Part shown: piece by piece, positions 1-64,000 of the stretch
How positions within the stretch are numbered: position 1 is the stretch's first letter
Layout: each line of letters starts with the position of its first letter
From: an uncultured Gammaproteobacteria bacterium
GTDB lineage: Bacteria > Pseudomonadota > Gammaproteobacteria > PS1 > Pseudothioglobaceae
Reading direction: 5' to 3'
NCBI GenBank assembly: GCA_902556205.1
Contig: CACDVH010000001.1
Span: 1-64,000, forward strand
Length of the DNA: 64,000 nt
Notes under the pieces: generated by a model
Database searches by the model: none
What the model saw: only the letters and a program-made list of their open reading frames with translations
What the model was told of the DNA's origin: nothing
Program-made: the position numbers and the translations under genes

Positions 1-34
1 TGTGCGAGTTTTCTAGGTTGATCTTATTAATTCC

Positions 35-397
35 CTAAAAAGATAAAAAAGAATCTGCCTCTAGAGAAAGTTCTATCAAAATATCTGGCATAGCAAATTC
101 TGCATTATATTCTTTTAATATATTTTCATCATAACCTCTTGCCTTAGCAGACATGCCTGATACATAAATTTTAGTATTAGTTTCTTTAAGATGATCTAGG
201 TGTTCTTTCACATCCCCTGTACCCTGTCCTACTATTTCTCCTTTTTCTTTACAATTCATAAGATGGACTCCATCAGCAGCAAAAAAGACTCTAACATCAT
301 GTCCTTTTTTTTGAGCATTTACCGCAACCAAAAGACCTAAGGTTGCTTTATTTTTCAACTCAGGTCCACTGTGAATGTTTATATAAACTTTTGCCAT
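35..397 (-). CDS. DsrE/YchN-family small protein
   Basis: A 120-residue soluble protein with the DsrE-like sulfur-relay fold: an opening beta strand with HSGPE, a helix with the GLLVAVNAQKKGHDV pattern, then VRVFFAADGV and a C-terminal SAKARGY segment. Family members (DsrE, TusD, YchN) carry persulfide sulfur on a cysteine. Here the stretch where a cysteine is often found reads VSGMSAKARG, and the only cysteine is C49, so sulfur-carrier activity is doubtful. The ATG is preceded by a purine-rich AGGAAACAGG-type site. It is followed upstream by a phage-like ORF and tRNA-Met, so its operon context is uninformative. The fold assignment is fairly secure; the role is unknown. Confidence 0.7.
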   Translation of the reverse strand: MAKVYINIHSGPELKNKATLGLLVAVNAQKKGHDVRVFFAADGVHLMNCKEKGEIVGQGTGDVKEHLDHLKETNTKIYVSGMSAKARGYDENILKEYNAEFAMPDILIELSLEADSFLSF

Positions 398-429
398 ACC
401 TGTTTCCTTTACTCAATAATATTTAAAAT

Positions 430-813
430 TTATTTTATCTCATATTTGATTTTCATTCTACTCCAAACCATTTCATATTCTTTATCTAAAATTTTTAACT
501 TTCTCTGTATTTCTATGTTTTTTTTTAATACTGAGTGAACAGAGTTTCCACTTACACCCCATTTCTTTCCTTTGTGCGTAGTTATTTTTTGTGTATTGAG
601 ATGTCTTGAAATCTTCCTATATCCCAATCCACTATCGTGAAGTGATTTGATTAGAGAGTGCGTTTCCTCTTGTTGTTTTGAGTATCTATCCTTATGAGGA
701 TATACAAATCTATTAGTTCTATGGGATACGGAGAAGTATAAAAAATGGGAGTAATCTAACTCCTTATTCACGATTATTCGGTTGGTATTTGATGCGGATA
801 AGTCCGCATTCAC
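430..813 (-). CDS. Recombinase/phage-like helix-turn-helix protein (hypothetical)
   Basis: A 127-residue basic protein. The central part (about residues 46-95) runs ETHSLIKSLHDSGLGYRKI, then SRHLN, then THKGKKW and SVHSVLKK. This resembles the Recombinase-type helix-turn-helix (pfam07508-like) seen in serine recombinases and in small proteins of marine phages and islands. The reading starts at a GTG inside a 7-bp inverted repeat (792-809), so the start is uncertain and the protein may be a fragment. It lies just beyond the 3' end of tRNA-Met, where integrated elements often sit. No integrase catalytic domain is visible. It could be an island remnant; function unknown. Confidence 0.45.
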   Translation of the reverse strand: MNADLSASNTNRIIVNKELDYSHFLYFSVSHRTNRFVYPHKDRYSKQQEETHSLIKSLHDSGLGYRKISRHLNTQKITTHKGKKWGVSGNSVHSVLKKNIEIQRKLKILDKEYEMVWSRMKIKYEIK

Positions 814-968
814 ACCTACTCTACGGTTATTTAATAATTATTATTTATCTAATTATTTGGATTAAAGCGAGGTGTAGAAAAAGGGTATTTTTTAGTCCTA
901 TTGTGTACTGAGTGTGTACTGGAGCAATATTTAGATTTAAGTGAAATGGCTTAAAGCCTTATGGGATA

Positions 969-1045
969 TGGTGGTTATGGGTGGACTTGAACCACCGACC
1001 CCAGCATTATGAATGCTGTGCTCTAACCAGCTGAGCTACATAACC
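969..1045 (-). tRNA. tRNA-Met (CAT), elongator
   Basis: A complete 77-nt cloverleaf on the minus strand. The acceptor stem is GGTTATG/CATAACC, the D arm is GCTC-AGCTGGTTA-GAGC, the anticodon loop is TTCATAA (anticodon CAT), the T loop is TTCAAGT, the discriminator base is A, and CCA is encoded. The G1-C72 pair and overall similarity to enterobacterial metT support elongator Met. The chief alternative is tRNA-Ile2, whose CAT anticodon is lysidine-modified; the sequence fits Met better. Confidence 0.92.
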
Positions 1046-1058
1046 AAAAAGAGCGCTT

Positions 1059-1087
1059 ATTATCGAAATATTTGCTCCAAAAGTCAA
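1059..1087 (-). promoter_or_regulatory. Sigma70 promoter of tRNA-Met
   Basis: On the minus strand a TTGACT -35 (1082-1087) and a GATAAT -10 (1059-1064) are separated by exactly 17 bp. They sit 13 bp upstream of the first base of tRNA-Met, which is the expected layout for a stable-RNA promoter. Confidence 0.8.
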
Positions 1088-1177
1088 GCAAAATAGAGCA
1101 TTAATAATATCATTCGGACTGTATCAGCTTCATTTCGATATAAAATTTAAATATGAGTATCAATAATTGATAAATAT

Positions 1178-1792
1178 ATGAAGAGTAAGGTTATAAAAGT
1201 GGCTCTGACTGGCGGCATTGCATCAGGCAAAAGTTTAGTTAGTGATTTACTTGAAATTCATGGATGCAAAATTATTGATCTTGATGTCATTTCACGTGAA
1301 GTTGTGATGCCAGGCACCGAGGGCCTCCAGGAATTAGTTGATACTTTTGGTAAATCAATTCTATCGAGCGATGGCTCACTTGATCGCAAAAACTTAAGAG
1401 ATGTTCTGTATAAAAAAGGAAGAAATAGGGCATTAATTGAACAGATCCTTCACCCAAAGATTCTTCATAAAATGAAAGCAATGATGGATGACTGTCATGA
1501 GGGAGTGATGATAGTTGTTATACCTCTTCTTGTTGAAAAAGAACTTTGGGGCCCATTTGATAGAGCTATCTTAGTTGACTGTGAAAATGAAACGCAAATT
1601 AAGCGCCTCATGGTAAGAGATGATATTGACTCAGCAAAAGCCAAAATAATGTTGATGGCTCAAGCGAGTCGTGAGCAACGTCTTAAGCTAAATGAACATC
1701 TTCCAACTGATATCATTGAAAATAACTCGAGATTGAGCGACCTTAAAGATAAAGTTCAATTGCTTAATCAAAAGCTGTTTTCACTTATCTAA
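1178..1792 (+). CDS. coaE: Dephospho-CoA kinase
   Basis: Catalyses the last step of coenzyme A synthesis, ATP-dependent phosphorylation of the 3'-hydroxyl of dephospho-CoA. The 204-residue length is typical. The P-loop GGIASGKS is at residues 12-19, followed by the conserved DLDVISREVV segment with the acidic residue that activates the substrate. The LID and CoA-binding region around HPKI and IPLLVE (about residues 90-120) is also present. It stands alone between tRNA-Met and the convergent ybbP-like gene, 22 bp from that stop codon. The ATG start gives the usual short N-terminus before the P-loop. Confidence 0.95.
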   Translation: MKSKVIKVALTGGIASGKSLVSDLLEIHGCKIIDLDVISREVVMPGTEGLQELVDTFGKSILSSDGSLDRKNLRDVLYKKGRNRALIEQILHPKILHKMKAMMDDCHEGVMIVVIPLLVEKELWGPFDRAILVDCENETQIKRLMVRDDIDSAKAKIMLMAQASREQRLKLNEHLPTDIIENNSRLSDLKDKVQLLNQKLFSLI

Positions 1793-1814
1793 CTAAAATT
1801 AAGAGTCCAAAAAA

Positions 1815-4349
1815 TTACTCATTTCGAATCAGTGGATACACCTTGGGGCTAAATATGCTCCGATTTGCAAGTAAGATGAGTATGAACGAAACTGCTGCTG
1901 TTGAAACCAGTATCCATAAGGCAAGACCAAAGTCAAAGAACCATGTAAGCTGAAGAGCATTCTCTACGACAAGGTAAGAGCTAACAGTGGCCACTGAAAG
2001 CGCAAAAAATATTAAAGTCCCATAGATAACAGCAAACTCCATTGTCATCGCCTTAAGTATTGTTGGAAAGTCAACGCCGAGTATCTTATAGATAAGATTG
2101 TTATACCTTCTGAATGTGGTCTGAACCAAAACTGCACTCACAATAACAATTAAACCCACAACAATAACAATCAACGATATGGCTGTCACTGCTATGAATA
2201 CCTTATTTAATACTTCACTCACCTGTTTAAGGATTCTATCAATCTTGATTGCTGAAACGTTTGGAAATTTATCAACCACCATGGCCAAAATCTCACTGGA
2301 TGGCAAGCCAGACTTTAAAGTTCCGACATACTCATAAGGTAGTTTGTTTGCAAAAGCTTTATTAATGATGATAGCAAAATTAATTGAGATATCTCTATAG
2401 TCGACCTCTCTAAAGTTCGTAATTGTGCCCGTTACGTCTCGACCTAATATGTTCAGAATAATCTTATCATTGATTTTCATTCCCAGATCATATGCTGCCC
2501 TGCTATCCATTGAAATGAAGAGCTCATCCTCAATACCAGGCTCCCACCACTTGCCCTCAACTATTGGATTATCAAGCTTTGGTTTCTCAGACCAGGAAAT
2601 TCGTCTATCACCTCTAACCACCCATGCTGATCTGTTATTTTGAGAAACAACTTCTTCAATAGGTGTTCCATTGAGTGAGATAAAGGATGCACTTGCCATT
2701 GGACTAAATTCAATCTCTGCATTAGGGTCAACTTCTTTTATATAGGATTCAAGATCACCCTTAATATCTCTGTCAATGCTAACAAAGAATAAATCTGGTG
2801 CTAAAGATGGAATGCTATCTGATATTTCTTTTTTTAAGTTGTTAGCTACAAAACTTAGCGTTAAAAGCAGAGTCAACCCTATTCCCAAGGATATGGTCAT
2901 AATTGGTGCAAGTGATTTTTTTGCTACGATATTTCTATAGGCTATCCTGTAACTATTATTTGAAAATTTATAAATCCTCTTAATCAAAGCTATTAATAAT
3001 CTTGATACTCCATAAAAAATAAGCATAGTGCCAAAGAAAGACACAAAGTAAAAGACTGTATAAAGCTTCTGATTAGTTTGAGAAACAAAGTAGATAGTCA
3101 AGACTAAAACCAAAATAGTTAATAGTAGAATATTCTTAAATGAGAAATTTAAGCTAACAGGATTAAATGTATTACGGAATAAGGAGGCTGCTTTAATCTC
3201 ACTAATTGAATATAGAGATGGAATAGAAAAAATTAAAACCACCAGCAGACCAATGAAGAAAATGTTGAGATAGCCTAAGGCACTAAAAGAGGGTTGCAAA
3301 TTAATTCCTAGGGACTCTGGAAGAAACTCATTCGCCAATAATGGACTAAAAACACCTATCAAATATGCGATAACTGAGGTCAAGATTAGAATTAGCATAA
3401 TTTCATAAAAATACATGGTTTGAATAAAGCTTGATGGAAATCCAATGGACTTTTTAACTGCTATGCTGGTGTTACTTTGGTTAATAAATGATAAAAGTGT
3501 ATTGCTAATTCCAATTCCTGCTATGACCATGGCACTTACAGAGACTAAGTTTAAAAAATTTGAAAAATTGTCTATGACTCTGCTTAAACTTTGCCCACTT
3601 TGACCTGGTAGACGCGTCTTGATTCTATCGTCATAGGCAATAATAGAATTAATGATGTCTTCTTGCTCCTTAATCTCATTTAGTGTATTGAATTTAATTC
3701 TATACTTATGGTCAAGAAAACTACCCCCTGAGCTTAGCCCAAATTTCTCATAACTGTCCATACTAATAATCGCGAATTCGCCAAAAACAGCGCTTTCAGC
3801 AAGATCTGGAACAGATGCCACTAGGCCGGCAACTTCAAATTTTTGACCCATGATTACAATGTCATCACCTTCACTTACATTAAGAAGTTTTTGTATACTC
3901 TCATTAATTAAGACATTTGGCTTTTGATTGTTAGAGAAAATTTTCTCTGATGCATCCTGAGGAGTTGTTTCAACTTCACCATAGAGTGGATACTTATTAT
4001 CAACTGCCCTTAGCTCGGTGAATACTGGGGACTCGCCTTCCTTGGATAGCATGGTCGCAAACTCTATTGTTGAGCTGACCATTCCAAGCTCATTAAACTG
4101 CTCAATAACCTGATTTGGAAGTGGATCTATGTCACTATCTACTTGAATATCACCGCCCAAAAGCTCCTTAGAATTATTTTCAATCTCACTATTTAGCGCC
4201 TCTTTAATTGAAAACGTTAGCGAAAGAAGTAGCAGACTGACAAATAGAGTTGATATGACTACCCATAGTTTTTTATAGCTTCTTGAGAAATCCCTTAAGG
4301 CGTATTTATTGATTAATTTGAATTGCTGAAAATCAAACAATATGACCAT
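1815..4349 (-). CDS. ybbP: YbbP-like ABC transporter permease (FtsX domains)
   Basis: A large inner-membrane permease of the MacB/LolC/FtsX superfamily. There is one N-terminal membrane segment, a long periplasmic domain, a central bundle of helices, a second periplasmic domain and three C-terminal helices. FtsX-type segments are visible at VSAMVIAGIGISNTL, IMTISLGIGLTLLL and near the end. Its ATPase partner is the overlapping upstream gene. The longest reading starts at 4397, but this would overlap the ATPase gene by 65 bp. I prefer the ATG at 4349 (17-bp overlap, 844 residues); a TTG at 4340 is also possible. In E. coli this pair lies divergent to tesA, exactly as here. The substrate is unknown; lipid or lipoprotein-related export is inferred. 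Confidence 0.88.
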   Translation of the reverse strand: MVILFDFQQFKLINKYALRDFSRSYKKLWVVISTLFVSLLLLSLTFSIKEALNSEIENNSKELLGGDIQVDSDIDPLPNQVIEQFNELGMVSSTIEFATMLSKEGESPVFTELRAVDNKYPLYGEVETTPQDASEKIFSNNQKPNVLINESIQKLLNVSEGDDIVIMGQKFEVAGLVASVPDLAESAVFGEFAIISMDSYEKFGLSSGGSFLDHKYRIKFNTLNEIKEQEDIINSIIAYDDRIKTRLPGQSGQSLSRVIDNFSNFLNLVSVSAMVIAGIGISNTLLSFINQSNTSIAVKKSIGFPSSFIQTMYFYEIMLILILTSVIAYLIGVFSPLLANEFLPESLGINLQPSFSALGYLNIFFIGLLVVLIFSIPSLYSISEIKAASLFRNTFNPVSLNFSFKNILLLTILVLVLTIYFVSQTNQKLYTVFYFVSFFGTMLIFYGVSRLLIALIKRIYKFSNNSYRIAYRNIVAKKSLAPIMTISLGIGLTLLLTLSFVANNLKKEISDSIPSLAPDLFFVSIDRDIKGDLESYIKEVDPNAEIEFSPMASASFISLNGTPIEEVVSQNNRSAWVVRGDRRISWSEKPKLDNPIVEGKWWEPGIEDELFISMDSRAAYDLGMKINDKIILNILGRDVTGTITNFREVDYRDISINFAIIINKAFANKLPYEYVGTLKSGLPSSEILAMVVDKFPNVSAIKIDRILKQVSEVLNKVFIAVTAISLIVIVVGLIVIVSAVLVQTTFRRYNNLIYKILGVDFPTILKAMTMEFAVIYGTLIFFALSVATVSSYLVVENALQLTWFFDFGLALWILVSTAAVSFILILLANRSIFSPKVYPLIRNE

Positions 4350-4998
4350 CCCGTATTTCAATGATTCGATCACATCTTTTTGCAATTGAATTATCATGGG
4401 TTACCATGACAAGGGAAGTATAGCTTTTTTTAGTATATTCAAAAAGTAAGTCAATCATACTCTCTGAATTAACACTATCAAGATTACCAGTAGGCTCATC
4501 TGCCAAAATGATTTTGGGCTTATTGATAAGGGCTCGTGCGATTGCAACCCTTTGCTGCTCTCCACCGGATAACTCACTTGGTAGATGGTGCATACGATGT
4601 GAAAGGCCGAATTCACCTAAAAGCTCTTCAGCATCTTTTTCAAGGCCATATTGTTGGTTTGCTTCCAGAGATAACAAAACATTCTCCACAGCAGTTAGGT
4701 TAGGAATCAAATAAAAGGATTGAAAAACAATGCCGATATTTTTCCTTCTGACCTCTGATAATTCTTTTTCTTTTAGACCAACAATTTCTTCACCATTGAC
4801 TTTAATAGAGCCTTTGGTTGCATTTTCGAGACCGGAAGCCAGCATAATGATTGAAGTTTTGCCTGATCCGCTAGGTCCAACAATCGAGACAACTTCCGAA
4901 CTATCAATTGCAAAACTAATGCTCTTTAAAACTTCGACTTCATCGGCAATTTCACCATAACTTAATGAAACATTATTGAACTGTATAGATGCATTCAT
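4333..4998 (-). CDS. ybbA: YbbA-like ABC transporter ATP-binding protein (LolD family)
   Basis: A 221-residue ATPase that would power the downstream permease. Walker A GPSGSGKT is at residues 41-48, the Q-loop QSFYLIP at about 93, the signature LSGGEQ at 143-148, Walker B IILADE at 163-168, and the H-loop in VMVTHD. Length and motif spacing match the LolD/MacB-type group, which work with FtsX-domain permeases. The two genes overlap, so translational coupling is likely. A TATAAT on the minus strand at 5009-5014 ends 10 nt before the ATG, implying a very short leader. Confidence 0.92.
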   Translation of the reverse strand: MNASIQFNNVSLSYGEIADEVEVLKSISFAIDSSEVVSIVGPSGSGKTSIIMLASGLENATKGSIKVNGEEIVGLKEKELSEVRRKNIGIVFQSFYLIPNLTAVENVLLSLEANQQYGLEKDAEELLGEFGLSHRMHHLPSELSGGEQQRVAIARALINKPKIILADEPTGNLDSVNSESMIDLLFEYTKKSYTSLVMVTHDNSIAKRCDRIIEIRDGHIV

Positions 4999-5008
4999 TT
5001 CAAAATCT

Positions 5009-5016
5009 ATTATAAA
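5009..5016. promoter_or_regulatory. Overlapping divergent -10 boxes for ybbA and tesA
   Basis: The same few bases read TATAAT on the minus strand (5009-5014, 10 nt before the ybbA ATG) and TATAAA on the plus strand (5011-5016, 9 nt before the tesA ATG). With transcription normally starting about 7 nt after a -10 box, both mRNAs would have leaders of only a few bases. No convincing -35 box was found on either side, so this rests on the -10 matches and their placement. Confidence 0.45.
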
Positions 5017-5025
5017 ATTCAGCGC

Positions 5026-5667
5026 ATGATTATCTCAAAAAAGCATAAAGGCAAATCATTAATTGTAGCCTTAATAATGTCATTATTATTCACTAATGTT
5101 TATGCGCAAGACCCTATAAAAATTATGCTTTATGGAGACAGCCTGATGGCGGGCTATGGCTTATCTCAAAAAGAAAACTTATCTTCAGAGTTAACAAGAA
5201 GCTTCAAAGAGAACGAGCCCACAATTAAGTTTATTAACGCAAGCATCTCTGGAAATACTTCAAAGAATGGGCTATCAAGAGTTGAGTGGTCACTGGGAGA
5301 TAATCCAAGCATTGTAATCCTATGTCTTGGGGCAAATGATATGCTTAGAGGCCTAGACCCATCGCTTACTAGCAATAATTTGGATTTAATAATTAACAAA
5401 TTTATTAATAACAATTCAGTCGTTGTCCTAGCAGGCATGAAATCTCCTGAGAGTATGGGAGCAAAGTATCAACTTGAATTTGATAGTATTTATCCAGAGC
5501 TTTCCAAAAAATATGACTTGATCTTAATGCCATTCTTATTGGAGGGGATTGCGCTCGAGAAAGAGATGCTGCTTGCTGATTACAAACACCCAAATTCTAA
5601 TGGAATAAAAGTTATGGCTAACAACTTAAGGCCTTACATACTTGATGCCATTGAACAACTGAAATAG
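5026..5667 (+). CDS. tesA: GDSL-family lysophospholipase/acyl-CoA thioesterase, TesA-like
   Basis: A periplasmic SGNH hydrolase that cleaves acyl esters and thioesters. The N-terminus is a signal peptide (basic start, hydrophobic 10-24, cleavage near VYAQ). Block I is YGDSLMAGYG with nucleophile Ser39, block III is LGANDML, and block V is DYKHPN with Asp185 and His188. The length (213) matches E. coli TesA. It is divergent from the ybbA-ybbP pair, a conserved gammaproteobacterial arrangement. No ribosome-binding site precedes the ATG; the -10 box lies 9 nt upstream, so the message may be nearly leaderless. Confidence 0.92.
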   Translation: MIISKKHKGKSLIVALIMSLLFTNVYAQDPIKIMLYGDSLMAGYGLSQKENLSSELTRSFKENEPTIKFINASISGNTSKNGLSRVEWSLGDNPSIVILCLGANDMLRGLDPSLTSNNLDLIINKFINNNSVVVLAGMKSPESMGAKYQLEFDSIYPELSKKYDLILMPFLLEGIALEKEMLLADYKHPNSNGIKVMANNLRPYILDAIEQLK

Positions 5668-5676
5668 ATAGATTAT

Positions 5677-5991
5677 TTATTTAATTAATAAACGATTTAC
5701 AATCTCGTCTCCTTCCATATGAGACTCAAAAATCTCATCAATGTCTTCTTCATCAATATATTGATACCATACATTATCAGGATAAACAACTGCCACTGGG
5801 CCATTTTCACATCGACCCAGACACCTTGATTCACTTACTCCAAATCTTCCAACACCCAATGAACCATTAGCTCGGCACTTGTCTTTGGCATAACGGTACA
5901 TCTCTTTAGCTCCATTCTCTGAACAGCACTGTTTGCCATCTGTTCGGACGTTATTACAGAAAAAAATATGGCGCTTATAGAAATTACTCAT
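5677..5991 (-). CDS. Thioredoxin-like [2Fe-2S] ferredoxin
   Basis: A 104-residue protein with the cysteine layout of the thioredoxin-fold (Shethna-type) ferredoxins: C12, the C22/C23 pair, then C57 and C61 in CLGRC, which together would hold a [2Fe-2S] cluster. C39 is an extra cysteine. The opening HIFFCNN and the PVAVVYP strand fit the family. Its electron partners are not evident. It overlaps the end of rsmI by 4 bp (start codon inside the rsmI stop region), so the two are co-transcribed and probably coupled. It ends 9 bp from the convergent tesA. Confidence 0.85.
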   Translation of the reverse strand: MSNFYKRHIFFCNNVRTDGKQCCSENGAKEMYRYAKDKCRANGSLGVGRFGVSESRCLGRCENGPVAVVYPDNVWYQYIDEEDIDEIFESHMEGDEIVNRLLIK

Positions 5992-6818
5992 AGGTTAATA
6001 GCTTTTTTATAACAATATTTTTTATCTAGACCCGTAATTTTAGATGCTAGCTTGGAAGCCTTGGAGGCTCCCATCTCATCGCATAGAATTGGTAAGATTT
6101 TTTCAAGTTCACTCTTGGCTTCATCAAAATCTATTTTATCATCGGGTGAGACTATGAGGACAAATTCACCTTTCTGATGACTGGGATCACTTTCAAGATA
6201 ATCTATTAATGCTATCAAATTGTCATTAAGGATTGTTTCGAATGACTTTGTAAGCTCTTTTGCGAGACACACCCTTCGAGTCTCTCCAAAAACATCCATC
6301 ATATCCTTAATCGTTGCTAATATCCTTTTAGGGGATTCATAGAAAATAATTGTCTCATCAAGACTTCTTTTAGTTTTCAAAAGCTTTAACCTTGAGGCTT
6401 GCTTAGCTGGTAGAAACCCAAAAAAACTAAAGCTACTGCTCGCTATACCAGATGAAGACAGCGCAGCAATTGCAGCATTAGGCCCTGGAATTGGAATCAC
6501 ATTAATTCCTATTTTTTTTGCTTCTGATACTAGTTGATAACCTGGATCACTTATAAGTGGCGTACCTGCATCACTTATCAGTGCGATTGACTTTCCAGAA
6601 TTAATCTCGCTGATAATTCCATTGGCTTTCTCATTTTCATTGTGCTCATGAAATGCTGTCAAGGGAGATTTAATTTCATAATGATCAAACAATTTTTTAC
6701 TGTGCCTTGTGTCTTCAGCTAAAACCAGGTCTACATTTTTAAGGGTCTCAATAGCCCTTAAGGTAATATCACTGAGATTACCAATAGGTGTTGCAATAAT
6801 ATAAAGGGACCCACTCAT
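5988..6818 (-). CDS. rsmI: 16S rRNA (cytidine1402-2'-O)-methyltransferase
   Basis: Methylates the ribose of C1402 in the decoding centre of 16S rRNA using S-adenosylmethionine. The 276 residues follow the tetrapyrrole-methylase fold: LYIIATPIGNLSDIT at the N-terminus, LAEDTRHS, then GTPLISDPGYQL and PGPNAAIAALSSSG around the SAM pocket, and GFLPAK. The neighbouring BON-domain lipoprotein gene recalls the rsmI/yraP (dolP) neighbourhood of E. coli. The C-terminus is slightly short for the family but intact. Confidence 0.95.
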   Translation of the reverse strand: MSGSLYIIATPIGNLSDITLRAIETLKNVDLVLAEDTRHSKKLFDHYEIKSPLTAFHEHNENEKANGIISEINSGKSIALISDAGTPLISDPGYQLVSEAKKIGINVIPIPGPNAAIAALSSSGIASSSFSFFGFLPAKQASRLKLLKTKRSLDETIIFYESPKRILATIKDMMDVFGETRRVCLAKELTKSFETILNDNLIALIDYLESDPSHQKGEFVLIVSPDDKIDFDEAKSELEKILPILCDEMGASKASKLASKITGLDKKYCYKKAINL

Positions 6819-6977
6819 GAGGCAGTTTTATTTTTTTCAAAGGTTACCATGACTAATATTATGCTTTATTAATATAGAGCTTGATCAAATTTATATTTGA
6901 GTTTGGGTTTTAATTGAATCTGATTTAAAATACAAGTTAGTTATTTAATTTTCATTTCAATAAAACTAGAAGCCAAT

Positions 6978-7700
6978 ATGAAAAAAATACTCTTTCTTTG
7001 TGCAATCATTATTTCTTCTTCAATTCTTAGTTCGTGTTCACCAATAGTTCAAGGCGCTGCTGCAGTTACTACAGTAGCAACAATGAACAATGATCGAAGA
7101 ACAATGGGTGAAATATTAGATGACAAAACCCTATATATGGATTTAGGAAATATGGTCAACAAAGACCCGATGCTAGAAGATGCTCATGTTAACTTTAACA
7201 TTTATAACCAAGCAGTTTTAATTACTGGTGAAGCGCCGACCGAAAACACGAAAGAGTACCTTGAAAGTATAGTCAAAAGTAAATCTTCAAAAATTAAACA
7301 GCTTATCAATGAGGTTGAGGTAATGCCTAATAGTAGCTATTTAGACAGAGCAAAGGATGGCGTTATTACTGTTCAAATTGAAACTTTGTTTTTTGACCAG
7401 GAGGTCTTTCACCCAAGCCATGTCTCTGTTCTAACCGAGCGAGGTGTGGTGTATTTGATGGGTTCAGTGACTAAAAGGGAGGCTGAACATGCTACCAATA
7501 TAGCTAGTCAGGCAAAAAATGTTAAAAAAGTTGTCAAGCTCTTTAATTATCTAATGGCTAGGCCCGCTAAGGAAGTTGAGCGTGACAACAAGAGAAAAGC
7601 AGAGGCTGAAAAAAGAGCTGAGCTAGAGGCTAAAAAGGCTGAGCTAGAGGCCAAACAAAATGAACTTAATCAACAGCTCTATGAACTAGGGTCTGATTAA
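6978..7700 (+). CDS. BON-domain outer-membrane lipoprotein, DolP/YraP-like
   Basis: A lipoprotein: basic N-terminus, hydrophobic 4-17, then lipobox LSSC with acylated Cys20. Two BON domains follow (roughly 50-117 and 125-192), as in DolP, which helps keep the outer membrane intact. The C-terminus (195-240) is unusual: a highly charged helix with repeated AELEAK units that DolP of E. coli lacks, likely a coiled coil or peptidoglycan-facing stalk. Its last 15 bp overlap the end of the convergent rnhB. The family call is good; whether it does the same job as DolP is inferred. Confidence 0.82.
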   Translation: MKKILFLCAIIISSSILSSCSPIVQGAAAVTTVATMNNDRRTMGEILDDKTLYMDLGNMVNKDPMLEDAHVNFNIYNQAVLITGEAPTENTKEYLESIVKSKSSKIKQLINEVEVMPNSSYLDRAKDGVITVQIETLFFDQEVFHPSHVSVLTERGVVYLMGSVTKREAEHATNIASQAKNVKKVVKLFNYLMARPAKEVERDNKRKAEAEKRAELEAKKAELEAKQNELNQQLYELGSD

Positions 7701-8264
7701 TTTTTTTACCGGTGCGAATGTAAAACGATGTTGCCCTTGAATTGGGCCAAAATTTGCAAGCGCCTCAAGGTGCGCCTTTGTTCCATATCCCTTATGTTTT
7801 GAAAAACCGTATTCGGGGTATTCCTGATCAAGTGCTATCATTTGTCTATCCCTTGTAACCTTTGCAATAATTGAGGCAGCTGATATGACCGGCTCTGTTA
7901 AGTCGCCTTTTATAATTGCCCGAGAGTTTTGAATATCAGGACATCTGTTTCCGTCAACAAGGACACTAATTGTTTGACTATTATCTTCAATAAGGAGCAT
8001 TAACTGCTCTACTGCTTTTTTCATGGCCAACATTGTAGCCTCTAAAATGTTAATTTGATCGATTTCATTGCTATTAGATTGAGCAAAAGACCAGTAGCAC
8101 TCACTAGTAATTTGGTTGTAGAGTGCTTCTCTTTTTTTTTCAGAAAGTTTTTTGGAGTCAGTAAGTCCATCAACTCTAAAGCCTGGTGGAAAAGCGACTG
8201 CTGCTGCAACCACGCTACCAACCAAGGGGCCTCTTCCTGCCTCATCGACTCCAATAACTAGCAT
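7686..8264 (-). CDS. rnhB: Ribonuclease HII
   Basis: Removes ribonucleotides from DNA and RNA-DNA hybrids. The 192 residues begin with the diagnostic IGVDEAGRGPLVG, which carries the metal-binding Asp-Glu pair. Also visible are DSKKLS, LVDGN, the SIIAKVTRDR motif and GYGTKAH, all in the expected order. It lies 12 bp downstream of purD on the same strand and may be transcribed with it. Confidence 0.96.
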   Translation of the reverse strand: MLVIGVDEAGRGPLVGSVVAAAVAFPPGFRVDGLTDSKKLSEKKREALYNQITSECYWSFAQSNSNEIDQINILEATMLAMKKAVEQLMLLIEDNSQTISVLVDGNRCPDIQNSRAIIKGDLTEPVISAASIIAKVTRDRQMIALDQEYPEYGFSKHKGYGTKAHLEALANFGPIQGQHRFTFAPVKKLIRP

Positions 8265-8276
8265 TCTTTATTCATG

Positions 8277-9542
8277 CTATAGTCCCTTAAAACCAATATC
8301 GGTTCTGAAATAACTACCCCTCCACTTGACTTCATTGACAAGCTTATATGCTCTGCCTTGAGCGTCTTTTAAATCTTTTCCAAGGGCTGTAGCGCACAAT
8401 ACTCGTCCTCCATTGCTGAGTATTTGCTCTTTTTCAAGCACAGTTCCGGCATGGAATACTTTAACGCTTGATGAGCTTTCGGGCAAACTAATTATGTCCC
8501 CTTTTTGATAGGAATGTGGGTAGCCCTTAGCAGCCATAACTACTCCCAAAGATGATCGGCTATCCCATTCAGCAGTTGCATTAGCCAGAGAGCCATTCGC
8601 GCCTAAGAGGCACAAGCTTGCTAGGTTCGATTGAAGCCGCATCATAATTGGCTGAGTCTCTGGATCTCCAAACCTGCAGTTATACTCAAGAACCTTAACA
8701 TTTTCATTCTGATTAATCATCAGACCCGCATACAAAAATCCAGTGTACGGCATCCCTTCACTTTTCATAGCGTCAACGGTCGGTCTTATAACCTTTTCCA
8801 TGGCATTTTTATAAACTAAATCAGTAACAACTGGCGCTGGTGAATAAGCTCCCATTCCCCCTGTATTTGGCCCTTTATCCCCATTATCTCTAGCTTTATG
8901 GTCCTGTGATGTAGCCATAGGAAGTATATTGTTGCCATCAACCATCACTATGAAACTTGCCTCTTCTCCCTCTAAAAACTCTTCAATGACAACTCTTGAT
9001 CCTGCCTCACCAAATCTGTTTCCATCAAGCATATCATTAATTGCATCAGTTGCTTCTTTTATTGAATTAGCAATAATTACGCCTTTTCCAGCAGCAAGGC
9101 CATCAGCCTTAATTACAATAGGCGCTCCTTTTTCTTTGACATAATCTATCGCTGGCTTAGTTTCAGTAAAAGCCCTATAGTAGGCAGTCGGAATATTATT
9201 TCTGTCTAAAAAATCCTTACAGAATACTTTTGATCCCTCAAGTTGAGAGGCCCTCTTGGATGGTCCGAAGATAGCAAGTCCTTCATTTTTAAATTCATCC
9301 ACAATCCCAAGAACTAGAGGAGCCTCTGGCCCAACGATCGTAATATCTATTAACTCTTCTCTAGCAAAAGAAATTAGTCCAGGAATATTTTCAGAGTCGA
9401 TACTGATGTTAGAGATTTTTTTCTCAAGCGCAGTTCCTGCATTGCCAGGTGCTACAAAAACACGCTTTACCTCGTTAAATTGAGAACATTGCCAGGCAAT
9501 CGCATGCTCTCTTCCTCCAGAACCAATAACTAAAACATTCAT
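8277..9542 (-). CDS. purD: Phosphoribosylamine-glycine ligase
   Basis: Joins phosphoribosylamine and glycine in purine synthesis, using ATP. The 421-residue ATP-grasp enzyme shows the N-terminal VLVIGSGGREHA, the IVGPEAPLV segment, the ATP-binding KADGLAAGKGV, EEFLEGEEAS, and the metal-binding EYNCRFGDPETQ near residue 290. It is 26 bp downstream of truB. In E. coli purD is paired with purH, so its place at the tail of the infB operon is a lineage feature. Confidence 0.97.
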   Translation of the reverse strand: MNVLVIGSGGREHAIAWQCSQFNEVKRVFVAPGNAGTALEKKISNISIDSENIPGLISFAREELIDITIVGPEAPLVLGIVDEFKNEGLAIFGPSKRASQLEGSKVFCKDFLDRNNIPTAYYRAFTETKPAIDYVKEKGAPIVIKADGLAAGKGVIIANSIKEATDAINDMLDGNRFGEAGSRVVIEEFLEGEEASFIVMVDGNNILPMATSQDHKARDNGDKGPNTGGMGAYSPAPVVTDLVYKNAMEKVIRPTVDAMKSEGMPYTGFLYAGLMINQNENVKVLEYNCRFGDPETQPIMMRLQSNLASLCLLGANGSLANATAEWDSRSSLGVVMAAKGYPHSYQKGDIISLPESSSSVKVFHAGTVLEKEQILSNGGRVLCATALGKDLKDAQGRAYKLVNEVKWRGSYFRTDIGFKGL

Positions 9543-9568
9543 TATCTTCCTACATACATTAATAAACT

Positions 9569-10471
9569 TTAAATAAATAGCCTCTTTGGTAAAACCTCAG
9601 AAGAGCCATTACTCTCTCCAATGCCAACAAACCTCTTATTAGCATCATAAAGTTTAACTTTTTGAGGACTATCCAACTCACTACATTGTATTTTTCGACC
9701 AAACTTGATATCACTAGATTGATCATAGTCTAAGTAAATCGACTTCAAATTTGGAATCATTTCATCTGGCCCAATGAGAAGATTATCTAACTCATCTATG
9801 CTCATTTCTCTGAGATCTTTAAATGTTTTACTTTGATCAATAATTATGTGTGCAAAGCCTATTCTCCTTAGCTCGATTACATGGCCACCACAATTTAGAT
9901 GTTTTCCAATATCTTCCATTAAAGTTCTAATATAGGTCCCTTTGGAGCAAGACACTTCAAGGGTTAAGACATCATTTTGTAAGCTAATAAACTGTATCTC
10001 ATGAATACTAACTTCTCTGGGCTTTCTCTCAACTTCTATCCCTTTTCTAGCAAGCTTATATAAGGGTGTGCCATTTTTTTTAAGGGCAGAGAACATGGGT
10101 GGAATCTGACTGATAACACCGTCAAATTTCTTTAAAGTCTCTTTGATAAAAACCTCATCTATTCCCTTTGTGGAGCCGTATTTATTGATTCGACCCTCTG
10201 AGTCCCCAGTATCACTTATTTCGCCTAGTTTGCCCTTTACAAAGTATCGCTTGTCATCCTCAAGTAAGAACTGGGCTACTTTAGTAGATTGGCCTAGGCA
10301 GATTGGCAGAAGACCGCTCGCTAGTGGATCAAGACTTCCAGTGTGTCCTGCTTTATTGGCTCCAAATAAATGCTTAATTTCTTGCAAAGCACTATTTGAA
10401 CTCTGCCCAGACGCTTTATCTAAAATCAAAACTCCGTCAATATCTCTACCTTTCTTGTTTCGTTTAGACAT
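9569..10471 (-). CDS. truB: tRNA pseudouridine-55 synthase
   Basis: Makes the universal pseudouridine at position 55 of tRNA. The catalytic motif GHTGSLDPLASG places the essential aspartate at residue 48. KRYFVKGKLG, GTYIRTLMEDIG and the C-terminal PUA-like region are present. The 300-residue length is normal. It follows rbfA by 11 bp in the nusA-infB operon, the classical order. Confidence 0.96.
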   Translation of the reverse strand: MSKRNKKGRDIDGVLILDKASGQSSNSALQEIKHLFGANKAGHTGSLDPLASGLLPICLGQSTKVAQFLLEDDKRYFVKGKLGEISDTGDSEGRINKYGSTKGIDEVFIKETLKKFDGVISQIPPMFSALKKNGTPLYKLARKGIEVERKPREVSIHEIQFISLQNDVLTLEVSCSKGTYIRTLMEDIGKHLNCGGHVIELRRIGFAHIIIDQSKTFKDLREMSIDELDNLLIGPDEMIPNLKSIYLDYDQSSDIKFGRKIQCSELDSPQKVKLYDANKRFVGIGESNGSSEVLPKRLFI

Positions 10472-10482
10472 AGACTATGAAT

Positions 10483-10821
10483 TCACAATTTACTTAATAG
10501 GTCATCCATTCTAGCCCCGGTATTTGGCGCTGTGTCATAAATAAAACTCAGTGAAGGCGTATGTCTTAAGTCTAGAGATTTAGATAGAGAAGATCTAAAA
10601 AAACCGCCCGCTTTATTGAGCAATTGAGCTATTTTCTTGTGTTCGTCTTCTTCAACAGAGAAAAAAACTCTAGCGCTTGTTAAATCTCTGCTAACAATGA
10701 CATCTGTAATTACTACATTTTTCAACCTAGGGTCTTTAGTGCCTATTGAAAGAAGCATTGTGAGCTCTCGCTTTATGAGCTCATTAACTCTATCTGATCT
10801 GAAGCTGAGCTGTTGGGGCAT
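10483..10821 (-). CDS. rbfA: 30S ribosome-binding factor A
   Basis: A KH-like small-subunit maturation factor needed for late 16S rRNA processing and growth at low temperature. The 112 residues begin with SFRSDRVNELIKREL, contain DPRLKNVVITDV and LTSARVFFS, and end with the LRHTPSLSFIYD block, all typical. It is 13 bp after infB in the conserved order infB-rbfA-truB. Confidence 0.95.
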   Translation of the reverse strand: MPQQLSFRSDRVNELIKRELTMLLSIGTKDPRLKNVVITDVIVSRDLTSARVFFSVEEDEHKKIAQLLNKAGGFFRSSLSKSLDLRHTPSLSFIYDTAPNTGARMDDLLSKL

Positions 10822-10834
10822 TTAATATCGATCC

Positions 10835-13273
10835 CTAGAGCGAGCGAGCTCTTTCAATTCTTTCAAACACCTCAATCTGATCGCCTGGCTGAACATCAGT
10901 ATAGTTAAGCACACCAATACCGCACTCAGTTCCAGATTTAACTTCTTTAACATCATCTTTGAAACGTCTCAGAGACTCTAGTTCGCCTTCATAAATGACA
11001 ACACTCTCACGCAAAACACGAATCGGGCTGTCTTTCCTAACTACACCCTCTTCAACCATACAGCCAGCAATATCTCCAAACTTAGGGGATCTAAATACAT
11101 CTTTCACACCAGCGATTCCAATTATATTTTCACTCAGCTCAGGGCTGAGCATTCCGCCCATGATAGCCTTGATATCATCAATCAGATTATAGATGATACT
11201 GTAGTACTCTATCCTAACGCCCTCAGTGTCGGCAGTTTTTCGAGCAACCGCATCAGCTCTGACGTTAAATCCAAGAACAATTGCCTCAGACGCGCTGGCC
11301 AAAGAAATATCAGTATTGTTAATTGCCCCAACACCTGAAGAGACCACTTTAACCTTAACCTCATCAGTTGAAAGCTCTTCCAAAGCCTCAACTAGGGCCT
11401 GCGCCGAACCTCTTACATCAGACTTAATTAAAACATTAACTGTTGAAACTTCGCCATCTTCCATCTTTGAAAAGAAATTATCCATCTTCTCTGCCTGTTG
11501 CTTTTGAAGTTTCGTTTCACGATCTTTTGTTTTTCTAAACTCAGCAACCTCTTTTGCCTTTCTTTCACTTTCCACGGCCAAAACCTCAGCACCTGAGTCA
11601 GGCACCCCCGAAAGGCCCAAGATCTCAACTGGGGTTGACGGCCCGGCCTTATTAATTGGCTTGCCTTGATCATCAATGATTTGCTTGACCTTACCAAATT
11701 CTAGCCCTGCAATAACAATGTCGCCTTTATTGAGAGTTCCAGATTGAACAAGCACTGTTGTAACTTTTCCTCTTCCTTTGTCCAGTCTTGCCTCAAGGAC
11801 AACGCCGCTTGCAGGCTTATCAGAAACAGCACTGATTTCAGCCATTTCAGCTGTCAATGTAATGCTTTCCAAGAGCTCATCAATACCCTCACCAGTATGG
11901 GCTGAAACGCCAACCATTAGGACGTCACCACCCCATTCATCTGCAATCACATCATGGGTCGAAAGGACCTGTTTAACTTTGTCGATTTCGGCTCCCTCTT
12001 TATCTATTTTATTGATGGCGACAATAATAGGCACATTCGAATCTTTGGCATGTTTGATCGACTCAATAGTTTGTGGCATCACGCCATCATCAGCTGCCAC
12101 AACTAAAATAACGATATCAGTTGCTGATGCACCTCTTAGGCGCATCTTAGAGAATGCAGCGTGTCCTGGTGTATCAATAAAAGTAATCAGATTTCCCTTT
12201 TGTTCAACCTGATAAGCCCCAATATGCTGAGTAATGCCGCCTGCCTCAGCTGATGCGACTTTTGATTTACGTATATAGTCAAGCAGTGAAGTTTTTCCGT
12301 GATCAACATGGCCCATAATAGTAACGATTGGAGGTCTAGGCATAGAGTCTGCCTCATTAATATCGTCTTGGACTAGGCTGTCTTCGATAGTTTCTTCATT
12401 GCTTGCAATTGGGGTGTGTCCCATCTCTTCTACAACTAGAATAGCTGTGTCTTGATCTATTACATCATTAAGTGTTGCCATAACGCCCATGCCCATCATA
12501 ACCTTTAAGACTTCACCAGCTTTGGTGGTCATCTTAAGAGCAAGCTCAGAGATCTTAATTTGTTCAGGAATGTGTATCTCATGCTTTATCGGTTCAACCG
12601 GCATATGAAAGCCATGTTGTGCCTGCTCATCTTGAACTTTCTGAGATATTTGTGTTCTCTCTTTTTTCTTAAGCTTTCTGTTTGGGTTGTGCTTTGCAAC
12701 ATGAAGCTCTTTTCTTTTAGGTGCGGCAGCTGGGGCAGATCTTAATCTCTTTGGCCCTTTCTTCTTCTCATTTTCTTTATCAGCCTTGATCTTTTCTTTG
12801 TCTCTTTTTTCCTTATTTTCTTTTTCAGCTTGCTCTTTTAAAGTTTTTTGAGCTTGCAATTCCTCATTTTTGATTTTTTGTTGACGAACCATGTCGTTGC
12901 GCTTTGCATCATGCTCTTCATCCTTTTGCTCAGCAATTCTTCCGGCCTCGAGTGCCTCTTTGGCCTTTAAAACAGCTGCATCATCTATCTCTGAAGATTG
13001 GTCATTTTGAGGGACTTCACGCTTCTTTTTTACCTGGATTTTAACTCCGCCAGTGGATGTATTGGAAGTTGGCTTTGTAGTTTTTCTTGATACAGAGATA
13101 CTCGACTTTGTTGCAGATCGTTTACTCAAACTCGACATCAAGATCTGCCTTTCTTCAGCAGAAATATTAGACTCTGCAGTCTTGCCATCGATCCCTGCTG
13201 CTGAGAGAATAGTAAGAACCTGGTCAGGGGACTTTTTGAGTAATTTTGATAAAGTTTCAACTGTATGTGCCAT
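10835..13273 (-). CDS. infB: Translation initiation factor IF-2
   Basis: A GTPase that delivers initiator tRNA to the 30S subunit. There is an N-terminal IF2_N domain (about 1-50), then a long Lys/Glu-rich linker with predicted coiled coil (about 95-210). A second IF2_N region follows, then the G domain with GHVDHGKT near residue 320, DTPGHAAF and NKID, and domains II-IV to residue 812. It lies between nusA (47 bp upstream) and rbfA. Its 812 residues are shorter than the 890 of E. coli, the difference being in the linker. Confidence 0.97.
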
Positions 13274-13320
13274 ATTCCTACCTATATTTGAGTAACGATT
13301 ACTGTAATTATCCTCAGTGA

Positions 13321-14796
13321 TTAATCAAACCAGCCCTCTTTTTCTCTGGCTGCCATGATAACAGCTGATGCAGTGTCATTTCCAATATCTTGAATTTCTA
13401 ATAATTCAACAATTGAGAGCTCTGCTAGATCATCCACAGTATTGATATCAGCTCCAACCAAAGCGGATGCAAGTGAGTCATCAACCCCCTCTACACCAAG
13501 CAATACTTCGGTAGCCTCCGCATCATTCAAGGCTTTTACGAGCTGTGCATCCTGCGCTCTTTCTTGCAGTTCATCAACCATCTCAGAGTCAAATTCTTCA
13601 ATCTTAGAAAGTGTGTCTGCTTCAGCCTCTGCAATATCATCCAGACTTGTATAGCCCTCATCTATCAAAACACCCGCAACCTCAGCATCAACACCGAGCT
13701 TTTCAGCAAGCTTTTCGCCAGTTTTTTGCATCTCCTGAGCCTGGATTTGATCAGCATCATTTAAAGACATGACATTGAGTTTCCAGCCTGAGAGCTTGCT
13801 TGCAAGCTTAATATTTTGACCACCTCTTCCAATAGCAAGGGCTAACTGGTCTTCTTCAACTGCAATATCCATAGATCTCTTATCTTCATCCACAACAATT
13901 GAACTCACCTCTGCAGGAGCCATAGCATTAATTACAAATTGTGCTGGATCATCATCCCATAGGATGATGTCAACTCGCTCTCCATTAAGCTCATTAGAGA
14001 CAGCTTGAACTCTAGCGCCCCTCATACCAATGCAAGAACCAATCGGATCAATGCGCTTGTCTTTGGCTTTCACCGCAAGCTTTGATCGAAGACCAGGGTC
14101 TCTTGCACCAGCTTTAATTTCAATAACCCCTTCACTTATCTCAGGGACCTCCATCTCAAATAGCTGAACCATCATATCGTTAGCTGTTCGGCTTAAGAAA
14201 ATTTGCGCACCTCGTGGTGTTGACTTAACCTCTTTAATGTAGGCTCTCAGACGATCATTTTTTCTTATCGATTCATTAGGAATCAGGTCATACTTTGAAA
14301 TCATGCCATCGATTCCACCCATGTCAACATAGACATTGCCCCGATCCACCCTTTTAACAGTAACCATAACCACTTCACCTACCCTCTCGGAATAGTTATC
14401 AACCACAACTGTTCTCTCTGCCTCACGAACCTTTTGAATAATAACTTGTTTAGCCACCTGAGCTGCAATTCTTCCAAACTCAAGAGACTCCATTGGCTCC
14501 TCTACAAACTCATCCACATTGAGTCCATTTGAATCAGCCTGATAAATGTGCAGCTCAGGATCGAACATGTTTCCATCATCATCAACAAACTCTTCGCCAT
14601 CTTCGATGACCTGCCATTGTCTGAAGGTTTTAAACTCACCTGTATGCCTATCAACCTCAACTCGCACTTCGATATTGCTGCGCTTCTTCGTTGCAACTGC
14701 TAAAGCCTCTTCCAATGATTCCAGAACATCCTCTTTGGTGATATTCTTCTCATTTGAGATTGCCTCTATCATTAAAAATAATTCTTTGCCATCCAT
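13321..14796 (-). CDS. nusA: Transcription elongation/termination factor NusA
   Basis: Binds RNA polymerase and influences pausing, termination and antitermination. The layout is full: an N-terminal polymerase-binding domain (to about 130), an S1 domain ([16 protein letters not shown]), two KH domains ([14 protein letters not shown] and [14 protein letters not shown]), and two C-terminal acidic AR2 repeats as in other gammaproteobacteria. Length 491 residues. It is 9 bp downstream of rimP, as in the E. coli metY-rimP-nusA-infB operon. Confidence 0.97.
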
Positions 14797-14805
14797 TGGC
14801 TTCTC

Positions 14806-15267
14806 CTAAAAATGAGCAACTAAATTTGCTTTTTCAATTAAATCTATTTCTAAAGTAACAGGGCCTAGCTCTGTCACTAACTCTATTGCATTACTTTTTT
14901 CACTAACGCTTCCAATTGAGCCTGTAAAGTTTCTTCTTCCCTCAATTGGCCTATATGTTCTTATCCGAACATCATGTCCCAAAAAACGCATGTAGTGAGA
15001 TAAACTAAAAAGAGGCCTTTCAATACCTGGAGAAGACACCTCCAGATTATATTGCCCACTAATTGGATCCTCAACATCCATTATTGCACTGACTTGTCGT
15101 GAAACAATCTCACAATCATCAACACCAATACCTTTCTCTGAGTCAATATATAGCCTCAACACAGAGTGCTTACCACTTGGTACATACTCAACACCCAAGA
15201 GCTCATACCCCAGGTCATGGACACTGGGGTTCAATATTGAAAGCACTTTGTCTGCTATCTTAGCCAC
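14806..15267 (-). CDS. rimP: Ribosome maturation factor RimP
   Basis: Assists 30S subunit assembly. The 153 residues show the two-domain family pattern: YELLGVEYVPSGKHSVLRLYID, DDCEIVSRQVSAIMDVED, and EVSSPGIERPLF. It is the first protein gene after tRNA-fMet and its terminator, so its transcription probably depends on readthrough from the tRNA promoter or a promoter not seen here. Confidence 0.95.
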   Translation of the reverse strand: MAKIADKVLSILNPSVHDLGYELLGVEYVPSGKHSVLRLYIDSEKGIGVDDCEIVSRQVSAIMDVEDPISGQYNLEVSSPGIERPLFSLSHYMRFLGHDVRIRTYRPIEGRRNFTGSIGSVSEKSNAIELVTELGPVTLEIDLIEKANLVAHF

Positions 15268-15280
15268 AAAAAACTCCTAA

Positions 15281-15303
15281 TAAAAACCCCCAAAAGAGGG
15301 GGT
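15281..15303 (-). terminator. Intrinsic terminator between tRNA-fMet and rimP
   Basis: On the minus strand ACCCCC, a six-base loop, GGGGGT and then five T form a compact GC-only hairpin with a T tract. It lies just after tRNA-fMet and before rimP, so it should release most tRNA transcripts and let only part of the polymerases into the rimP-nusA-infB operon. E. coli has terminators in the same place after metY. Confidence 0.85.
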
Positions 15304-15309
15304 CTAAAT

Positions 15310-15386
<77 letters not shown>

Positions 15387-15399
15387 CTAAAGAGGCGAA

Positions 15400-15428
15400 A
15401 TTATACGCCCAAAACCTCGTCAATTCAA
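15400..15428 (-). promoter_or_regulatory. Sigma70 promoter of tRNA-fMet and the nusA operon
   Basis: A TTGAAT -35 (15423-15428) and a perfect TATAAT -10 (15400-15405) with a 17-bp spacer, 13 bp before the first base of tRNA-fMet. It is also the most likely source of transcription for rimP-nusA-infB-rbfA-truB. Confidence 0.8.
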
Positions 15429-15472
15429 CATTTTTTGCCCGTCATGCTCATTATTATCTAATACGATTGGAT

Positions 15473-15478
15473 TATAAT
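15473..15478 (+). promoter_or_regulatory. -10 box directly ahead of gshB
   Basis: A perfect TATAAT ends 6 nt before the ATG at 15485, so transcription should begin at or next to that A. This would make the gshB mRNA leaderless and rule out the ATG at 15479, which lies inside the promoter. No good -35 box was found. Confidence 0.5.
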
Positions 15479-15484
15479 ATGCCG

Positions 15485-16441
15485 ATGAAGCAAATTAGAC
15501 TCGGCGTATTGATGGATGATATTTCTAACATAAAGCCAAACAAAGACTCATCGTTTGCAATGATGCTAGAGGCTCAGAATCGTGGCTGGGAAATTCAAAC
15601 CTTTGATAGCTCGGATATGTTTTATTCAGAGGGCACAGTTGTTGCCTCAACAAGGGTAACAAGAGTTCAAGACTCAGAAACAAGCTGGTATAGCTCAGAG
15701 TCCTCAAAGTTGGTCAATTTAGGCTCTCTTGACGTTGTCTTTATGCGTAAAGATCCGCCCTTTGATATGGACTATATTTATGCCACTTATCTGCTCGAAC
15801 AACTTGAGTCTGAAGGGGTTTTGGTCATTAACAAGCCAAGCTCACTAAGGGATGCCAATGAAAAGTTATTTGCTTTAAATTTTCCTGAATGTATACCTCA
15901 AACTCTGGTGAGTTCAAAAATTCAGCTGCTCGAGAGTTTTATTGATTCGCTGCAAACTGCAGTTGTCAAGCCACTTGATGGCATGGGTGGAACGGATATC
16001 TTTAAACTTACAAAGGGAGATAAAGATACAAGCAATATCCTCAAAAGAATTACCAACAATGAAACTCGATATATCATGGCGCAAGAGTTTTTGCCCGAGA
16101 TTAAAGATGGTGATAAGAGAATACTCTTGATTAATGGAAAGCCAGTTGACTATGCTCTTGCCCGACTACCCGCCAAGGGTAGCTTTAAAGGCAATCTTGC
16201 AGCTGGAGCAAAAGGGCTGGGTCAGCCGCTATCCGATAGAGATCGATATTTGTGCGCTCAAATAGCCCCAACATTGATTGAAAAAGGGCTAATCTTTGTG
16301 GGTCTTGATGTCATAGGTGACTTCATCACTGAGATTAATGTAACCAGCCCAACTTGCATTCGAGAACTGGACAAACAGTTCGGAATCAACATCTCTTCAA
16401 CACTCTTAGATGAGGTTGAAAGAAGACTAGTCCAAGACTAA
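15485..16441 (+). CDS. gshB: Glutathione synthetase
   Basis: ATP-dependent ligation of gamma-glutamylcysteine and glycine. This ATP-grasp enzyme begins IRLGVLMDD and has KDSSFAMMLEAQ, MRKDPPFD, KPLDGMGG (ATP loop), AQEFLPEIKDGDKR, GNLAAGAKG and EINVTSPTC, closely following E. coli GshB. The open frame extends back to 15350 through tRNA-fMet, which cannot be coding. Two ATGs are possible: 15479 (inside the TATAATATG string) and 15485. I chose 15485 because the -10 box would start transcription there (318 residues). Its last 15 bp overlap the convergent crcB remnant. Confidence 0.95.
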   Translation: MKQIRLGVLMDDISNIKPNKDSSFAMMLEAQNRGWEIQTFDSSDMFYSEGTVVASTRVTRVQDSETSWYSSESSKLVNLGSLDVVFMRKDPPFDMDYIYATYLLEQLESEGVLVINKPSSLRDANEKLFALNFPECIPQTLVSSKIQLLESFIDSLQTAVVKPLDGMGGTDIFKLTKGDKDTSNILKRITNNETRYIMAQEFLPEIKDGDKRILLINGKPVDYALARLPAKGSFKGNLAAGAKGLGQPLSDRDRYLCAQIAPTLIEKGLIFVGLDVIGDFITEINVTSPTCIRELDKQFGINISSTLLDEVERRLVQD

Positions 16442-16828
16442 ATTAAACACATATTTCGAAGCGACTACGCCCAAACTTGCAGCGGCGAGAGAAAGTAATA
16501 AATTCAAAAGAATATTTATAAAGGCCTGAGAATAATGGCCTCCACTTAACATCTGAACAGACTCTGTTGAAAGAGCTGACATAGTCGTTAGTGAGCCCGC
16601 CAGACCAACAAGCAGCATGAGTCGGTAGGTTTCACTCAGAAGAAGTTTTTCTAACACCAAAACAATTAAAACGCCTGCAATAAATGAACCAATAACGTTT
16701 GAGATTAGGGTTCCATAAGGCAGCCCTTTTCCAAGCTACTGGGCTGAAATTAGTCCAATATAGTATCGACTTGAAGCCTCAACTGTGGCTCCAACTCCAA
16801 TACTTGCAATGGACAATAATGTATTCAT
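16427..16828 (-). pseudogene. crcB: crcB fluoride channel gene interrupted by an amber codon
   Basis: Read from the ATG at 16828 the frame encodes a full-length (133-codon) Fluc/CrcB fluoride channel, but codon 31 (16736-16738) is TAG. Upstream residues are MNTLLSIASIGVG...RYYIGLISAQ. Downstream are LGKGLPYGTLISNVIGSF and GLAGSLTTMSALSTE, the conserved channel motifs. Relatives often have tryptophan at the interrupted position, so a TGG-to-TAG change is the simplest explanation. A V-G-A-T-V-E stretch also replaces the usual glycine-rich GGxxGA. The ATG overlaps the rarA stop by 4 bp, the ancestral coupled arrangement. A sequencing error or stop suppression cannot be excluded. Translation from an internal start (16660) would give only the C-terminal 77 residues. 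Confidence 0.85.
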
Positions 16829-18078
16829 AGGCCTGATCTCAGCTGATCTAGTTTTTCTTTGATTTTAATCTCTAAGCCTCGATCACTCGGCTCATAGTAT
16901 ATTTTTTCTCCCATCTCATCAGGAAAGTAGGTTTGTCCTTTACTAATTGCACCAGGCTCATCATGGGCATAGCGATACCCCTTGCCATGATCAAGCTCTT
17001 CAAGAAGTTTTGTAGGAGCATTTCTAAGATGAATAGGAACCTCTATATCGTTACTCTCTTTTGCTGCTTCAATTGCTGAATTAAAAGCCTTATAAATAGA
17101 GTTAGATTTTGGTGCACACGCACAAAAAACTGCAGCCTGTGCGATAGCTCGATTGCCCTCTTTATCGCCCAGACGTTCATAGACATCCCAGGCATTAATG
17201 CAAATCTGGAGCGCTCTTGGATCGGCATTACCTATGTCCTCTGAGGCTATTGCAAGCAGCCTTCTAGCAATAACCTTTGGATCACAACCTGATACAATCA
17301 TTCTTGCCATCCAGTATAGTGCTCCATCTGGCGATGAGCCTCTGACCGATTTATGAAAGGCTGAGAGCTGTTGGTAAAAAATGTCGCCCCCTTTGTCGAA
17401 ACTGCTAAGCTTCTTTTGGAGCGTTTTTGTGACATCTGCCTTGCTAAGAGTCTTCCCCGAAGTATTCGCTAATTGCTCTATAATATTAATGAGTCTTCTG
17501 GCATCTCCGTTACTATTTTCGATCACCAAATCTAATGAGCCGTCGCCTTCAAGACTTATCTGCTGGTCTTTCATAGCTCTATGGGCAATAGTCTCAAGCT
17601 CCTCATTGTTCAGTTTTTTTAAAACATATACCCTAGTCCTTGAAAGTAATGACGAATTAATTTCAAAGGATGGGTTTTCAGTCGTTGCGCCGATGAGAGT
17701 TAATAGTCCAGACTCAATATGAGGTAAAAATCCATCCTGTTGAGATTTGTTAAAGCGATGAATCTCATCAACAAAAAGAATTGTGCTTCTGTCATTTTGT
17801 CTGTAAAGCTCGGCATGCTTAATAATATTTCTGAGCTCTTTTACTCCGTCAAGTACGGCTGACATTTGCTCGAAATGAGCGCCCATCTGACGACAAATAA
17901 TTCTCGCTAATGTTGTTTTTCCAACTCCTGAAGGGCCCCATAAAATCATGGAGTGGAGTTGGTTATCTTTTATTGCCTTTCCTATTGGCTTGTCGATGTC
18001 TAGCAAATGCTGTTGTCCAACAAAATCAATCAGCTCAACAGGCCTTAATATCTCAGCGAGTGGCTTATAGGTCGACAT
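16825..18078 (-). CDS. rarA: Replication-associated recombination protein A (AAA+ ATPase)
   Basis: A clamp-loader-like ATPase (RarA/MgsA) acting at stalled replication forks. Visible are IDFVGQQHLL, Walker A GPSGVGKTT at about 48-56, Walker B ILFVDEIHRFNKSQQD, sensor GATTENPSFE, and the C-terminal tetramerisation region with EDIGNADPRALQ. The 417-residue length is typical. It overlaps crcB by 4 bp, a linkage also found in E. coli (rarA-crcB). Confidence 0.95.
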   Translation of the reverse strand: MSTYKPLAEILRPVELIDFVGQQHLLDIDKPIGKAIKDNQLHSMILWGPSGVGKTTLARIICRQMGAHFEQMSAVLDGVKELRNIIKHAELYRQNDRSTILFVDEIHRFNKSQQDGFLPHIESGLLTLIGATTENPSFEINSSLLSRTRVYVLKKLNNEELETIAHRAMKDQQISLEGDGSLDLVIENSNGDARRLINIIEQLANTSGKTLSKADVTKTLQKKLSSFDKGGDIFYQQLSAFHKSVRGSSPDGALYWMARMIVSGCDPKVIARRLLAIASEDIGNADPRALQICINAWDVYERLGDKEGNRAIAQAAVFCACAPKSNSIYKAFNSAIEAAKESNDIEVPIHLRNAPTKLLEELDHGKGYRYAHDEPGAISKGQTYFPDEMGEKIYYEPSDRGLEIKIKEKLDQLRSGL

Positions 18079-18118
18079 CTTGAGCTAGATTAATTAAAAT
18101 AAGAATGTATTTACTCAT

Positions 18119-18124
18119 TATAAT
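18119..18124 (+). promoter_or_regulatory. -10 box directly ahead of the lytic transglycosylase gene
   Basis: A perfect TATAAT whose last base is 6 nt before the ATG at 18131, with no ribosome-binding site between. A transcript starting 7 nt downstream would begin at the AUG. No convincing -35 match is visible. Confidence 0.45.
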
Positions 18125-18130
18125 CCACAT

Positions 18131-19300
18131 ATGTTTTTAAGATTTTTTTGTCTTGTTTTTCTTACAACAAGCGTTTTTGCAAATTCAGACTCATTTGATG
18201 ACTTTTTAGATCAGGTTCGTAAATCTGCAATCGAACAAGGCGTCTCCAAATCAACGATTGACCAAGCATTTTCTGGACTTACTGCGCCAGATCCATCGAT
18301 TATCTCTAAAGATAGCTCTCAGGCTGAATTCAGTCAGAACTTTTGGCGCTATTTCAACAAAAGAGTGAGTAAAACGCGTATCAATAATGGAAATGATACA
18401 TTAAAACAAAACGCCTCATTGCTTAACAAATCTTCTCAAAAATATGGAGTACCGGCTTATGTAATTGTAGCCTTTTTAGGGCTGGAGAGTAACTATGGAA
18501 ATTATATGGGCAATGAACGCTTAATTCAGTCTTTAGCGACACTAGCCTATGACCCTAGGCGCTCTAAATTTTTCACACGAGAATTAATTGCAGCTCTAAA
18601 GCTCATGGACAACAAAACCATTCCAATTGATGCAACCGGCTCTTGGGCTGGAGCCATGGGCGCTGTTCAGTTTATGCCAACCAATGTCCTTGCTTATGGC
18701 GTTGACGCTAATAAAGATGGAAAGGTTAATCTTTGGAATGATAAAGAAGACATCTATGCAAGTGCTGCTAACTTTCTGAGCAAACTGGGATGGAAGAAAG
18801 GAGAAAAATGGGGTCGCGAAGCGCTCATTCCAAAAAGTTTCGACTATCGACTTACTGGTCTCAAGAATGAAAAAACAGTCAATGAGTGGGCCGCACTTGG
18901 CGTGTTAAGGGGGAACGGTGCAGCACTTCCAAGATCTAACTTTAAAGCATCATTAATCGTTCCGATGGGCCATAAGGGCCCTGCTTTTCTTGTTTATAGA
19001 AACTTTGATGTGATTATGGGTTGGAACAGGTCAATCTTGTATGCACTATCAGTTGCACACTTATCAGATAGGCTCAATGGTGCAGGCAGGCTATCTGCAA
19101 AGCCCCTGGACGAGCCGCTTCTGAACAAAGAAGATATAATGCAAATCCAAAACACGCTCAACCTGCTTGGCTATGACACTGGCACTCCAGATGGCATGGC
19201 AGGACCTAAAACGCGCGAAGCGACAAGAAAATTCCAGTCTGATATAGGATTTGTTGCCGACGGATATGTCGGCTATGAGCTCTTTCAACAACTCCAATGA
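18131..19300 (+). CDS. Lytic murein transglycosylase (MltB family) with peptidoglycan-binding domain
   Basis: Cleaves peptidoglycan glycan strands to 1,6-anhydro products in the periplasm. The signal peptide covers residues 1-17 (SVFA). The SLT_2 domain has FLGLESNYGNYMG with catalytic Glu119, SLATLAYDPRR, and SWAGAMGAVQFMPTN. Residues about 330-389 form a PG_binding_1 domain (ILNLLGYDTGTPDG-like, with ATRKFQ and G-VADGYVG). There is no lipobox, so it is probably soluble periplasmic rather than a true MltB lipoprotein. Its stop overlaps the ruvX start by 4 bp. Confidence 0.92.
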   Translation: MFLRFFCLVFLTTSVFANSDSFDDFLDQVRKSAIEQGVSKSTIDQAFSGLTAPDPSIISKDSSQAEFSQNFWRYFNKRVSKTRINNGNDTLKQNASLLNKSSQKYGVPAYVIVAFLGLESNYGNYMGNERLIQSLATLAYDPRRSKFFTRELIAALKLMDNKTIPIDATGSWAGAMGAVQFMPTNVLAYGVDANKDGKVNLWNDKEDIYASAANFLSKLGWKKGEKWGREALIPKSFDYRLTGLKNEKTVNEWAALGVLRGNGAALPRSNFKASLIVPMGHKGPAFLVYRNFDVIMGWNRSILYALSVAHLSDRLNGAGRLSAKPLDEPLLNKEDIMQIQNTLNLLGYDTGTPDGMAGPKTREATRKFQSDIGFVADGYVGYELFQQLQ

Positions 19301-19725
19301 CAATTAAAACCTACCTTGGTTTTGATGTTGGCACTAAAAGGACTGGCATTGCTATAGCCAATAGTCTTACAGGCCATGCTAATGGCATTGATACAGTTAT
19401 CCACAACAAAGACGGCTCAACAAACTGGATGCAACTTGAAGTAATTATTAAGCAGCATAGTCCAGATGCATTTATTGTTGGCCTTCCACTTGATAAAGAG
19501 AATAAAGAGCAGGAGATGACTTATATCGCACAATCGTTTGGAAGAAAACTTGAGGAGCGCTTTAGTATTGATGTCTTTTTTATCGATGAGCATTTATCTT
19601 CTTTGGAAGCAAAAAACCAACTAAAATGGCACTTCGCTCATAAGAATGCTGATAGAGGGGACGTAGATAAACGATCAGCTGAACTAATTTTGCAGACATG
19701 GCTCAATGAAACCACACACGATTAG
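19297..19725 (+). CDS. ruvX: Putative pre-16S rRNA nuclease / Holliday junction resolvase-like YqgF
   Basis: An RNase H-fold nuclease of the YqgF family, reported to trim the 5' end of 16S rRNA. The 142 residues show GFDVGTKRTGIAIAN with a catalytic Asp, VGLPL, and the second acidic motif in DEHLSS. It is coupled to the transglycosylase gene (4-bp overlap) and overlaps pyrB by 20 bp. In many proteobacteria yqgF lies beside pyr genes or yqgE. Confidence 0.92.
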   Translation: MTIKTYLGFDVGTKRTGIAIANSLTGHANGIDTVIHNKDGSTNWMQLEVIIKQHSPDAFIVGLPLDKENKEQEMTYIAQSFGRKLEERFSIDVFFIDEHLSSLEAKNQLKWHFAHKNADRGDVDKRSAELILQTWLNETTHD

Positions 19726-20665
19726 CAACGATGCTCAGCTCAACTCGGATGGAAGGCTCATCCACCTTTTAGGCCTTGAAGGCCTCCCCAAAAGTCAAAT
19801 CGAAAAAATCCTTAGTGTAGCTGATGACCTTCTGGATCAAAAATTTAAACTTCAAAAATCTAAAATTTTAAGAGATATGTCGGTTGCAAACCTTTTCTTT
19901 GAACCTTCAACTCGAACCAGAAATACCTTTGAGATTGCAGCCAAGAGAACCAGCGCTAAAACAATTAACGTCGACCTTGCTAACTCAGCCACCAAGAAAA
20001 ATGAGACCTTGATGGATACAATGCAGACCCTCAAAGCAATGCAGATTGATATGTTTGTTATAAGACACCAACAAAACGGATTGCCTCATCGGGTCGCTGA
20101 AAATATTGAAGGAGTTTCAATACTAAATGCAGGTGATGGAATTAATGCCCACCCAACCCAGGCATTGCTAGATATGCTCACCATCAGGCAGCACAAAAAA
20201 TCATTTGATAGCCTTTCTGTTGCAATAGTTGGAGACATCAGGCATTCCCGAGTCGCTCGCTCCGGAATTCAGGCTATGAAAACACTGGGAACAACTGATA
20301 TCAGACTTATTGCGCCAGAAACGCTTCACTATAAAGAAGAAACTCCGGGGCTAGAGCGCTTTGCAAGCCTAGAACAAGGTATAGAAGGTGCCGACGTTAT
20401 TATGTCGCTCAGACTCCAAAAAGAGAGAATGATTGCAGCAGATATTCCGGACGAGCAAACCTACTTTGATGGATTTGGTCTGACCTCTGAAAATCTAAAG
20501 CTTGCAAAACCAGACGCAATCGTTATGCATCCTGGCCCTGTGAACAGAGGCATAGAGCTTAGTTCTGAGGTTGCAGATGGATCTCAATCTGTCATACTGC
20601 AACAGGTCACCAATGGAATTGCTGTGCGAATGGCAGTGATGGAAATCCTAGCAGGGGCATTTTAA
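19706..20665 (+). CDS. pyrB: Aspartate carbamoyltransferase catalytic subunit
   Basis: Condenses carbamoyl phosphate with aspartate in pyrimidine synthesis. The carbamoyl-phosphate loop STRTR is at 68-72 within FFEPSTRTRNTFE. Other landmarks are HPTQALLDMLTI, the aspartate-side RLQKERM, and HPGPVNRG. The 319-residue length and the start inside ruvX (20-bp overlap) resemble the ruvX-pyrB operon of pseudomonads. No regulatory pyrI or inactive pyrC' follows; the dihydroorotase lies at 56.8 kb. Confidence 0.95.
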   Translation: MKPHTISNDAQLNSDGRLIHLLGLEGLPKSQIEKILSVADDLLDQKFKLQKSKILRDMSVANLFFEPSTRTRNTFEIAAKRTSAKTINVDLANSATKKNETLMDTMQTLKAMQIDMFVIRHQQNGLPHRVAENIEGVSILNAGDGINAHPTQALLDMLTIRQHKKSFDSLSVAIVGDIRHSRVARSGIQAMKTLGTTDIRLIAPETLHYKEETPGLERFASLEQGIEGADVIMSLRLQKERMIAADIPDEQTYFDGFGLTSENLKLAKPDAIVMHPGPVNRGIELSSEVADGSQSVILQQVTNGIAVRMAVMEILAGAF

Positions 20666-20669
20666 ATTA

Positions 20670-21227
20670 ATGAGTCAGCCGATAAATTATGAGCTCGCCA
20701 AAGATGCGCTCCATAAGCTCAATACTGATGACACCATATCTTCTGCTCATGGTTTGTTATGTGGCTTTTATTGCGTCAAACAAAACATCGAGCTCGATGA
20801 CTGGCTCAATGAAATCCTAGTAAGCATTGATCTTAATAATCTATTGGAAAAGGAAGCACATCATATCCTTGCAGAAATCTTCAATAATACGAGCGAACAA
20901 CTTGCAGATCCGACACTTAACTTTTGGCCAGTTATTGCCGACGATCACACGCCACTTAGAGAGCAGGCAAACACTCTTATTGATTGGTGTCAAGGATTTT
21001 TAGTTGGTCTTGGTTTGAGCTCAGTTGAGACCTATGATGAAGAGGTAACGGAAATGATCAGGGACATCAGTGAGATATCTCAACTTGATACAGACCTTCT
21101 AGATACTGATGAAAACGCAGAGGATTTTTATGAAATCGTTGAGTTTGTTCGTATAGGAGTTCTTTTTATTCAGGAGACCTTGCAGCCTTCCAAACAGGAT
21201 TTTATAAGTCCAACTCAGCTCCATTAA
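20670..21227 (+). CDS. ygfB: UPF0149 family protein YgfB
   Basis: A 185-residue acidic helical protein with the UPF0149 pattern: SSAHGLLCGF near residue 24, and WCQGFLVGLGL followed by an acidic E-I-x-D-I-S-E stretch near residue 105-130. In Pseudomonas, YgfB has been linked to ampDh3 regulation; nothing here shows the same target. It begins 4 bp after pyrB and closes the operon that starts at 18131. Confidence 0.88.
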   Translation: MSQPINYELAKDALHKLNTDDTISSAHGLLCGFYCVKQNIELDDWLNEILVSIDLNNLLEKEAHHILAEIFNNTSEQLADPTLNFWPVIADDHTPLREQANTLIDWCQGFLVGLGLSSVETYDEEVTEMIRDISEISQLDTDLLDTDENAEDFYEIVEFVRIGVLFIQETLQPSKQDFISPTQLH

Positions 21228-21262
21228 TAACTAATTAACTTACTTTTCTAGCTTTGAATGAA

Positions 21263-21305
21263 TATAATTTGTTTCAGCAACAAATTACTTCGTCTGATTT
21301 GTTGC
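21263..21305 (+). promoter_or_regulatory. Promoter -10 and leader inverted repeat ahead of a small membrane-protein gene
   Basis: A perfect TATAAT (21263-21268) is followed at once by a 9-bp perfect inverted repeat, GCAACAAAT (21277-21285) and ATTTGTTGC (21297-21305), with an 11-nt loop. Transcription would start at about 21275, so the repeat forms the first hairpin of a roughly 70-nt leader, or an operator covering the start site. A clear AGGAG ribosome-binding site (around 21333) precedes the ATG at 21343. Confidence 0.5.
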
Positions 21306-21342
21306 AATGGAGAGACAACTTTTATAACTTTAGGAGTACAAA

Positions 21343-21711
21343 ATGACTTTATCCAATTTATTTAAAGCACAAGCAATCTTTGTTTGGCTCTATGCAGCAC
21401 TGTTTTGGGTGGCACCAGAGATGGCCTCTCAAGGTCCTGGATGGACTTTAACGCCCAACATGGTTTCTTTTGGGCAAATCTTAGCGGTACCATTATTTGC
21501 TCTGGGACTTTTCTCCTGGATGGCTCCAACTTGGGTTGGAGACAACCTTAATAAAGTAGGTACAATTTTTGGTGTATACATTAATCTGGGTCTAGTTGCA
21601 GTTCAACTGTTTCATATTACAACTGGAGCAGCAAAATTTGATCCAATGGGAATGATCCCAGCCCTAATTTTAGCTGGGCTATTCTTCTGGAAAACTCGCG
21701 CCTCTGACTAG
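21343..21711 (+). CDS. Small four-helix membrane protein, unknown function
   Basis: I do not recognise the family. The 122 residues contain four likely membrane helices (about 7-25, 43-61, 72-90, 100-117) with short loops. Tryptophans cluster in the first loop (WVAPEMASQGPGWTL), and a conserved-looking LFHITTGAAKFDP lies before the last helix. It is a single-gene unit with its own promoter, structured leader, strong ribosome-binding site and strong terminator, which suggests high or regulated expression. It resembles small integral-membrane proteins of marine bacteria, but no specific role can be argued. Confidence 0.75.
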   Translation: MTLSNLFKAQAIFVWLYAALFWVAPEMASQGPGWTLTPNMVSFGQILAVPLFALGLFSWMAPTWVGDNLNKVGTIFGVYINLGLVAVQLFHITTGAAKFDPMGMIPALILAGLFFWKTRASD

Positions 21712-21726
21712 TAAATTATCAATTAA

Positions 21727-21760
21727 AAAGCCGAATTAAACACAAGTCTAATTCGGCTTT
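21727..21760. terminator. Bidirectional intrinsic terminator
   Basis: A 12-bp perfect stem (AAAGCCGAATTA / TAATTCGGCTTT) with a 10-nt loop lies between the small membrane-protein gene and tRNA-Phe. On the minus strand it is followed by TTTTTAATT, fitting the end of tRNA-Phe. On the plus strand a shorter T tract fits the end of the membrane-protein gene. Confidence 0.85.
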
Positions 21761-21765
21761 AGAAA

Positions 21766-21841
21766 TGGTGGCCACACCTAGAATTGAACTAGGGACACAG
21801 GGATTTTCAGTCCCTTGCTCTACCAACTGAGCTATATGGCC
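21766..21841 (-). tRNA. tRNA-Phe (GAA)
   Basis: A 76-nt cloverleaf on the minus strand. The acceptor is GGCCATA / TGTGGCC (one G-T pair), the D arm GCTC-AGTTGGTA-GAGC, the anticodon stem GGGA/TCCC with loop CTGAAAA (anticodon GAA), the T loop TTCAATT, A73, and encoded CCA. Confidence 0.95.
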
Positions 21842-21851
21842 AAATCGCGTA

Positions 21852-21857
21852 ATTATA
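21852..21857 (-). promoter_or_regulatory. -10 box of tRNA-Phe
   Basis: A perfect TATAAT on the minus strand ends 10 bp before the first base of tRNA-Phe. The -35 region is weak (no TTGACA-like match at 16-18 bp), so only the -10 is claimed. Confidence 0.5.
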
Positions 21858-21911
21858 CACAAGGCAAATCAAAATTGAGTTTGAATTTAAGCTCTGAAAG
21901 CCTTGTATAAT

Positions 21912-22883
<972 letters not shown>

Positions 22884-22906
22884 TCAAATGAGTATTATAA
22901 GCTGTC

Positions 22907-25240
22907 TTGAAAAAAAATAATAAACGAACCACTCAAAATACCCCTGTAAATAATCCGCGCTCTAAACTTGCAAGTGAGTCAATTTTTATTTTGCTCTTGA
23001 CAATTGGGGCTGTTTTCTTTGTTTCTCTTATTACGGGCTCAGCCTCTGAGGACCCCTGGACTGGCGGGGCTGAATTATCTAAGCCAGTTGAAAATAGTGC
23101 CGGAATATTTGGTGCATATTTAAGAGATATATGCTTTGGTATCCTCGGTTATGTTTCATATGTTTTGCCAATTTCCATTATTTGGCTGGGCTACAACTTT
23201 CATCGTGACGCTAATAAAGAGCGTCAAAATCAGCTGACCTTTCTTATTCGATTCATTTCATACCTTATAATGCTATTCTTTCTTGCGGCACTCGCCCATC
23301 AATATGCTCCTGAAATAAAGGTAATGGATGGTCTTAAAGAAACATTTTTAGCTGGAGGAATGATTGGAAAATCCATGCATGAACTGCTTTTTTATGAGCT
23401 TTTTGGTAGCTCATCGACTCTAATTTATATCGGAATTATCCTGGTAAGTTTCAGCATAGCCTCAAGCGCTTCATGGAAAAATATTGTAGGAGCTATTCTC
23501 AAAAGCCGGCCTCTTAAAGAAAGAGCCTCAAAGGTAGCTAAAACAGAAAAAACCAAACCAGAAATTATTAGCTCCAAAACATCAGCGTCTCAAGAAACTT
23601 CATCCTCTGAGAAACCTCAAAAACTAGAGAAGCCCAAAAAGCAAGAGAAGTCAGATAAACCAAAAAAGCAAGACAAGCCTCAAAAAGAACAAAGCAGTAA
23701 CCTCTTTAAGGCAGGATTAATAGGGGGTCTTCCTGATCTAACTCTTCTAGATGATGTTGATAATTCTGGTCTAGGCTATACAGAAGAATTCCTTGTAGAG
23801 ATGGGTCAACAAGTTGAAATCAAGTTAAAAGATTTTGGATTTGATGTTTCTATTACTGCAGTGACGCCAGGTCCTGTTGTTACCCAATTTGAAATATCTC
23901 TTGCGCCAGGAATCAAGGTAAGCCAAATTATGAACCTGAATAAAGACCTCGCTCGAGCGCTTCTTGTTGAGAGCGTGAGGATTGTTGATGTCATTCCTGG
24001 AAAGCCAGTCATTGGGCTTGAGATACCAAATAATACTCGCGAGATGATAGGCCTCAAAGAGATACTATCTAGCGATGCATTTACTAAGGCCAAGTCAACA
24101 CTATCCATGGGACTTGGAAAAGATATTAATGGACAGCCTGTTGTAGTAGACCTAGCTAAAATGCCTCACCTACTAGTTGCAGGCGCAACAGGCATGGGAA
24201 AGTCCGTTGGACTGAATGCAATTATATTAAGTATTCTATATAAGGCAACTCCAGAGCAAGCAAGGTTTATTATGATTGACCCTAAAATTGTAGAGCTCGC
24301 CTCATATGCAGACATACCTCACCTGTTAACGCCGGTTGTCACCAATATGAATGAAGCTGCAAGTGCGCTCTGGTGGTCAGTCAATGAAATGGAGCGGCGC
24401 TACAGTCTTTTGGCAAAGTTTGGGGTTAGAAATATTGAGTCCTTTAATGAAAAACAAAGTCGGGCTAAAAAAGCAGGCAAGCCTCTTTTAGACCCTTCTT
24501 TTAATCCAGAAACAGCCAAAGAAGGCGAGGAGCAGCCTGAGCTTGAGGCGCTTCCACTCATAGTTATAGTAATTGATGAGTATGCTGATATGCTAGGCGC
24601 TCTAGCCCAAGAAGATAGGGCAAAATCGAAGCGCGTTGAGGGGCTCATTGTAAGGATTGCACAAAAAGCGCGTGCTGCAGGCATGCACCTTATTGTTGCA
24701 ACGCAAAGGCCAAGCGTTGACGTAATAACTGGGCTGATTAAATCTAATATCCCCACCAGGGTTTCTTTCAAGGTCTCGTCAAAAACGGACTCCAGGACTA
24801 TTCTTGATCAGGCTGGAGCTGAACAGCTTTTAGGCATGGGCGATATGCTTTATATGGCTCCAGGAATTGCTCATCTGACAAGGGTACATGGTGCTTTTGT
24901 TGAAGATAGTGAGATTTTAAGGGTAGTCAAACATCTTAAAAAGAACTCAAACCCTAACTATCTTGACGGCATATTAAACCCAAAATCGGAGCCAGTAGGC
25001 GACAAGGACCCAGGACAAAACAGTGGTGAGCTTGATCCGCTTTTTGATGAGGCCGTTCAGATAGTAACCTCAACCAGAAGAGCGTCAATTTCAAGCCTTC
25101 AAAGGAGAATGCGAATTGGCTACAACCGAGCTGCACGAATTATTGAGGATATGGAGATAAGCGGGATTGTGAGCTCAATGAATAGCGCTGGAAATAGAGA
25201 CGTCTTGGCACCAGAACCTATTGAGCCAGACGACAATTAA
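22907..25240 (+). CDS. ftsK: DNA translocase FtsK
   Basis: A septal DNA pump that clears and aligns chromosome termini. The N-terminus has four membrane helices (about 25-180), then a short Lys/Pro/Gln-rich linker (about 200-265), much shorter than in E. coli. The RecA-like motor has Walker A GATGMGKS near residue 427, Walker B VIVIDEYADML, and ATQRPSVDVITG. The C-terminal winged-helix gamma domain (about 710-775) reads KOPS-type sites. The start is TTG at 22907, because no ATG lies between the last stop and the first membrane helix. AT-rich -10-like sequence (TATTATAAG) sits 5-8 nt upstream. Confidence 0.95.
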   Translation: MKKNNKRTTQNTPVNNPRSKLASESIFILLLTIGAVFFVSLITGSASEDPWTGGAELSKPVENSAGIFGAYLRDICFGILGYVSYVLPISIIWLGYNFHRDANKERQNQLTFLIRFISYLIMLFFLAALAHQYAPEIKVMDGLKETFLAGGMIGKSMHELLFYELFGSSSTLIYIGIILVSFSIASSASWKNIVGAILKSRPLKERASKVAKTEKTKPEIISSKTSASQETSSSEKPQKLEKPKKQEKSDKPKKQDKPQKEQSSNLFKAGLIGGLPDLTLLDDVDNSGLGYTEEFLVEMGQQVEIKLKDFGFDVSITAVTPGPVVTQFEISLAPGIKVSQIMNLNKDLARALLVESVRIVDVIPGKPVIGLEIPNNTREMIGLKEILSSDAFTKAKSTLSMGLGKDINGQPVVVDLAKMPHLLVAGATGMGKSVGLNAIILSILYKATPEQARFIMIDPKIVELASYADIPHLLTPVVTNMNEAASALWWSVNEMERRYSLLAKFGVRNIESFNEKQSRAKKAGKPLLDPSFNPETAKEGEEQPELEALPLIVIVIDEYADMLGALAQEDRAKSKRVEGLIVRIAQKARAAGMHLIVATQRPSVDVITGLIKSNIPTRVSFKVSSKTDSRTILDQAGAEQLLGMGDMLYMAPGIAHLTRVHGAFVEDSEILRVVKHLKKNSNPNYLDGILNPKSEPVGDKDPGQNSGELDPLFDEAVQIVTSTRRASISSLQRRMRIGYNRAARIIEDMEISGIVSSMNSAGNRDVLAPEPIEPDDN

Positions 25241-25266
25241 TTCCTGAATAATTTAATGTTAAGGGC

Positions 25267-26229
25267 ATGTTGAATAGAGTTTGGTCAATTGCAATTATTC
25301 TAGCGGCACTTGCAACTTCATGCATACTCTTTCTTCAGCCCAGCCTTGACCAGGTAAATCTATTGCCTGATCAAGGTGCTGCCTGGTATTTTTGGAAAAG
25401 ACCCGACCCTAACTTTGCTTCTCAAGCAAGCGCATGGGGTGGATATTTAGTTCATCAGTTTTTTATATGGGGTGTAATAATTTGGGCAAAAAAAAATCGA
25501 GAGGCCCTCAAAGATCGGACAAAGCTTCATTTCATTAACTGGGTTGCCCTTGCTGGAACTGCTGCTTTTGGCCTGCTCCATTTTTTCCAGACAGCTATCT
25601 GGTACGATGGCCTTGCACAGAATGTATCCGTTTTTTCATCACAGGCCTCTGTCATTCTACTACTGGTTGTTGTTCTAATGATTGAGGCGCCGAGGAGAGG
25701 CGTATTCTTTGGGACAGGTGGAAAGAATTTCATTGGAGTCAAACCCTTTCTAATTAAATACCATGGTTATTATTTTTCATGGGCAGTAGTCTACACCTTT
25801 TGGTTTCATCCAATGGAAACCACTTGGGGTCATTTATTTGGTTTTTTCTATACCTTCTTATTGATGATTCAGGCTGGATTTATTTTTACTCGTGTCCATA
25901 CAAATCGATGGTGGACTCTCACTTTAGAGGTTTTGGTTTTATTTCATGGAGTTGTTGTTGCGTTATTAGCAGGCCAGGAATTTTGGACAATGTTTCTTTT
26001 TGGTTTTTTAGCCATGTTCATAGTGACTCAGATGCATGGACTTGGGCTATCAAGACTATTAAGATGGCTTTTTGGTGGATTATTTTTGATAGCTCTAATT
26101 GTTATTTATTCCGAGAGAGGTTGGGGGCAGGCTCATGAAATTCTAAGAATTCCAGTGATTGACTATATTCTAGTATTTGTTTTGACTGCTCTTATTCTAA
26201 TCATTAAAAGACTTGTCAGAAAAAATTAG
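25267..26229 (+). CDS. Polytopic membrane protein, unknown function
   Basis: I do not recognise this 320-residue protein. It has about eight or nine hydrophobic helices. Features that look conserved are aromatic/charged loops: WYFWKRPDPNF near residue 42, the WGGYLVHQFF helix, and a central helix pair with YHGYYFSWAVVYTFWFHPMETTWGHLFGF, rich in His, Trp and Tyr. The buried histidines and aromatic residues could bind a metal, haem or quinone, but this is only inference. It follows ftsK by 26 bp, where many gammaproteobacteria have lolA. Confidence 0.75.
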   Translation: MLNRVWSIAIILAALATSCILFLQPSLDQVNLLPDQGAAWYFWKRPDPNFASQASAWGGYLVHQFFIWGVIIWAKKNREALKDRTKLHFINWVALAGTAAFGLLHFFQTAIWYDGLAQNVSVFSSQASVILLLVVVLMIEAPRRGVFFGTGGKNFIGVKPFLIKYHGYYFSWAVVYTFWFHPMETTWGHLFGFFYTFLLMIQAGFIFTRVHTNRWWTLTLEVLVLFHGVVVALLAGQEFWTMFLFGFLAMFIVTQMHGLGLSRLLRWLFGGLFLIALIVIYSERGWGQAHEILRIPVIDYILVFVLTALILIIKRLVRKN

Positions 26230-26360
26230 GGTCTATTTACAACAAGACTAGTTCTGATATCTGAATAAAATTCCATACTACATTAGATAGAATTTTCTAG
26301 ACAGGGTCATTTATTGTTTAAAAATAATCCCTAAATAACACTCATTATAAGAAAAAGTTC

Positions 26361-26389
26361 TTGACCTATGATTTTGCATACTATATATT
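26361..26389 (+). promoter_or_regulatory. Strong sigma70 promoter upstream of the peptide-binding protein gene
   Basis: TTGACC (26361-26366) and TATATT (26384-26389) are separated by exactly 17 bp. The predicted start near 26396 lies only a few bases before a terminator-like hairpin (26399-26429), so transcripts of the downstream ABC operon would have to pass that structure. Confidence 0.7.
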
Positions 26390-26398
26390 GAGGGGAGG

Positions 26399-26429
26399 CC
26401 AACAAACGTTTTGTTAGTTGGTTTTTTTT
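26399..26429 (+). terminator. Terminator-like hairpin in the leader of the peptide ABC operon
   Basis: CCAAC-AAAC / GTT-GTTGG (arms 26399-26407 and 26413-26421, one internal mismatch) is followed by eight T residues, a textbook intrinsic terminator on the plus strand. It could end the 320-residue membrane protein transcript, or act as an attenuator for the promoter just upstream. A second hairpin, GTGTCTA/TAGACAC (about 26443-26462), follows before the ribosome-binding site. Confidence 0.65.
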
Positions 26430-26482
26430 GTTTAATAATTTGTGTGTCTAAATTTCTAGACACCTTCAAAAGGAGAAATGCA

Positions 26483-28057
26483 ATGAAAAAAACTTTAAGC
26501 ATTGTTTTGTCAGTGCTGGTCATGGGTATTTTTTCACCAGCTTCAGCGAATACGATCAAATGGTCAATGCCTGGTGATTCTTTAACACTTGACCCACATG
26601 CACAAAACGAAGGACCAACTCATATGGTCTCTCGACAAGTATATGAAGGTTTAGTGACTCCAGGCATTAACATGGAAGTCCTTCCTCAGCTTGCAGAGTC
26701 TTGGACGACAACTGCTGACGATACATGGATATTTAATATACGCAGAGGCGTAACTTTTCATGATGGATCATCTTTAACAGCGGGTGATGTCGCTTTTAGT
26801 ATCAATAGGGCTAAAACAGCTCCATCGGATATGGTAGATTTAATTAAAAGTGTTAAATCTGCAAGAGCGATTGATGATCATACAGTTGAGGTAAAGACAG
26901 ATGGCCCAAATCCTATTCTCTTAAACCAATTAACTCAAATATTTGTAATGTCTGAGGCTTGGTCAAAGGCAAATGGATGTGAAGCTTCTTATAATTGGGA
27001 TGCAGGTGAAACTTCATATTGCGCGTCTAATGCAAATGGAACTGGACCATTCGAAATTACTTTCAGAGAACAGGATGTAAGAACTGTTTTTGAAAAGAAT
27101 AATAACTGGTGGGGAAATCACTACAAACACAACATTGATAAAATTGAATTACTTCCAATTAAGAACGATGCAACAAGAGTTGCAGCACTTCTTTCTGGAG
27201 AGATTGATTACACTAATGTTGTTCCGGTCCAGGATATTAAAAGAATCGATTCTTCTATGGGCCATGCTGTAAAAATGACCCCTCAAAATAGAACGATTTT
27301 CTTTGGCATGGATCAAGGATCTGCTGAATTGAACTCATCAAACATCAAAGGGAAAAACCCTTTTGCTGACAAAAGAGTTCGTCTGGCTATGTACCACGCT
27401 CTAGATATGGATGCTATCAAAGACAAGGTAATGAGAGGACAAAGTGTGCCAGCAGGTATTATTACTGCGCCAGGTGTTAATGGCCACACAGCAGCTCGTG
27501 ACCAGAGAATGGCTTATGATCCTGAAACATCAAAAAGACTTTTAGCTGAAGCGGGCTATCCTGATGGGTTTGAGGTCACATTAGATTGTCCTAATGATCG
27601 CTATATCAATGATGAGGCGATTTGTGTAGCAGCTATTAGTATGTTTGCAAAAATTGGAGTTAAGGTTAATCTTGATGCAAAAACTAAGAGCCAGCACTTC
27701 TCTGAGGTTAAAGAGGGTGATGCTAATGGTATGACAAGTGACATGTACATGTTAGGTTGGGGCGTTCCAACTTTTGATAGTCACTATGTATATTCATACT
27801 TATTTGAAAGCTCTGGAAGCTGGAATAAAGTAAATTTCAGTAATGCTAGAGTAGACGAGTTGGTTGCTGCAATGGGTGTTGAAACAGACCTAGATAAAAG
27901 AAATGCTATGATTGCTGAGGCTTGGGATATTACTCAAAACGACGTAACATACCTTCCTTTGCACCACCAGGTAGTTAACCAAGCATCAAAAAGTAATGTC
28001 GACGTTCCGATTAGAATGAACAACGAGCCATTATTTAGATTTGCAAAAGTAAACTAA
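26483..28057 (+). CDS. ABC transporter substrate-binding protein (SBP_bac_5, peptide/opine type)
   Basis: A periplasmic binding protein of the Dpp/Opp family, 524 residues. The signal peptide MKKTLSIVLSVLVMG..., cleaving near PASA-NT, is followed by SLDP-type ligand-domain sequence (TLDPHAQNEGPTHMVSRQVYEGL), FHDGSSLTAGDVAFS, ATRVAALLSGEIDY, RVRLAMYHALD and a WGVPTFD segment. The frame extends upstream to 26411, but the ATG at 26483 has an AGGAG site 7 nt before it and begins the signal peptide. It heads the operon with two permeases and a double ATPase. Substrate class (di/oligopeptide or related) is from the family only. Confidence 0.9.
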   Translation: MKKTLSIVLSVLVMGIFSPASANTIKWSMPGDSLTLDPHAQNEGPTHMVSRQVYEGLVTPGINMEVLPQLAESWTTTADDTWIFNIRRGVTFHDGSSLTAGDVAFSINRAKTAPSDMVDLIKSVKSARAIDDHTVEVKTDGPNPILLNQLTQIFVMSEAWSKANGCEASYNWDAGETSYCASNANGTGPFEITFREQDVRTVFEKNNNWWGNHYKHNIDKIELLPIKNDATRVAALLSGEIDYTNVVPVQDIKRIDSSMGHAVKMTPQNRTIFFGMDQGSAELNSSNIKGKNPFADKRVRLAMYHALDMDAIKDKVMRGQSVPAGIITAPGVNGHTAARDQRMAYDPETSKRLLAEAGYPDGFEVTLDCPNDRYINDEAICVAAISMFAKIGVKVNLDAKTKSQHFSEVKEGDANGMTSDMYMLGWGVPTFDSHYVYSYLFESSGSWNKVNFSNARVDELVAAMGVETDLDKRNAMIAEAWDITQNDVTYLPLHHQVVNQASKSNVDVPIRMNNEPLFRFAKVN

Positions 28058-28066
28058 GAAAAACCT

Positions 28067-28100
28067 ATATTTTCTGGCCAGTTATCTGGCCAGAAAATAT
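28067..28100 (+). repeat. Perfect 15-bp inverted repeat between binding-protein and permease genes
   Basis: ATATTTTCTGGCCAG (28067-28081), loop TTAT, and its exact complement (28086-28100) lie 10 nt after the binding-protein stop. There is no following T run, so it is less likely a terminator than an mRNA-stabilising stem. Such a stem would leave abundant binding-protein message and less message for the permeases, a common pattern in ABC importer operons. Confidence 0.75.
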
Positions 28101-28141
28101 TACAATATTACAATACCCGCTCCCCTATTTCAATTTAATTC

Positions 28142-29119
28142 ATGTTCAGCTATTTTTTTAAAAGACTATTACAAGCAATTCTTGTAATGATTGTTGTTGC
28201 TTTTGTCTCATTCTCTTTATTCAATTTTGTTGGCGATCCAGTAATCAGCTTGACTGGAGAAGACTCTTCAATTGAAAGACAGGCTGAGGTTAGAGAAGCT
28301 ATTGGGCTGAACGATCCTGTCTATATTCAATTTTCAAGGTTTCTAGGCAATGTTATTCAGGGTGATTTTGGAATATCCTATCAGTTGAAAAGAGAGGTGT
28401 CGGATTTAATTGCAGAGCGAATGCCGGCCACTTTAGAATTAGTATTCGTATCTGCCTTGCTTGCTATTATAGTTGGAGTCATTTTAGGCGTCTATACAGG
28501 CATTCATAGGGACAGCTTTATTTCAAATATTATCCTTGTTGTTTCACTTGCTGGCGTTTCTCTTCCAACATTTATCATTGGGATAATGCTGATTTACTTA
28601 TTTTCAGTGGTACTTGGAGTACTCCCCTCTTTTGGGAGAGGCGAGGTTATTGACCTAGGTCTATGGTCAACGGGCTTTTTAACTGTCTCTGGACTTAAGG
28701 CACTGATTCTGCCATCGGTCACATTAAGCTTATTTCAAATGACTTATGTCATCAGATTAGTACGCGCAGAAATGATGGAAATACTTCAAACTGATTATAT
28801 TAAATTTGCTAAAGCTAGGGGTATTAAGAAAAACACTATCAATTATAAACATGCACTCAAAAACGGACTCATTCCTGTAATTACGATTACTGGTATTAAT
28901 ATTGGAACCTTAATTGCATTTTCAATCATTACAGAAACAGTTTTTCAGTGGCCCGGCATGGGGCTACTCTTTATTAATGCAGTATACTTTGTGGACATAC
29001 CGATAATGTCTGCCTACATGATTATGGTTGCTTTTATTTTTGTCATGATTAATTTTATTGTAGATATCACCTATTATTTTATTGATCCCAGGATAAGAAT
29101 TAAGGATGAGATGAGTTAG
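28142..29119 (+). CDS. Peptide ABC transporter permease, DppB/OppB-like
   Basis: Inner-membrane permease, 325 residues with six likely helices. The N-terminal FFKRLLQAILVMIVVAF helix, GLNDPVYIQFSRFL, and the EAA loop (ARAKGIKKN-like: FAKARGIKKNTINYKHALKNGL) that contacts the ATPase are characteristic of DppB/OppB. It forms a heterodimer with the next gene product, which starts 3 bp downstream. Confidence 0.93.
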   Translation: MFSYFFKRLLQAILVMIVVAFVSFSLFNFVGDPVISLTGEDSSIERQAEVREAIGLNDPVYIQFSRFLGNVIQGDFGISYQLKREVSDLIAERMPATLELVFVSALLAIIVGVILGVYTGIHRDSFISNIILVVSLAGVSLPTFIIGIMLIYLFSVVLGVLPSFGRGEVIDLGLWSTGFLTVSGLKALILPSVTLSLFQMTYVIRLVRAEMMEILQTDYIKFAKARGIKKNTINYKHALKNGLIPVITITGINIGTLIAFSIITETVFQWPGMGLLFINAVYFVDIPIMSAYMIMVAFIFVMINFIVDITYYFIDPRIRIKDEMS

Positions 29120-29121
29120 CC

Positions 29122-30045
29122 ATGCTATTAAAAACATTTAATAAAATTTATGACACTGATGTAGGTTATAGCTTTTTTAATTCAAAAATTGCAATTATTT
29201 CCTCAGCTGTCTTATTCATTATTTTTCTTTGTTCGGTTTTTGCTGGAATAGTCTCTCCTTACAATCCTTTTGACCCAGCCTCAGTCTCATTAATGGATGC
29301 TTTTACTCCGCCTTCGTGGTCAGAGGGTGGAAATCCGAGCTTCGTTCTTGGAACAGACCAACAAGGAAGAGACATGTTTTCGACAATGATCTATGGATCA
29401 AGAATTTCATTAATTGTAGGCTTTGCATCAATCCTTTTTGCCATGGTGCTTGGAGTGTTCCTTGGAGTTACTGCGGGTTATATCGGAGGCAGGTATGAGA
29501 TCATTGTAATGAGGCTGACCGACGTCCAGTTAACAATACCAAGTATTCTCATGGCCCTACTGGTTAATGGTATCGCTAAATCAGTCATTTCTCAGTCAAT
29601 GCATAGTGAGATGGCGATCTATGTATTAATTTTTGCAATTGGAATCTCCGAATGGCCACAGTTTGCCAGAGTCTCGAGAGCATCTACCCTCGTAGAGAAA
29701 AACAAAGAATATGTGTCAGCATCAAGAATTATAGGTTTATCAAATATTGTAATTATGTTTAAACATATCTTGCCAAATATACTTAGACCTCTCCTTGTGA
29801 TTGCTACAATTGGATTGGCCCTTGCAATAATTACAGAATCTACATTAAGCTTTTTAGGTGTTGGTGTCCCGCCAACAACACCATCACTAGGGACTTTAAT
29901 AAGGTTTGGAAATAGTTTTTTATTTTCAGGCGAATGGTGGATTACATTTTTTCCAGCTATCTTTTTAATCGTTTTAGCATTATCCATTAACCTATTGGGT
30001 GACTGGATGAGAGACGCCTTAAATCCAAAATTAAAAATAAGATGA
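29122..30045 (+). CDS. Peptide ABC transporter permease, DppC/OppC-like
   Basis: Partner permease, 307 residues. It has the OppC_N type first helix, then GTDQQGRDMFSTMIYGSRISL, a DppC/OppC hallmark, and the EAA loop SASRIIGLSNIVIMFKHILPN. It ends LLGDWMRDALNPKL as in the family. Its stop overlaps the ATPase start by 4 bp. Confidence 0.93.
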   Translation: MLLKTFNKIYDTDVGYSFFNSKIAIISSAVLFIIFLCSVFAGIVSPYNPFDPASVSLMDAFTPPSWSEGGNPSFVLGTDQQGRDMFSTMIYGSRISLIVGFASILFAMVLGVFLGVTAGYIGGRYEIIVMRLTDVQLTIPSILMALLVNGIAKSVISQSMHSEMAIYVLIFAIGISEWPQFARVSRASTLVEKNKEYVSASRIIGLSNIVIMFKHILPNILRPLLVIATIGLALAIITESTLSFLGVGVPPTTPSLGTLIRFGNSFLFSGEWWITFFPAIFLIVLALSINLLGDWMRDALNPKLKIR

Positions 30046-31760
30046 GTTTACTGAAAGTTAAAAATTTAAACATCAGCTATCCAACTAGGAAAGAAACAAT
30101 TGTTGCTAGCAAAGATGTTGAATTTACTCTGGAAAGAGGGGAGATACTAGGAATAGTCGGCGAATCCGGTTCTGGAAAATCTACTATTGCAAATGCCATC
30201 ATCAATTTAATTGACCCTCCAGGAGAAATAACGGCTGGTTCAATTAAAATTGATGATAACGAATTAAGAGATAATGAGGATGTCATTCAAAAAATTAGGG
30301 GAAAGAAAATTGGATTTGTTTTTCAGGATCCTCAAACATCATTAAATCCTCTATTTAAAATAAAAGATCAATTGATCGAAACCATTCAAACGCACCTAGA
30401 TTTAGATTATCAAGACGCATTAAAAAGATCTATTCAGCTCTTAGAGGAGGTGGGTATCGATAATGCTGAAAAAAGAATTGAAGACTACCCACACCAGTTT
30501 AGTGGGGGCATGCGTCAAAGAGTTGTTATTGCATTGGCAATAAGCTGTGAGCCTGACTTAATTATAGCCGATGAGCCCACAACTGCTCTAGATGTAAGTA
30601 TTCAATATCAAATACTTGAACTACTTAAAGACCTGACTAAAAAAAGAAACTTAGGTGTGATTATCATTACTCACGACATGGGAGTTATTGCTGAGACGAC
30701 AAACAAAGTTATTGTTATGAGGTATGGTGTTATTGTTGAGCAAGGAGATACAAAAGAACTATTAACAAATCCAAAATCGACTGAGGCTAAAAGCTTAGTT
30801 ATTTCAGTGCCGCCTACTAATAAAAAAATTGACAGATTCAAGCTGATTAGCCCTGAGGGCAAAGAGATTACATCTGACTCAAAAAATTTAACAAAAAATA
30901 TTATAAAAACTTGGGGGATTAGAGAAAATACAAATCAAAAATTATTAGAGCTGGCTAGTGTTACAAAAATTTTTGACGACCAATCTATAGCGAATACCTT
31001 TTCATTTGGGTCAAAAAATAATGCTGAAGAAACAATCGTCAAAGCAGTTGATGATGTTTCTTTTGAGCTCTTTGAAGGTGAAACCCTTGGCTTAGTTGGT
31101 GAGTCTGGCTCAGGAAAGTCAACAATAGCAAAAATTATTACAGGGCTTGTAAGACCAACTAATGGTGAAATTCTTTATAACAATATCTCACTCTATAATT
31201 CAAAAAGAAAGTACCAAATCGACAAGAGTAGAGGACAGATTCAGATGATATTTCAAGACCCTTATTCGTCTTTAAATCCAAGATTTAAAGTAAGGGAAAT
31301 AATATCTGAGCCAATAAAGCTTTTTCAAAAGAATATTAGCTCTGGTGAGCTCCAACAAAATCTTTATGATTTAATCGACATTGTAGGAATGTCAAGACAG
31401 TCCTTGGATCGATATCCTCATGAATTTTCTGGTGGACAAAGACAAAGAATATCAATTGCAAGAGCTTTAGCAACAAGGCCACGCTTATTAATTTGCGATG
31501 AACCTACTTCTGCTCTGGATGTAAGCATACAAGCACAAGTATTAAACCTCTTAAAAGATATTCAGGATGAGCTTCACCTTACAATGTTATTTATCAGTCA
31601 TGACCTTCCTGTCATTAGACAAATGTGCAATAGAATTATCGTGCTTAAAAATGGTATTGCTTGTGAAACAAAAGAAAGTGAAGAGTTATTCAATAGTCCA
31701 GAACACCCCTACACTCAAGAACTTATTAGGCTCATGCCTAAAATTGAATCTATAATTTAG
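30042..31760 (+). CDS. Fused double ATPase of peptide ABC transporter (DppD-DppF / YejF type)
   Basis: Two ABC domains in one 572-residue chain. The first has Walker A GESGSGKST at residues 40-48 and signature FSGGMRQRV. The second has Walker A GESGSGKST near 352 and signature FSGGQRQRISIARA. Both have Walker B (IIADEPT, LICDEPT) and H-loops. The first half corresponds to DppD and the second to DppF; each ends with the family's C-terminal peptide-transporter extension (TPEAKSLV- and HPYTQEL-like). The fused form is known from YejF and related importers, so this is a natural variant and not an artefact. Confidence 0.93.
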   Translation: MSLLKVKNLNISYPTRKETIVASKDVEFTLERGEILGIVGESGSGKSTIANAIINLIDPPGEITAGSIKIDDNELRDNEDVIQKIRGKKIGFVFQDPQTSLNPLFKIKDQLIETIQTHLDLDYQDALKRSIQLLEEVGIDNAEKRIEDYPHQFSGGMRQRVVIALAISCEPDLIIADEPTTALDVSIQYQILELLKDLTKKRNLGVIIITHDMGVIAETTNKVIVMRYGVIVEQGDTKELLTNPKSTEAKSLVISVPPTNKKIDRFKLISPEGKEITSDSKNLTKNIIKTWGIRENTNQKLLELASVTKIFDDQSIANTFSFGSKNNAEETIVKAVDDVSFELFEGETLGLVGESGSGKSTIAKIITGLVRPTNGEILYNNISLYNSKRKYQIDKSRGQIQMIFQDPYSSLNPRFKVREIISEPIKLFQKNISSGELQQNLYDLIDIVGMSRQSLDRYPHEFSGGQRQRISIARALATRPRLLICDEPTSALDVSIQAQVLNLLKDIQDELHLTMLFISHDLPVIRQMCNRIIVLKNGIACETKESEELFNSPEHPYTQELIRLMPKIESII

Positions 31761-31924
31761 TTAGGTTGGAAGAGCTTGTGATTTTAATGTCTGACGGTAA
31801 TGAAATTCTTTCAGAATTATCTCGAAAAACAAACTTCATCGAGTAATAAAAAGCGCTAAAAAAACACCTGCAATATATTGAAAAAATGTGTATTATCTGC
31901 GGATTCTGTTAATCACATATTGTC

Positions 31925-33064
31925 ATGAAAAAAGAATTTAGCTTCGGAACTCAAGTAAGAAAGTCTCCCTATTTTGATGCAACTGTTCGCTGGGGAGCTC
32001 AAGGATTTTCAGTATACAATCATATGTATATCCCAAGAGACTTTGGTGATCCTGTTGAAAACTTCTGGAGCCTAGTCAATGACGCAATACTTTGCGATGT
32101 TGCTGTAGAACGTCAGGTTGAAATTATGGGTCCTGATGCCGCTCAGTTTGTTCAACTATTAACTCCAAGAAACCTTTCTGAATGTGCCGTTGGCCAATGC
32201 AAGTATGTTCTTATTACTGATGAGAATGGTGGTGTTCTTAATGATCCTGTTTTATTAAGACTTGCAGAAAATCACTTCTGGCTTTCTTTGGCTGACAGCG
32301 ATATTCTGATGTGGGCAAAGGGAGTTGCAGTTCACTCAGGCCTCAATGTGCATTTATGCGAACCAGATGTCTCGCCTCTTCAGCTTCAAGGCCCCAAATC
32401 AGGAGATATTGCTAGGGCTATTTTTGGGGACAGGATTGATGGCCTTAAGTATTATTGGCTTGAGGAGTTTGAGCTTAACGGCATACCACTCATCATTTCC
32501 AGAACAGGCTGGTCAAGCGAGTTAGGCTATGAAATCTATCTTCGTGATGGTAGTCGTGGAAATGAGCTATGGGACCACATTATGAAAATTGGAGAGCCTA
32601 TGGGACTAGTACCTGGACATACCTCAACGATTAGAAGAATTGAAGGTGGAATGCTCTCATACCAGGCAGATATGGATTGCACAGTTAATCCTTTTGAACT
32701 TGGTCTGGGTAGGCTCGTTGATCTTGAGATGGACGAAGACTTTATTGGCAAAGCCGCACTGAAAAAAATTAAATCTGATGGGATTAAGAGAAGTCAAGTT
32801 GGACTTGAAATATCATGCCCTCCTCTTGAGCATCCCAATACAACCTATTGGCCAATAATGTCTGGTTCAAAAAAAGTGGGCTACGTAACTTCTGCAGTTT
32901 ACACACCGCGACTTGACAAAAATATTGCGCTTGCTATTATGGATATTGATTTTTCTGCCCTGGATACAACTGGAGAGGTTAAAACACCTGAGGGCAATTA
33001 TCCCGTCAAGGTAGTGCAAAAACCATTCTATGATCCTAAGAAAAAAATTGCTTCTAAATCATAA
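31925..33064 (+). CDS. dmdA: Probable dimethylsulfoniopropionate (DMSP) demethylase, DmdA-like (GcvT fold)
   Basis: A tetrahydrofolate-dependent methyltransferase of the glycine-cleavage T fold, 379 residues. The N-terminal part (SVYNHMYIPRDFG, CDVAVERQVEIMGPDAAQF), the middle (ISRTGWSSELGYEIYLRDG) and the C-terminal GCV_T domain are complete. The VAVERQVEI block and overall layout are nearer to DmdA than to GcvT, and no gcvH or gcvP is nearby. DmdA moves a methyl group from DMSP to folate, leaving methylmercaptopropionate. The two downstream CoA-type genes fit that pathway. GcvT-like dimethylglycine or sarcosine enzymes remain an alternative; a tree would settle it. Confidence 0.75.
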   Translation: MKKEFSFGTQVRKSPYFDATVRWGAQGFSVYNHMYIPRDFGDPVENFWSLVNDAILCDVAVERQVEIMGPDAAQFVQLLTPRNLSECAVGQCKYVLITDENGGVLNDPVLLRLAENHFWLSLADSDILMWAKGVAVHSGLNVHLCEPDVSPLQLQGPKSGDIARAIFGDRIDGLKYYWLEEFELNGIPLIISRTGWSSELGYEIYLRDGSRGNELWDHIMKIGEPMGLVPGHTSTIRRIEGGMLSYQADMDCTVNPFELGLGRLVDLEMDEDFIGKAALKKIKSDGIKRSQVGLEISCPPLEHPNTTYWPIMSGSKKVGYVTSAVYTPRLDKNIALAIMDIDFSALDTTGEVKTPEGNYPVKVVQKPFYDPKKKIASKS

Positions 33065-33093
33065 ACTTTCATTATTAATCCTGGAGAACATGA

Positions 33094-33546
33094 ATGTCAG
33101 AACTGTCAGTTGATTTAACCTGGAATAGAAAAGAATCTGAACTCTTACCTGGAAAATTTTCTAGTGAGCATGAAGTAAGTTATAACGAAAATTTTAAAGT
33201 GACTGCAGATACTGCTCCTGACTGGGGAGGCTCTGCAAGTAATACAAACCCTGAGCAAGCACTCGCAGCATCATTAAGCAGCTGTCACATGATGACATTT
33301 TTAGCGCTTGCAGCAAAAACAAAGTGGCCAGTATCTTCATACAAAGATCATGCTGTAGGACACTTGGGCAAAAATAGTAAAAAACAAATGGTAGTTAATC
33401 GTATTGACTTAAATCCAGCAGTCTCATTTGATGCTGGGTTTGAAGTGAGCAGCGAAGAGCTAGATAAAATGCATGATAGAGCTCATAGGTATTGCTTTAT
33501 TGCCAATACATTAGACTCAGAGGTAGAAGTCAACATTAACATTTAA
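33094..33546 (+). CDS. OsmC/Ohr-family protein
   Basis: A 150-residue peroxiredoxin-like protein with both redox cysteines of the OsmC/Ohr fold: Cys64 in LSSCHMMTFL and Cys134 in HRYCFIANT. NPEQALAASLSSC is the family signature. Such proteins reduce organic or fatty-acid hydroperoxides through a thiol cycle. It is 29 bp after the dmdA-like gene with a CTGGAG ribosome-binding site, so probably in the same transcript. A role in handling organosulfur or lipid peroxides made during DMSP use is inference. Confidence 0.88.
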   Translation: MSELSVDLTWNRKESELLPGKFSSEHEVSYNENFKVTADTAPDWGGSASNTNPEQALAASLSSCHMMTFLALAAKTKWPVSSYKDHAVGHLGKNSKKQMVVNRIDLNPAVSFDAGFEVSSEELDKMHDRAHRYCFIANTLDSEVEVNINI

Positions 33547-33586
33547 CAAGCTAGCGATCTGATTCTGCTAATATGTAGCTTAAATT

Positions 33587-34408
33587 ATGAGTATCAGTAA
33601 AAACAATAATTCAGATATAGCGATTTTGCTTAAAGATACTCCTGCTGATGGAGTTCTTCGATTGACACTTAATGACTCAAAAAGAAGAAATGCGCTATCC
33701 GAAGAAATGATGACGCAAATGAGCTCTGCTCTTGAAAAAGCCTCCAGCAATAAAGATGTAAAGGTGATTGTCATTTCAGCCAATGGGCCTGCTTTCTGTT
33801 CAGGACATGACTTGAAGCAAATGTCAGCAGGCAGAGAAGATGTTGATGACGGGAAATCATACTTTACAAAGGTGTTTGCATCTTGCTCTGCTCTCATGCA
33901 GCAAATTGTTAATCATCCAAAGCCTGTCATTGCTGAGGTTTCAGGGGTTGCTGCTGCAGCTGGCTGTCAACTAGTTGCTTGCTGCGATCTTGCAATCGCA
34001 GCGGATTCTGCTCGATTTGTCACTCCTGGGGTAAATATTGGCCTATTTTGTTCAACCCCGATGGTTGCACTTTCAAGAAATGTGTCTAACAAGGCAGCAA
34101 TGGAAATGCTGCTCACAGGCGAAATGATTGACTCAAAGAAAGCGGAGAATATTGGACTGGTTAATCGCGTTGTTGCAGATGGTGTATTAGGTCAAGAGAC
34201 TATAGATCTGGCCAATCTTATCGCATCAAAATCAACTATGGTAATAGAGACAGGCAAAAAAGCTTTCTATAGCCAAAAGGAAATGCCTCTCTATGAGGCT
34301 TATGAGTTTGCCTCAAAAGTAATGGTTGATAACATGCTCAAACATGATGCTAAGGAGGGCATAAATGCCTTTATTGAAAAACGACAGCCAGAATGGAAAG
34401 ATAAGTAG
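33587..34408 (+). CDS. Crotonase-fold protein (enoyl-CoA hydratase family, ECHDC3-like)
   Basis: A 273-residue crotonase. The CoA and oxyanion-hole landmarks are there: AFCSGHDLKQM (about 69-79) and KPVIAEVSGVAAAAGCQLVACCDLAIA (112-138). The two glutamates used for hydration in enoyl-CoA hydratase are replaced: Gln128 stands where the first lies (GCELA type), and Gly148 where the second lies (QPE type). So ordinary hydratase activity is doubtful. Position in the locus suggests a role comparable to DmdD, methylthioacryloyl-CoA hydratase, but the active site does not support this directly. It is 8 bp before the CoA ligase gene. Confidence 0.85.
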   Translation: MSISKNNNSDIAILLKDTPADGVLRLTLNDSKRRNALSEEMMTQMSSALEKASSNKDVKVIVISANGPAFCSGHDLKQMSAGREDVDDGKSYFTKVFASCSALMQQIVNHPKPVIAEVSGVAAAAGCQLVACCDLAIAADSARFVTPGVNIGLFCSTPMVALSRNVSNKAAMEMLLTGEMIDSKKAENIGLVNRVVADGVLGQETIDLANLIASKSTMVIETGKKAFYSQKEMPLYEAYEFASKVMVDNMLKHDAKEGINAFIEKRQPEWKDK

Positions 34409-34416
34409 TTCCCAGC

Positions 34417-36051
34417 ATGAGCAATCCATATAACACTGATTTAAATCGCAACTCGGCCAATTACCAACCACTCACCCCTCTTAGCTTTCTTGAAAGGGCA
34501 GCAGATGTCTATCCACAGCATACAGCCATTATTCATGGGTCCATAAAACGAAGCTATCTTGAATTTTATAGGCGCTCCCTGAGACTAGCATCAGCATTAT
34601 CGAAACAGGGCATTGTTAGAGGGGACACTGTTTCAGTTATTTTGCCAAACACTCCTGCTATGCTTGAGTCTCATTACGGGATTCCAATGTGTGGCGCCGT
34701 TCTTCACAGCATTAACACGCGTCTAGACCCTGAGACAATTGCCTATCAGTTAGATCATTCTGATTCTAAAGCTCTTATTGTGGATCGTGAGTTTCTAAAG
34801 ACTACTAAGTCCTCACTCAAGATAGCCAAAGCTAGCCCAATACTGATTGACTATAATGATAGTGAGCACCCAATAAGCGATTCACTACCTAACGCAATCG
34901 AGTACGAATCCTTTTTGTTAGAGGGCGATGATAACTATGAGTGGATTAAGCCTGAAGATGAGTGGGATGCCATTTCACTTAATTACACCTCAGGAACAAC
35001 GGGCAATCCTAAGGGTGTTGTTTCTCACCATAGAGGTGCATACCTTCTTGCTCAAGGCAACGCCATGATAGCCTCGATCAATAAACATTCTGTCTACCTC
35101 TGGACGCTTCCCATGTTTCACTGCAATGGCTGGTGTTTTCCATGGACCATGTCAGCCATTATTGGAACACACATTTGTTTGAGGCAAGTTCGAGCTGCGC
35201 CAATCTGGGAGTCTCTCAATAAGAATAAGGTTACCCATTTATGCGGCGCTCCCATAGTCATGTCAACCATTCTGTCAGCCAGTGATAGTGAAAAAAAATT
35301 ACTAGAAAATACTGTTGAGTTTTTTACTGCCGCAGCCCCGCCACCTGAGTCAGTTCTAACCAGCATGAAAGCTGCAGGATTTAATATTACCCATTTATAT
35401 GGCCTATCAGAAACCTATGGTCCAGCTGTAGTCAATGAATGGCATCAAGACTGGAATCAGCTCAATGAAAATGATCAGGCGTCCCTGAAGGCAAGACAAG
35501 GTGTTCGTTACTTACCACTTGAGTCTTTAGATGTTATGAATACTGAGACCATGCAGCCCGTGCCTCGTGATGGCAAGACAATTGGTGAAGTTATGTTTAG
35601 GGGCAATGTGGTCATGAAGGGCTATCTAAAAAATAAGTCGGCTACTGAAGAGTCCTTTAAGGGTGGGTGGTTTCACTCTGGAGACCTTGGAGTCATTCAT
35701 GAAGATGGCTATATTCAATTAAAAGATAGATCAAAAGATATTATTATTTCTGGTGGTGAGAATATATCCTCAATAGAAATTGAAGAGGTTTTATATAAGC
35801 ATCCAGCAGTTGAGGCAGTAGCAGTAGTTGCCATACCAGATGAAAAATGGGGTGAATCGCCTTGTGCTTTTGTTCAAATCAAAGAACACTCTGAAGCTAG
35901 TGAAGATGAATTAAGCCAATGGTGCAGAGATAATATGGCCTCCTTCAAAATCCCTCGCAAATTTATTTTTGACAATATTCCAAAAACATCGACCGGAAAA
36001 GTTCAAAAATTTATACTTAGGGAACTGGCAATAAAAAAGCGGCCCCAATAA
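34417..36051 (+). CDS. Acyl-CoA synthetase, DmdB-like (methylmercaptopropionate-CoA ligase candidate)
   Basis: An AMP-forming ligase of the ANL superfamily, 544 residues. The P-loop-like TSGTTGNPKG is at residues 191-200, the aromatic motif is THLYGLSETYGP, the hinge is GWFHSGDLGVIHEDGYIQLKDRSKD, and the catalytic lysine is in PKTSTGKVQK. The sequence falls with medium-chain fatty-acyl/DmdB-type ligases. In the demethylation pathway DmdB activates methylmercaptopropionate to its CoA thioester, which suits the upstream dmdA-like gene. The last bases form part of a terminator for tRNA-Thr on the other strand. Confidence 0.82.
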   Translation: MSNPYNTDLNRNSANYQPLTPLSFLERAADVYPQHTAIIHGSIKRSYLEFYRRSLRLASALSKQGIVRGDTVSVILPNTPAMLESHYGIPMCGAVLHSINTRLDPETIAYQLDHSDSKALIVDREFLKTTKSSLKIAKASPILIDYNDSEHPISDSLPNAIEYESFLLEGDDNYEWIKPEDEWDAISLNYTSGTTGNPKGVVSHHRGAYLLAQGNAMIASINKHSVYLWTLPMFHCNGWCFPWTMSAIIGTHICLRQVRAAPIWESLNKNKVTHLCGAPIVMSTILSASDSEKKLLENTVEFFTAAAPPPESVLTSMKAAGFNITHLYGLSETYGPAVVNEWHQDWNQLNENDQASLKARQGVRYLPLESLDVMNTETMQPVPRDGKTIGEVMFRGNVVMKGYLKNKSATEESFKGGWFHSGDLGVIHEDGYIQLKDRSKDIIISGGENISSIEIEEVLYKHPAVEAVAVVAIPDEKWGESPCAFVQIKEHSEASEDELSQWCRDNMASFKIPRKFIFDNIPKTSTGKVQKFILRELAIKKRPQ

Positions 36052-36059
36052 GACCGCTT
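36032..36059 (-). terminator. Intrinsic terminator of tRNA-Thr, overlapping the end of the acyl-CoA ligase gene
   Basis: On the minus strand AAGCGGTC, a 7-nt loop, GGCCGCTT and then TTTTATT form an 8-bp stem with one G-T pair. On the plus strand that pair becomes an A-C mismatch and no T run follows, so the hairpin is built for the minus strand and serves tRNA-Thr. The last codons of the ligase gene lie inside it. Confidence 0.8.
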
Positions 36060-36072
36060 AATCCCATAAAAA

Positions 36073-36148
36073 TGGTGCCGACACACGGACTCGAACCGCG
36101 GACCTACTGATTACAAATCAGTTGCACTACCAACTGTGCTATGTCGGC
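36073..36148 (-). tRNA. tRNA-Thr (TGT)
   Basis: A 76-nt cloverleaf on the minus strand. The acceptor is GCCGACA / TGTCGGC, the D arm GCAC-AGTTGGTA-GTGC, the anticodon stem ACTGA/TCAGT with loop TTTGTAA (anticodon TGT), the T loop TTCGAGT, A73, and encoded CCA. Confidence 0.95.
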
Positions 36149-36158
36149 TTAGAGCGAA

Positions 36159-36188
36159 ATTATACAGTAAAGGATTTTTTTTCAGCAA
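36159..36188 (-). promoter_or_regulatory. Sigma70 promoter of tRNA-Thr
   Basis: TTGCTG (36183-36188) and perfect TATAAT (36159-36164) with an 18-bp spacer, 10 bp before the first base of tRNA-Thr. Confidence 0.75.
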
Positions 36189-36212
36189 TATTTTATTTGC
36201 CTTAAAAGAGGT

Positions 36213-36911
36213 TTATTTTTTACGCTGCTTGAGCCCTATTCGAATGCCTATAATTCCTAGGACTAGTGCCATTAAAAACCACTGAATGGCATAGCCAATG
36301 TGCTTTTCTATGCTGCCGGTATAAGGCTCCCATTTCCTAATGAATCCATCTGCTGAGGACGAATCTAACAATCCAATGACACCAACAAAACTGATACTTG
36401 AAACCTCTTCAATGACATCAAAATCAATTGCTTGAATTAATACCGGAAACTGGTCACTTATATCACTAGCCTTAAGCTCAATTCGCTTAATGGGCCTTGA
36501 AACTTGAACTTTAATTTCCCTTGTAGTAGCCTCAACGTCAATATCAGCTAGCTTATCTCTCCTGCCATTCCAGGGAATGAAGCCGCGATTAATCATTACA
36601 GCCTTTGATTGGCCAGTTAAAAGGAAAGGAGTTAGCACATAATAACCAGAAACTTGATCAACAATCTGGTTGTCATAAATAAACTGCTCATCACTGATAT
36701 AACTGCCCTGAAGCCTTACCTCGTAATACTCTTTATTCAAGAGTTCATTTTGATTCACTATGAGTTCAACAACTCCAGTATTCGCCTTTTGAATAGAAGC
36801 CTCAATTGTGCGCTTTTGGTCAGCGCGATCTAGCTGCCAAAATCCTAATGAAATTAAAAAAGCGATCGTCGCAATTATAAGAACTGAGGGAGCTAAAAGC
36901 CTATAGCTCAT
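36213..36911 (-). CDS. SURF1-family cytochrome oxidase assembly protein
   Basis: An inner-membrane factor that helps insert haem a into cytochrome oxidase subunit I. The 232 residues have a membrane helix at each end, with the SURF1 landmarks LGFWQLDRADQKR at the first helix, the periplasmic VMINRGFIPW, and a C-terminal GYAIQWFLMALVL helix. Its start overlaps the DUF2909 stop by 1 bp. It lies in the cox cluster, as in pseudomonads. Confidence 0.92.
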   Translation of the reverse strand: MSYRLLAPSVLIIATIAFLISLGFWQLDRADQKRTIEASIQKANTGVVELIVNQNELLNKEYYEVRLQGSYISDEQFIYDNQIVDQVSGYYVLTPFLLTGQSKAVMINRGFIPWNGRRDKLADIDVEATTREIKVQVSRPIKRIELKASDISDQFPVLIQAIDFDVIEEVSSISFVGVIGLLDSSSADGFIRKWEPYTGSIEKHIGYAIQWFLMALVLGIIGIRIGLKQRKK

Positions 36912-37129
36912 TATTGAGTAGGCAGAAGGTTAAAGCCATTTGGCTCAATCCAGCCAAGGAATCCGGCTAGCAATAAGAATGCAAAAAGAAGCACTGATAG
37001 AATGATTCTCATTCTTAATGCTTTAAACATTCTATCCGAACCTGCCTTGCCTCCTCTTAAAAGACCAATAACGGCTGAGCCTAAAAAAACAAATATTAAC
37101 GCTAGTATAGCAATAACAAATAAATTCAT
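36911..37129 (-). CDS. Twin-transmembrane protein, DUF2909 family
   Basis: A 72-residue protein with two membrane helices (about 3-23 and 42-63) joined by a basic GGKAGSDRMFKALRMRI loop, the DUF2909 pattern. This family is regularly found next to cytochrome c oxidase genes, and an assembly role is suspected but not shown. It is downstream of coxC after a terminator and coupled to the SURF1 gene (TAATG overlap). Confidence 0.85.
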   Translation of the reverse strand: MNLFVIAILALIFVFLGSAVIGLLRGGKAGSDRMFKALRMRIILSVLLFAFLLLAGFLGWIEPNGFNLLPTQ

Positions 37130-37148
37130 AATTTTCCTTAAGTCATTG

Positions 37149-37174
37149 AAAAAAAAGACCCCTTGGAAGGGGCC
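37149..37174 (-). terminator. Intrinsic terminator after coxC
   Basis: On the minus strand GGCCCC-TTCCAA-GGGGTC is followed by a run of T residues. It is placed 25 bp after the coxC stop and before DUF2909, so expression of the DUF2909-SURF1 pair is probably lower than that of coxBAC. Confidence 0.85.
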
Positions 37175-37198
37175 TTTGTTATAACCTCTATTTAAGTA

Positions 37199-38077
37199 TT
37201 ATATCCAGTAAACAAAAATAAATAATCCAAGCCAAACCACGTCCACGAAGTGCCAATACCAAGCAACGCCTTCAAACGCAAAATGATTTTCTAAGTTAAA
37301 GTGGCCTTTCTGAATTCGATAAAGGATCACTGTCAACATAATCACGCCAATCGTTACATGAAACCCGTGAAATCCAGTCAGTAAGTAAAATGTAGAACCA
37401 TAAATACCCGAGGTTAGCTTGAGTCCATCATGGTATGCGTGCCCATACTCAGTAATCTGGAACCCTAAGAATACAACCCCCAAGGCAATTGTTGCAAGCA
37501 TCCAGCCCATTAGCGCGTCTCTATGTCCTGCTCTTAGTGCGTGATGGGCGTATGTAAGCGTTACACCTGACGTCAATAAAAGACCGGTATTTAATGCTGG
37601 AAGCCCCCATGTATCAACTAGTTTGAAGTTAGTAGAGAAAGCTACTCCATTTTGTCCAGCCTCTCCAGGCGTAGAAATTAAAGGCCAGGTTGCTTTAAAG
37701 CCCTCCCAAAGTTCTGGCGTGAACATGTTGTTATCTGCGCCACCAAGCCAGGGAACACTCAGAACCCTAGCGTAGAGCAAAGCACCAAAAAAGGCCGCGA
37801 AAAACATAACCTCCGAAAAGATAAACCAGCTCATTCCCCATCTAAAAGACTTATCCACTTGAGAGTTGTACATGCCTCCTACACTCTCAGCTACCACTGT
37901 TCCAAGCCAGCCAAACATCATAAATGCAATGATTGCAAACCCTAAAACCATAACGGGCCATCCCCAGCTCACATCATGCATTTGGTTTGCAAAACCAATA
38001 AATAGCGTTGAAATACCAATTGATCCTATGATTGGCCAGTATGTTCCATGTGGGACATAATATTTTTCGTTGCTCAT
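37199..38077 (-). CDS. coxC: Cytochrome c oxidase subunit III
   Basis: Seven-helix core subunit of the aa3-type oxidase, 292 residues. Family landmarks are the N-terminal YYVPHGTYWP, the SEVMFFAAFFGALLYAR helix, HHALRAGHRDALMGW, and the C-terminal GFHGFHVTIGV and EGVAWYWHFVDVVWLGLF. It is last in the order coxB-coxA-small ORF-ctaG-coxC, which matches pseudomonads. Confidence 0.96.
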   Translation of the reverse strand: MSNEKYYVPHGTYWPIIGSIGISTLFIGFANQMHDVSWGWPVMVLGFAIIAFMMFGWLGTVVAESVGGMYNSQVDKSFRWGMSWFIFSEVMFFAAFFGALLYARVLSVPWLGGADNNMFTPELWEGFKATWPLISTPGEAGQNGVAFSTNFKLVDTWGLPALNTGLLLTSGVTLTYAHHALRAGHRDALMGWMLATIALGVVFLGFQITEYGHAYHDGLKLTSGIYGSTFYLLTGFHGFHVTIGVIMLTVILYRIQKGHFNLENHFAFEGVAWYWHFVDVVWLGLFIFVYWI

Positions 38078-38092
38078 TTCTACTCCCTTTTT

Positions 38093-38614
38093 TTAGCTAT
38101 CTAACTTATAAAAATTATACGACAGACTCACGTCTTTAATCCATTCTTCCATCTCCGGCTCAACCACGAACCGAAGCGCCATTTCAACTTCCTCTCCAGG
38201 CTGAAACTCTTGCTTCACAAAACAAAAGCACTCTAATTTTTTAAAATGAAGCGCTGCGTCAGTTGGCGCAACACTCGGTATTGCTTGACCAATGATTACT
38301 TCATCAGTCGTATTTTTTGCAATATAACTGGTGTTGTAAAACTTACCAGGCACAACCTCCATTGAGCTCACTTTAGGCGAAAACTGAACTGGAAACCCAG
38401 AACTCGTTGCTGCAAAAAAACTCACGCTCACCAAGCGCTCTTCATCCACTAGGTACTCTTGCTCTGTTTCCACAGTACCCGTCTTACCGTTAAAGCCTGT
38501 AATATCGCACAACACATCATATATTGGCACCATTGCATAAGCAAAAAAGAACATTAATACCGGCACCGATACAAGCTTTATCCAAAAGCTCTTTTTAATC
38601 TTTTTTCTCTCCAT
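38093..38614 (-). CDS. ctaG: Cytochrome c oxidase assembly protein CtaG (Cox11)
   Basis: A copper chaperone that delivers copper to the CuB site of subunit I. The 173 residues contain one N-terminal anchor (about 10-30) and the periplasmic Cox11 domain, with the copper-binding CFCF at 129-132 (Cys129, Cys131). VQFSPKVSSMEV and VQPG-E-VEMALRF are typical. It begins 1 nt after the stop of the 31-residue small gene, so all four cox genes are probably translated in series. Confidence 0.94.
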   Translation of the reverse strand: MERKKIKKSFWIKLVSVPVLMFFFAYAMVPIYDVLCDITGFNGKTGTVETEQEYLVDEERLVSVSFFAATSSGFPVQFSPKVSSMEVVPGKFYNTSYIAKNTTDEVIIGQAIPSVAPTDAALHFKKLECFCFVKQEFQPGEEVEMALRFVVEPEMEEWIKDVSLSYNFYKLDS

Positions 38615-38615
38615 A

Positions 38616-38711
38616 TTAGCTGTTAAGCACTATGGTGGCTGCATATAATCCTATCGCTACTAAGGCAACAATAAGCGCCGTTCTGCCTACGCCTTTTCCC
38701 TTATTTGCCAT
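38616..38711 (-). CDS. 31-residue single-helix membrane protein in the cox operon
   Basis: An ORF of 31 codons fills the space between coxA and ctaG. Its ATG overlaps the coxA stop by one base (TAATG), and its stop is 1 nt before the ctaG start. The peptide has a basic start ([11 protein letters not shown]) and one hydrophobic helix (about 12-28). Short single-helix cytochrome oxidase small assembly proteins occur in this position in other proteobacteria. The exact fit and membrane character argue that it is real, although it is too short for reliable homology. Confidence 0.7.
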   Translation of the reverse strand: MANKGKGVGRTALIVALVAIGLYAATIVLNS

Positions 38712-40324
38712 TAGCTATGCTGAGACTCAGCCAAAATTTCAGCTCGTGTTGGTGGCTCATCAAAGGTGTGATAAGCAACTGGGGCAGCCAAGGTCCACTC
38801 TAGTCCCTTTGCACTTCTCCATGGTCTTGCCTCAGCTGGTTTACCATTGCGAATACAGTCAACAAGAATGTAGGTAAATAAAATAAATGAAAGACCAAAG
38901 GCAAACGAACCAATTGATGAAATTAGGTTAAAGTCTGCAAATTGCAATGCATAGTCAGGAATACGACGTGGCATGCCCGCCAGACCTATAAAGTGCTGAG
39001 GGAAAAACGTTACATTGACTGAAATCATAGCAAGCCAAAAATGGATTTTTGCTAACCTCTCGTTGTACATTTTTCCAGTCCACTTAGGAAGCCAGTAGAA
39101 CACAGCAGCAATAATTCCCCACAAGGCTCCCGTTACAAGAACGTAGTGGAAATGTGCAACAACAAAATAGGTATCATGGTACTGGATATCAGCAGGAGCT
39201 ATTCCTAGCATTAGCCCTGAGAAGCCTCCAATTGTAAATAAGAACACAAAAGACAACGCCCATAGCATTGGGGTTTCAAATGTCATTGAGCCCTTCCACA
39301 TCGTTGCCACCCAGTTAAATACTTTCACTCCTGTAGGCACCGCAATGAGCATCGTTGCGTACATAAAGTAAAGCTCGCCTGCGACTGGCATTCCAGTCAG
39401 GAACATATGATGAGCCCATACAATATATGACAAGAACGCAATTGATGCCGTTGCATAAACCATAGACGAATAACCAAATAGTGGCTTTCTTGCAAAGGTC
39501 GGAATAATATGAGAAATAATACCAAAAGCTGGCAAAATCATGATGTATACCTCTGGATGCCCAAAGAACCAGAAGATATGCTGAAACATGACCGGGTCTC
39601 CGCCGCCTGCTGCATCAAAGAACGCCGTTCCAAAATTACGATCTGTAAGCATCATGGTTACAGCTCCAGCCAAAACTGGCATTGCACCAATTAGTAAGAA
39701 TGAGGTAATGAGCCAAGTCCAAACAAAAAGAGGCATATCCATTAGTCTCATTTCAGGTGCCTTCATATTAAGAACTGTTGCAATAATATTAATCGCACCC
39801 ATGATTGATGAGAAGCCAAGTAGGTGAATTGCAAAGATAAAGAAGTCGGTTGAATCTGGTGCAAAGGTTGTTGAGAGCGGCGCATAAAAAGTCCACCCAA
39901 AAGCAGGCGCTCCGCCTTCCATAAAAAATGTGCTTAATAGAATCGTTCCAGCGAAAGGCAATATCCAAAAGCTCCAATTATTCATTCTTGGAAGCGCCAT
40001 ATCAGGAGCTCCCACCATCATAGGAATAAGCCAGTTTGCCAAGCCTACAAAAGCGGGCATGATAGCACCAAAAACCATGATTAGACCATGCATAGTTGTC
40101 AGCTGGTTGTAGAACTGTGGTTCAAACAATTGAAGTCCGGGCTGTAATAGCTCAGAACGAATGCCCATAGCAAACGCACCGCCCACTAGGAGCATTGCAA
40201 AAGAAAACCACAGATAAAGCGTTCCAATATCCTTATGGTTAGTTGTTTTAACCCATCTTAGGAGTCCTTTTTCAGGGCCATGATGGTGATCGTCGTGTGC
40301 TGCTGCCGCTGTAGTTGAGCTCAT
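38711..40324 (-). CDS. coxA: Cytochrome c oxidase subunit I
   Basis: Catalytic subunit of the haem-copper oxidase, twelve helices in 537 residues. It carries haem a, haem a3 and CuB. Visible are [15 protein letters not shown] (first haem a histidine), [18 protein letters not shown] with the CuB histidine and cross-linked tyrosine, [10 protein letters not shown] (CuB histidines), and [14 protein letters not shown] with both haem ligands. The tyrosine in HPEVY marks it as an A-type oxidase. Confidence 0.97.
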
Positions 40325-40339
40325 GTATTTCTCCTTAAA

Positions 40340-41461
40340 TTAACGTGCAGATGTAACATCTGATGGTTGAACAACTGATCCATTGTTGCCAAAAGATCTT
40401 CTTTCGTAGGTAATTACCGATGCAATATCTGTATCACTAAGCATCTTGAATGCTGGCATACCCCTTAAGCCATTTAAAACCATTCCTATTTGATAATCTG
40501 CAGGGCCGTTTGTAACTTCAGAGCCTATCATTGCCGGGAATACTCCCGGAATACCTGAGCCATCTTTTTGGTGACAGCCAGAACAGTTAGCGTTGTATAC
40601 TTCTTCGCCCCTAGCAACCAAATCAGCCTCTGTCCACTCTTTGGTAGCACTAGCCAACTCGGCAACTTTTTCTGCTTGCTTGCTCTCAACCCATGCTGCA
40701 TAATCAGCTTTAGAAACAACGTCTACAACAATTGGCATAAACCCGTGGTCTTTTCCACAAAGCTCAGCACATTGTCCTCTATAAGTTCCAATTTCATTAG
40801 GCTTTGCCCATGCATCATTGATAAAGCCAGGGTTTGCATCTTGCTTCACACCAAATGCTGGAACCCACCAATTGTGGATTACATCATTTGAAGTAATTAG
40901 AAACCTAACCGTTGTATCAACTGGAAGCACAAGATGATTATCAACAGAACGTAGGTAGGCACTTTCATTATGAACCGCTTCACGCTCTTCAGGTGATGCC
41001 TTAATTACATCTCTTGATGATTGCGCAAGATTTGAAACAAAACTGATCCCTTCTTCAGGGTAATCATATTGCCATTTCCATTGAATTCCAGTCACTTTGA
41101 CAGTCATATCTGCCTTATCTAAAACCTCAATATCAACCAAAGTTTTTGAAGCGGGTATTGCCATAGCAATTAGGATTAAGATTGGGATTCCTGTCCAAAT
41201 AAATTCTACTGTTGTGCTTTCATGAAAATTAGCAGCTTTAGCGCCCTTGGATTTTCTATGCGCTACTATTGAATAAAACATTGCGCCAAAAACTACAACT
41301 CCAATAGCCACACAAACCCAGAATGCCATCATATGAAGCCAGTAGATGTCCTGGCTGATGTCAGTAATACCCTTAGTCATGTTGAGTGTGTACTCTGCAA
41401 AAGCAGACTTAGAGCTAATCAATGCTGCAATAGCGCCAGTAAAAGTAAACAATAATTTCAT
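40340..41461 (-). CDS. coxB: Cytochrome c oxidase subunit II with fused cytochrome c domain
   Basis: Binds the CuA centre and receives electrons. The signal peptide is at 1-22, two membrane helices at about 43-65 and 86-104, and the CuA ligands are His196, Cys231, Cys235, His239 and Met242. After residue 275 there is an extra c-type cytochrome domain with CSGCH at 293-297 and a likely axial Met in GMPAFKML. This makes it a caa3-like subunit. 373 residues. It is 19 bp downstream of the 62-residue ORF. Confidence 0.95.
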   Translation of the reverse strand: MKLLFTFTGAIAALISSKSAFAEYTLNMTKGITDISQDIYWLHMMAFWVCVAIGVVVFGAMFYSIVAHRKSKGAKAANFHESTTVEFIWTGIPILILIAMAIPASKTLVDIEVLDKADMTVKVTGIQWKWQYDYPEEGISFVSNLAQSSRDVIKASPEEREAVHNESAYLRSVDNHLVLPVDTTVRFLITSNDVIHNWWVPAFGVKQDANPGFINDAWAKPNEIGTYRGQCAELCGKDHGFMPIVVDVVSKADYAAWVESKQAEKVAELASATKEWTEADLVARGEEVYNANCSGCHQKDGSGIPGVFPAMIGSEVTNGPADYQIGMVLNGLRGMPAFKMLSDTDIASVITYERRSFGNNGSVVQPSDVTSAR

Positions 41462-41480
41462 AGATTCTCCGAATTAAATC

Positions 41481-41669
41481 TTAATCGTTTTGTATAACAA
41501 CTGTATCCAAATAAGGGTCGTTATGTTTGTTCTTATTCATCTTGTATATAAGTGCCTTTAATGTAATTGCAAGTGCAATTAAAAAAAGCAACCAAATGAT
41601 ACCTGTTTCTCGGTGTTTTACCAAGTAATAATTGCTATTTATTCTCAATAATAGTTGAACTTTTTTCAC
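41481..41669 (-). CDS. Possible small single-helix membrane protein upstream of coxB
   Basis: A 62-codon frame with a GTG start. There is one clear helix (about 24-42, GIIWLLFLIALAITLKALIY) between a basic N-terminus and a polar C-terminus. It is placed immediately before coxB with a 19-bp gap. A TATAGT-like box lies directly before the GTG. It may be a real oxidase-associated peptide or a chance frame in the AT-rich coxB leader. No homology is recognised. Confidence 0.4.
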   Translation of the reverse strand: MKKVQLLLRINSNYYLVKHRETGIIWLLFLIALAITLKALIYKMNKNKHNDPYLDTVVIQND

Positions 41670-41817
41670 TAAAACTATAATTATTAAAAAATTAAGCCTA
41701 GGGTATTGAAAAATTTGTTTTTAGACCCAAATAAAGAAAGCTTTTTTGAATTATTTTATTTTTTTTCAATAGGTGGCTTTGTTCATTAAAATAGTTGCCT
41801 CAATTAATAGGATTCAC

Positions 41818-42792
41818 ATGTACTCTAAAGCTCTTAATCTGTCATTTATTCTAGCCCTAGTGGTAGTCATCTTAGGCGCCTACACTCGACTTGCAGATGC
41901 AGGTCTCGGATGCCCTGATTGGCCTGGGTGCTATGGTCAGCTTTTAGTGCCTGACGTCATTTCCGCAGAATACGATAGGCCCCTTGATATAGCAAAGGCT
42001 TGGAAAGAAATGATTCACAGGTATGCTGCCTCAATACTTGGACTGTCTATTGTTGTCATCTTTTTATTAGCAATTTTTAAGAGGCCAGAAACGCTCCGCT
42101 CTGTAAAACTGCCCACTGCGCTTTTGTTATTGGTTGGCTTTCAAGGGGCTCTAGGGATGTGGACAGTTACAGAATTAGTTCATCCTGGAATAGTTACGAT
42201 GCACTTATTAGGGGGCTTTTCGACAACAACACTTCTCTTTTGGCTCCTTCTTAATGAACGTAAACCCCTTAGTCTTGACCAGACAATCCTCAGCAAGCAC
42301 AAAATAATGCTTGCCATTGTGACTGTGCTTCTAGTTTTTCAAATTTTTCTTGGAGGCTGGACCAGCACCAACTACGCTGCACTATCCTGTGGGGACTATT
42401 TCCCTAGCTGTCTAGGAGAAATGTGGCCAGACGATATGGACTTTAAAAATGCATACTATTGGGGTCCTCTTGGAATTGACTATGAGTTTGGTGTACTTGA
42501 AAACGAAACAAGAACTGCCATTCAGATGGTACATCGCGTAGGCGCCCTTGTTGTAACTGCAGCAATAATTGCTTTTTCATTTGCTCTCAGAAACTATAAA
42601 GTACTCAGAAAGAGTGTGCTCACAGTTCTTGCTCTTCTAACCATTCAAGTCGTACTGGGAATTATTAATGTAGTAATGTCTCTTCCAATGTTTGCTGCCA
42701 CAATGCATAATGTAGTTGGACTTGCGCTGCTCTTGAGCCTTGTAAACCTTGCTCACAAAATGTTTACAAAAGAAAATGCCCTTCAAAACTAA
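41818..42792 (+). CDS. ctaA: Haem A synthase (CtaA/COX15)
   Basis: Oxidises the C8 methyl of haem O to make haem A. Eight helices. Landmarks: GAYTRLADAGLGCPDWPGCYG near residue 22, MIHRYAASILG (haem histidine), VTMHLLGGFSTTT, GGWTSTNYAALSCGDYFPSC, VHRVGALVV, and MHNVVGLALLLSL. The frame extends to a GTG at 41773, but the ATG at 41818 has an AGGA site five bases before it and gives a normal N-terminus (324 residues). It is divergent from the coxB operon and 23 bp before the SCO gene. Confidence 0.95.
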   Translation: MYSKALNLSFILALVVVILGAYTRLADAGLGCPDWPGCYGQLLVPDVISAEYDRPLDIAKAWKEMIHRYAASILGLSIVVIFLLAIFKRPETLRSVKLPTALLLLVGFQGALGMWTVTELVHPGIVTMHLLGGFSTTTLLFWLLLNERKPLSLDQTILSKHKIMLAIVTVLLVFQIFLGGWTSTNYAALSCGDYFPSCLGEMWPDDMDFKNAYYWGPLGIDYEFGVLENETRTAIQMVHRVGALVVTAAIIAFSFALRNYKVLRKSVLTVLALLTIQVVLGIINVVMSLPMFAATMHNVVGLALLLSLVNLAHKMFTKENALQN

Positions 42793-42815
42793 TTGCCACA
42801 CTTATTAATCTAAAT

Positions 42816-43568
42816 ATGACAAAAAATACTCAGACTTATCTCCTTGTTCTTGTGGCTATTATTAGTTCCGCAGCTTTCTTATTTCTTGGGGGTAAGCCCA
42901 ATATGGATGAACTCAAAAAATCTGTTGCTCCTGCTGCATCTCTTTATCCTGAGGCAAAATCAGTTTCAGAGAAGCTCAACTTTATCGATGATGCATCAAA
43001 TAAAACTCATCTATCAGATGTGGCAAATGGCAAATGGGCGCTTCTGTATTTTGGCTACACTTCGTGTCCAGATGTTTGTCCTATCGATCTATCTAAAATA
43101 AATCAAGCAGTTCAATTAATGGAAAATAGCGATCAACTTCAAGTTGTATTTGTTTCTGTTGATCCTGATAGAGACCTTGGAAACCTAGACAACTTTGCTA
43201 AAGCTTTTAATCAATCCTTCAAGGGCTTAACTGCAAAACAGGATGAGCTAATGTCTATTAGCAGGACTCTTGGTGTTTATCACGAAGTTGTTCAGTCTCA
43301 ACAAACAGCTCAAGAAGATCATAGCAATCATAACCATTCTCAGGGCGATCGCGATTATGATTCGCATGATTCGCATGATTCGCATGATTCGCACAAAATG
43401 GTAGCCGATAAAGAATCAAGCTCCAAAAAAGTTGCTCATTATGATGTTGATCACACTAGCAGCTATTTGCTCTTAAATACAGAACTGGAACTGGTTGCGC
43501 TCTTGACAAACCCTCACGAGCCTGAGCCTATGGCGAAGGCTCTTGACAAGATTATAGAGGCTTTATGA
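42816..43568 (+). CDS. SCO1/SenC-type copper chaperone with a histidine-rich insert
   Basis: A thioredoxin-fold copper chaperone for the CuA site. The N-terminal anchor is at 7-25, and the copper-binding pair is Cys84 and Cys88 in CPDVC, with the distal histidine probably in AHYDVDHTSS. Between residues about 166 and 192 is an insert of His/Asp/Ser repeats (DSH units) encoded by a 9-bp tandem repeat. Such inserts can buffer copper or zinc, but this is inference. It ends inside the start of the convergent DUF2970 gene (6-bp overlap). Confidence 0.93.
   Translation: MTKNTQTYLLVLVAIISSAAFLFLGGKPNMDELKKSVAPAASLYPEAKSVSEKLNFIDDASNKTHLSDVANGKWALLYFGYTSCPDVCPIDLSKINQAVQLMENSDQLQVVFVSVDPDRDLGNLDNFAKAFNQSFKGLTAKQDELMSISRTLGVYHEVVQSQQTAQEDHSNHNHSQGDRDYDSHDSHDSHDSHKMVADKESSSKKVAHYDVDHTSSYLLLNTELELVALLTNPHEPEPMAKALDKIIEAL
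43359..43394 (+). repeat. Tandem repeat of a 9-bp unit inside the SCO gene
   Basis: Four copies of GATTCGCAT (the last ends in C instead of T) in frame, giving repeated Asp-Ser-His. Such arrays change copy number by slippage, so the insert may vary between strains without disturbing the reading frame. Confidence 0.9.
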
Positions 43569-43754
43569 AAGCACTAGCCTTACAGCAAAAATTAAAGAAC
43601 CAATAAAAAGTACGGTCATTATAAGGCCTGCAAAGATGTATGGCCATGGGCCTGTTTTTTCTGTAGCATCAAAATCTTGGGCAAGATTCTTTTTTTTTCC
43701 TACACCAATCATTGCTGAAGCTACTGCTCTAAAAACCTGAAGCAAAGATTTCAT
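43563..43754 (-). CDS. DUF2970 family membrane protein
   Basis: A 63-residue protein. The amphipathic N-terminus (LLQVFRAVASAMIGVGKKKN) is followed by the GPWPYIFAGLIMTVLFIGSLI helix; these two parts make up the DUF2970 pattern. The family is often beside cytochrome oxidase biogenesis genes. It starts 2 bp after ctaB ends, so it belongs to that operon. Confidence 0.8.
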   Translation of the reverse strand: MKSLLQVFRAVASAMIGVGKKKNLAQDFDATEKTGPWPYIFAGLIMTVLFIGSLIFAVRLVLS

Positions 43755-43756
43755 GG

Positions 43757-44653
43757 CTAAGCAACAACTCCAAAATTCATTAGCAGGTAATGGTCTATCA
43801 ATAGTCCCAAGAATAAAACCATCAGATAATTAATGGAATATTTAAAAGTCTTAAATGCAATCTTAGGATTCTCGGGCTCGAGAAATATCTTAATTGAGTA
43901 GCCTAAAAAAAGAGCTCCAAGAGATACGGCACAAATTAAATAAATTAAGCCGCTCATTCCTGTTAGAAAAGGTAACAGTGTTACAAGAAACAAGAGGACC
44001 GTATACAGAAGTATCTGCACTCTAGTAAATTCTAGCCCATGGGTAACGGGCAACATTGGAATTTCTGCTTTTTTATATTCTTCACTTCGATGGATAGCTA
44101 AAGCCCAAAAATGTGGAGGCGTCCATATGAAGACAATTAAAAAAAGAAGCAACGCATACTCTATACCATTAGAGCCAGCAACAGATGTCCACCCTAAAAC
44201 TGGTGGGGCTGCACCAGCAGCGCCTCCAATAACGATATTTTGTGGTGTAGCCCTCTTCAGGTACATCGTATAAAAAACCGCGTAACCTATCAAGGAAATA
44301 AGGGTTAGCACTGCAGTCAAAAGATTAACAAACGCTACCAAAAGTGCGATGCCAACGACGCCCAAAAAAGCGCCCCATATCAGGGCTTGATTCCTTGTAA
44401 CTTTTCCTTGTGGTAGCGGTCGACGATCAGTTCTAGACATTTGAATGTCAATTTTTTCATCAACAACATGGTTAAAAACTGCTGCCGACATTGCAGCAAA
44501 TGATATGCCCACAGAGGCAAAAAAAATAACAAACAAACTAGGGAAGTAGGGCACTGCCAAAAGCATTCCGACTATAGCAGTTAATAATATTAGCGACACA
44601 ACCTTAAGCTTACAAAGGCCCAAAAGATCTTTTAATGATGGATAGCTGCTCAT
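43757..44653 (-). CDS. ctaB: Protohaem IX farnesyltransferase (haem O synthase)
   Basis: Adds a farnesyl group to protohaem to make haem O, the substrate of CtaA. The UbiA-fold prenyltransferase has NHVVDEKIDIQMSRTDRRPLP with the Mg-binding aspartates, GGAAGAAPPVLGW, and nine helices in 298 residues. It overlaps the SCO-like gene by 1 bp (TAATG). Confidence 0.96.
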   Translation of the reverse strand: MSSYPSLKDLLGLCKLKVVSLILLTAIVGMLLAVPYFPSLFVIFFASVGISFAAMSAAVFNHVVDEKIDIQMSRTDRRPLPQGKVTRNQALIWGAFLGVVGIALLVAFVNLLTAVLTLISLIGYAVFYTMYLKRATPQNIVIGGAAGAAPPVLGWTSVAGSNGIEYALLLFLIVFIWTPPHFWALAIHRSEEYKKAEIPMLPVTHGLEFTRVQILLYTVLLFLVTLLPFLTGMSGLIYLICAVSLGALFLGYSIKIFLEPENPKIAFKTFKYSINYLMVLFLGLLIDHYLLMNFGVVA

Positions 44654-45189
44654 TAACCTATCCTGGAATATTTGAGAAGACGCTTCAGGTCTTTCAAAAC
44701 AAATTTGACGTTAATATCTACAGGGTTGTAATAGAGCATGAAGTTTCCAATTGGGTCGATTAAAAAAATCGAGTTTTTAGGAAAACTTGCAAGCTTGGTA
44801 GACAGCTCTTCGTTTTTAATCCTTGCATGAATTAGGCTCTCGTCCTCTTGAGATGGTCTTGAACCATCTTTAGCTATTAGCACTCTTTGAATTCGTCGCA
44901 TATCCATGTTTATCAGTGTGCGGATCGTTTTAACGTCTTCAACCGCTTTGTCACAGAGGGCATCACAGCTCTCAGTGACATAAGCAAAGGTCCAAATACC
45001 ATCAAGTGTAGCATCCCCCAAGAGCTCGATATCGGAATTCTCCGTCACGATTACCGGACTAATCAGCTCACCATAGTTAACCGTATTTTGGCTGAAGTAA
45101 CTTGGATTCAAATAAAAAAACAAGGTTCCAAGGCCGATCGGTAACAAAAATATCGACAAAAGCGTCCAAAATTCTTTTTTAAAGGTCAT
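44653..45189 (-). CDS. Membrane-anchored SCO-like thioredoxin-fold protein
   Basis: A 178-residue protein with one N-terminal helix (about 8-28) and a periplasmic domain that parallels SCO: a strand WTFAYVTESCDALCD with Cys75 and Cys79 spaced as CxxxC, then VLIAKDG and an IFLIDPIGNFMLYY strand. The SCO distal histidine is not seen (PKNS precedes the IFLID strand). So it might be a thiol-disulfide or metal factor for oxidase assembly. Proteins at this position in pseudomonad cox clusters are annotated hypothetical. It heads the ctaB-DUF2970 operon. Confidence 0.75.
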   Translation of the reverse strand: MTFKKEFWTLLSIFLLPIGLGTLFFYLNPSYFSQNTVNYGELISPVIVTENSDIELLGDATLDGIWTFAYVTESCDALCDKAVEDVKTIRTLINMDMRRIQRVLIAKDGSRPSQEDESLIHARIKNEELSTKLASFPKNSIFLIDPIGNFMLYYNPVDINVKFVLKDLKRLLKYSRIG

Positions 45190-45248
45190 GCGATTCCTGG
45201 AATTAAAAGTGCGTAATGATACGCTTAAGAAATTGAAAACTCAAATTT

Positions 45249-46022
45249 CTAAAGCCTGACCTCTATGCCGTTTTTTTGCATAGCTTTTTTAGCCTCTTCA
45301 ACGGTATGCTCTGCAAAATGAAAAATGCTTGCAGCCAGAACGGCATCAGCGCCTCCATTAACAACTCCATCTACAAGGTGCTCTAGATTTCCAACGCCCC
45401 CAGAAGCAATAACTGGGACATCAACAGCATCTGAAATAGTCTTTGTTAGCTCAAGATCAAAACCAACCTTTGTGCCGTCCCTATCCATTGAGGTGAGCAG
45501 GACTTCGCCAGCACCGAGCTCTCCCTTAGTCATTTGAACTGCCCAATCAACAGCGTCTATTCCAGTTGGCTTTCGACCGCCGTGAGTATAAATCTCCCAT
45601 CTTAAAGGGTTGCTCGATACTCTCTTGGCGTCAATTGCAATAACGATACACTGTGAGCCAAAGATACCGCATAGTTCATTAATGAGGCCTGGGTCAAAAA
45701 TAGCAGCAGAGTTTACAGCCACTTTATCCGCTCCAGCTTTTAGCATTGAACGAACGTCCTCAGCTTTTCGTATGCCACCTCCAACAGTGAGGGGAATGAA
45801 AACCTGCTCTGCAATTTTTTCAACCATGGCAACCGTTGTATCCCTCCCCTCATGAGAAGCAGTGATATCAAGAAAAGTAATTTCATCAGCGCCCTCTCTA
45901 TCATATCGCTTAGCAACCTCAACAGGATCGCCAGCGTCTTTAATGTCAACAAACTTCACGCCTTTGACGACTCTTCCATCTCGAACATCTAGGCAGGGAA
46001 TTATTCTTTTAGCTAGGCTCAT
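45249..46022 (-). CDS. hisF: Imidazole glycerol phosphate synthase, cyclase subunit
   Basis: Forms imidazole glycerol phosphate and AICAR in histidine synthesis, working with HisH. TIM barrel of 257 residues with catalytic Asp11 in [12 protein letters not shown], the second catalytic Asp in VIAIDAKRV, and phosphate loops GGGIR and ASGGVGNL. No other his genes are in this window. A TAAAAT box on the minus strand (46029-46034) ends 6 nt before its ATG. Confidence 0.96.
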
Positions 46023-46131
46023 CCCTTAATTTTACCGCATAAAGCCTTGGCCACAGATAATGAAGAATCAGTATTTCATATTAGCGCTCACATTGGTATG
46101 CTTTAGCGTGGGAAATGATTCTTCTAGTGGG

Positions 46132-46137
46132 TATAAT
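46132..46137 (+). promoter_or_regulatory. -10 box directly ahead of uppS
   Basis: A perfect TATAAT ends 8 nt before the uppS ATG at 46146 with no ribosome-binding site in between, implying a leader of 0-2 nt. An upstream TG pair is one base away from the extended -10 position. The upstream TTG at 46137 overlaps the box and is therefore unlikely to be the start. Confidence 0.5.
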
Positions 46138-46145
46138 TGCGCTCT

Positions 46146-46892
46146 ATGAGCTCAAAAAAAGACAGCAGTAACTCTTCAGGGATAGCTCCACCTCAGCATA
46201 TAGCCATTATTATGGATGGGAATGGAAGATGGGCAAAATCACGACATCTTCCTCGCTCAAGCGGACATCAAAAAGGAGTTCAAACGGTAAGGAAAATTGT
46301 AAAGCACTCTGCAAAACTTGGCGTTAAAACTCTTACTTTATTTGCATTCAGCAGCGAAAATATGCGGCGCTCCAGCGAAGAAGTTGGCCTTCTGTTCAAA
46401 CTCTTTCTGTCTGTTTTAAGGACAGAGACAAAAAAACTTAAAGAAAACAACATTAGACTCAAGATTGTTGGGGATTTGTCAGCATTTACCCCAGAAATAA
46501 TTGCTTTGGCAAAAGAAGCCGAGTCTAGCCTCCAAAAAAATACAGGCTTAACTCTTGTAATTGCTGCTAACTATGGTGGCCAGTGGGATATTGCCGAGAC
46601 AGCAAAAAAGATTGCCATTGATGTTTCAAATGGAGACATCGATCCAGAAAATATTGATACATCTTTGTTTAACAGATATACCTCTCTATCAGGCCTGCCT
46701 GAGGTAGACTTATTAATTCGAACCAGTGGAGAAATCAGGCTCAGCAATTTTCTGTTATGGGATATTGCTTACAGTGAATTCTATTTTTGTAAAACCTTAT
46801 GGCCAGACTTTAATGAAGACTCTCTTGATGAGGCTATTGATAACTTTCATAGAAGAGATCGTCGATTTGGAGAACGTAATGGAGAAAATTGA
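46146..46892 (+). CDS. uppS: Undecaprenyl diphosphate synthase
   Basis: A cis-prenyltransferase making the C55 carrier for cell-wall synthesis. The catalytic IIMDGNGRWAK is near residue 23; HQKGVQTVRKIV, TLFAFSSENMRRSSEEV, and LLIRTSGEIRLSNFLLWDIAYSEFYF complete the family pattern. The ATG at 46146 gives 248 residues; a TTG at 46137 would add three. It starts the operon uppS-cdsA-dxr-M23. Confidence 0.95.
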   Translation: MSSKKDSSNSSGIAPPQHIAIIMDGNGRWAKSRHLPRSSGHQKGVQTVRKIVKHSAKLGVKTLTLFAFSSENMRRSSEEVGLLFKLFLSVLRTETKKLKENNIRLKIVGDLSAFTPEIIALAKEAESSLQKNTGLTLVIAANYGGQWDIAETAKKIAIDVSNGDIDPENIDTSLFNRYTSLSGLPEVDLLIRTSGEIRLSNFLLWDIAYSEFYFCKTLWPDFNEDSLDEAIDNFHRRDRRFGERNGEN

Positions 46893-47698
46893 TGCTTGCT
46901 AAAAGAATAGCAACCGCATTAACATTAGCCCCATTAGTTATTTTGGTGGTGCTTTATTTAAGCCCGTCATGGTTTTCATTAGTCATCGGAATTATGACTT
47001 GTATTGCCTCATGGGAATATTGCAAGCTGATCAAACTAAACGGTTTTTCTAATAGGGCATTCTATATTACGGTTTTATTAGCCTGTGCTTTTCTATTGGC
47101 AATCAGCCCTCTAATTCTAAAGCCTACTTTATATTTGGTATCAATCTGGTGGCTTGCCGCGCTGTTTGTTGTTGTGGGCTTCCCAAATAACTCTAAATTA
47201 ATCAACAAAAACTTAGTATTAGGCCTTTTTAATGGGCTATTTCTTTTAGCTCCAATGGCAGCCGCTCTGGGAATACTACACTCACAAGAGAGGTCGCTCG
47301 TGCTGCTTCTATTGTTTGTTATATGGGCGTCGGATATCGGAGCTTATTTTTCTGGAAAACAATTTGGCAGAAAAAAACTCTGTCCAGAGGTCAGTCCAAA
47401 CAAAACCTTTGAGGGAGTCTATGGTGGAGTTTTTCTTGCACAAGCTGTTGCTGTTACTTACGCAGTTGTCACTATACAAGAGCCAAAAACGAATGACTTT
47501 TTGGTGTTCTGTTTTCTAGCCCTGATAGTTTCCTTAGTATCTGTGCTTGGTGATCTTTTTGAGAGCGCTCTGAAGAGGGTTAATAATCAAAAAGATAGTG
47601 GTAACTTGCTCCCAGGCCATGGTGGACTGCTTGACAGAATTGATAGCCTTACGGCGTCTGCGCCAATCTTTTTAATGCTAGTTGTTTTTGTAATATGA
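46892..47698 (+). CDS. cdsA: Phosphatidate cytidylyltransferase
   Basis: Makes CDP-diacylglycerol, the precursor of phospholipids. About eight membrane helices in 268 residues, ending with the CDS signature: DLFESALKRVNNQKDSG, then LLPGHGGLLDRIDSLTASAP. The start is at ATG 46892, overlapping the uppS stop (TGATG), with GGAG 8 nt upstream; a TTG three bases earlier is less likely. Confidence 0.95.
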   Translation: MLAKRIATALTLAPLVILVVLYLSPSWFSLVIGIMTCIASWEYCKLIKLNGFSNRAFYITVLLACAFLLAISPLILKPTLYLVSIWWLAALFVVVGFPNNSKLINKNLVLGLFNGLFLLAPMAAALGILHSQERSLVLLLLFVIWASDIGAYFSGKQFGRKKLCPEVSPNKTFEGVYGGVFLAQAVAVTYAVVTIQEPKTNDFLVFCFLALIVSLVSVLGDLFESALKRVNNQKDSGNLLPGHGGLLDRIDSLTASAPIFLMLVVFVI

Positions 47699-48846
47699 AA
47701 AATATAACAATTCTTGGGGCAACTGGATCTATTGGATTAAATACGCTGGATGTCATCTCCCGCCACCCAGAACAGTTTAACGTTTTTGCTGTAAGCGCCC
47801 ACTCAGACTGGAAAAGCCTTCTTCAGATCTGTAAAGACCACCAACCCTCTTTTGCTGTGCTTTCTGATGAGGCTTCAGCAGAAAAGCTCAGTTCAGCTGC
47901 CCCTTCAGGTGTCGAAGTATTATTTGGAATAGCCTCCTTGGACAAAATAGCAGGCCATCCAAAGACAGACTTTGTTATGGCTGCGATAGTTGGCGGAGCA
48001 GGCATGTCATCGACTTTTTCTGCTGCCAAGACTGGCAAACGAATTATGTTAGCAAATAAAGAGTCGCTAATTCTTGGTGGAAATCTGCTTATGTCTCTAG
48101 CAAAAAACTCAGGCGCCGAAATTATTCCTGTTGATTCAGAACATAGCGCCATTTTTCAATGCATTAAAGGAGGTAGAGATGGACTGTCAAAAATACAGCT
48201 CACCGCATCAGGCGGGCCCTTTTTACAAACATCATTTGAAAAACTAGGAGCTGTAACTCCTGAACAAGCGTGCAATCATCCAAACTGGAAAATGGGCAAA
48301 AAGATCTCAGTTGATTCAGCAACAATGATGAACAAAGGTCTTGAAATTATTGAGGCAAGTTTTTTATTTGGGCTCATGCCAAATCAGATTGAAGTCATTG
48401 TTCACCCTCAAAGCATTGTTCATTCATTCGTATATTTTGATGATGGCAGTGTTCTCTCTCAGCTTGGATTACCAGATATGAGAAGCGCAATATCCTATGC
48501 GCTTTCTCACCCTGGGAGAAACAGCTCTGGCGTTGGAGTGCTTGATTTAACTAAGGAACAATCTCTCGAGTTTCATCAGCCCGAAATGAGAAAATATAAG
48601 TGCTTAGCGCTCGCATATGAGGCCTTGGAACAGGGGAAAAGCGCGCCTGGAACCCTAAATGCTGCTAACGAGGTTGCGGTTAAAGCATTCTTAGAAAACA
48701 AAGTAGGGTTTCTGGATATCCCTGAAATTGTAGAGAAAACCCTATGCGAGGCCCCTTGTCAAAATCTTGACACACTAGACAGTGTTGTGGAAAATGACCA
48801 ACTTTCTCGACAAATAGCTCAGTCGTTTGTAGGATCTAGCGACTAA
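47695..48846 (+). CDS. dxr: 1-deoxy-D-xylulose-5-phosphate reductoisomerase
   Basis: Second step of the MEP isoprenoid pathway. NADPH loop ILGATGSIGLNTLDV at the N-terminus, LANKESLILGG, the metal and substrate site PVDSEHSAIFQC, and the C-terminal GTLNAANEVAV are all present in 383 residues. The start overlaps the cdsA stop by 4 bp (ATGA). Confidence 0.97.
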   Translation: MKNITILGATGSIGLNTLDVISRHPEQFNVFAVSAHSDWKSLLQICKDHQPSFAVLSDEASAEKLSSAAPSGVEVLFGIASLDKIAGHPKTDFVMAAIVGGAGMSSTFSAAKTGKRIMLANKESLILGGNLLMSLAKNSGAEIIPVDSEHSAIFQCIKGGRDGLSKIQLTASGGPFLQTSFEKLGAVTPEQACNHPNWKMGKKISVDSATMMNKGLEIIEASFLFGLMPNQIEVIVHPQSIVHSFVYFDDGSVLSQLGLPDMRSAISYALSHPGRNSSGVGVLDLTKEQSLEFHQPEMRKYKCLALAYEALEQGKSAPGTLNAANEVAVKAFLENKVGFLDIPEIVEKTLCEAPCQNLDTLDSVVENDQLSRQIAQSFVGSSD

Positions 48847-48857
48847 AACCACCACTG

Positions 48858-49979
48858 ATGCAAAAGTCTTTTTTATCTTCCTTATTCTTGGCGCTGCTGT
48901 TGCTCTGCGCACCCTCTCATGCTGGAGGAAAACACGACTTTAACTTCAAGGTATCAAGAGGAGATGCCTTCTATAAATTCTTTTTTAGCACTGGACTCTC
49001 AGGAGACTTGTTAACGAAGCTTATGAGCTCTGATAAGAGGGCTCAAAGGCTAAACAATATTTATCCGGGAGATAAATTTAGGATTATTCTAAATGATGAT
49101 CACTCGCTTAAAGAGATAGTGTTTAGTCCGCTCAATGATAATCCACTAAATATTTACTATGATGGTAGCACTTTTTCATACGAGAAGAAGATAGACGCAC
49201 GGATCGATAGCGAGATTACCTATACTGTTGTTAAAATTCAAAAATCCTTAAACTATGATGCTAAAAAGGCTGGAGTTGATGCTGAAGTTGTAAAAATGAT
49301 GGTTGATCATTTTTCTTGGGAAATTGACTTTAGTCGTGACCTAAGGAAGGGAGATCGATTTGTTTTGTCTTGGAACGGGGGCGACACCCCTGAGGCTATG
49401 ATTTATATTGGAGATAGGAAAACAATCGCACTTTTCTCCCATAAGGACTCACAAGGCAGAAAAAAATATTACACGTCAAATGGCCTGACAATCAACGATA
49501 CTTTTGCATTTGCCCCAGTGAAATACAGCAGAATAAGCTCTGGCTTTTCAAAAAGGCGCTGGCACCCAAAACTTAAAACCTATAGGCCACATCGTGGAAC
49601 TGATTTCGCTGCTCCCACGGGAACGCCTGTTTATGCTCCAGCAAAAGGACTAGTGAAATATGTTGCCACATTGTCAGGCTATGGAAATGTAGTCTACTTA
49701 AAACATGGCTCAGAACTTGTTACGGTTTATGCTCATTTATCTAAGTTTGCAAAGGGGCTTAAGGCGGGAAATCGCGTCAAAAAAGGCGAGCTGATTGGCT
49801 ATGTTGGAAGCACAGGCATGTCGACAGGGCCGCATCTTCACTATGAAATTCGTATAAATGGCGTTCATAAGGATGCTGAAAAAATTAAGCTAGAAAAAAG
49901 ATCTGCTGTTCCTAATAATAAAATGTCTAGCTTTCAAAAAAGAGCGAAAAGAATACTTTTTGAACTAAATATAAAATAG
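48858..49979 (+). CDS. M23 family metallopeptidase (MepM/NlpD-like cell-wall endopeptidase)
   Basis: A periplasmic zinc peptidase likely to cut peptidoglycan cross-links. The signal peptide is at 1-22 (SHA), an OapA/LysM-like N-terminal domain follows (FKVSRGDAFYKFF), and the M23 domain is at about 235-330 with zinc ligands in HRGTDFAAP and the GPHLHYEI motif. Length 373. It follows dxr by 11 bp. In most gammaproteobacteria this place holds rseP and bamA, so this is a different arrangement. Function in wall growth is inferred from the family. Confidence 0.9.
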   Translation: MQKSFLSSLFLALLLLCAPSHAGGKHDFNFKVSRGDAFYKFFFSTGLSGDLLTKLMSSDKRAQRLNNIYPGDKFRIILNDDHSLKEIVFSPLNDNPLNIYYDGSTFSYEKKIDARIDSEITYTVVKIQKSLNYDAKKAGVDAEVVKMMVDHFSWEIDFSRDLRKGDRFVLSWNGGDTPEAMIYIGDRKTIALFSHKDSQGRKKYYTSNGLTINDTFAFAPVKYSRISSGFSKRRWHPKLKTYRPHRGTDFAAPTGTPVYAPAKGLVKYVATLSGYGNVVYLKHGSELVTVYAHLSKFAKGLKAGNRVKKGELIGYVGSTGMSTGPHLHYEIRINGVHKDAEKIKLEKRSAVPNNKMSSFQKRAKRILFELNIK

Positions 49980-50055
49980 TTCTCTCTCACTAGCAACCGG
50001 ACAAAAACCTGACTCAATCGATTAAAATAAAGTATTCAGACTTTAGTTTATCGAT

Positions 50056-50931
50056 ATGCCTGCTAGTCCGCACATAGAATTACCTCTTGCACTGATTCAT
50101 CAGGGCAAAGTAAGAGATATTTATGATATTGATAAGCACAACATGTTAATTGTTGCTTCGGATCGACTATCTGCATTTGATGTTATCTTTGACCAGCCCA
50201 TTCTCAACAAAGGGAAAATTCTGACCTCAATCGCTAATTACTGGTTTGATAAGACAGGTCATATCATTCAAAACCATCTCACAGGGATTCCGCTGGATGA
50301 AGTTCTGCCTGCTGCCGAATCAAAAGCGCTAGAAGGGCGAGCAATTGTGGTTAAAAAACTAAAACCCCTCCCAATTGAAGCTGTTGTTAGGGGCTATATT
50401 ATTGGCTCTGGCTGGAAGGAGTATATCAGCCTTGGATCCGTTTGTGGCATCAGCCTTCCCTCTGGACTTAAGCTGGCTGACAAGCTAGCAAATCCGATCT
50501 ATACCCCGTCCTCAAAAGCAGTGGCTGGAGAGCATGATGCTAATATTTCATTTGCTGACACAGAGACCTTAGTTGGAGCAGACCTAGCACAACAAGTCAG
50601 GAACAAAAGTCTTGAAATCTATAATTATGCCTCTAAACACGCCTCTGATAGAGGCATCATTATTGCTGACACAAAATTTGAGTTTGGTCTGGATTCAAAC
50701 AACCAGCTCACCTTGATGGATGAAGCATTAACTCCAGACTCTTCAAGATTTTGGCCGTTGTCTGACTATTTGCCGGGAGAAAGTCCAAAAAGTTTTGATA
50801 AGCAAATTATCAGGGACTACCTGGAGACGCTTGAATGGAATAAGACTCCTCCTGCACCCATTATTCCTAATGAGATAATGACTAAGGCTGCTTATAAATA
50901 TCAGGAAATTCAGACAATTTTATGCAACTAG
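50056..50931 (+). CDS. purC: Phosphoribosylaminoimidazole-succinocarboxamide synthase
   Basis: Joins CAIR and aspartate in purine synthesis. The 291-residue form shows IHQGKVRDIYDI, DRLSAFDVIFDQPILNKGKILT, PLPIEAVVRGYIIGSGWKEY, GEHDANISF and LTLMDEALTPDSSRFWP, the signature of the longer version of the enzyme. It overlaps the DUF2797 gene by 10 bp. Confidence 0.96.
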   Translation: MPASPHIELPLALIHQGKVRDIYDIDKHNMLIVASDRLSAFDVIFDQPILNKGKILTSIANYWFDKTGHIIQNHLTGIPLDEVLPAAESKALEGRAIVVKKLKPLPIEAVVRGYIIGSGWKEYISLGSVCGISLPSGLKLADKLANPIYTPSSKAVAGEHDANISFADTETLVGADLAQQVRNKSLEIYNYASKHASDRGIIIADTKFEFGLDSNNQLTLMDEALTPDSSRFWPLSDYLPGESPKSFDKQIIRDYLETLEWNKTPPAPIIPNEIMTKAAYKYQEIQTILCN

Positions 50932-51722
50932 CTGGCCCAATCAAGATGATGAAAACTACTTTGGTAGATGGTAGAGCAACCTATTCTTTGCCCATTGGAA
51001 GAGAAGTAATTGAAATGAACTCGCTGATAGGAAAGCCTATAAAGCTTACCTTTATTGGCGATATATCCTGTTCCAATTGCGGAAATAGAACGAGTAAAAG
51101 CTTCTCACAGGGATACTGCTTTCCTTGCGCCAGGTCACTTGCTAGGTGTGATATGTGCATCATGAAGCCTGAAACATGTCATTATCATCTTGGCACCTGT
51201 CGTGAGCCTGAGTGGGGCCTATCGAATTGCTTTTCCCCACATATTGTCTACTTAGCAAACTCTTCAGGGCCAAAGGTAGGAATAACTCGAGCAAGCAACA
51301 TGCCTGGCAGGTGGATTGACCAAGGAGCAATTAGCGCGCTGCCTATTCTTAAAGTAAATTCACGAATTGATTCTGGCCAGATAGAATCAGCACTAAAGCC
51401 CTTTATAGCGGATAAGACAAACTGGCGCAAAATGCTGAAAAATGAAGTTGAGCAAACAGACTTGCTCGAAATTAAAAATGGGCTTTTAGAAAAGATTCCT
51501 GAGCTTATTAATCACCTAGAAGCGAAACAGTTAGATGACGAGATGCTGAATATAAACTACCCTGTGCTAAAATATCCCACCAAGATTGTTTCATTAAATT
51601 TTGATAAGACGCCGAGTATTTCAGGGGTTTTGTATGGAATCAAGGGACAGTATTTGTTGCTTGATAGCGGCGTACTCAATATGAGAAAATTTAGCTCTTA
51701 TCACATTGAGCTTACCAGTTGA
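50922..51722 (+). CDS. DUF2797 family protein with zinc-type cysteines and a GIY-YIG-like segment
   Basis: A 266-residue protein. The cysteines form a likely metal site: SCSNCGN, YCFPCAR, RCDMC, then CHYHLGTCREPEWG. After it comes HIVYLANSSGPKVGITRASNMPGRWIDQGA, which looks like the core of the GIY-YIG nuclease fold. This pairing is the DUF2797 family, whose function is unknown to me; a nucleic-acid role is inference. The ATG at 50922 overlaps purC by 10 bp, and purC-DUF2797 are likely co-transcribed. Confidence 0.87.
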   Translation: MQLAGPIKMMKTTLVDGRATYSLPIGREVIEMNSLIGKPIKLTFIGDISCSNCGNRTSKSFSQGYCFPCARSLARCDMCIMKPETCHYHLGTCREPEWGLSNCFSPHIVYLANSSGPKVGITRASNMPGRWIDQGAISALPILKVNSRIDSGQIESALKPFIADKTNWRKMLKNEVEQTDLLEIKNGLLEKIPELINHLEAKQLDDEMLNINYPVLKYPTKIVSLNFDKTPSISGVLYGIKGQYLLLDSGVLNMRKFSSYHIELTS

Positions 51723-51735
51723 ATAGTATAGAAAA

Positions 51736-52926
51736 ATGAACGAAAACTTTGCAAGAATTGATCGATTACCAACTTACGTTTTTGCAATTACAAACGAACT
51801 TAAAGCGAAGGCGCGCTCAGAGGGCGAAGACATCATTGACTTTGGAATGGGCAATCCTGACCAACCTACGCCTGCTCATATTGTGGAAAAAATGGTAGAG
51901 GTTGCTAGGCGTTCAGATACTCACCGCTACTCTACTTCTAGAGGAATACCTCGTCTTCGACGAGCTATTACGAATTGGTATAAAGATAGGTATGACGTTA
52001 TACTAGACCCTGAGTCTGAGGCCATTGTTACTTTAGGCTCAAAAGAGGGGCTTGCTAACCTGGCGCAAGCAATCGTCAGCAAGGGTGATACAGTTTTAGT
52101 TCCAAGTCCGGCATACCCTATACACCCCTATGGCTTTGCCATAGCAGGGGCAGACATTAGGTCAGTCCCCTGTGGGCCTAAATATGATTTTTTTTCTGAA
52201 TTAGAAAAAGCCATAAAGGATACTTGGCCCAAGCCAAAGGTGATAGTTCTTAACTATCCTTCCAACCCAACATCCGAGTGTGTTGAGCTCGATTTTTTTG
52301 AGCGCATAGTCAAGATTGCAAAAGAAAACCAAATTTGGGTTGTTCAAGATCTCGCCTATGCAGACATTGTTTTTGATGGATACAAAGCCCCAAGTATTTT
52401 TGAAGTTGAAGGCGCCAAAGAGGTGGCAGTCGAGTTTTTTTCTATGTCAAAAAGCTATAACATGCCAGGCTGGAGAGTTGGCTTCATGGTTGGAAATAGC
52501 TCACTCGTTACAGCACTTACCAAAATTAAATCTTATTTAGATTATGGGATATTTACCCCCATTCAGGTGGCTGCCATTGAGGCACTTGAAGGAGACCAAT
52601 CCTGTGTTCATGAAATATGTGAAATGTATGAGTCTAGGCGTGATATCCTTTGCGCAGGACTAGAGAGCATTGGGTGGAGCGTTGACAAGCCAAAAGCAAC
52701 TATGTTTGTATGGGCAAAAATTCCTGAGTATTATCGAGCTATGGGCTCGTTAGAGTTCAGTAAAGAGCTGATTAATCGTGCCAAAGTTGGAGTCTCTCCA
52801 GGCATTGGCTTTGGCAACTACGGGGATGAGTATGTGCGCATTTGTTTGATAGAGAATGAACATAGGATTCGCCAAGCTGTTAGAGGCATCCGAAACATGT
52901 TTAAAGAAGATGGGCTTATAAAATGA
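51736..52926 (+). CDS. alaC: PLP-dependent aminotransferase, AlaC-like
   Basis: Class I aminotransferase of 396 residues. The PLP-binding pattern includes [34 protein letters not shown], the Schiff-base lysine in [14 protein letters not shown], and the arginine in [13 protein letters not shown]. Closest to AlaC/glutamate-pyruvate aminotransferase. In other gammaproteobacteria alaC often precedes homoserine dehydrogenase; here it is followed by an unknown P-loop gene (4-bp overlap) and metA. Substrate identity is inferred. Confidence 0.88.
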
Positions 52927-53756
52927 TCTCAGCAAAAGACTTTCTGGCCAATAAAAACAAGCGCATCACTCTTTTGGGCATGTCAGGTGTTGGAAAAACT
53001 CATCTTGCAAAACTCATTGGAGAAGAGGGAGACTGGTTTCATTTTTCTGGAGACTACCGAATTGGCACTACTCATCTGAATGAAGAAATTATTTCAAATA
53101 TTTCTAACAAGATGCGCTCCAATAGCTGGCTTAAAGCGCTTTTAGACAATGACTCTATTAGTGTCAATAGTCAAGTTACGTTTGATAATCTAGAGCCAAT
53201 TTCTGCTTTTCTTGGAAAAGTTGGGAATCCGGAAGAGGGAGGACTGCCATTTAATGAGTTCGTTAGGCGACAACATTTGTTTCTTGAAGCAGAAAAAAAG
53301 ACCATGTATGAAGTGCCAGAGTTTATTGAAAAATCACAAGCGAAAGGGTTTGGCCACTTTATAAATGATGCAGGTGGAAGCCTTTGCGAACTTGATGACA
53401 CAAAGCTTTTTAAATTATTGTCTGACAACACACTTATGATTTATATTAAAACTAGCAAAGAGAATGAGCGCGTTCTTATTGAGCGGGCTAAAGAAAACCC
53501 TAAGCCAATGTACTATAGCCCTATTTTTTTTGAAAGCTCCCTAAAGAAATACCTTGCTGAAAACAATTTAGAGTATGCTGCTCAAATTAACCCAGACTCT
53601 TTTGTTGGCTGGGTTTTTCCAAAGCTTATTGAAGATAGACTTGTAAAATATTCTGGCCTTGCAGATAAATACGGATGCACTATAAAAAGCGATGATCTTC
53701 ACAATTGCGACTCTTCCAATGACGTCCTTAGTCTAATTTCTAGCGCACTCAATTAA
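52923..53756 (+). CDS. P-loop ATPase/kinase-like protein, unknown function
   Basis: A 277-residue soluble protein beginning with [16 protein letters not shown], a Walker A at residues 19-26. [12 protein letters not shown] (near 150-160) could be the Walker B strand region, and [12 protein letters not shown] the next strand. The fold resembles small-molecule or nucleotide kinases. I recognise no family. It overlaps the aminotransferase by 4 bp and is 1 bp before metA, so it is tightly locked between two amino-acid genes. Confidence 0.75.
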
Positions 53757-53757
53757 A

Positions 53758-54810
53758 ATGCCACTAATAGCACACTCCTCACTGCCTTCTTTTGAGCGCC
53801 TTAAGCAACAAGGCGAGACAATTCTCTCTAAAGACAGGGCGGCCCATCAAGACATAAGAGAGCTTCATATTGGGCTTTTAAATATGATGCCTGACTCTGC
53901 ACTCGAGGCAACTGAGAGGCAGTTTTTTCAACTCATTGGTCACTCTAACCAGGTTGCTCAGTTTTACATGCATCCTTTTTCTATTAAGAGCATTAAAAGA
54001 GGGGTGACCGCTACCAAACATATTGCAAAGCATTACAAAACGTTTGATGAAATCAAGTCTCAGGGCCTTGATGCTCTCATTATATCTGGGGCAAATGTGT
54101 CACATCCTGACCTTGAAAGAGCCCCTTTTTATAAAGAGCTTCGCCAAGTAGTTGAATGGTCTTATGAAAATGTTACCTCAACCCTTTGTTCTTGCCTTGC
54201 TACACATGCTGTTTTAGAGTTTATGTACTCTCAAAAACGTACACCTAATGGTAAAAAACACTGGGGCGTTTTTCCTCATAAAGTGATTGATAGGTCGCAT
54301 CCTCTAGTTAAGGGTGTAAATACTCGTTTTGATATTCCACACTCTCGCTTTAATGGAATCTCAGAGACTCAGTTCGAAAAGGCTGGAGCAAAGGTATTGG
54401 CTTCAAGCGCAGTTGGGGTTCATTTAGCTGTGAGCCAAGATCAGTTTCGACTTGTTTTTTTTCAAGGCCATCCAGAATATGACTCAATTAGTCTTCTTAA
54501 AGAGTTCAAAAGAGAAGTCTCTTTATATTTAGAAGGTGGTCGCTCAGACTACCCGCCTTTTCCATCGAACTATTTGTCGCCACAAAACTGCGCCATTCTA
54601 GATGAGTATAGATCAAGGCTTGAAAACAACTCTGCCACTATCAAAGAATTTCCAGAGAAGCTAGTCATGAAAACAATCGACAATACCTGGCATGACAGTG
54701 CTAGCGCAATTATCAACAACTGGATAGGGAGCGTATATCAGGTTACTAACGAAAACCTTAAGCTTCCGTTTATGGCGACAATAAACCCATTAAATCCGCT
54801 TGATTTATAA
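53758..54810 (+). CDS. metA: Homoserine O-acyltransferase, MetA-like
   Basis: Acylates homoserine, the entry step to methionine. The MetA-type glutamine-amidotransferase fold has HIGLLNMMPDSALEATERQF (residues 37-56), DALIISGANV, and the nucleophile region STLCSCLATHA with cysteines 144 and 146, of which 146 fits best. GHPEYD supplies the His-Glu dyad. The usual CWA motif is CLA here, so the family assignment is sure but acyl donor (acetyl or succinyl) is not. 350 residues. Confidence 0.87.
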   Translation: MPLIAHSSLPSFERLKQQGETILSKDRAAHQDIRELHIGLLNMMPDSALEATERQFFQLIGHSNQVAQFYMHPFSIKSIKRGVTATKHIAKHYKTFDEIKSQGLDALIISGANVSHPDLERAPFYKELRQVVEWSYENVTSTLCSCLATHAVLEFMYSQKRTPNGKKHWGVFPHKVIDRSHPLVKGVNTRFDIPHSRFNGISETQFEKAGAKVLASSAVGVHLAVSQDQFRLVFFQGHPEYDSISLLKEFKREVSLYLEGGRSDYPPFPSNYLSPQNCAILDEYRSRLENNSATIKEFPEKLVMKTIDNTWHDSASAIINNWIGSVYQVTNENLKLPFMATINPLNPLDL

Positions 54811-54812
54811 AA

Positions 54813-55829
54813 GTGACAGAGCTAGCAAGGGAACTATTAATTTGGTTTGAGGACAATGGAAGAAAAAATCTTCCATGGCAGTCCTCTCCTCCCAATATTT
54901 ACCATATTTGGCTTTCTGAAGTCATGCTACAACAAACCCAGGTTGTCACGGTTATAGGATACTTTAATGCCTTCATTAAGGCCTTTCCAGATATGAGTGC
55001 ACTAGCTAGAGCCAGAGAAGACAAGGTTATGGCGCTCTGGGCCGGGCTTGGATATTATAGCCGGGCTCGAAACCTACACAAAACTGCAAAAATAATATCA
55101 TCTCAGTACGGCGGTGTATTTCCCAAAAGTCACTCCGAAATTGTTGCTTTACCCGGAATTGGGCCCTCTACCGCTGGCGCAATTTTGTCACTAGGAAGTA
55201 ACCTGGAAGCGTCAATACTTGATGGCAATGTTAAAAGGGTTCTTGCAAGATACCACAGAGTAAAAGGGCATTACTCAAAAACAACTGTTGTGAAAGAGCT
55301 TTGGAGACTAGCAAAGCTACATACTCCTTCAGAAAAAAATGCAGCTTATACTCAGGCAATAATGGATATTGGAGCTACAGTTTGTACCCCAAAAAACCCA
55401 AATTGCAGTATTTGCCCAATCTCACGACACTGTGAAGCTTTTGTAAATAATGAACAGCTGTCCTTTCCAGAGAAAAAAATAAAGAGCCCTTCAAAGCCTG
55501 AAAAAAAATTGGTTTTTCTGGTTTATGTCAATGAAAAAAATGAGGTTTTTCTTGCGAAAAGGCCCACTCCTGGTATTTGGGGAGGGCTTTGGAGCTTTGA
55601 GGAGTATCAAGACAATAGTACAGTAGTCTCAAAAGCGATTAAAAGACACAATAGAAGCGCAACTATTCTCAGGCGACTTGAAAAATTCAAACACACTTTC
55701 TCTCACTATAATTTATGGATTACACCAATAATAATAGACTCGCCTGGAGGTTCTAAAAACTACTATCCAATAAGATCGCTAACTAAAGGGGTGCCTGCGC
55801 CTATAAAAAAAATAATTCAGTCTCTTTAA
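54813..55829 (+). CDS. mutY: Adenine DNA glycosylase MutY
   Basis: Removes adenine mispaired with 8-oxoguanine. The 338 residues show HIWLSEVMLQQTQV with the catalytic Glu, the HhH LPGIGPSTAGAILS, catalytic Asp in DGNVKRVLAR, the [4Fe-4S] cysteines CTPKNPNCSICPISRHC, and a Nudix-like C-terminal domain for 8-oxoG recognition. Starts with GTG 2 bp after metA. Confidence 0.95.
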   Translation: MTELARELLIWFEDNGRKNLPWQSSPPNIYHIWLSEVMLQQTQVVTVIGYFNAFIKAFPDMSALARAREDKVMALWAGLGYYSRARNLHKTAKIISSQYGGVFPKSHSEIVALPGIGPSTAGAILSLGSNLEASILDGNVKRVLARYHRVKGHYSKTTVVKELWRLAKLHTPSEKNAAYTQAIMDIGATVCTPKNPNCSICPISRHCEAFVNNEQLSFPEKKIKSPSKPEKKLVFLVYVNEKNEVFLAKRPTPGIWGGLWSFEEYQDNSTVVSKAIKRHNRSATILRRLEKFKHTFSHYNLWITPIIIDSPGGSKNYYPIRSLTKGVPAPIKKIIQSL

Positions 55830-55856
55830 AAATTAGTAAAAGAATATTATCAACAG

Positions 55857-55862
55857 TAAAAT
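55857..55862 (+). promoter_or_regulatory. -10 box directly ahead of ribF
   Basis: TAAAAT ends exactly 6 nt before the ribF ATG at 55869, the same spacing as for gshB and the lytic transglycosylase, and no ribosome-binding site lies between. It is a five-of-six match and has no clear -35. Confidence 0.35.
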
Positions 55863-55868
55863 ACACTT

Positions 55869-56783
55869 ATGGAATTAATTAGAGGGCTTCATAATCTGAA
55901 AAACCTATCTGGGTGTGTCCTAACCATTGGAAACTTTGATGGAGTACACGCTGGCCATCAAGAAATACTTAAAAAGCTTGTAAAAAAGTCCAAAGAACGA
56001 GGCCTCCCCTCTCTGGTTATATCCTTTTCTGTAACTCCAGAAACTTTTTTTGGCAGACCAAAGGCAAGAATTAACAACTTCAGGGACAAACATTTGCTAC
56101 TCGAGTCGCTCGGAGTCGACAAGCATCTTTTGATTAGGTTTAGCCATTCGTTTTCTGAGCTCAGCGCTGCTGACTTTGTCAATAAAATACTGCTTAAAAA
56201 AATTGGCATGCGTCACTGCTTTATTGGAGATGATTTTCGTTTTGGAAGTGGGCGCGAAGGTGATTTTTCAATGCTAAAAAAAATGTCCAAAGAAAAAAAC
56301 TTTGATATAGAAAAAATTAATGCGGTGTCAATTAATGGGCGCCGTGTAAGCAGCTCAGAAATTAGAAAACTACTTACTGAGGGTGATTTTAAAACTGCTG
56401 AGGTTTTTTTGGGAAGGCCTTTTTCAATAAGCGGTAAAGTTGCTAATGGAGATAAAATGGGCAGAACTATAGGCTTTCCTACAGCAAATATAGGCATAAA
56501 AAGAAAGCTTAGTCCGGTTTTAGGAGTATATAGTGTTCATGTTGAGCATGGCTCAGAAACTCATATTGGAGTTTGTAATGTTGGAAAGCGTCCTACGATC
56601 GGCGGCACAAAAACTCTTTTAGAAGTTTTTATCTTTGACTTTGATCAAGAAATCTATGGCGATTATGTTAATGTTATTTTTAGACAAAAGTGCCGAGATG
56701 AAAAAAAGTTTAGCTCTTTCGATGAGCTTAAGAATCAAATACAGAAAGATGTCGAAAAAAGTAGGTTATTTTTTACAGTCTAA
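55869..56783 (+). CDS. ribF: Bifunctional riboflavin kinase / FAD synthetase
   Basis: Converts riboflavin to FMN and then FAD. N-terminal nucleotidyltransferase domain with VLTIGNFDGVHAGHQEIL (about 16-33) and ISSSEIR-type (SSSEIRKLL) motif, and C-terminal riboflavin kinase with GRTIGFPTANIGIK and VCNVGKRPTIGG. 304 residues. In E. coli ribF precedes ileS and lspA, which are not in this window. It is convergent with pyrC, 33 bp away. Confidence 0.95.
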   Translation: MELIRGLHNLKNLSGCVLTIGNFDGVHAGHQEILKKLVKKSKERGLPSLVISFSVTPETFFGRPKARINNFRDKHLLLESLGVDKHLLIRFSHSFSELSAADFVNKILLKKIGMRHCFIGDDFRFGSGREGDFSMLKKMSKEKNFDIEKINAVSINGRRVSSSEIRKLLTEGDFKTAEVFLGRPFSISGKVANGDKMGRTIGFPTANIGIKRKLSPVLGVYSVHVEHGSETHIGVCNVGKRPTIGGTKTLLEVFIFDFDQEIYGDYVNVIFRQKCRDEKKFSSFDELKNQIQKDVEKSRLFFTV

Positions 56784-56816
56784 TCTTTTGATGCTGTTAG
56801 CTTCCACGAAAGCTCC

Positions 56817-57827
56817 TCACCTGCAAAAAAAAGGAATTACTTTAGAGTCAGAAAAGTCATAACTCTTTGGAACCGTCCAAGAGTTTTTTTCAAGCATGAT
56901 TGTTTCGGTGTTTCGTCTCAAGCCATAAAAATCAGCTCCAAAGTGCGATGCAAAGCCCTCTAGCCTTTCGAGCTTATTCGCCTTTTCGAATGCCTCTGCA
57001 TAAAGCTCAATCGCAGCATGTGCACTAAACACGCCCGCGCACCCACAAGCCGCCTCTTTTTCATATTGATAGTGAGGTGCTGAATCAGTTCCTAGAAAAA
57101 ACTTAGGGTTTCCAGAGGTTGCAGCTTCAATTAAAGAGTCTTGATGAGGAGTTTTTCTTTTAAGAATAGGCAAGCAATAATAATGGGGCTTAATGCCGCC
57201 GACAAGCATATGGTTTCTATTAGCTAGAAGGTGGTGAGCTGTAATTGTGGCTCCTATTTTAGAGCTAGATTGAGCAACAAAATCAACAGAGTCCTTCGTT
57301 GTAATATGCTCTAATACAATTTTAAGTTCAGGAAACTTTTCTGCAAGAGGCTTAAGAATAGTCTCAATAAATACTGCCTCTCTATCAAAAATGTCTATAT
57401 TGGCATGGGTTACCTCTCCATGAACTAATAGCGGAATTCCTTCTTTTTGCATTTGATCTAGCGCCGGATAGGTATTTACCAAGTTGGTTACTCCGCTGTC
57501 TGAATTTGTTGTTGCTCCAGCTGGATAGAGCTTTACTGCGTACACATGCTCCTCATTGCTTGCATCAATAATATCTTGTTTCGTTGTGTTGTCAGTAAGA
57601 TATAAAGTCATTAAGGGGTTAAAGCCTGACTCTTTTTGGAGGGCGCTGATAATATTTTCGCGATAAGCTAAAGCCTGTCCTGCTGTTTTAATTGGCGGTG
57701 ACAAGTTTGGCATGACAATTGCTCTACCCATCTGCCTTGCTGTCATTTCTACAACCGAACTCATTGCCTGGCCTTGCCTTAAATGAATATGCCAATCGTC
57801 TGGCTTGGTCAATTTAATTTGCCTCAT
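56817..57827 (-). CDS. pyrC: Dihydroorotase (type II, E. coli-like)
   Basis: Third step of pyrimidine synthesis. Zinc ligands in [10 protein letters not shown], the carbamylated lysine in [49 protein letters not shown] and GTDSAPH match E. coli PyrC closely. The frame runs back to 57869 into secA; the ATG at 57827 aligns with the family start (336 residues). It follows secA by 29 bp. Confidence 0.95.
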
Positions 57828-57856
57828 CAGGAAACTAGACGCATTTAGTTGCCACC

Positions 57857-60520
57857 CTACCCATGACACTGCTTGTATTTTTTACCAGAGCCACAAGGAC
57901 ACGGATCATTTCTGCCAACCTTTAGATTTCTCGAAGGCTGCTGAATTTTTGCTCTTCTGGGAGGAGGGGCCTTTCTTTGCAATGGTTCGGGCCTTTCTGC
58001 CTGCTCTCTTTCTTCAATAATTTCTTTTTGTTGTTTATCAACCTGTTCAAAGCTCACGCTACATAACGCTTTAACAATCTCATTATTAATTGTTTCAAGA
58101 AGCTCTGTAAACATGACAAACGATTCCCGCTTATATTCTTGAACGGGATTCTTTTGCCCATACCCACGCAAATTGACACTTTGTCTTAATTGATCCATAA
58201 CCGCAAGGTGTTCTTTCCAGTGATGATCAAGGGCTCTAAGCATGACTGCTTTTTCAAAGGTTCTCATGGTTTCTGAGCCGAGTTTCTCTGTTTTTACTTC
58301 GTGTGACTTTGCAAACCCAGCTTTGATAACTTCAAGCATCTCATCAATATCCATTCCCTGATCAACCATTCCCTGAATCGGCAAATCTGCCCCATATGAT
58401 TTCACCAAGGTGTCATTAAGGCCTTCAACATCCCAGTCCTCCTCTAGAGTTTGCGGAGAAATATGTTGGGCAAAAAGATCGCTGATTACATCGTCCCTAA
58501 TGGTTTCAAAGCGTTCTCTGACGTCCTCTTTGCCCATTAGCTCGTCTCTTAGCTCATAAACAACCTTGCGCTGATCATTTGCAACGTCGTCATACTCAAG
58601 AAGGTGCTTTCGTGCATCATAATGCATTCCTTCAACTTTTTTCTGCGCATTGGCAATAGTTCTATTCAACCAGCTGTGCTCAAGAGCTTCTCCCTCCTTC
58701 ATGCCAAGTTTTTTCATCATACTCGCGGTTTTTTCAGAAGCAAATATTTTCATTAGACTGTCTTCTAAAGACAGATAGAACCTGGTTGAGCCAACATCTC
58801 CTTGTCTTCCTGCTCTTCCCCTGAGCTGGTTATCAACTCGGCGAGATTCGTTTCTTTCTGTTCCTATAATATGGAGGCCTCCCGCTTTTAATACGTCGTC
58901 ATGCATTTCTTTCCAAGCTTTTATTTTTGTCTCACTAGCATCATCTATTAGTCTTCCTCCAAGAACAATGTCAGTTCCCCGTCCAGCCATATTAGTAGAA
59001 ATTGTTACTGCGCCTGGAGCCCCTGCATTTGCAACTATCTCAGCCTCTCGCTCGTGCTGTTTTGCATTAAGCACTTCATGTTTTATGTTATTTTTCTGAA
59101 GAATGGCAGACACGCTCTCAGAACTTTCAATGCTGCTTGTTCCTACTAGTACGGGTTGTTTTCTGGCCTGACAGTCAACAATGTCTTTAAGGACCGAATC
59201 AAGCTTTTCCTCCATTGTTCCATAGATTAAATCTGACAAATCAGCCCTAGCGGATGCAGTGTTAGGAGGCACAACAACAACCTCAAGACCATAAATATCT
59301 TGTAGTTCTGTAGCTTCTGTCTCAGCTGTTCCAGTCATACCAGAAAGCTTGTCATAAAGTCTGAAATAGTTTTGGTAAGTTATTGATGCTAAGGTTTGGT
59401 TCTCTTGCTTTATGCTCACATTTTCTTTAGCCTCTATCGCTTGATGAAGGCCCTCAGACCACCTCCTACCCTCCATTGTCCTTCCAGTGAACTCATCAAC
59501 AATTACAACTTCATCGTTTTTGACTATATAGTGTACATTTTTTTGAAAGAGCACATGCGCTCGAAGCCCAGAAATAAGGTGTTGAAGTAAAATAATATTG
59601 CTTGCATCGTAAAGACTGGAGCCTTGAGTCAAAGCGCCTGCTTCAATGAGCATTTCTTCTGCCTTTTCATGTCCGTCATCACTCAAAAATACTTGCTTAT
59701 GTTTCTCATCAACTGTGTAGTCTCCAGGAGTGATAACCTTTGTTTCCTTACCTTGACCCTCTTCTATCTGGAGGGTAAATTTTGGAATCATAGTATTGAT
59801 TGCCTTATAAACTTGGCCATGATCACCACTTGGGCCTGAAATAACCAGCGGTGTTCTAGCTTCATCAATCAGAATTGAATCAACCTCATCAATAATTGCA
59901 AAAGAAAGCTCTTGTAGCATTTTTTGTTCGCTTGAAAAAGCCATATTGTCTCTGAGATAATCAAAACCAAGCTCATTATTTGTTGCATAGGTTATATCAC
60001 AAGAATATGCTTTTTGTTTTTCCTCTCCTGACATTCCTGATATGGATGTTCCAACAGTGAGGCCCAAGAAAGAAAAAACTCTTCCCATCCACTCTGCATC
60101 CCTCGATGCTAGATAGTCATTAACTGTAACAACATGAACTTTTTTTCCGAATAGAGCATTGAGGTAGGCTGGGAGCGTTGCAACCAAAGTCTTTCCTTCT
60201 CCAGTACCCATTTCTGAAATACATCCTTCATGAAGAACCATTCCGCCAATGAGCTGAACATCATAATGTCTTAAGCCAAGCGTTCTTTGACTCGCCTCTC
60301 GAACCGCTGCAAAAGCCTCAGGAAGAATGCCATCCATAGTTTCATTATTTACAATTCTTTGCTTAAACTTAGCCGTTATCGATGCTAGGTCAACGTCACT
60401 CATAGATTGCATTTGTGCTTCTAGAGCGTTGATTTTTGAAACCTGGCCGCTATATTTTTTTATGAGGCGGTCATTACGAGACCCAACAACCTTAGACAAA
60501 ACATTATTTATAATACCCAT
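57857..60520 (-). CDS. secA: Preprotein translocase ATPase SecA
   Basis: Drives protein export through SecYEG. From ATG 60520 it has 887 residues and begins with the family's [15 protein letters not shown]. Walker A is in [12 protein letters not shown], then [29 protein letters not shown], and [13 protein letters not shown]. The C-terminus has the zinc-binding [14 protein letters not shown]. The open frame continues to 60853, but that part is antisense to the DUF721 gene and not SecA-like. The partner secM is not present. Confidence 0.97.
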
Positions 60521-60566
60521 TGAAGAACAAAACATTAGTTGACAAAACTGTGGTATTTTCTCATAT

Positions 60567-60875
60567 ATGCAAGATAAAACAAAAGAAAACCCTACAAATT
60601 TTAGCCCCAAAGGCAGCTTAGGCCTTTTATTTGAAAAAGCCAAGTCGCACAATCGCCTAAATGCACTTCTTATGAAAGATTTGCCTAAAGAGCTAGCTGG
60701 GCTTTCTTTATGTTTGATTGAAGACAAAAAAGCCTGTCTTGCAGCAAAAAACTCCGCAGTTGCCTTTCGCGCAAAGAAGCAAAAAAGCAAGCTATTGTCA
60801 ATTATTAATAAAATAGATGGGCTTGCTGATATTGAAATACTGTCAATCAGCATTGATGAAAAAAATACTAGTTAA
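60567..60875 (+). CDS. DciA-like (DUF721) protein
   Basis: A 102-residue basic protein divergent from secA, where gammaproteobacteria commonly keep a DUF721 gene. SLGLLFEKAKSHNRLNALLMKDLPKELAGLSLCLIED fits the N-terminal half of the family, which includes DciA, the predicted loader of the DnaB helicase in bacteria that lack DnaC. The protein is short and divergent, so the match is moderate. A TTGACA lies at 60539-60544, but no -10 box is well placed. Confidence 0.65.
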   Translation: MQDKTKENPTNFSPKGSLGLLFEKAKSHNRLNALLMKDLPKELAGLSLCLIEDKKACLAAKNSAVAFRAKKQKSKLLSIINKIDGLADIEILSISIDEKNTS

Positions 60876-60914
60876 GTTGAATCATTTTTGCTTTTAAATA
60901 TTGCCCCTTTACAT

Positions 60915-60920
60915 TATAAT
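60915..60920 (+). promoter_or_regulatory. -10 box of the petABC operon
   Basis: A perfect TATAAT 38 nt before the petA ATG, giving an ordinary leader of about 30 nt. The -35 region is AT-rich and not clearly matched. Confidence 0.5.
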
Positions 60921-60957
60921 AGTGCGGTTTTAAAACTTAACATCGCCAAAAATTCAT

Positions 60958-61575
60958 ATGTCCGAACAAACTATTGATTTAAAAAAGAGACGTTTTTTGA
61001 CAAAGGCAACTGGAGTTGTTGGTGCCGTTGGAGTTGGCTTTGTAGCCTGGCCCTTCCTGTCAACTTGGAAGCCCTCCGCCAAGACTAAAGCGGCAGGAGC
61101 TCCAGTAGATGTAGATATTTCAAAGCTTGAGTCAGGCCAGCTTGTTCGCGTTTTGTGGCGAAAAAAGCCTGTTTGGGTTTTTAAAAGAGACGAGTCCGCT
61201 TTAGATGCTCTTAACTCTGAAGATTTAATAAGCAAGCTTGCAGACCCTAATGGAACTGGTAATTCTAAAAACCAGCAGCCAAAATATGTGTCTTCGAATT
61301 ATAGGTCAATTGAGAACAAAGAAGCTATAGCCGTAATAGTTGGAGTTTGTACCCACCTTGGCTGCTCTCCAACTTATAGGCCAGAGCCAGGCGCTTCTGA
61401 CCTAGGGGGCGATAGCTGGAAGGGTGGCTTTTACTGTCCTTGTCATGGCTCTAAGTTTGACCTTGCTGGTCGAGTTTATGCTGGAGTTCCTGCTCCAACG
61501 AATCTAGAAATACCGCCGTATCAATATGTGACTGAATCACTTATTCGTATTGGCATTGATCAAAAAAATACATAA
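60958..61575 (+). CDS. petA: Ubiquinol-cytochrome c reductase, Rieske iron-sulfur subunit
   Basis: Rieske subunit of the bc1 complex, 205 residues. The N-terminus has a twin-arginine export motif KKRRFLTK (Arg11-Arg12) and one membrane helix. The cluster ligands are Cys131 and His133 in VCTHLGC, and Cys160 and His163 in CPCHGSKFD, with Cys136 and Cys162 forming the disulfide. It opens the petA-petB-petC operon; petB begins almost at once. Confidence 0.96.
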   Translation: MSEQTIDLKKRRFLTKATGVVGAVGVGFVAWPFLSTWKPSAKTKAAGAPVDVDISKLESGQLVRVLWRKKPVWVFKRDESALDALNSEDLISKLADPNGTGNSKNQQPKYVSSNYRSIENKEAIAVIVGVCTHLGCSPTYRPEPGASDLGGDSWKGGFYCPCHGSKFDLAGRVYAGVPAPTNLEIPPYQYVTESLIRIGIDQKNT

Positions 61576-61584
61576 TTGAAGAGT

Positions 61585-62808
61585 ATGAAAAATAATCAAA
61601 GCTGGATAGACCAAAGATTTCCTCTTTCAAAGGTTTGGAATGAGCATTTAGCAGAATATTACACACCTAGAAACTTTAACTTCTGGTATTTCTTTGGGGG
61701 GCTTGCTGTGCTTATGCTCGGCATGCAACTTATTACAGGAATATTTTTAACGATGTACTACAAGCCAGACGCTGCTAACGCATTTGCCTCTGTAGAATAT
61801 ATTATGAGGGACATAGAATGGGGCTGGTTAATTCGCTATCTTCACTCTACTGGTGCTTCCGCATTTTTTGTAATTATTTATCTCCACATGTTTAGAGCTC
61901 TTCTATACGGCTCTTATAAGGGCCCAAGAGAATTTCTGTGGATTTTAGGTATGCTTCTCTACGTTTTGCTCGCTGCAGAGGCATTTTTTGGATATGTCCT
62001 ACCTTGGGGGCAAATGTCTTTTTGGGGTGCTCAAGTAATTATCTCTCTATTTGGCTCTGTGCCACTTATTGGTCCTGACCTACTGGTATGGATCCTGGGC
62101 GACTATGCTGTTGGAGACGCCACACTTAATCGCTTTTTCTCTCTTCATGTTATTGTATTGCCTCTGCTTTTAGTAGTTCTGGTTTTTCTTCACTTGGTTG
62201 CACTTCATCATGTTGGCTCTAACAATCCTGACGGAATCGAAATTAAAGAAAACAAAGATAAAGATGGTATCCCTAAGGATGGAATTCCTTTTCACCCCTA
62301 CTTTACAATCAAAGATAGTATGGTCGTTGTCGGCTTCATATGGATTCTATGTGCTGTAATATTCTATGCCCCCGCCCTCAATGGTTACTTCTTAGAGCAT
62401 GCTAACTTTGTCGAAGCAAACCCCCTTAAAACACCTGAGCACATTGCTCCTGTGTGGTACTTAACTCCCTTTTATTCAGTTTTACGAGCTATACCGCCAA
62501 TGTTTGGATCTCAATTTCCAGGCGTCTTGGCCATGTTTGCTGCAATTCTTATCTTTTTTGCATTGCCGTGGCTTGACCGGAGTCCAGTTAAATCAATACG
62601 CTACAGAAGCCCAATCTATAAATGGGCTCTTGGTATTTTTGTTGTGAGCTTTGTTATGCTTGGTTGGTTGGGACTCAAGCCTGTAACGCCAACCTATGCT
62701 TTACTTGGTAGAATTGCAACGGCGCTTTACTTTGCCTATTTCATATTAATGCCTTGGTACACTTCAATTGGAAAAACAAAAGAAGTGCCAACAAGAGTGA
62801 CGGAGTAA
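61585..62808 (+). CDS. petB: Cytochrome b of the bc1 complex
   Basis: Eight-helix quinone-oxidising subunit, 407 residues. Haem histidines in RYLHSTGASAFFVIIYLHMFRALLYG and FSLHVIVLPLLLVVLVFLHLVALHHVG; the Qo-site PEWY equivalent appears as APVWYLTPFY. The sequence is full length and not split into b6 and subunit IV. A TTG at 61576 gives three extra residues; the ATG at 61585 is preferred. Confidence 0.96.
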   Translation: MKNNQSWIDQRFPLSKVWNEHLAEYYTPRNFNFWYFFGGLAVLMLGMQLITGIFLTMYYKPDAANAFASVEYIMRDIEWGWLIRYLHSTGASAFFVIIYLHMFRALLYGSYKGPREFLWILGMLLYVLLAAEAFFGYVLPWGQMSFWGAQVIISLFGSVPLIGPDLLVWILGDYAVGDATLNRFFSLHVIVLPLLLVVLVFLHLVALHHVGSNNPDGIEIKENKDKDGIPKDGIPFHPYFTIKDSMVVVGFIWILCAVIFYAPALNGYFLEHANFVEANPLKTPEHIAPVWYLTPFYSVLRAIPPMFGSQFPGVLAMFAAILIFFALPWLDRSPVKSIRYRSPIYKWALGIFVVSFVMLGWLGLKPVTPTYALLGRIATALYFAYFILMPWYTSIGKTKEVPTRVTE

Positions 62809-62811
62809 CCC

Positions 62812-63498
62812 ATGAAAAATTTAAAATCTCTAGCTCTTGTAATTTCTTTAGTTCCGCTCTCATTCAGTGTCTTTGCAGCAGGTGGAAAGGTTCATCTTGA
62901 CCATGCAGACACAGACATCATGGACAGGGCCTCTCTTCAAAATGGAGCTAAACTTTTCATGAATTATTGCTCTGGGTGCCATGCAATAAGCTTTATGCGC
63001 TACAACAGAATAGGTGCTGATCTCGGCTTATCAGATGAGTTAATTACAGAAAACCTTATGTTTGCTGGAAGTAAGCCAGGCGAAACCATGGTTACTGCGA
63101 TGCCAGAAGGGGCTGCATCTAAATGGTTTGGAGGAGTTCCGCCAGATCTTTCTCTAGTTGCAAGATCAAAAGGAACAGACTGGATTTATACCTATCTAAG
63201 AAGCTTTTATAATGATGAGGCAAGAATCTTTGGGGTCAACAACAAGGTTCTAGTTAATGCGTCAATGCCTGATGTGCTTTGGTCACTTAGAGAAGCTCAA
63301 TCTGAAGCTGAATTCGACAACAGTGTTCGTGATATTACAAACTTTTTAGACTACGTAGGCGAGCCAGCAAAGCTCATACGCTTACAGCTTGGCAAATGGG
63401 TGCTCTTGTTTTTAGGCGTCTTATTTGTTCTTACTTATATGCTTAAAAAGGAATACTGGAAAGACGTCAAGTATGGCGTTTGGAGACGTCGCGATTAA
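62812..63498 (+). CDS. petC: Cytochrome c1
   Basis: Haem c1 subunit, 228 residues. Signal peptide at 1-22 (VFA), haem motif CSGCH at residues 53-57, distal Met in MPEGAASKWFGG or MPDVLW, and a C-terminal membrane anchor (about 196-217). The upstream PPDLSLVARSKG is a family landmark. It is 3 bp after petB. Confidence 0.95.
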   Translation: MKNLKSLALVISLVPLSFSVFAAGGKVHLDHADTDIMDRASLQNGAKLFMNYCSGCHAISFMRYNRIGADLGLSDELITENLMFAGSKPGETMVTAMPEGAASKWFGGVPPDLSLVARSKGTDWIYTYLRSFYNDEARIFGVNNKVLVNASMPDVLWSLREAQSEAEFDNSVRDITNFLDYVGEPAKLIRLQLGKWVLLFLGVLFVLTYMLKKEYWKDVKYGVWRRRD

Positions 63499-63570
63499 TT
63501 TCTGATACAATCTTTCAACGCCTCCGTCAAGCAAAGCGCTGACTTGGCAATAACTTAACTGGTAAAAACT

Positions 63571-64000
63571 ATGCTATCAAAACCCAATCCCGCTTCAACC
63601 ACTCTATACTCTGCTTCACAAGAGCTTGAGTCTCATGCGGTAAGATTTATTATGGCGCACAAGTCAATCGAAAGAGAGGTTGTAGAGGTAAGCTTTGAAG
63701 AAATGCCCGAAGAGGTTTTAGAACTCAACCCATGTGAAACACTGCCTACTCTTTTTGACAGAGGCATGGTTCTTTATGACCTGTCAGTCATCATGGAATA
63801 TCTTGATGAGCGATTCCCGTTCCCCCCCCTTTTGCCCGTTGATCCAATTGAAAAAGCTGAAAAACGTCTTTTGATCTATCGTTTTACAAGGGCAGATGGC
63901 TGCTGGTATGAACTGGTTAACACAATTCTTAATGGAAACAAAAAAGAGGCAGACGCAGCAAGAAAAACATTAAATGGAAACCTGTTAGAGCTGCTCCCTC
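63571..64000 (+). CDS. sspA: Stringent starvation protein A (GST fold), truncated by window end
   Basis: The first 143 residues of a glutathione S-transferase-like protein: LYSASQELESHAVRFIMAHKSI, FEEMPEEVLELNPCETLPTLFDRG, and YLDERFPFPPLLPVDP. These match SspA, a polymerase-associated factor. sspA after petABC is a conserved gammaproteobacterial order (petC-sspA-sspB). The gene continues beyond position 64000. Confidence 0.93.
   Translation, partial: MLSKPNPASTTLYSASQELESHAVRFIMAHKSIEREVVEVSFEEMPEEVLELNPCETLPTLFDRGMVLYDLSVIMEYLDERFPFPPLLPVDPIEKAEKRLLIYRFTRADGCWYELVNTILNGNKKEADAARKTLNGNLLELLP

Follow-up and report, generated by a model that had tools for sequence, protein, structure and literature searches.

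We analysed a 64,000-nucleotide stretch of DNA from an uncultured Gammaproteobacteria bacterium of the Pseudothioglobaceae (hereafter, the window) and focused on the region in front of a transporter operon, all features of which lie on the forward strand. The first gene of the operon codes for a 524-aa substrate-binding protein of the SBP_bac_5 family (26483..28057, with its ATG at 26483), and is followed by two permease genes and a double ATPase gene of the same transporter (28142..31760) and then by DmdA-like, OsmC-like and enoyl-CoA hydratase genes. Direct reading and a promoter scan placed a sigma-70-type promoter at 26361..26389, consisting of TTGACC (26361-26366), a 17-nt spacer and TATATT (26384-26389), with the core motif TTGAC-N13-TACTATA. 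With +1 assumed to lie 7 nt past the -10, transcription is predicted to start at 26396. Folding, covariation and geometry identified a putative terminator stem-loop, hairpin 1, which has the form CCAAC.AAC...GTT.GTTGG and an interrupted stem, and which spans 23 nt from C26399 to G26421 (26399..26421); it runs directly into a tract of eight T (26422..26429). A second hairpin of 7 bp (26444..26463), supported by folding and covariation, has the arms GTGTCTA (26444-26450) and TAGACAC (26457-26463) and lies between the terminator and the ribosome-binding site, an AGGAG Shine-Dalgarno sequence at 26471..26475 that was read directly and aligned across leaders. An earlier sequence-only reading had reported the promoter, a hairpin with eight T (26399-26429), a second hairpin and AGGAG, and we found each of these as described. 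The extent that it gave, 26361-26462, had the layout right and stopped one base short of the end of hairpin 2 at 26463.

Taken alone, the promoter match is at chance level and not significant: we found 27 promoter-like sites in 22000-32000, compared with 26.8 +/- 5.3 in shuffles. A candidate alternative promoter at 26411-26439 was rejected, its -10-like stretch, judged by eye, not being kept across relatives. The hairpin at 26399 was missed by a simple terminator scan because its stem is interrupted. When we used a fuller terminator score, a formula of the d'Aubenton-Carafa type known from the literature, here combined with ViennaRNA energies and not calibrated for this genus, the observed value was reached by 0 of 300 dinucleotide shuffles of 26390-26482. 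Of 20 regions downstream of genes in the window, 1 scored above zero, as did 1 of 20 regions upstream of genes. For the binding-protein gene, the upstream region in this count was defined by an extended TTG start at 26411, and the 26399 terminator itself is therefore not among the 20. Folding of the stretch 26395-26490 was matched by only 5 of 200 shuffles (z -2.14), and the longer stretch 26230-26490 folded no better than its shuffles (z -0.47, 61 of 200 as good). The strongest evidence for a leader is comparative, and comes from the sequences of relatives.

We searched 29 genomes of the genus, many of which are incomplete assemblies and which, as relatives, are not independent. An orthologous binding-protein gene was present in 12, and the promoter, hairpin 1, T-tract and hairpin 2 preceded it in 12/12. 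In the G012 assembly, the orthologous binding-protein gene (L007/L035, G012:C24:1357-2925) has one in-frame stop behind a leader that looks intact. A covariance model, R1, was built from the 12 leaders and searched over the same 29 genomes, which located the leader unit directly before a dppA-like gene in G005, G009, G016, G017, G018 and G023. The best family for the dppA-like gene was NF043070 (dipeptide-binding protein), at 740 bits against a cut-off of 1005, and its product is about 27-29% identical to the binding protein of the window. Thus, six of the seven dppA genomes examined carry the leader; the exception, G026, has dppA at another place and without the unit, and the leader is therefore not indispensable. 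One genome (G010) has a second leader copy before a window-type gene that is cut by the contig end; this copy could reflect either a genuine duplication or the assembly. The resulting set comprises 19 leaders from 18 genomes, and all 19 strong model matches sit before a transporter gene. TTGAC is present in 16 of the 19 and a TATA-type -10 in all of them; TACTATA is kept in 15 of the 19 aligned leaders and the rest of the spacer varies. The T-run has at least six residues in 17/19 (range 4-8, median 7).

In a MAFFT alignment of the 12 leaders, 93.1% of cells formed standard pairs, as against 29.1-43.7% when slid. Two-sided changes occurred at 7 of 15 pairs, and 20 cells were changed on both sides compared with 7.6 in shuffles. 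Neither the number of pairs with a two-sided change (26 of 500 shuffles reached the observed value) nor that of further pair types (463 of 500) was clearly above shuffles in these 12 leaders. The alignment of 19 leaders was fitted to the model and is hence biased in favour of the structure. In it, pairing extends to 95.9% of cells and two-sided changes to 10 of 15 pairs, including 7/7 in hairpin 2, and the observed covariation values were reached by 0 or 1 of 500 shuffles. Compensatory changes include CCAAC/GTTGG to CCAGC/GCTGG and, in the inner stem, AAC/GTT to AGC/GCT. In both alignments the rows are related, so the counts are not of independent events. Hairpins 1 and 2 both covary in these alignments, and conservation of the hairpins across relatives, which had been named beforehand as a check, was borne out with compensatory changes in both the 12- and the 19-leader sets.

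The distance between promoter and hairpin is nearly constant. Hairpin 1 begins 8-10 nt from the -10 in 19/19 leaders, or at +3 to +5 of the predicted start, leaving 2-4 nt in front of it in every case. The eight nucleotides past hairpin 1 end at +28 to +36 when the start is set 7 nt after the -10; if the -10 is instead read at 15-nt spacing (TATATA), these positions shift by about two. The terminator score is above zero in 16/19 leaders and below zero in G024, G015 and G009, and the stems of hairpin 1 are weak (-4.0 to -9.2 kcal/mol). At the level of sequence, the unit has the hairpin and following U-rich tract of an intrinsic (Rho-independent) terminator. With only 2-4 nt before hairpin 1, a classical competing antiterminator could not form before the decision, and on the predicted start, whichever spacing is used for the -10, none of the 19 leaders has room for one, as a classical RNA attenuator or riboswitch would require.

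These observations suggest that the leader is a promoter-coupled attenuator that ends part or most of its transcripts at about +30, a reading to which we assign a probability of roughly 0.55. RNA polymerase would start at about 26396 and make hairpin 1 almost first, from about +4, and the T-tract would then end part or most transcripts at about +30 to +34, yielding RNAs of about 28-36 nt. Escaping transcripts would continue across hairpin 2 and the ribosome-binding site to reach the transporter genes; in these transcripts, hairpin 2 would probably protect or present the 5' part of the mRNA. The sequence-only reading had proposed, as one of two alternatives, that transcription mostly stops after ~30 nt unless helped on by a factor. 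This is the better supported of its two readings, with the start, the efficiency and the factor being predictions. Counting against an attenuator are the weak stems, the three leaders that score below zero, the two covariation measures close to shuffles, the small-gene leaders that have a 5' hairpin and no T-tract, and dppA without a leader in G026; likewise, we infer the start site, actual termination and an adjustable escape.

If short RNAs are produced, they could act in trans as small RNAs, with the mRNA as a by-product. Small RNAs commonly end in a hairpin with a U-tail. An RNA of this sort, with effects in trans, is described for the greA leader of E. coli (PMC6829880). However, the structure of hairpin 1 is conserved and the sequence of its loop and inner stem is not, so there is no conserved seed, and every one of the 19 strong matches lies before a transporter gene; we consider a trans-acting RNA very unlikely.

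To place the leader in its genomic setting, we compared gene order in 19 stretches of 19 genomes, leaving out G014; G002 has no close homologue. The comparison gave INDEPENDENCE from neighbours and from the gene behind: the leader stays with the transporter gene while the preceding gene changes. On one side the transporter is flanked by trxB and ftsK, and on the other, in several genomes, by an aminopeptidase-like gene (assigned by eye), a DmdA-like gene, OsmC and enoyl-CoA hydratase. Immediately ahead of the leader lies ftsK itself, a gene for a small secreted-type protein (LolA-like, at a guess by eye), one for a protein without a family match, or another gene. The adjacent upstream gene is divergent in G028, G024 and G015, and in G013 and G018 the leader unit lies at other places. 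In the window, the preceding gene runs in the same direction and stops 170 nt short of hairpin 1, and it has no terminator within 120 nt of its stop (best score -82.6).

The arrangement in the window would allow hairpin 1 to be the 3' terminator of the preceding gene, an alternative that the sequence-only reading had raised together with an erroneous promoter call. The preceding gene points the same way and has no other terminator, and the promoter match alone is at chance level. Nevertheless, the unit goes with the transporter gene across differing neighbours, three of them divergent, and to other loci in two genomes, from which it follows that hairpin 1 is not part of the preceding gene; we regard this alternative as extremely unlikely and have abandoned it. 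A terminator could also insulate the operon from upstream read-through, with the operon's own transcripts escaping either by starting inside the 5' arm or through poor termination near the start. Such a role would suit the lack of a terminator behind the upstream gene of the window, and the 8-10 nt between -10 and hairpin in 19/19 would suit the proposed escape. A start inside the arm, however, would lie 9 or more nt past the -10 and begin at C residues, and the divergent neighbours in G028, G024 and G015 send no read-through, yet the unit is kept there. Insulation thus strikes us as improbable.

The leader is also independent of the coding sequence behind it. The slot holds a dpp set (dppA, two permeases, two ATPases) in G005, G009, G017 and G023, and probably also in G016, where the contig ends but the downstream side is the same. 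It holds a SAR11-like set in the window and in most other genomes with a window-type gene. The leader of G017 (dpp) is 78-81% identical to those of G027, G014 and G007 (SAR11-like), as compared with about 28% identity between the binding proteins. Among 80 loci kept of 103, the binding protein is 79-91% identical in many records titled Alphaproteobacteria or Pelagibacter-type and 71% identical in one more distant record, and the coding part was therefore probably shared with SAR11 by horizontal transfer. The simplest account would be that the coding part was replaced behind a resident leader. If so, this would be a natural case of a regulatory leader outliving its operon, since one and the same leader, at a single locus, precedes dpp in some genomes and a SAR11-like transporter in others. 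The position before dppA is compatible with control by peptide or nitrogen supply, but is no evidence for it.

Several further observations concern this locus. For the binding-protein gene (26483-28057), identity to L042-L111 is 88-91% in most alphaproteobacterial records, which suggests transfer between Alpha- and Gammaproteobacteria. A 15-bp inverted repeat at 28067-28100 separates the binding-protein gene from the first permease gene. The SAR11-type locus L098 has a similar TTCTGGCCAG...CTGGCCAGAA repeat, so the repeat may have travelled with the coding part; our guess is that it protects an mRNA 3' end. The DmdA-like (DMSP demethylase-like) gene adjoining the transporter at 31925-33064 scored 360 bits, below the NCBIfam model cut-off of 410, and also occurs at this locus in two genomes with a dpp transporter, G005 and G023.

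The pattern TTGAC-N(12-14)-TACTATA occurs three times in the genome of the window, at the transporter leader and before two tandem genes for 71-72-aa hydrophobic proteins. Matches were obtained in 28 of 29 genus genomes, with a reversed control pattern also giving some. Of 48 distinct motif stretches in the fetched loci, 29 precede relatives of the small genes, 13 precede transporter genes and 6 precede something else. We scored 28 of the 29 small-gene leaders (one holds an N), taking the -10 at 15-nt spacing. Their hairpin starts at +2 to +7, with 18 of 28 at +4, and the terminator score is above zero in 0/28. Their T-run is 2-6 residues long with a median of 3, versus 4-8 and a median of 7 in the 19 transporter leaders, for slightly different counting windows. 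A hairpin at the 5' end is therefore a wider theme in the genus, to which the transporter leader adds a long T-tract and hairpin 2 as its specific parts. The small genes themselves code for hydrophobic proteins of 71-73 aa and were seen in tandem at L143:1226-1444 and 1661-1876 (- strand) and at G000:C3 around 149503-149960; they share this rare promoter motif with the transporter leader and likewise have a hairpin right at the 5' terminus. They lie between dapD-like and ubiA-like genes (by eye) in many genus genomes, and the one tested had no Pfam or NCBIfam match over cut-off. In L149 and L161, the small-gene promoter and first part of the leader precede a different frame of 62-63 aa (MKRRMRNIIKQL...), and the 3' half of the small-gene hairpin is absent.

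Stabilising stem-loops at the 5' terminus are known from ompA and papA, and no T-tract is part of the concept. Emory and colleagues are said to have reported in 1992 that such stem-loops stabilise mRNA in E. coli. The main rival to an attenuator is that hairpin 1 has this role, protecting a highly expressed mRNA against 5'-end-dependent decay, with the T-tract incidental or serving another purpose and termination minor. Like the ompA and papA loops, hairpin 1 lies within about 4 nt of the 5' end on the predicted starts, at 2-4 nt in 19/19, and a 5' hairpin that lacks a long T-tract is also present in the 28 small-gene leaders, which share the promoter motif. The transporter leader differs from those loops in its conserved, terminator-grade T-tract, and a stabiliser leaves both the T-run of at least six in 17/19 and the terminator score above zero in 16/19 unexplained. 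We judge stabilisation to be unlikely as the main function, although it is a serious contender, and the contrast between small-gene and transporter leaders provides a ready-made test of terminator versus stabiliser.

Model matches at E <= 0.01 occurred in 21 of 83 family genomes, all of this genus and with small-gene matches included, and under stricter filters 0 of the 54 family genomes outside the genus had a match at E <= 0.01. From the 80 loci kept we tested 70 with non-genus homologues of the binding protein (L041-L111 without L107); the model matched 0/70 at E <= 1, and the positive control, L120, was found. Two of these loci, L041 and L098, contain no leader DNA because their sequence begins with the gene, and in the 68 left the terminator score was above zero in none. 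Three weak model matches were inspected by eye: two of them, L133 and L135, resemble ordinary terminators that follow other genes, and the third, L137, looks like chance. We also considered whether the leader is ancestral to dppA in the class. In a class sample, 13 of 274 genomes matched at E <= 1e-80, giving 14 places (loci L187-L200). Of these, 12 were scored, L199 (no start found) and L200 (a weaker place of G287) being left unscored and L196 having only 86 nt upstream; 0/12 were above zero as terminators, and this origin was rejected.

Given that no classical antiterminator is possible before the decision, release would need a factor or another early event; control, if any, could be exerted by a factor on polymerase or on the nascent hairpin, by the rate of elongation or by the choice of start site. 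A search of NusG, ANTAR and cold-shock domains did not find a dedicated factor or antiterminator for the leader. An RfaH-like paralogue was rejected, the genome having one single-copy NusG-domain match only, and its two cold-shock domain matches show nothing specific to the leader. ANTAR-type leaders have two hairpins with hexaloops that carry A at position 1 and G at position 4; such hexaloops were present in 0/19 leaders. ANTAR matches were found in 22 of 29 genus genomes and in 11 of the 11 of those at least 90% complete, and the presence of the protein does not follow the leader. Five genomes (G001, G002, G011, G019 and G026) have an ANTAR match and no leader-model match below E 1e-5, the matches at 8.3e-5 in G001 and 4.8e-5 in G026 being small-gene leaders. 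Five others (G003, G012, G015, G023 and G024), all incomplete assemblies, have the leader and no ANTAR match. An ANTAR protein was thus rejected as the obvious partner. The genome of the window does have an ANTAR response regulator (Pfam), next to a putative ammonium-transporter gene (by eye), and nothing ties it to the leader; in L202, such a regulator (1078-1680) lies downstream of an ammonium-transporter-like gene.

Known RNA families and leader peptides were looked for as well. At the gathering threshold, Rfam gave four matches in the whole window, all tRNAs, and a relaxed scan of 26330-26500 gave seven, all far below gathering and with a lowest E of 1.4. We found no conserved leader peptide: the short frames in the first 40 nt merely translate the hairpin arm and the T-tract, they vary from genome to genome, and two of the 19 leaders (L118 and L119) have none. 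Our literature search returned no description of the transporter leader and no work on a Thioglobus dppA transcript.

Taken together, we propose that the leader is probably a built-in brake on a nutrient-uptake operon. If termination is real, this would be an extremely compact attenuator, in which the terminator hairpin is nearly the first thing transcribed; the geometry would exclude the usual RNA switch mechanisms, and release would have to act on early polymerase. A stronger version holds that the promoter and a +3 terminator form a module from which escape needs a dedicated host factor within the first ~30 nt, either Q/AlpA-like or a binder of the nascent hairpin, and that marine bacteria have kept this module on a nutrient transporter through horizontal exchange of the transporter itself. 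We regard that version as doubtful.

By analogy, the leader might work like the E. coli greA leader or like AlpA/Q-controlled promoters, without being a tested member of either. In the greA leader, as described in PMC6829880, about two thirds of transcripts stop as 37-59-nt RNAs (GraL) and about one third read through. The likeness to the transporter leader lies in a promoter with an intrinsic terminator immediately behind it in the 5' UTR and in short RNAs as the product, which for the transporter leader are predicted; that account gives GraL no settled effector. GraL differs in having about 19 nt before the terminator, where the transporter leader has a predicted 2-4 nt, and two promoters, where we see one (PMC6829880). 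Unlike GraL, the transporter leader has a second conserved hairpin and fronts two different transporters, and it precedes SBP_bac_5 and dppA-like genes rather than greA, which places it outside GraL. AlpA of Pseudomonas aeruginosa, which has been likened to phage Q antitermination, lets polymerase pass a terminator at the alpB promoter (PMC7969949). There too a promoter runs into an intrinsic terminator, a likeness that for our leader holds at the sequence level. The AlpA-controlled terminator begins 54 nt from the start, and AlpA works via a putative promoter element located between -35 and -10 (PMC7969949); for the transporter leader, our search of NusG, ANTAR and cold-shock domains found no such protein, and most of the spacer outside TACTATA is not conserved. 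Among predicted attenuators, the ABC-leaders shown in PMC2965389 can form antiterminators, unlike the transporter leader, which in showing none resembles the rimP-leader (of the rimP/greA/rnk-leaders) as presented in PMC2965389; the main text of that paper does not mention dppA or oppA. More broadly, E. coli is described as often having 3' ends within 5' UTRs (PMC7815308). Premature termination ahead of genes for ABC transporters has been predicted widely, and attenuators, according to the same survey, can hop between genes (PMC2965389).
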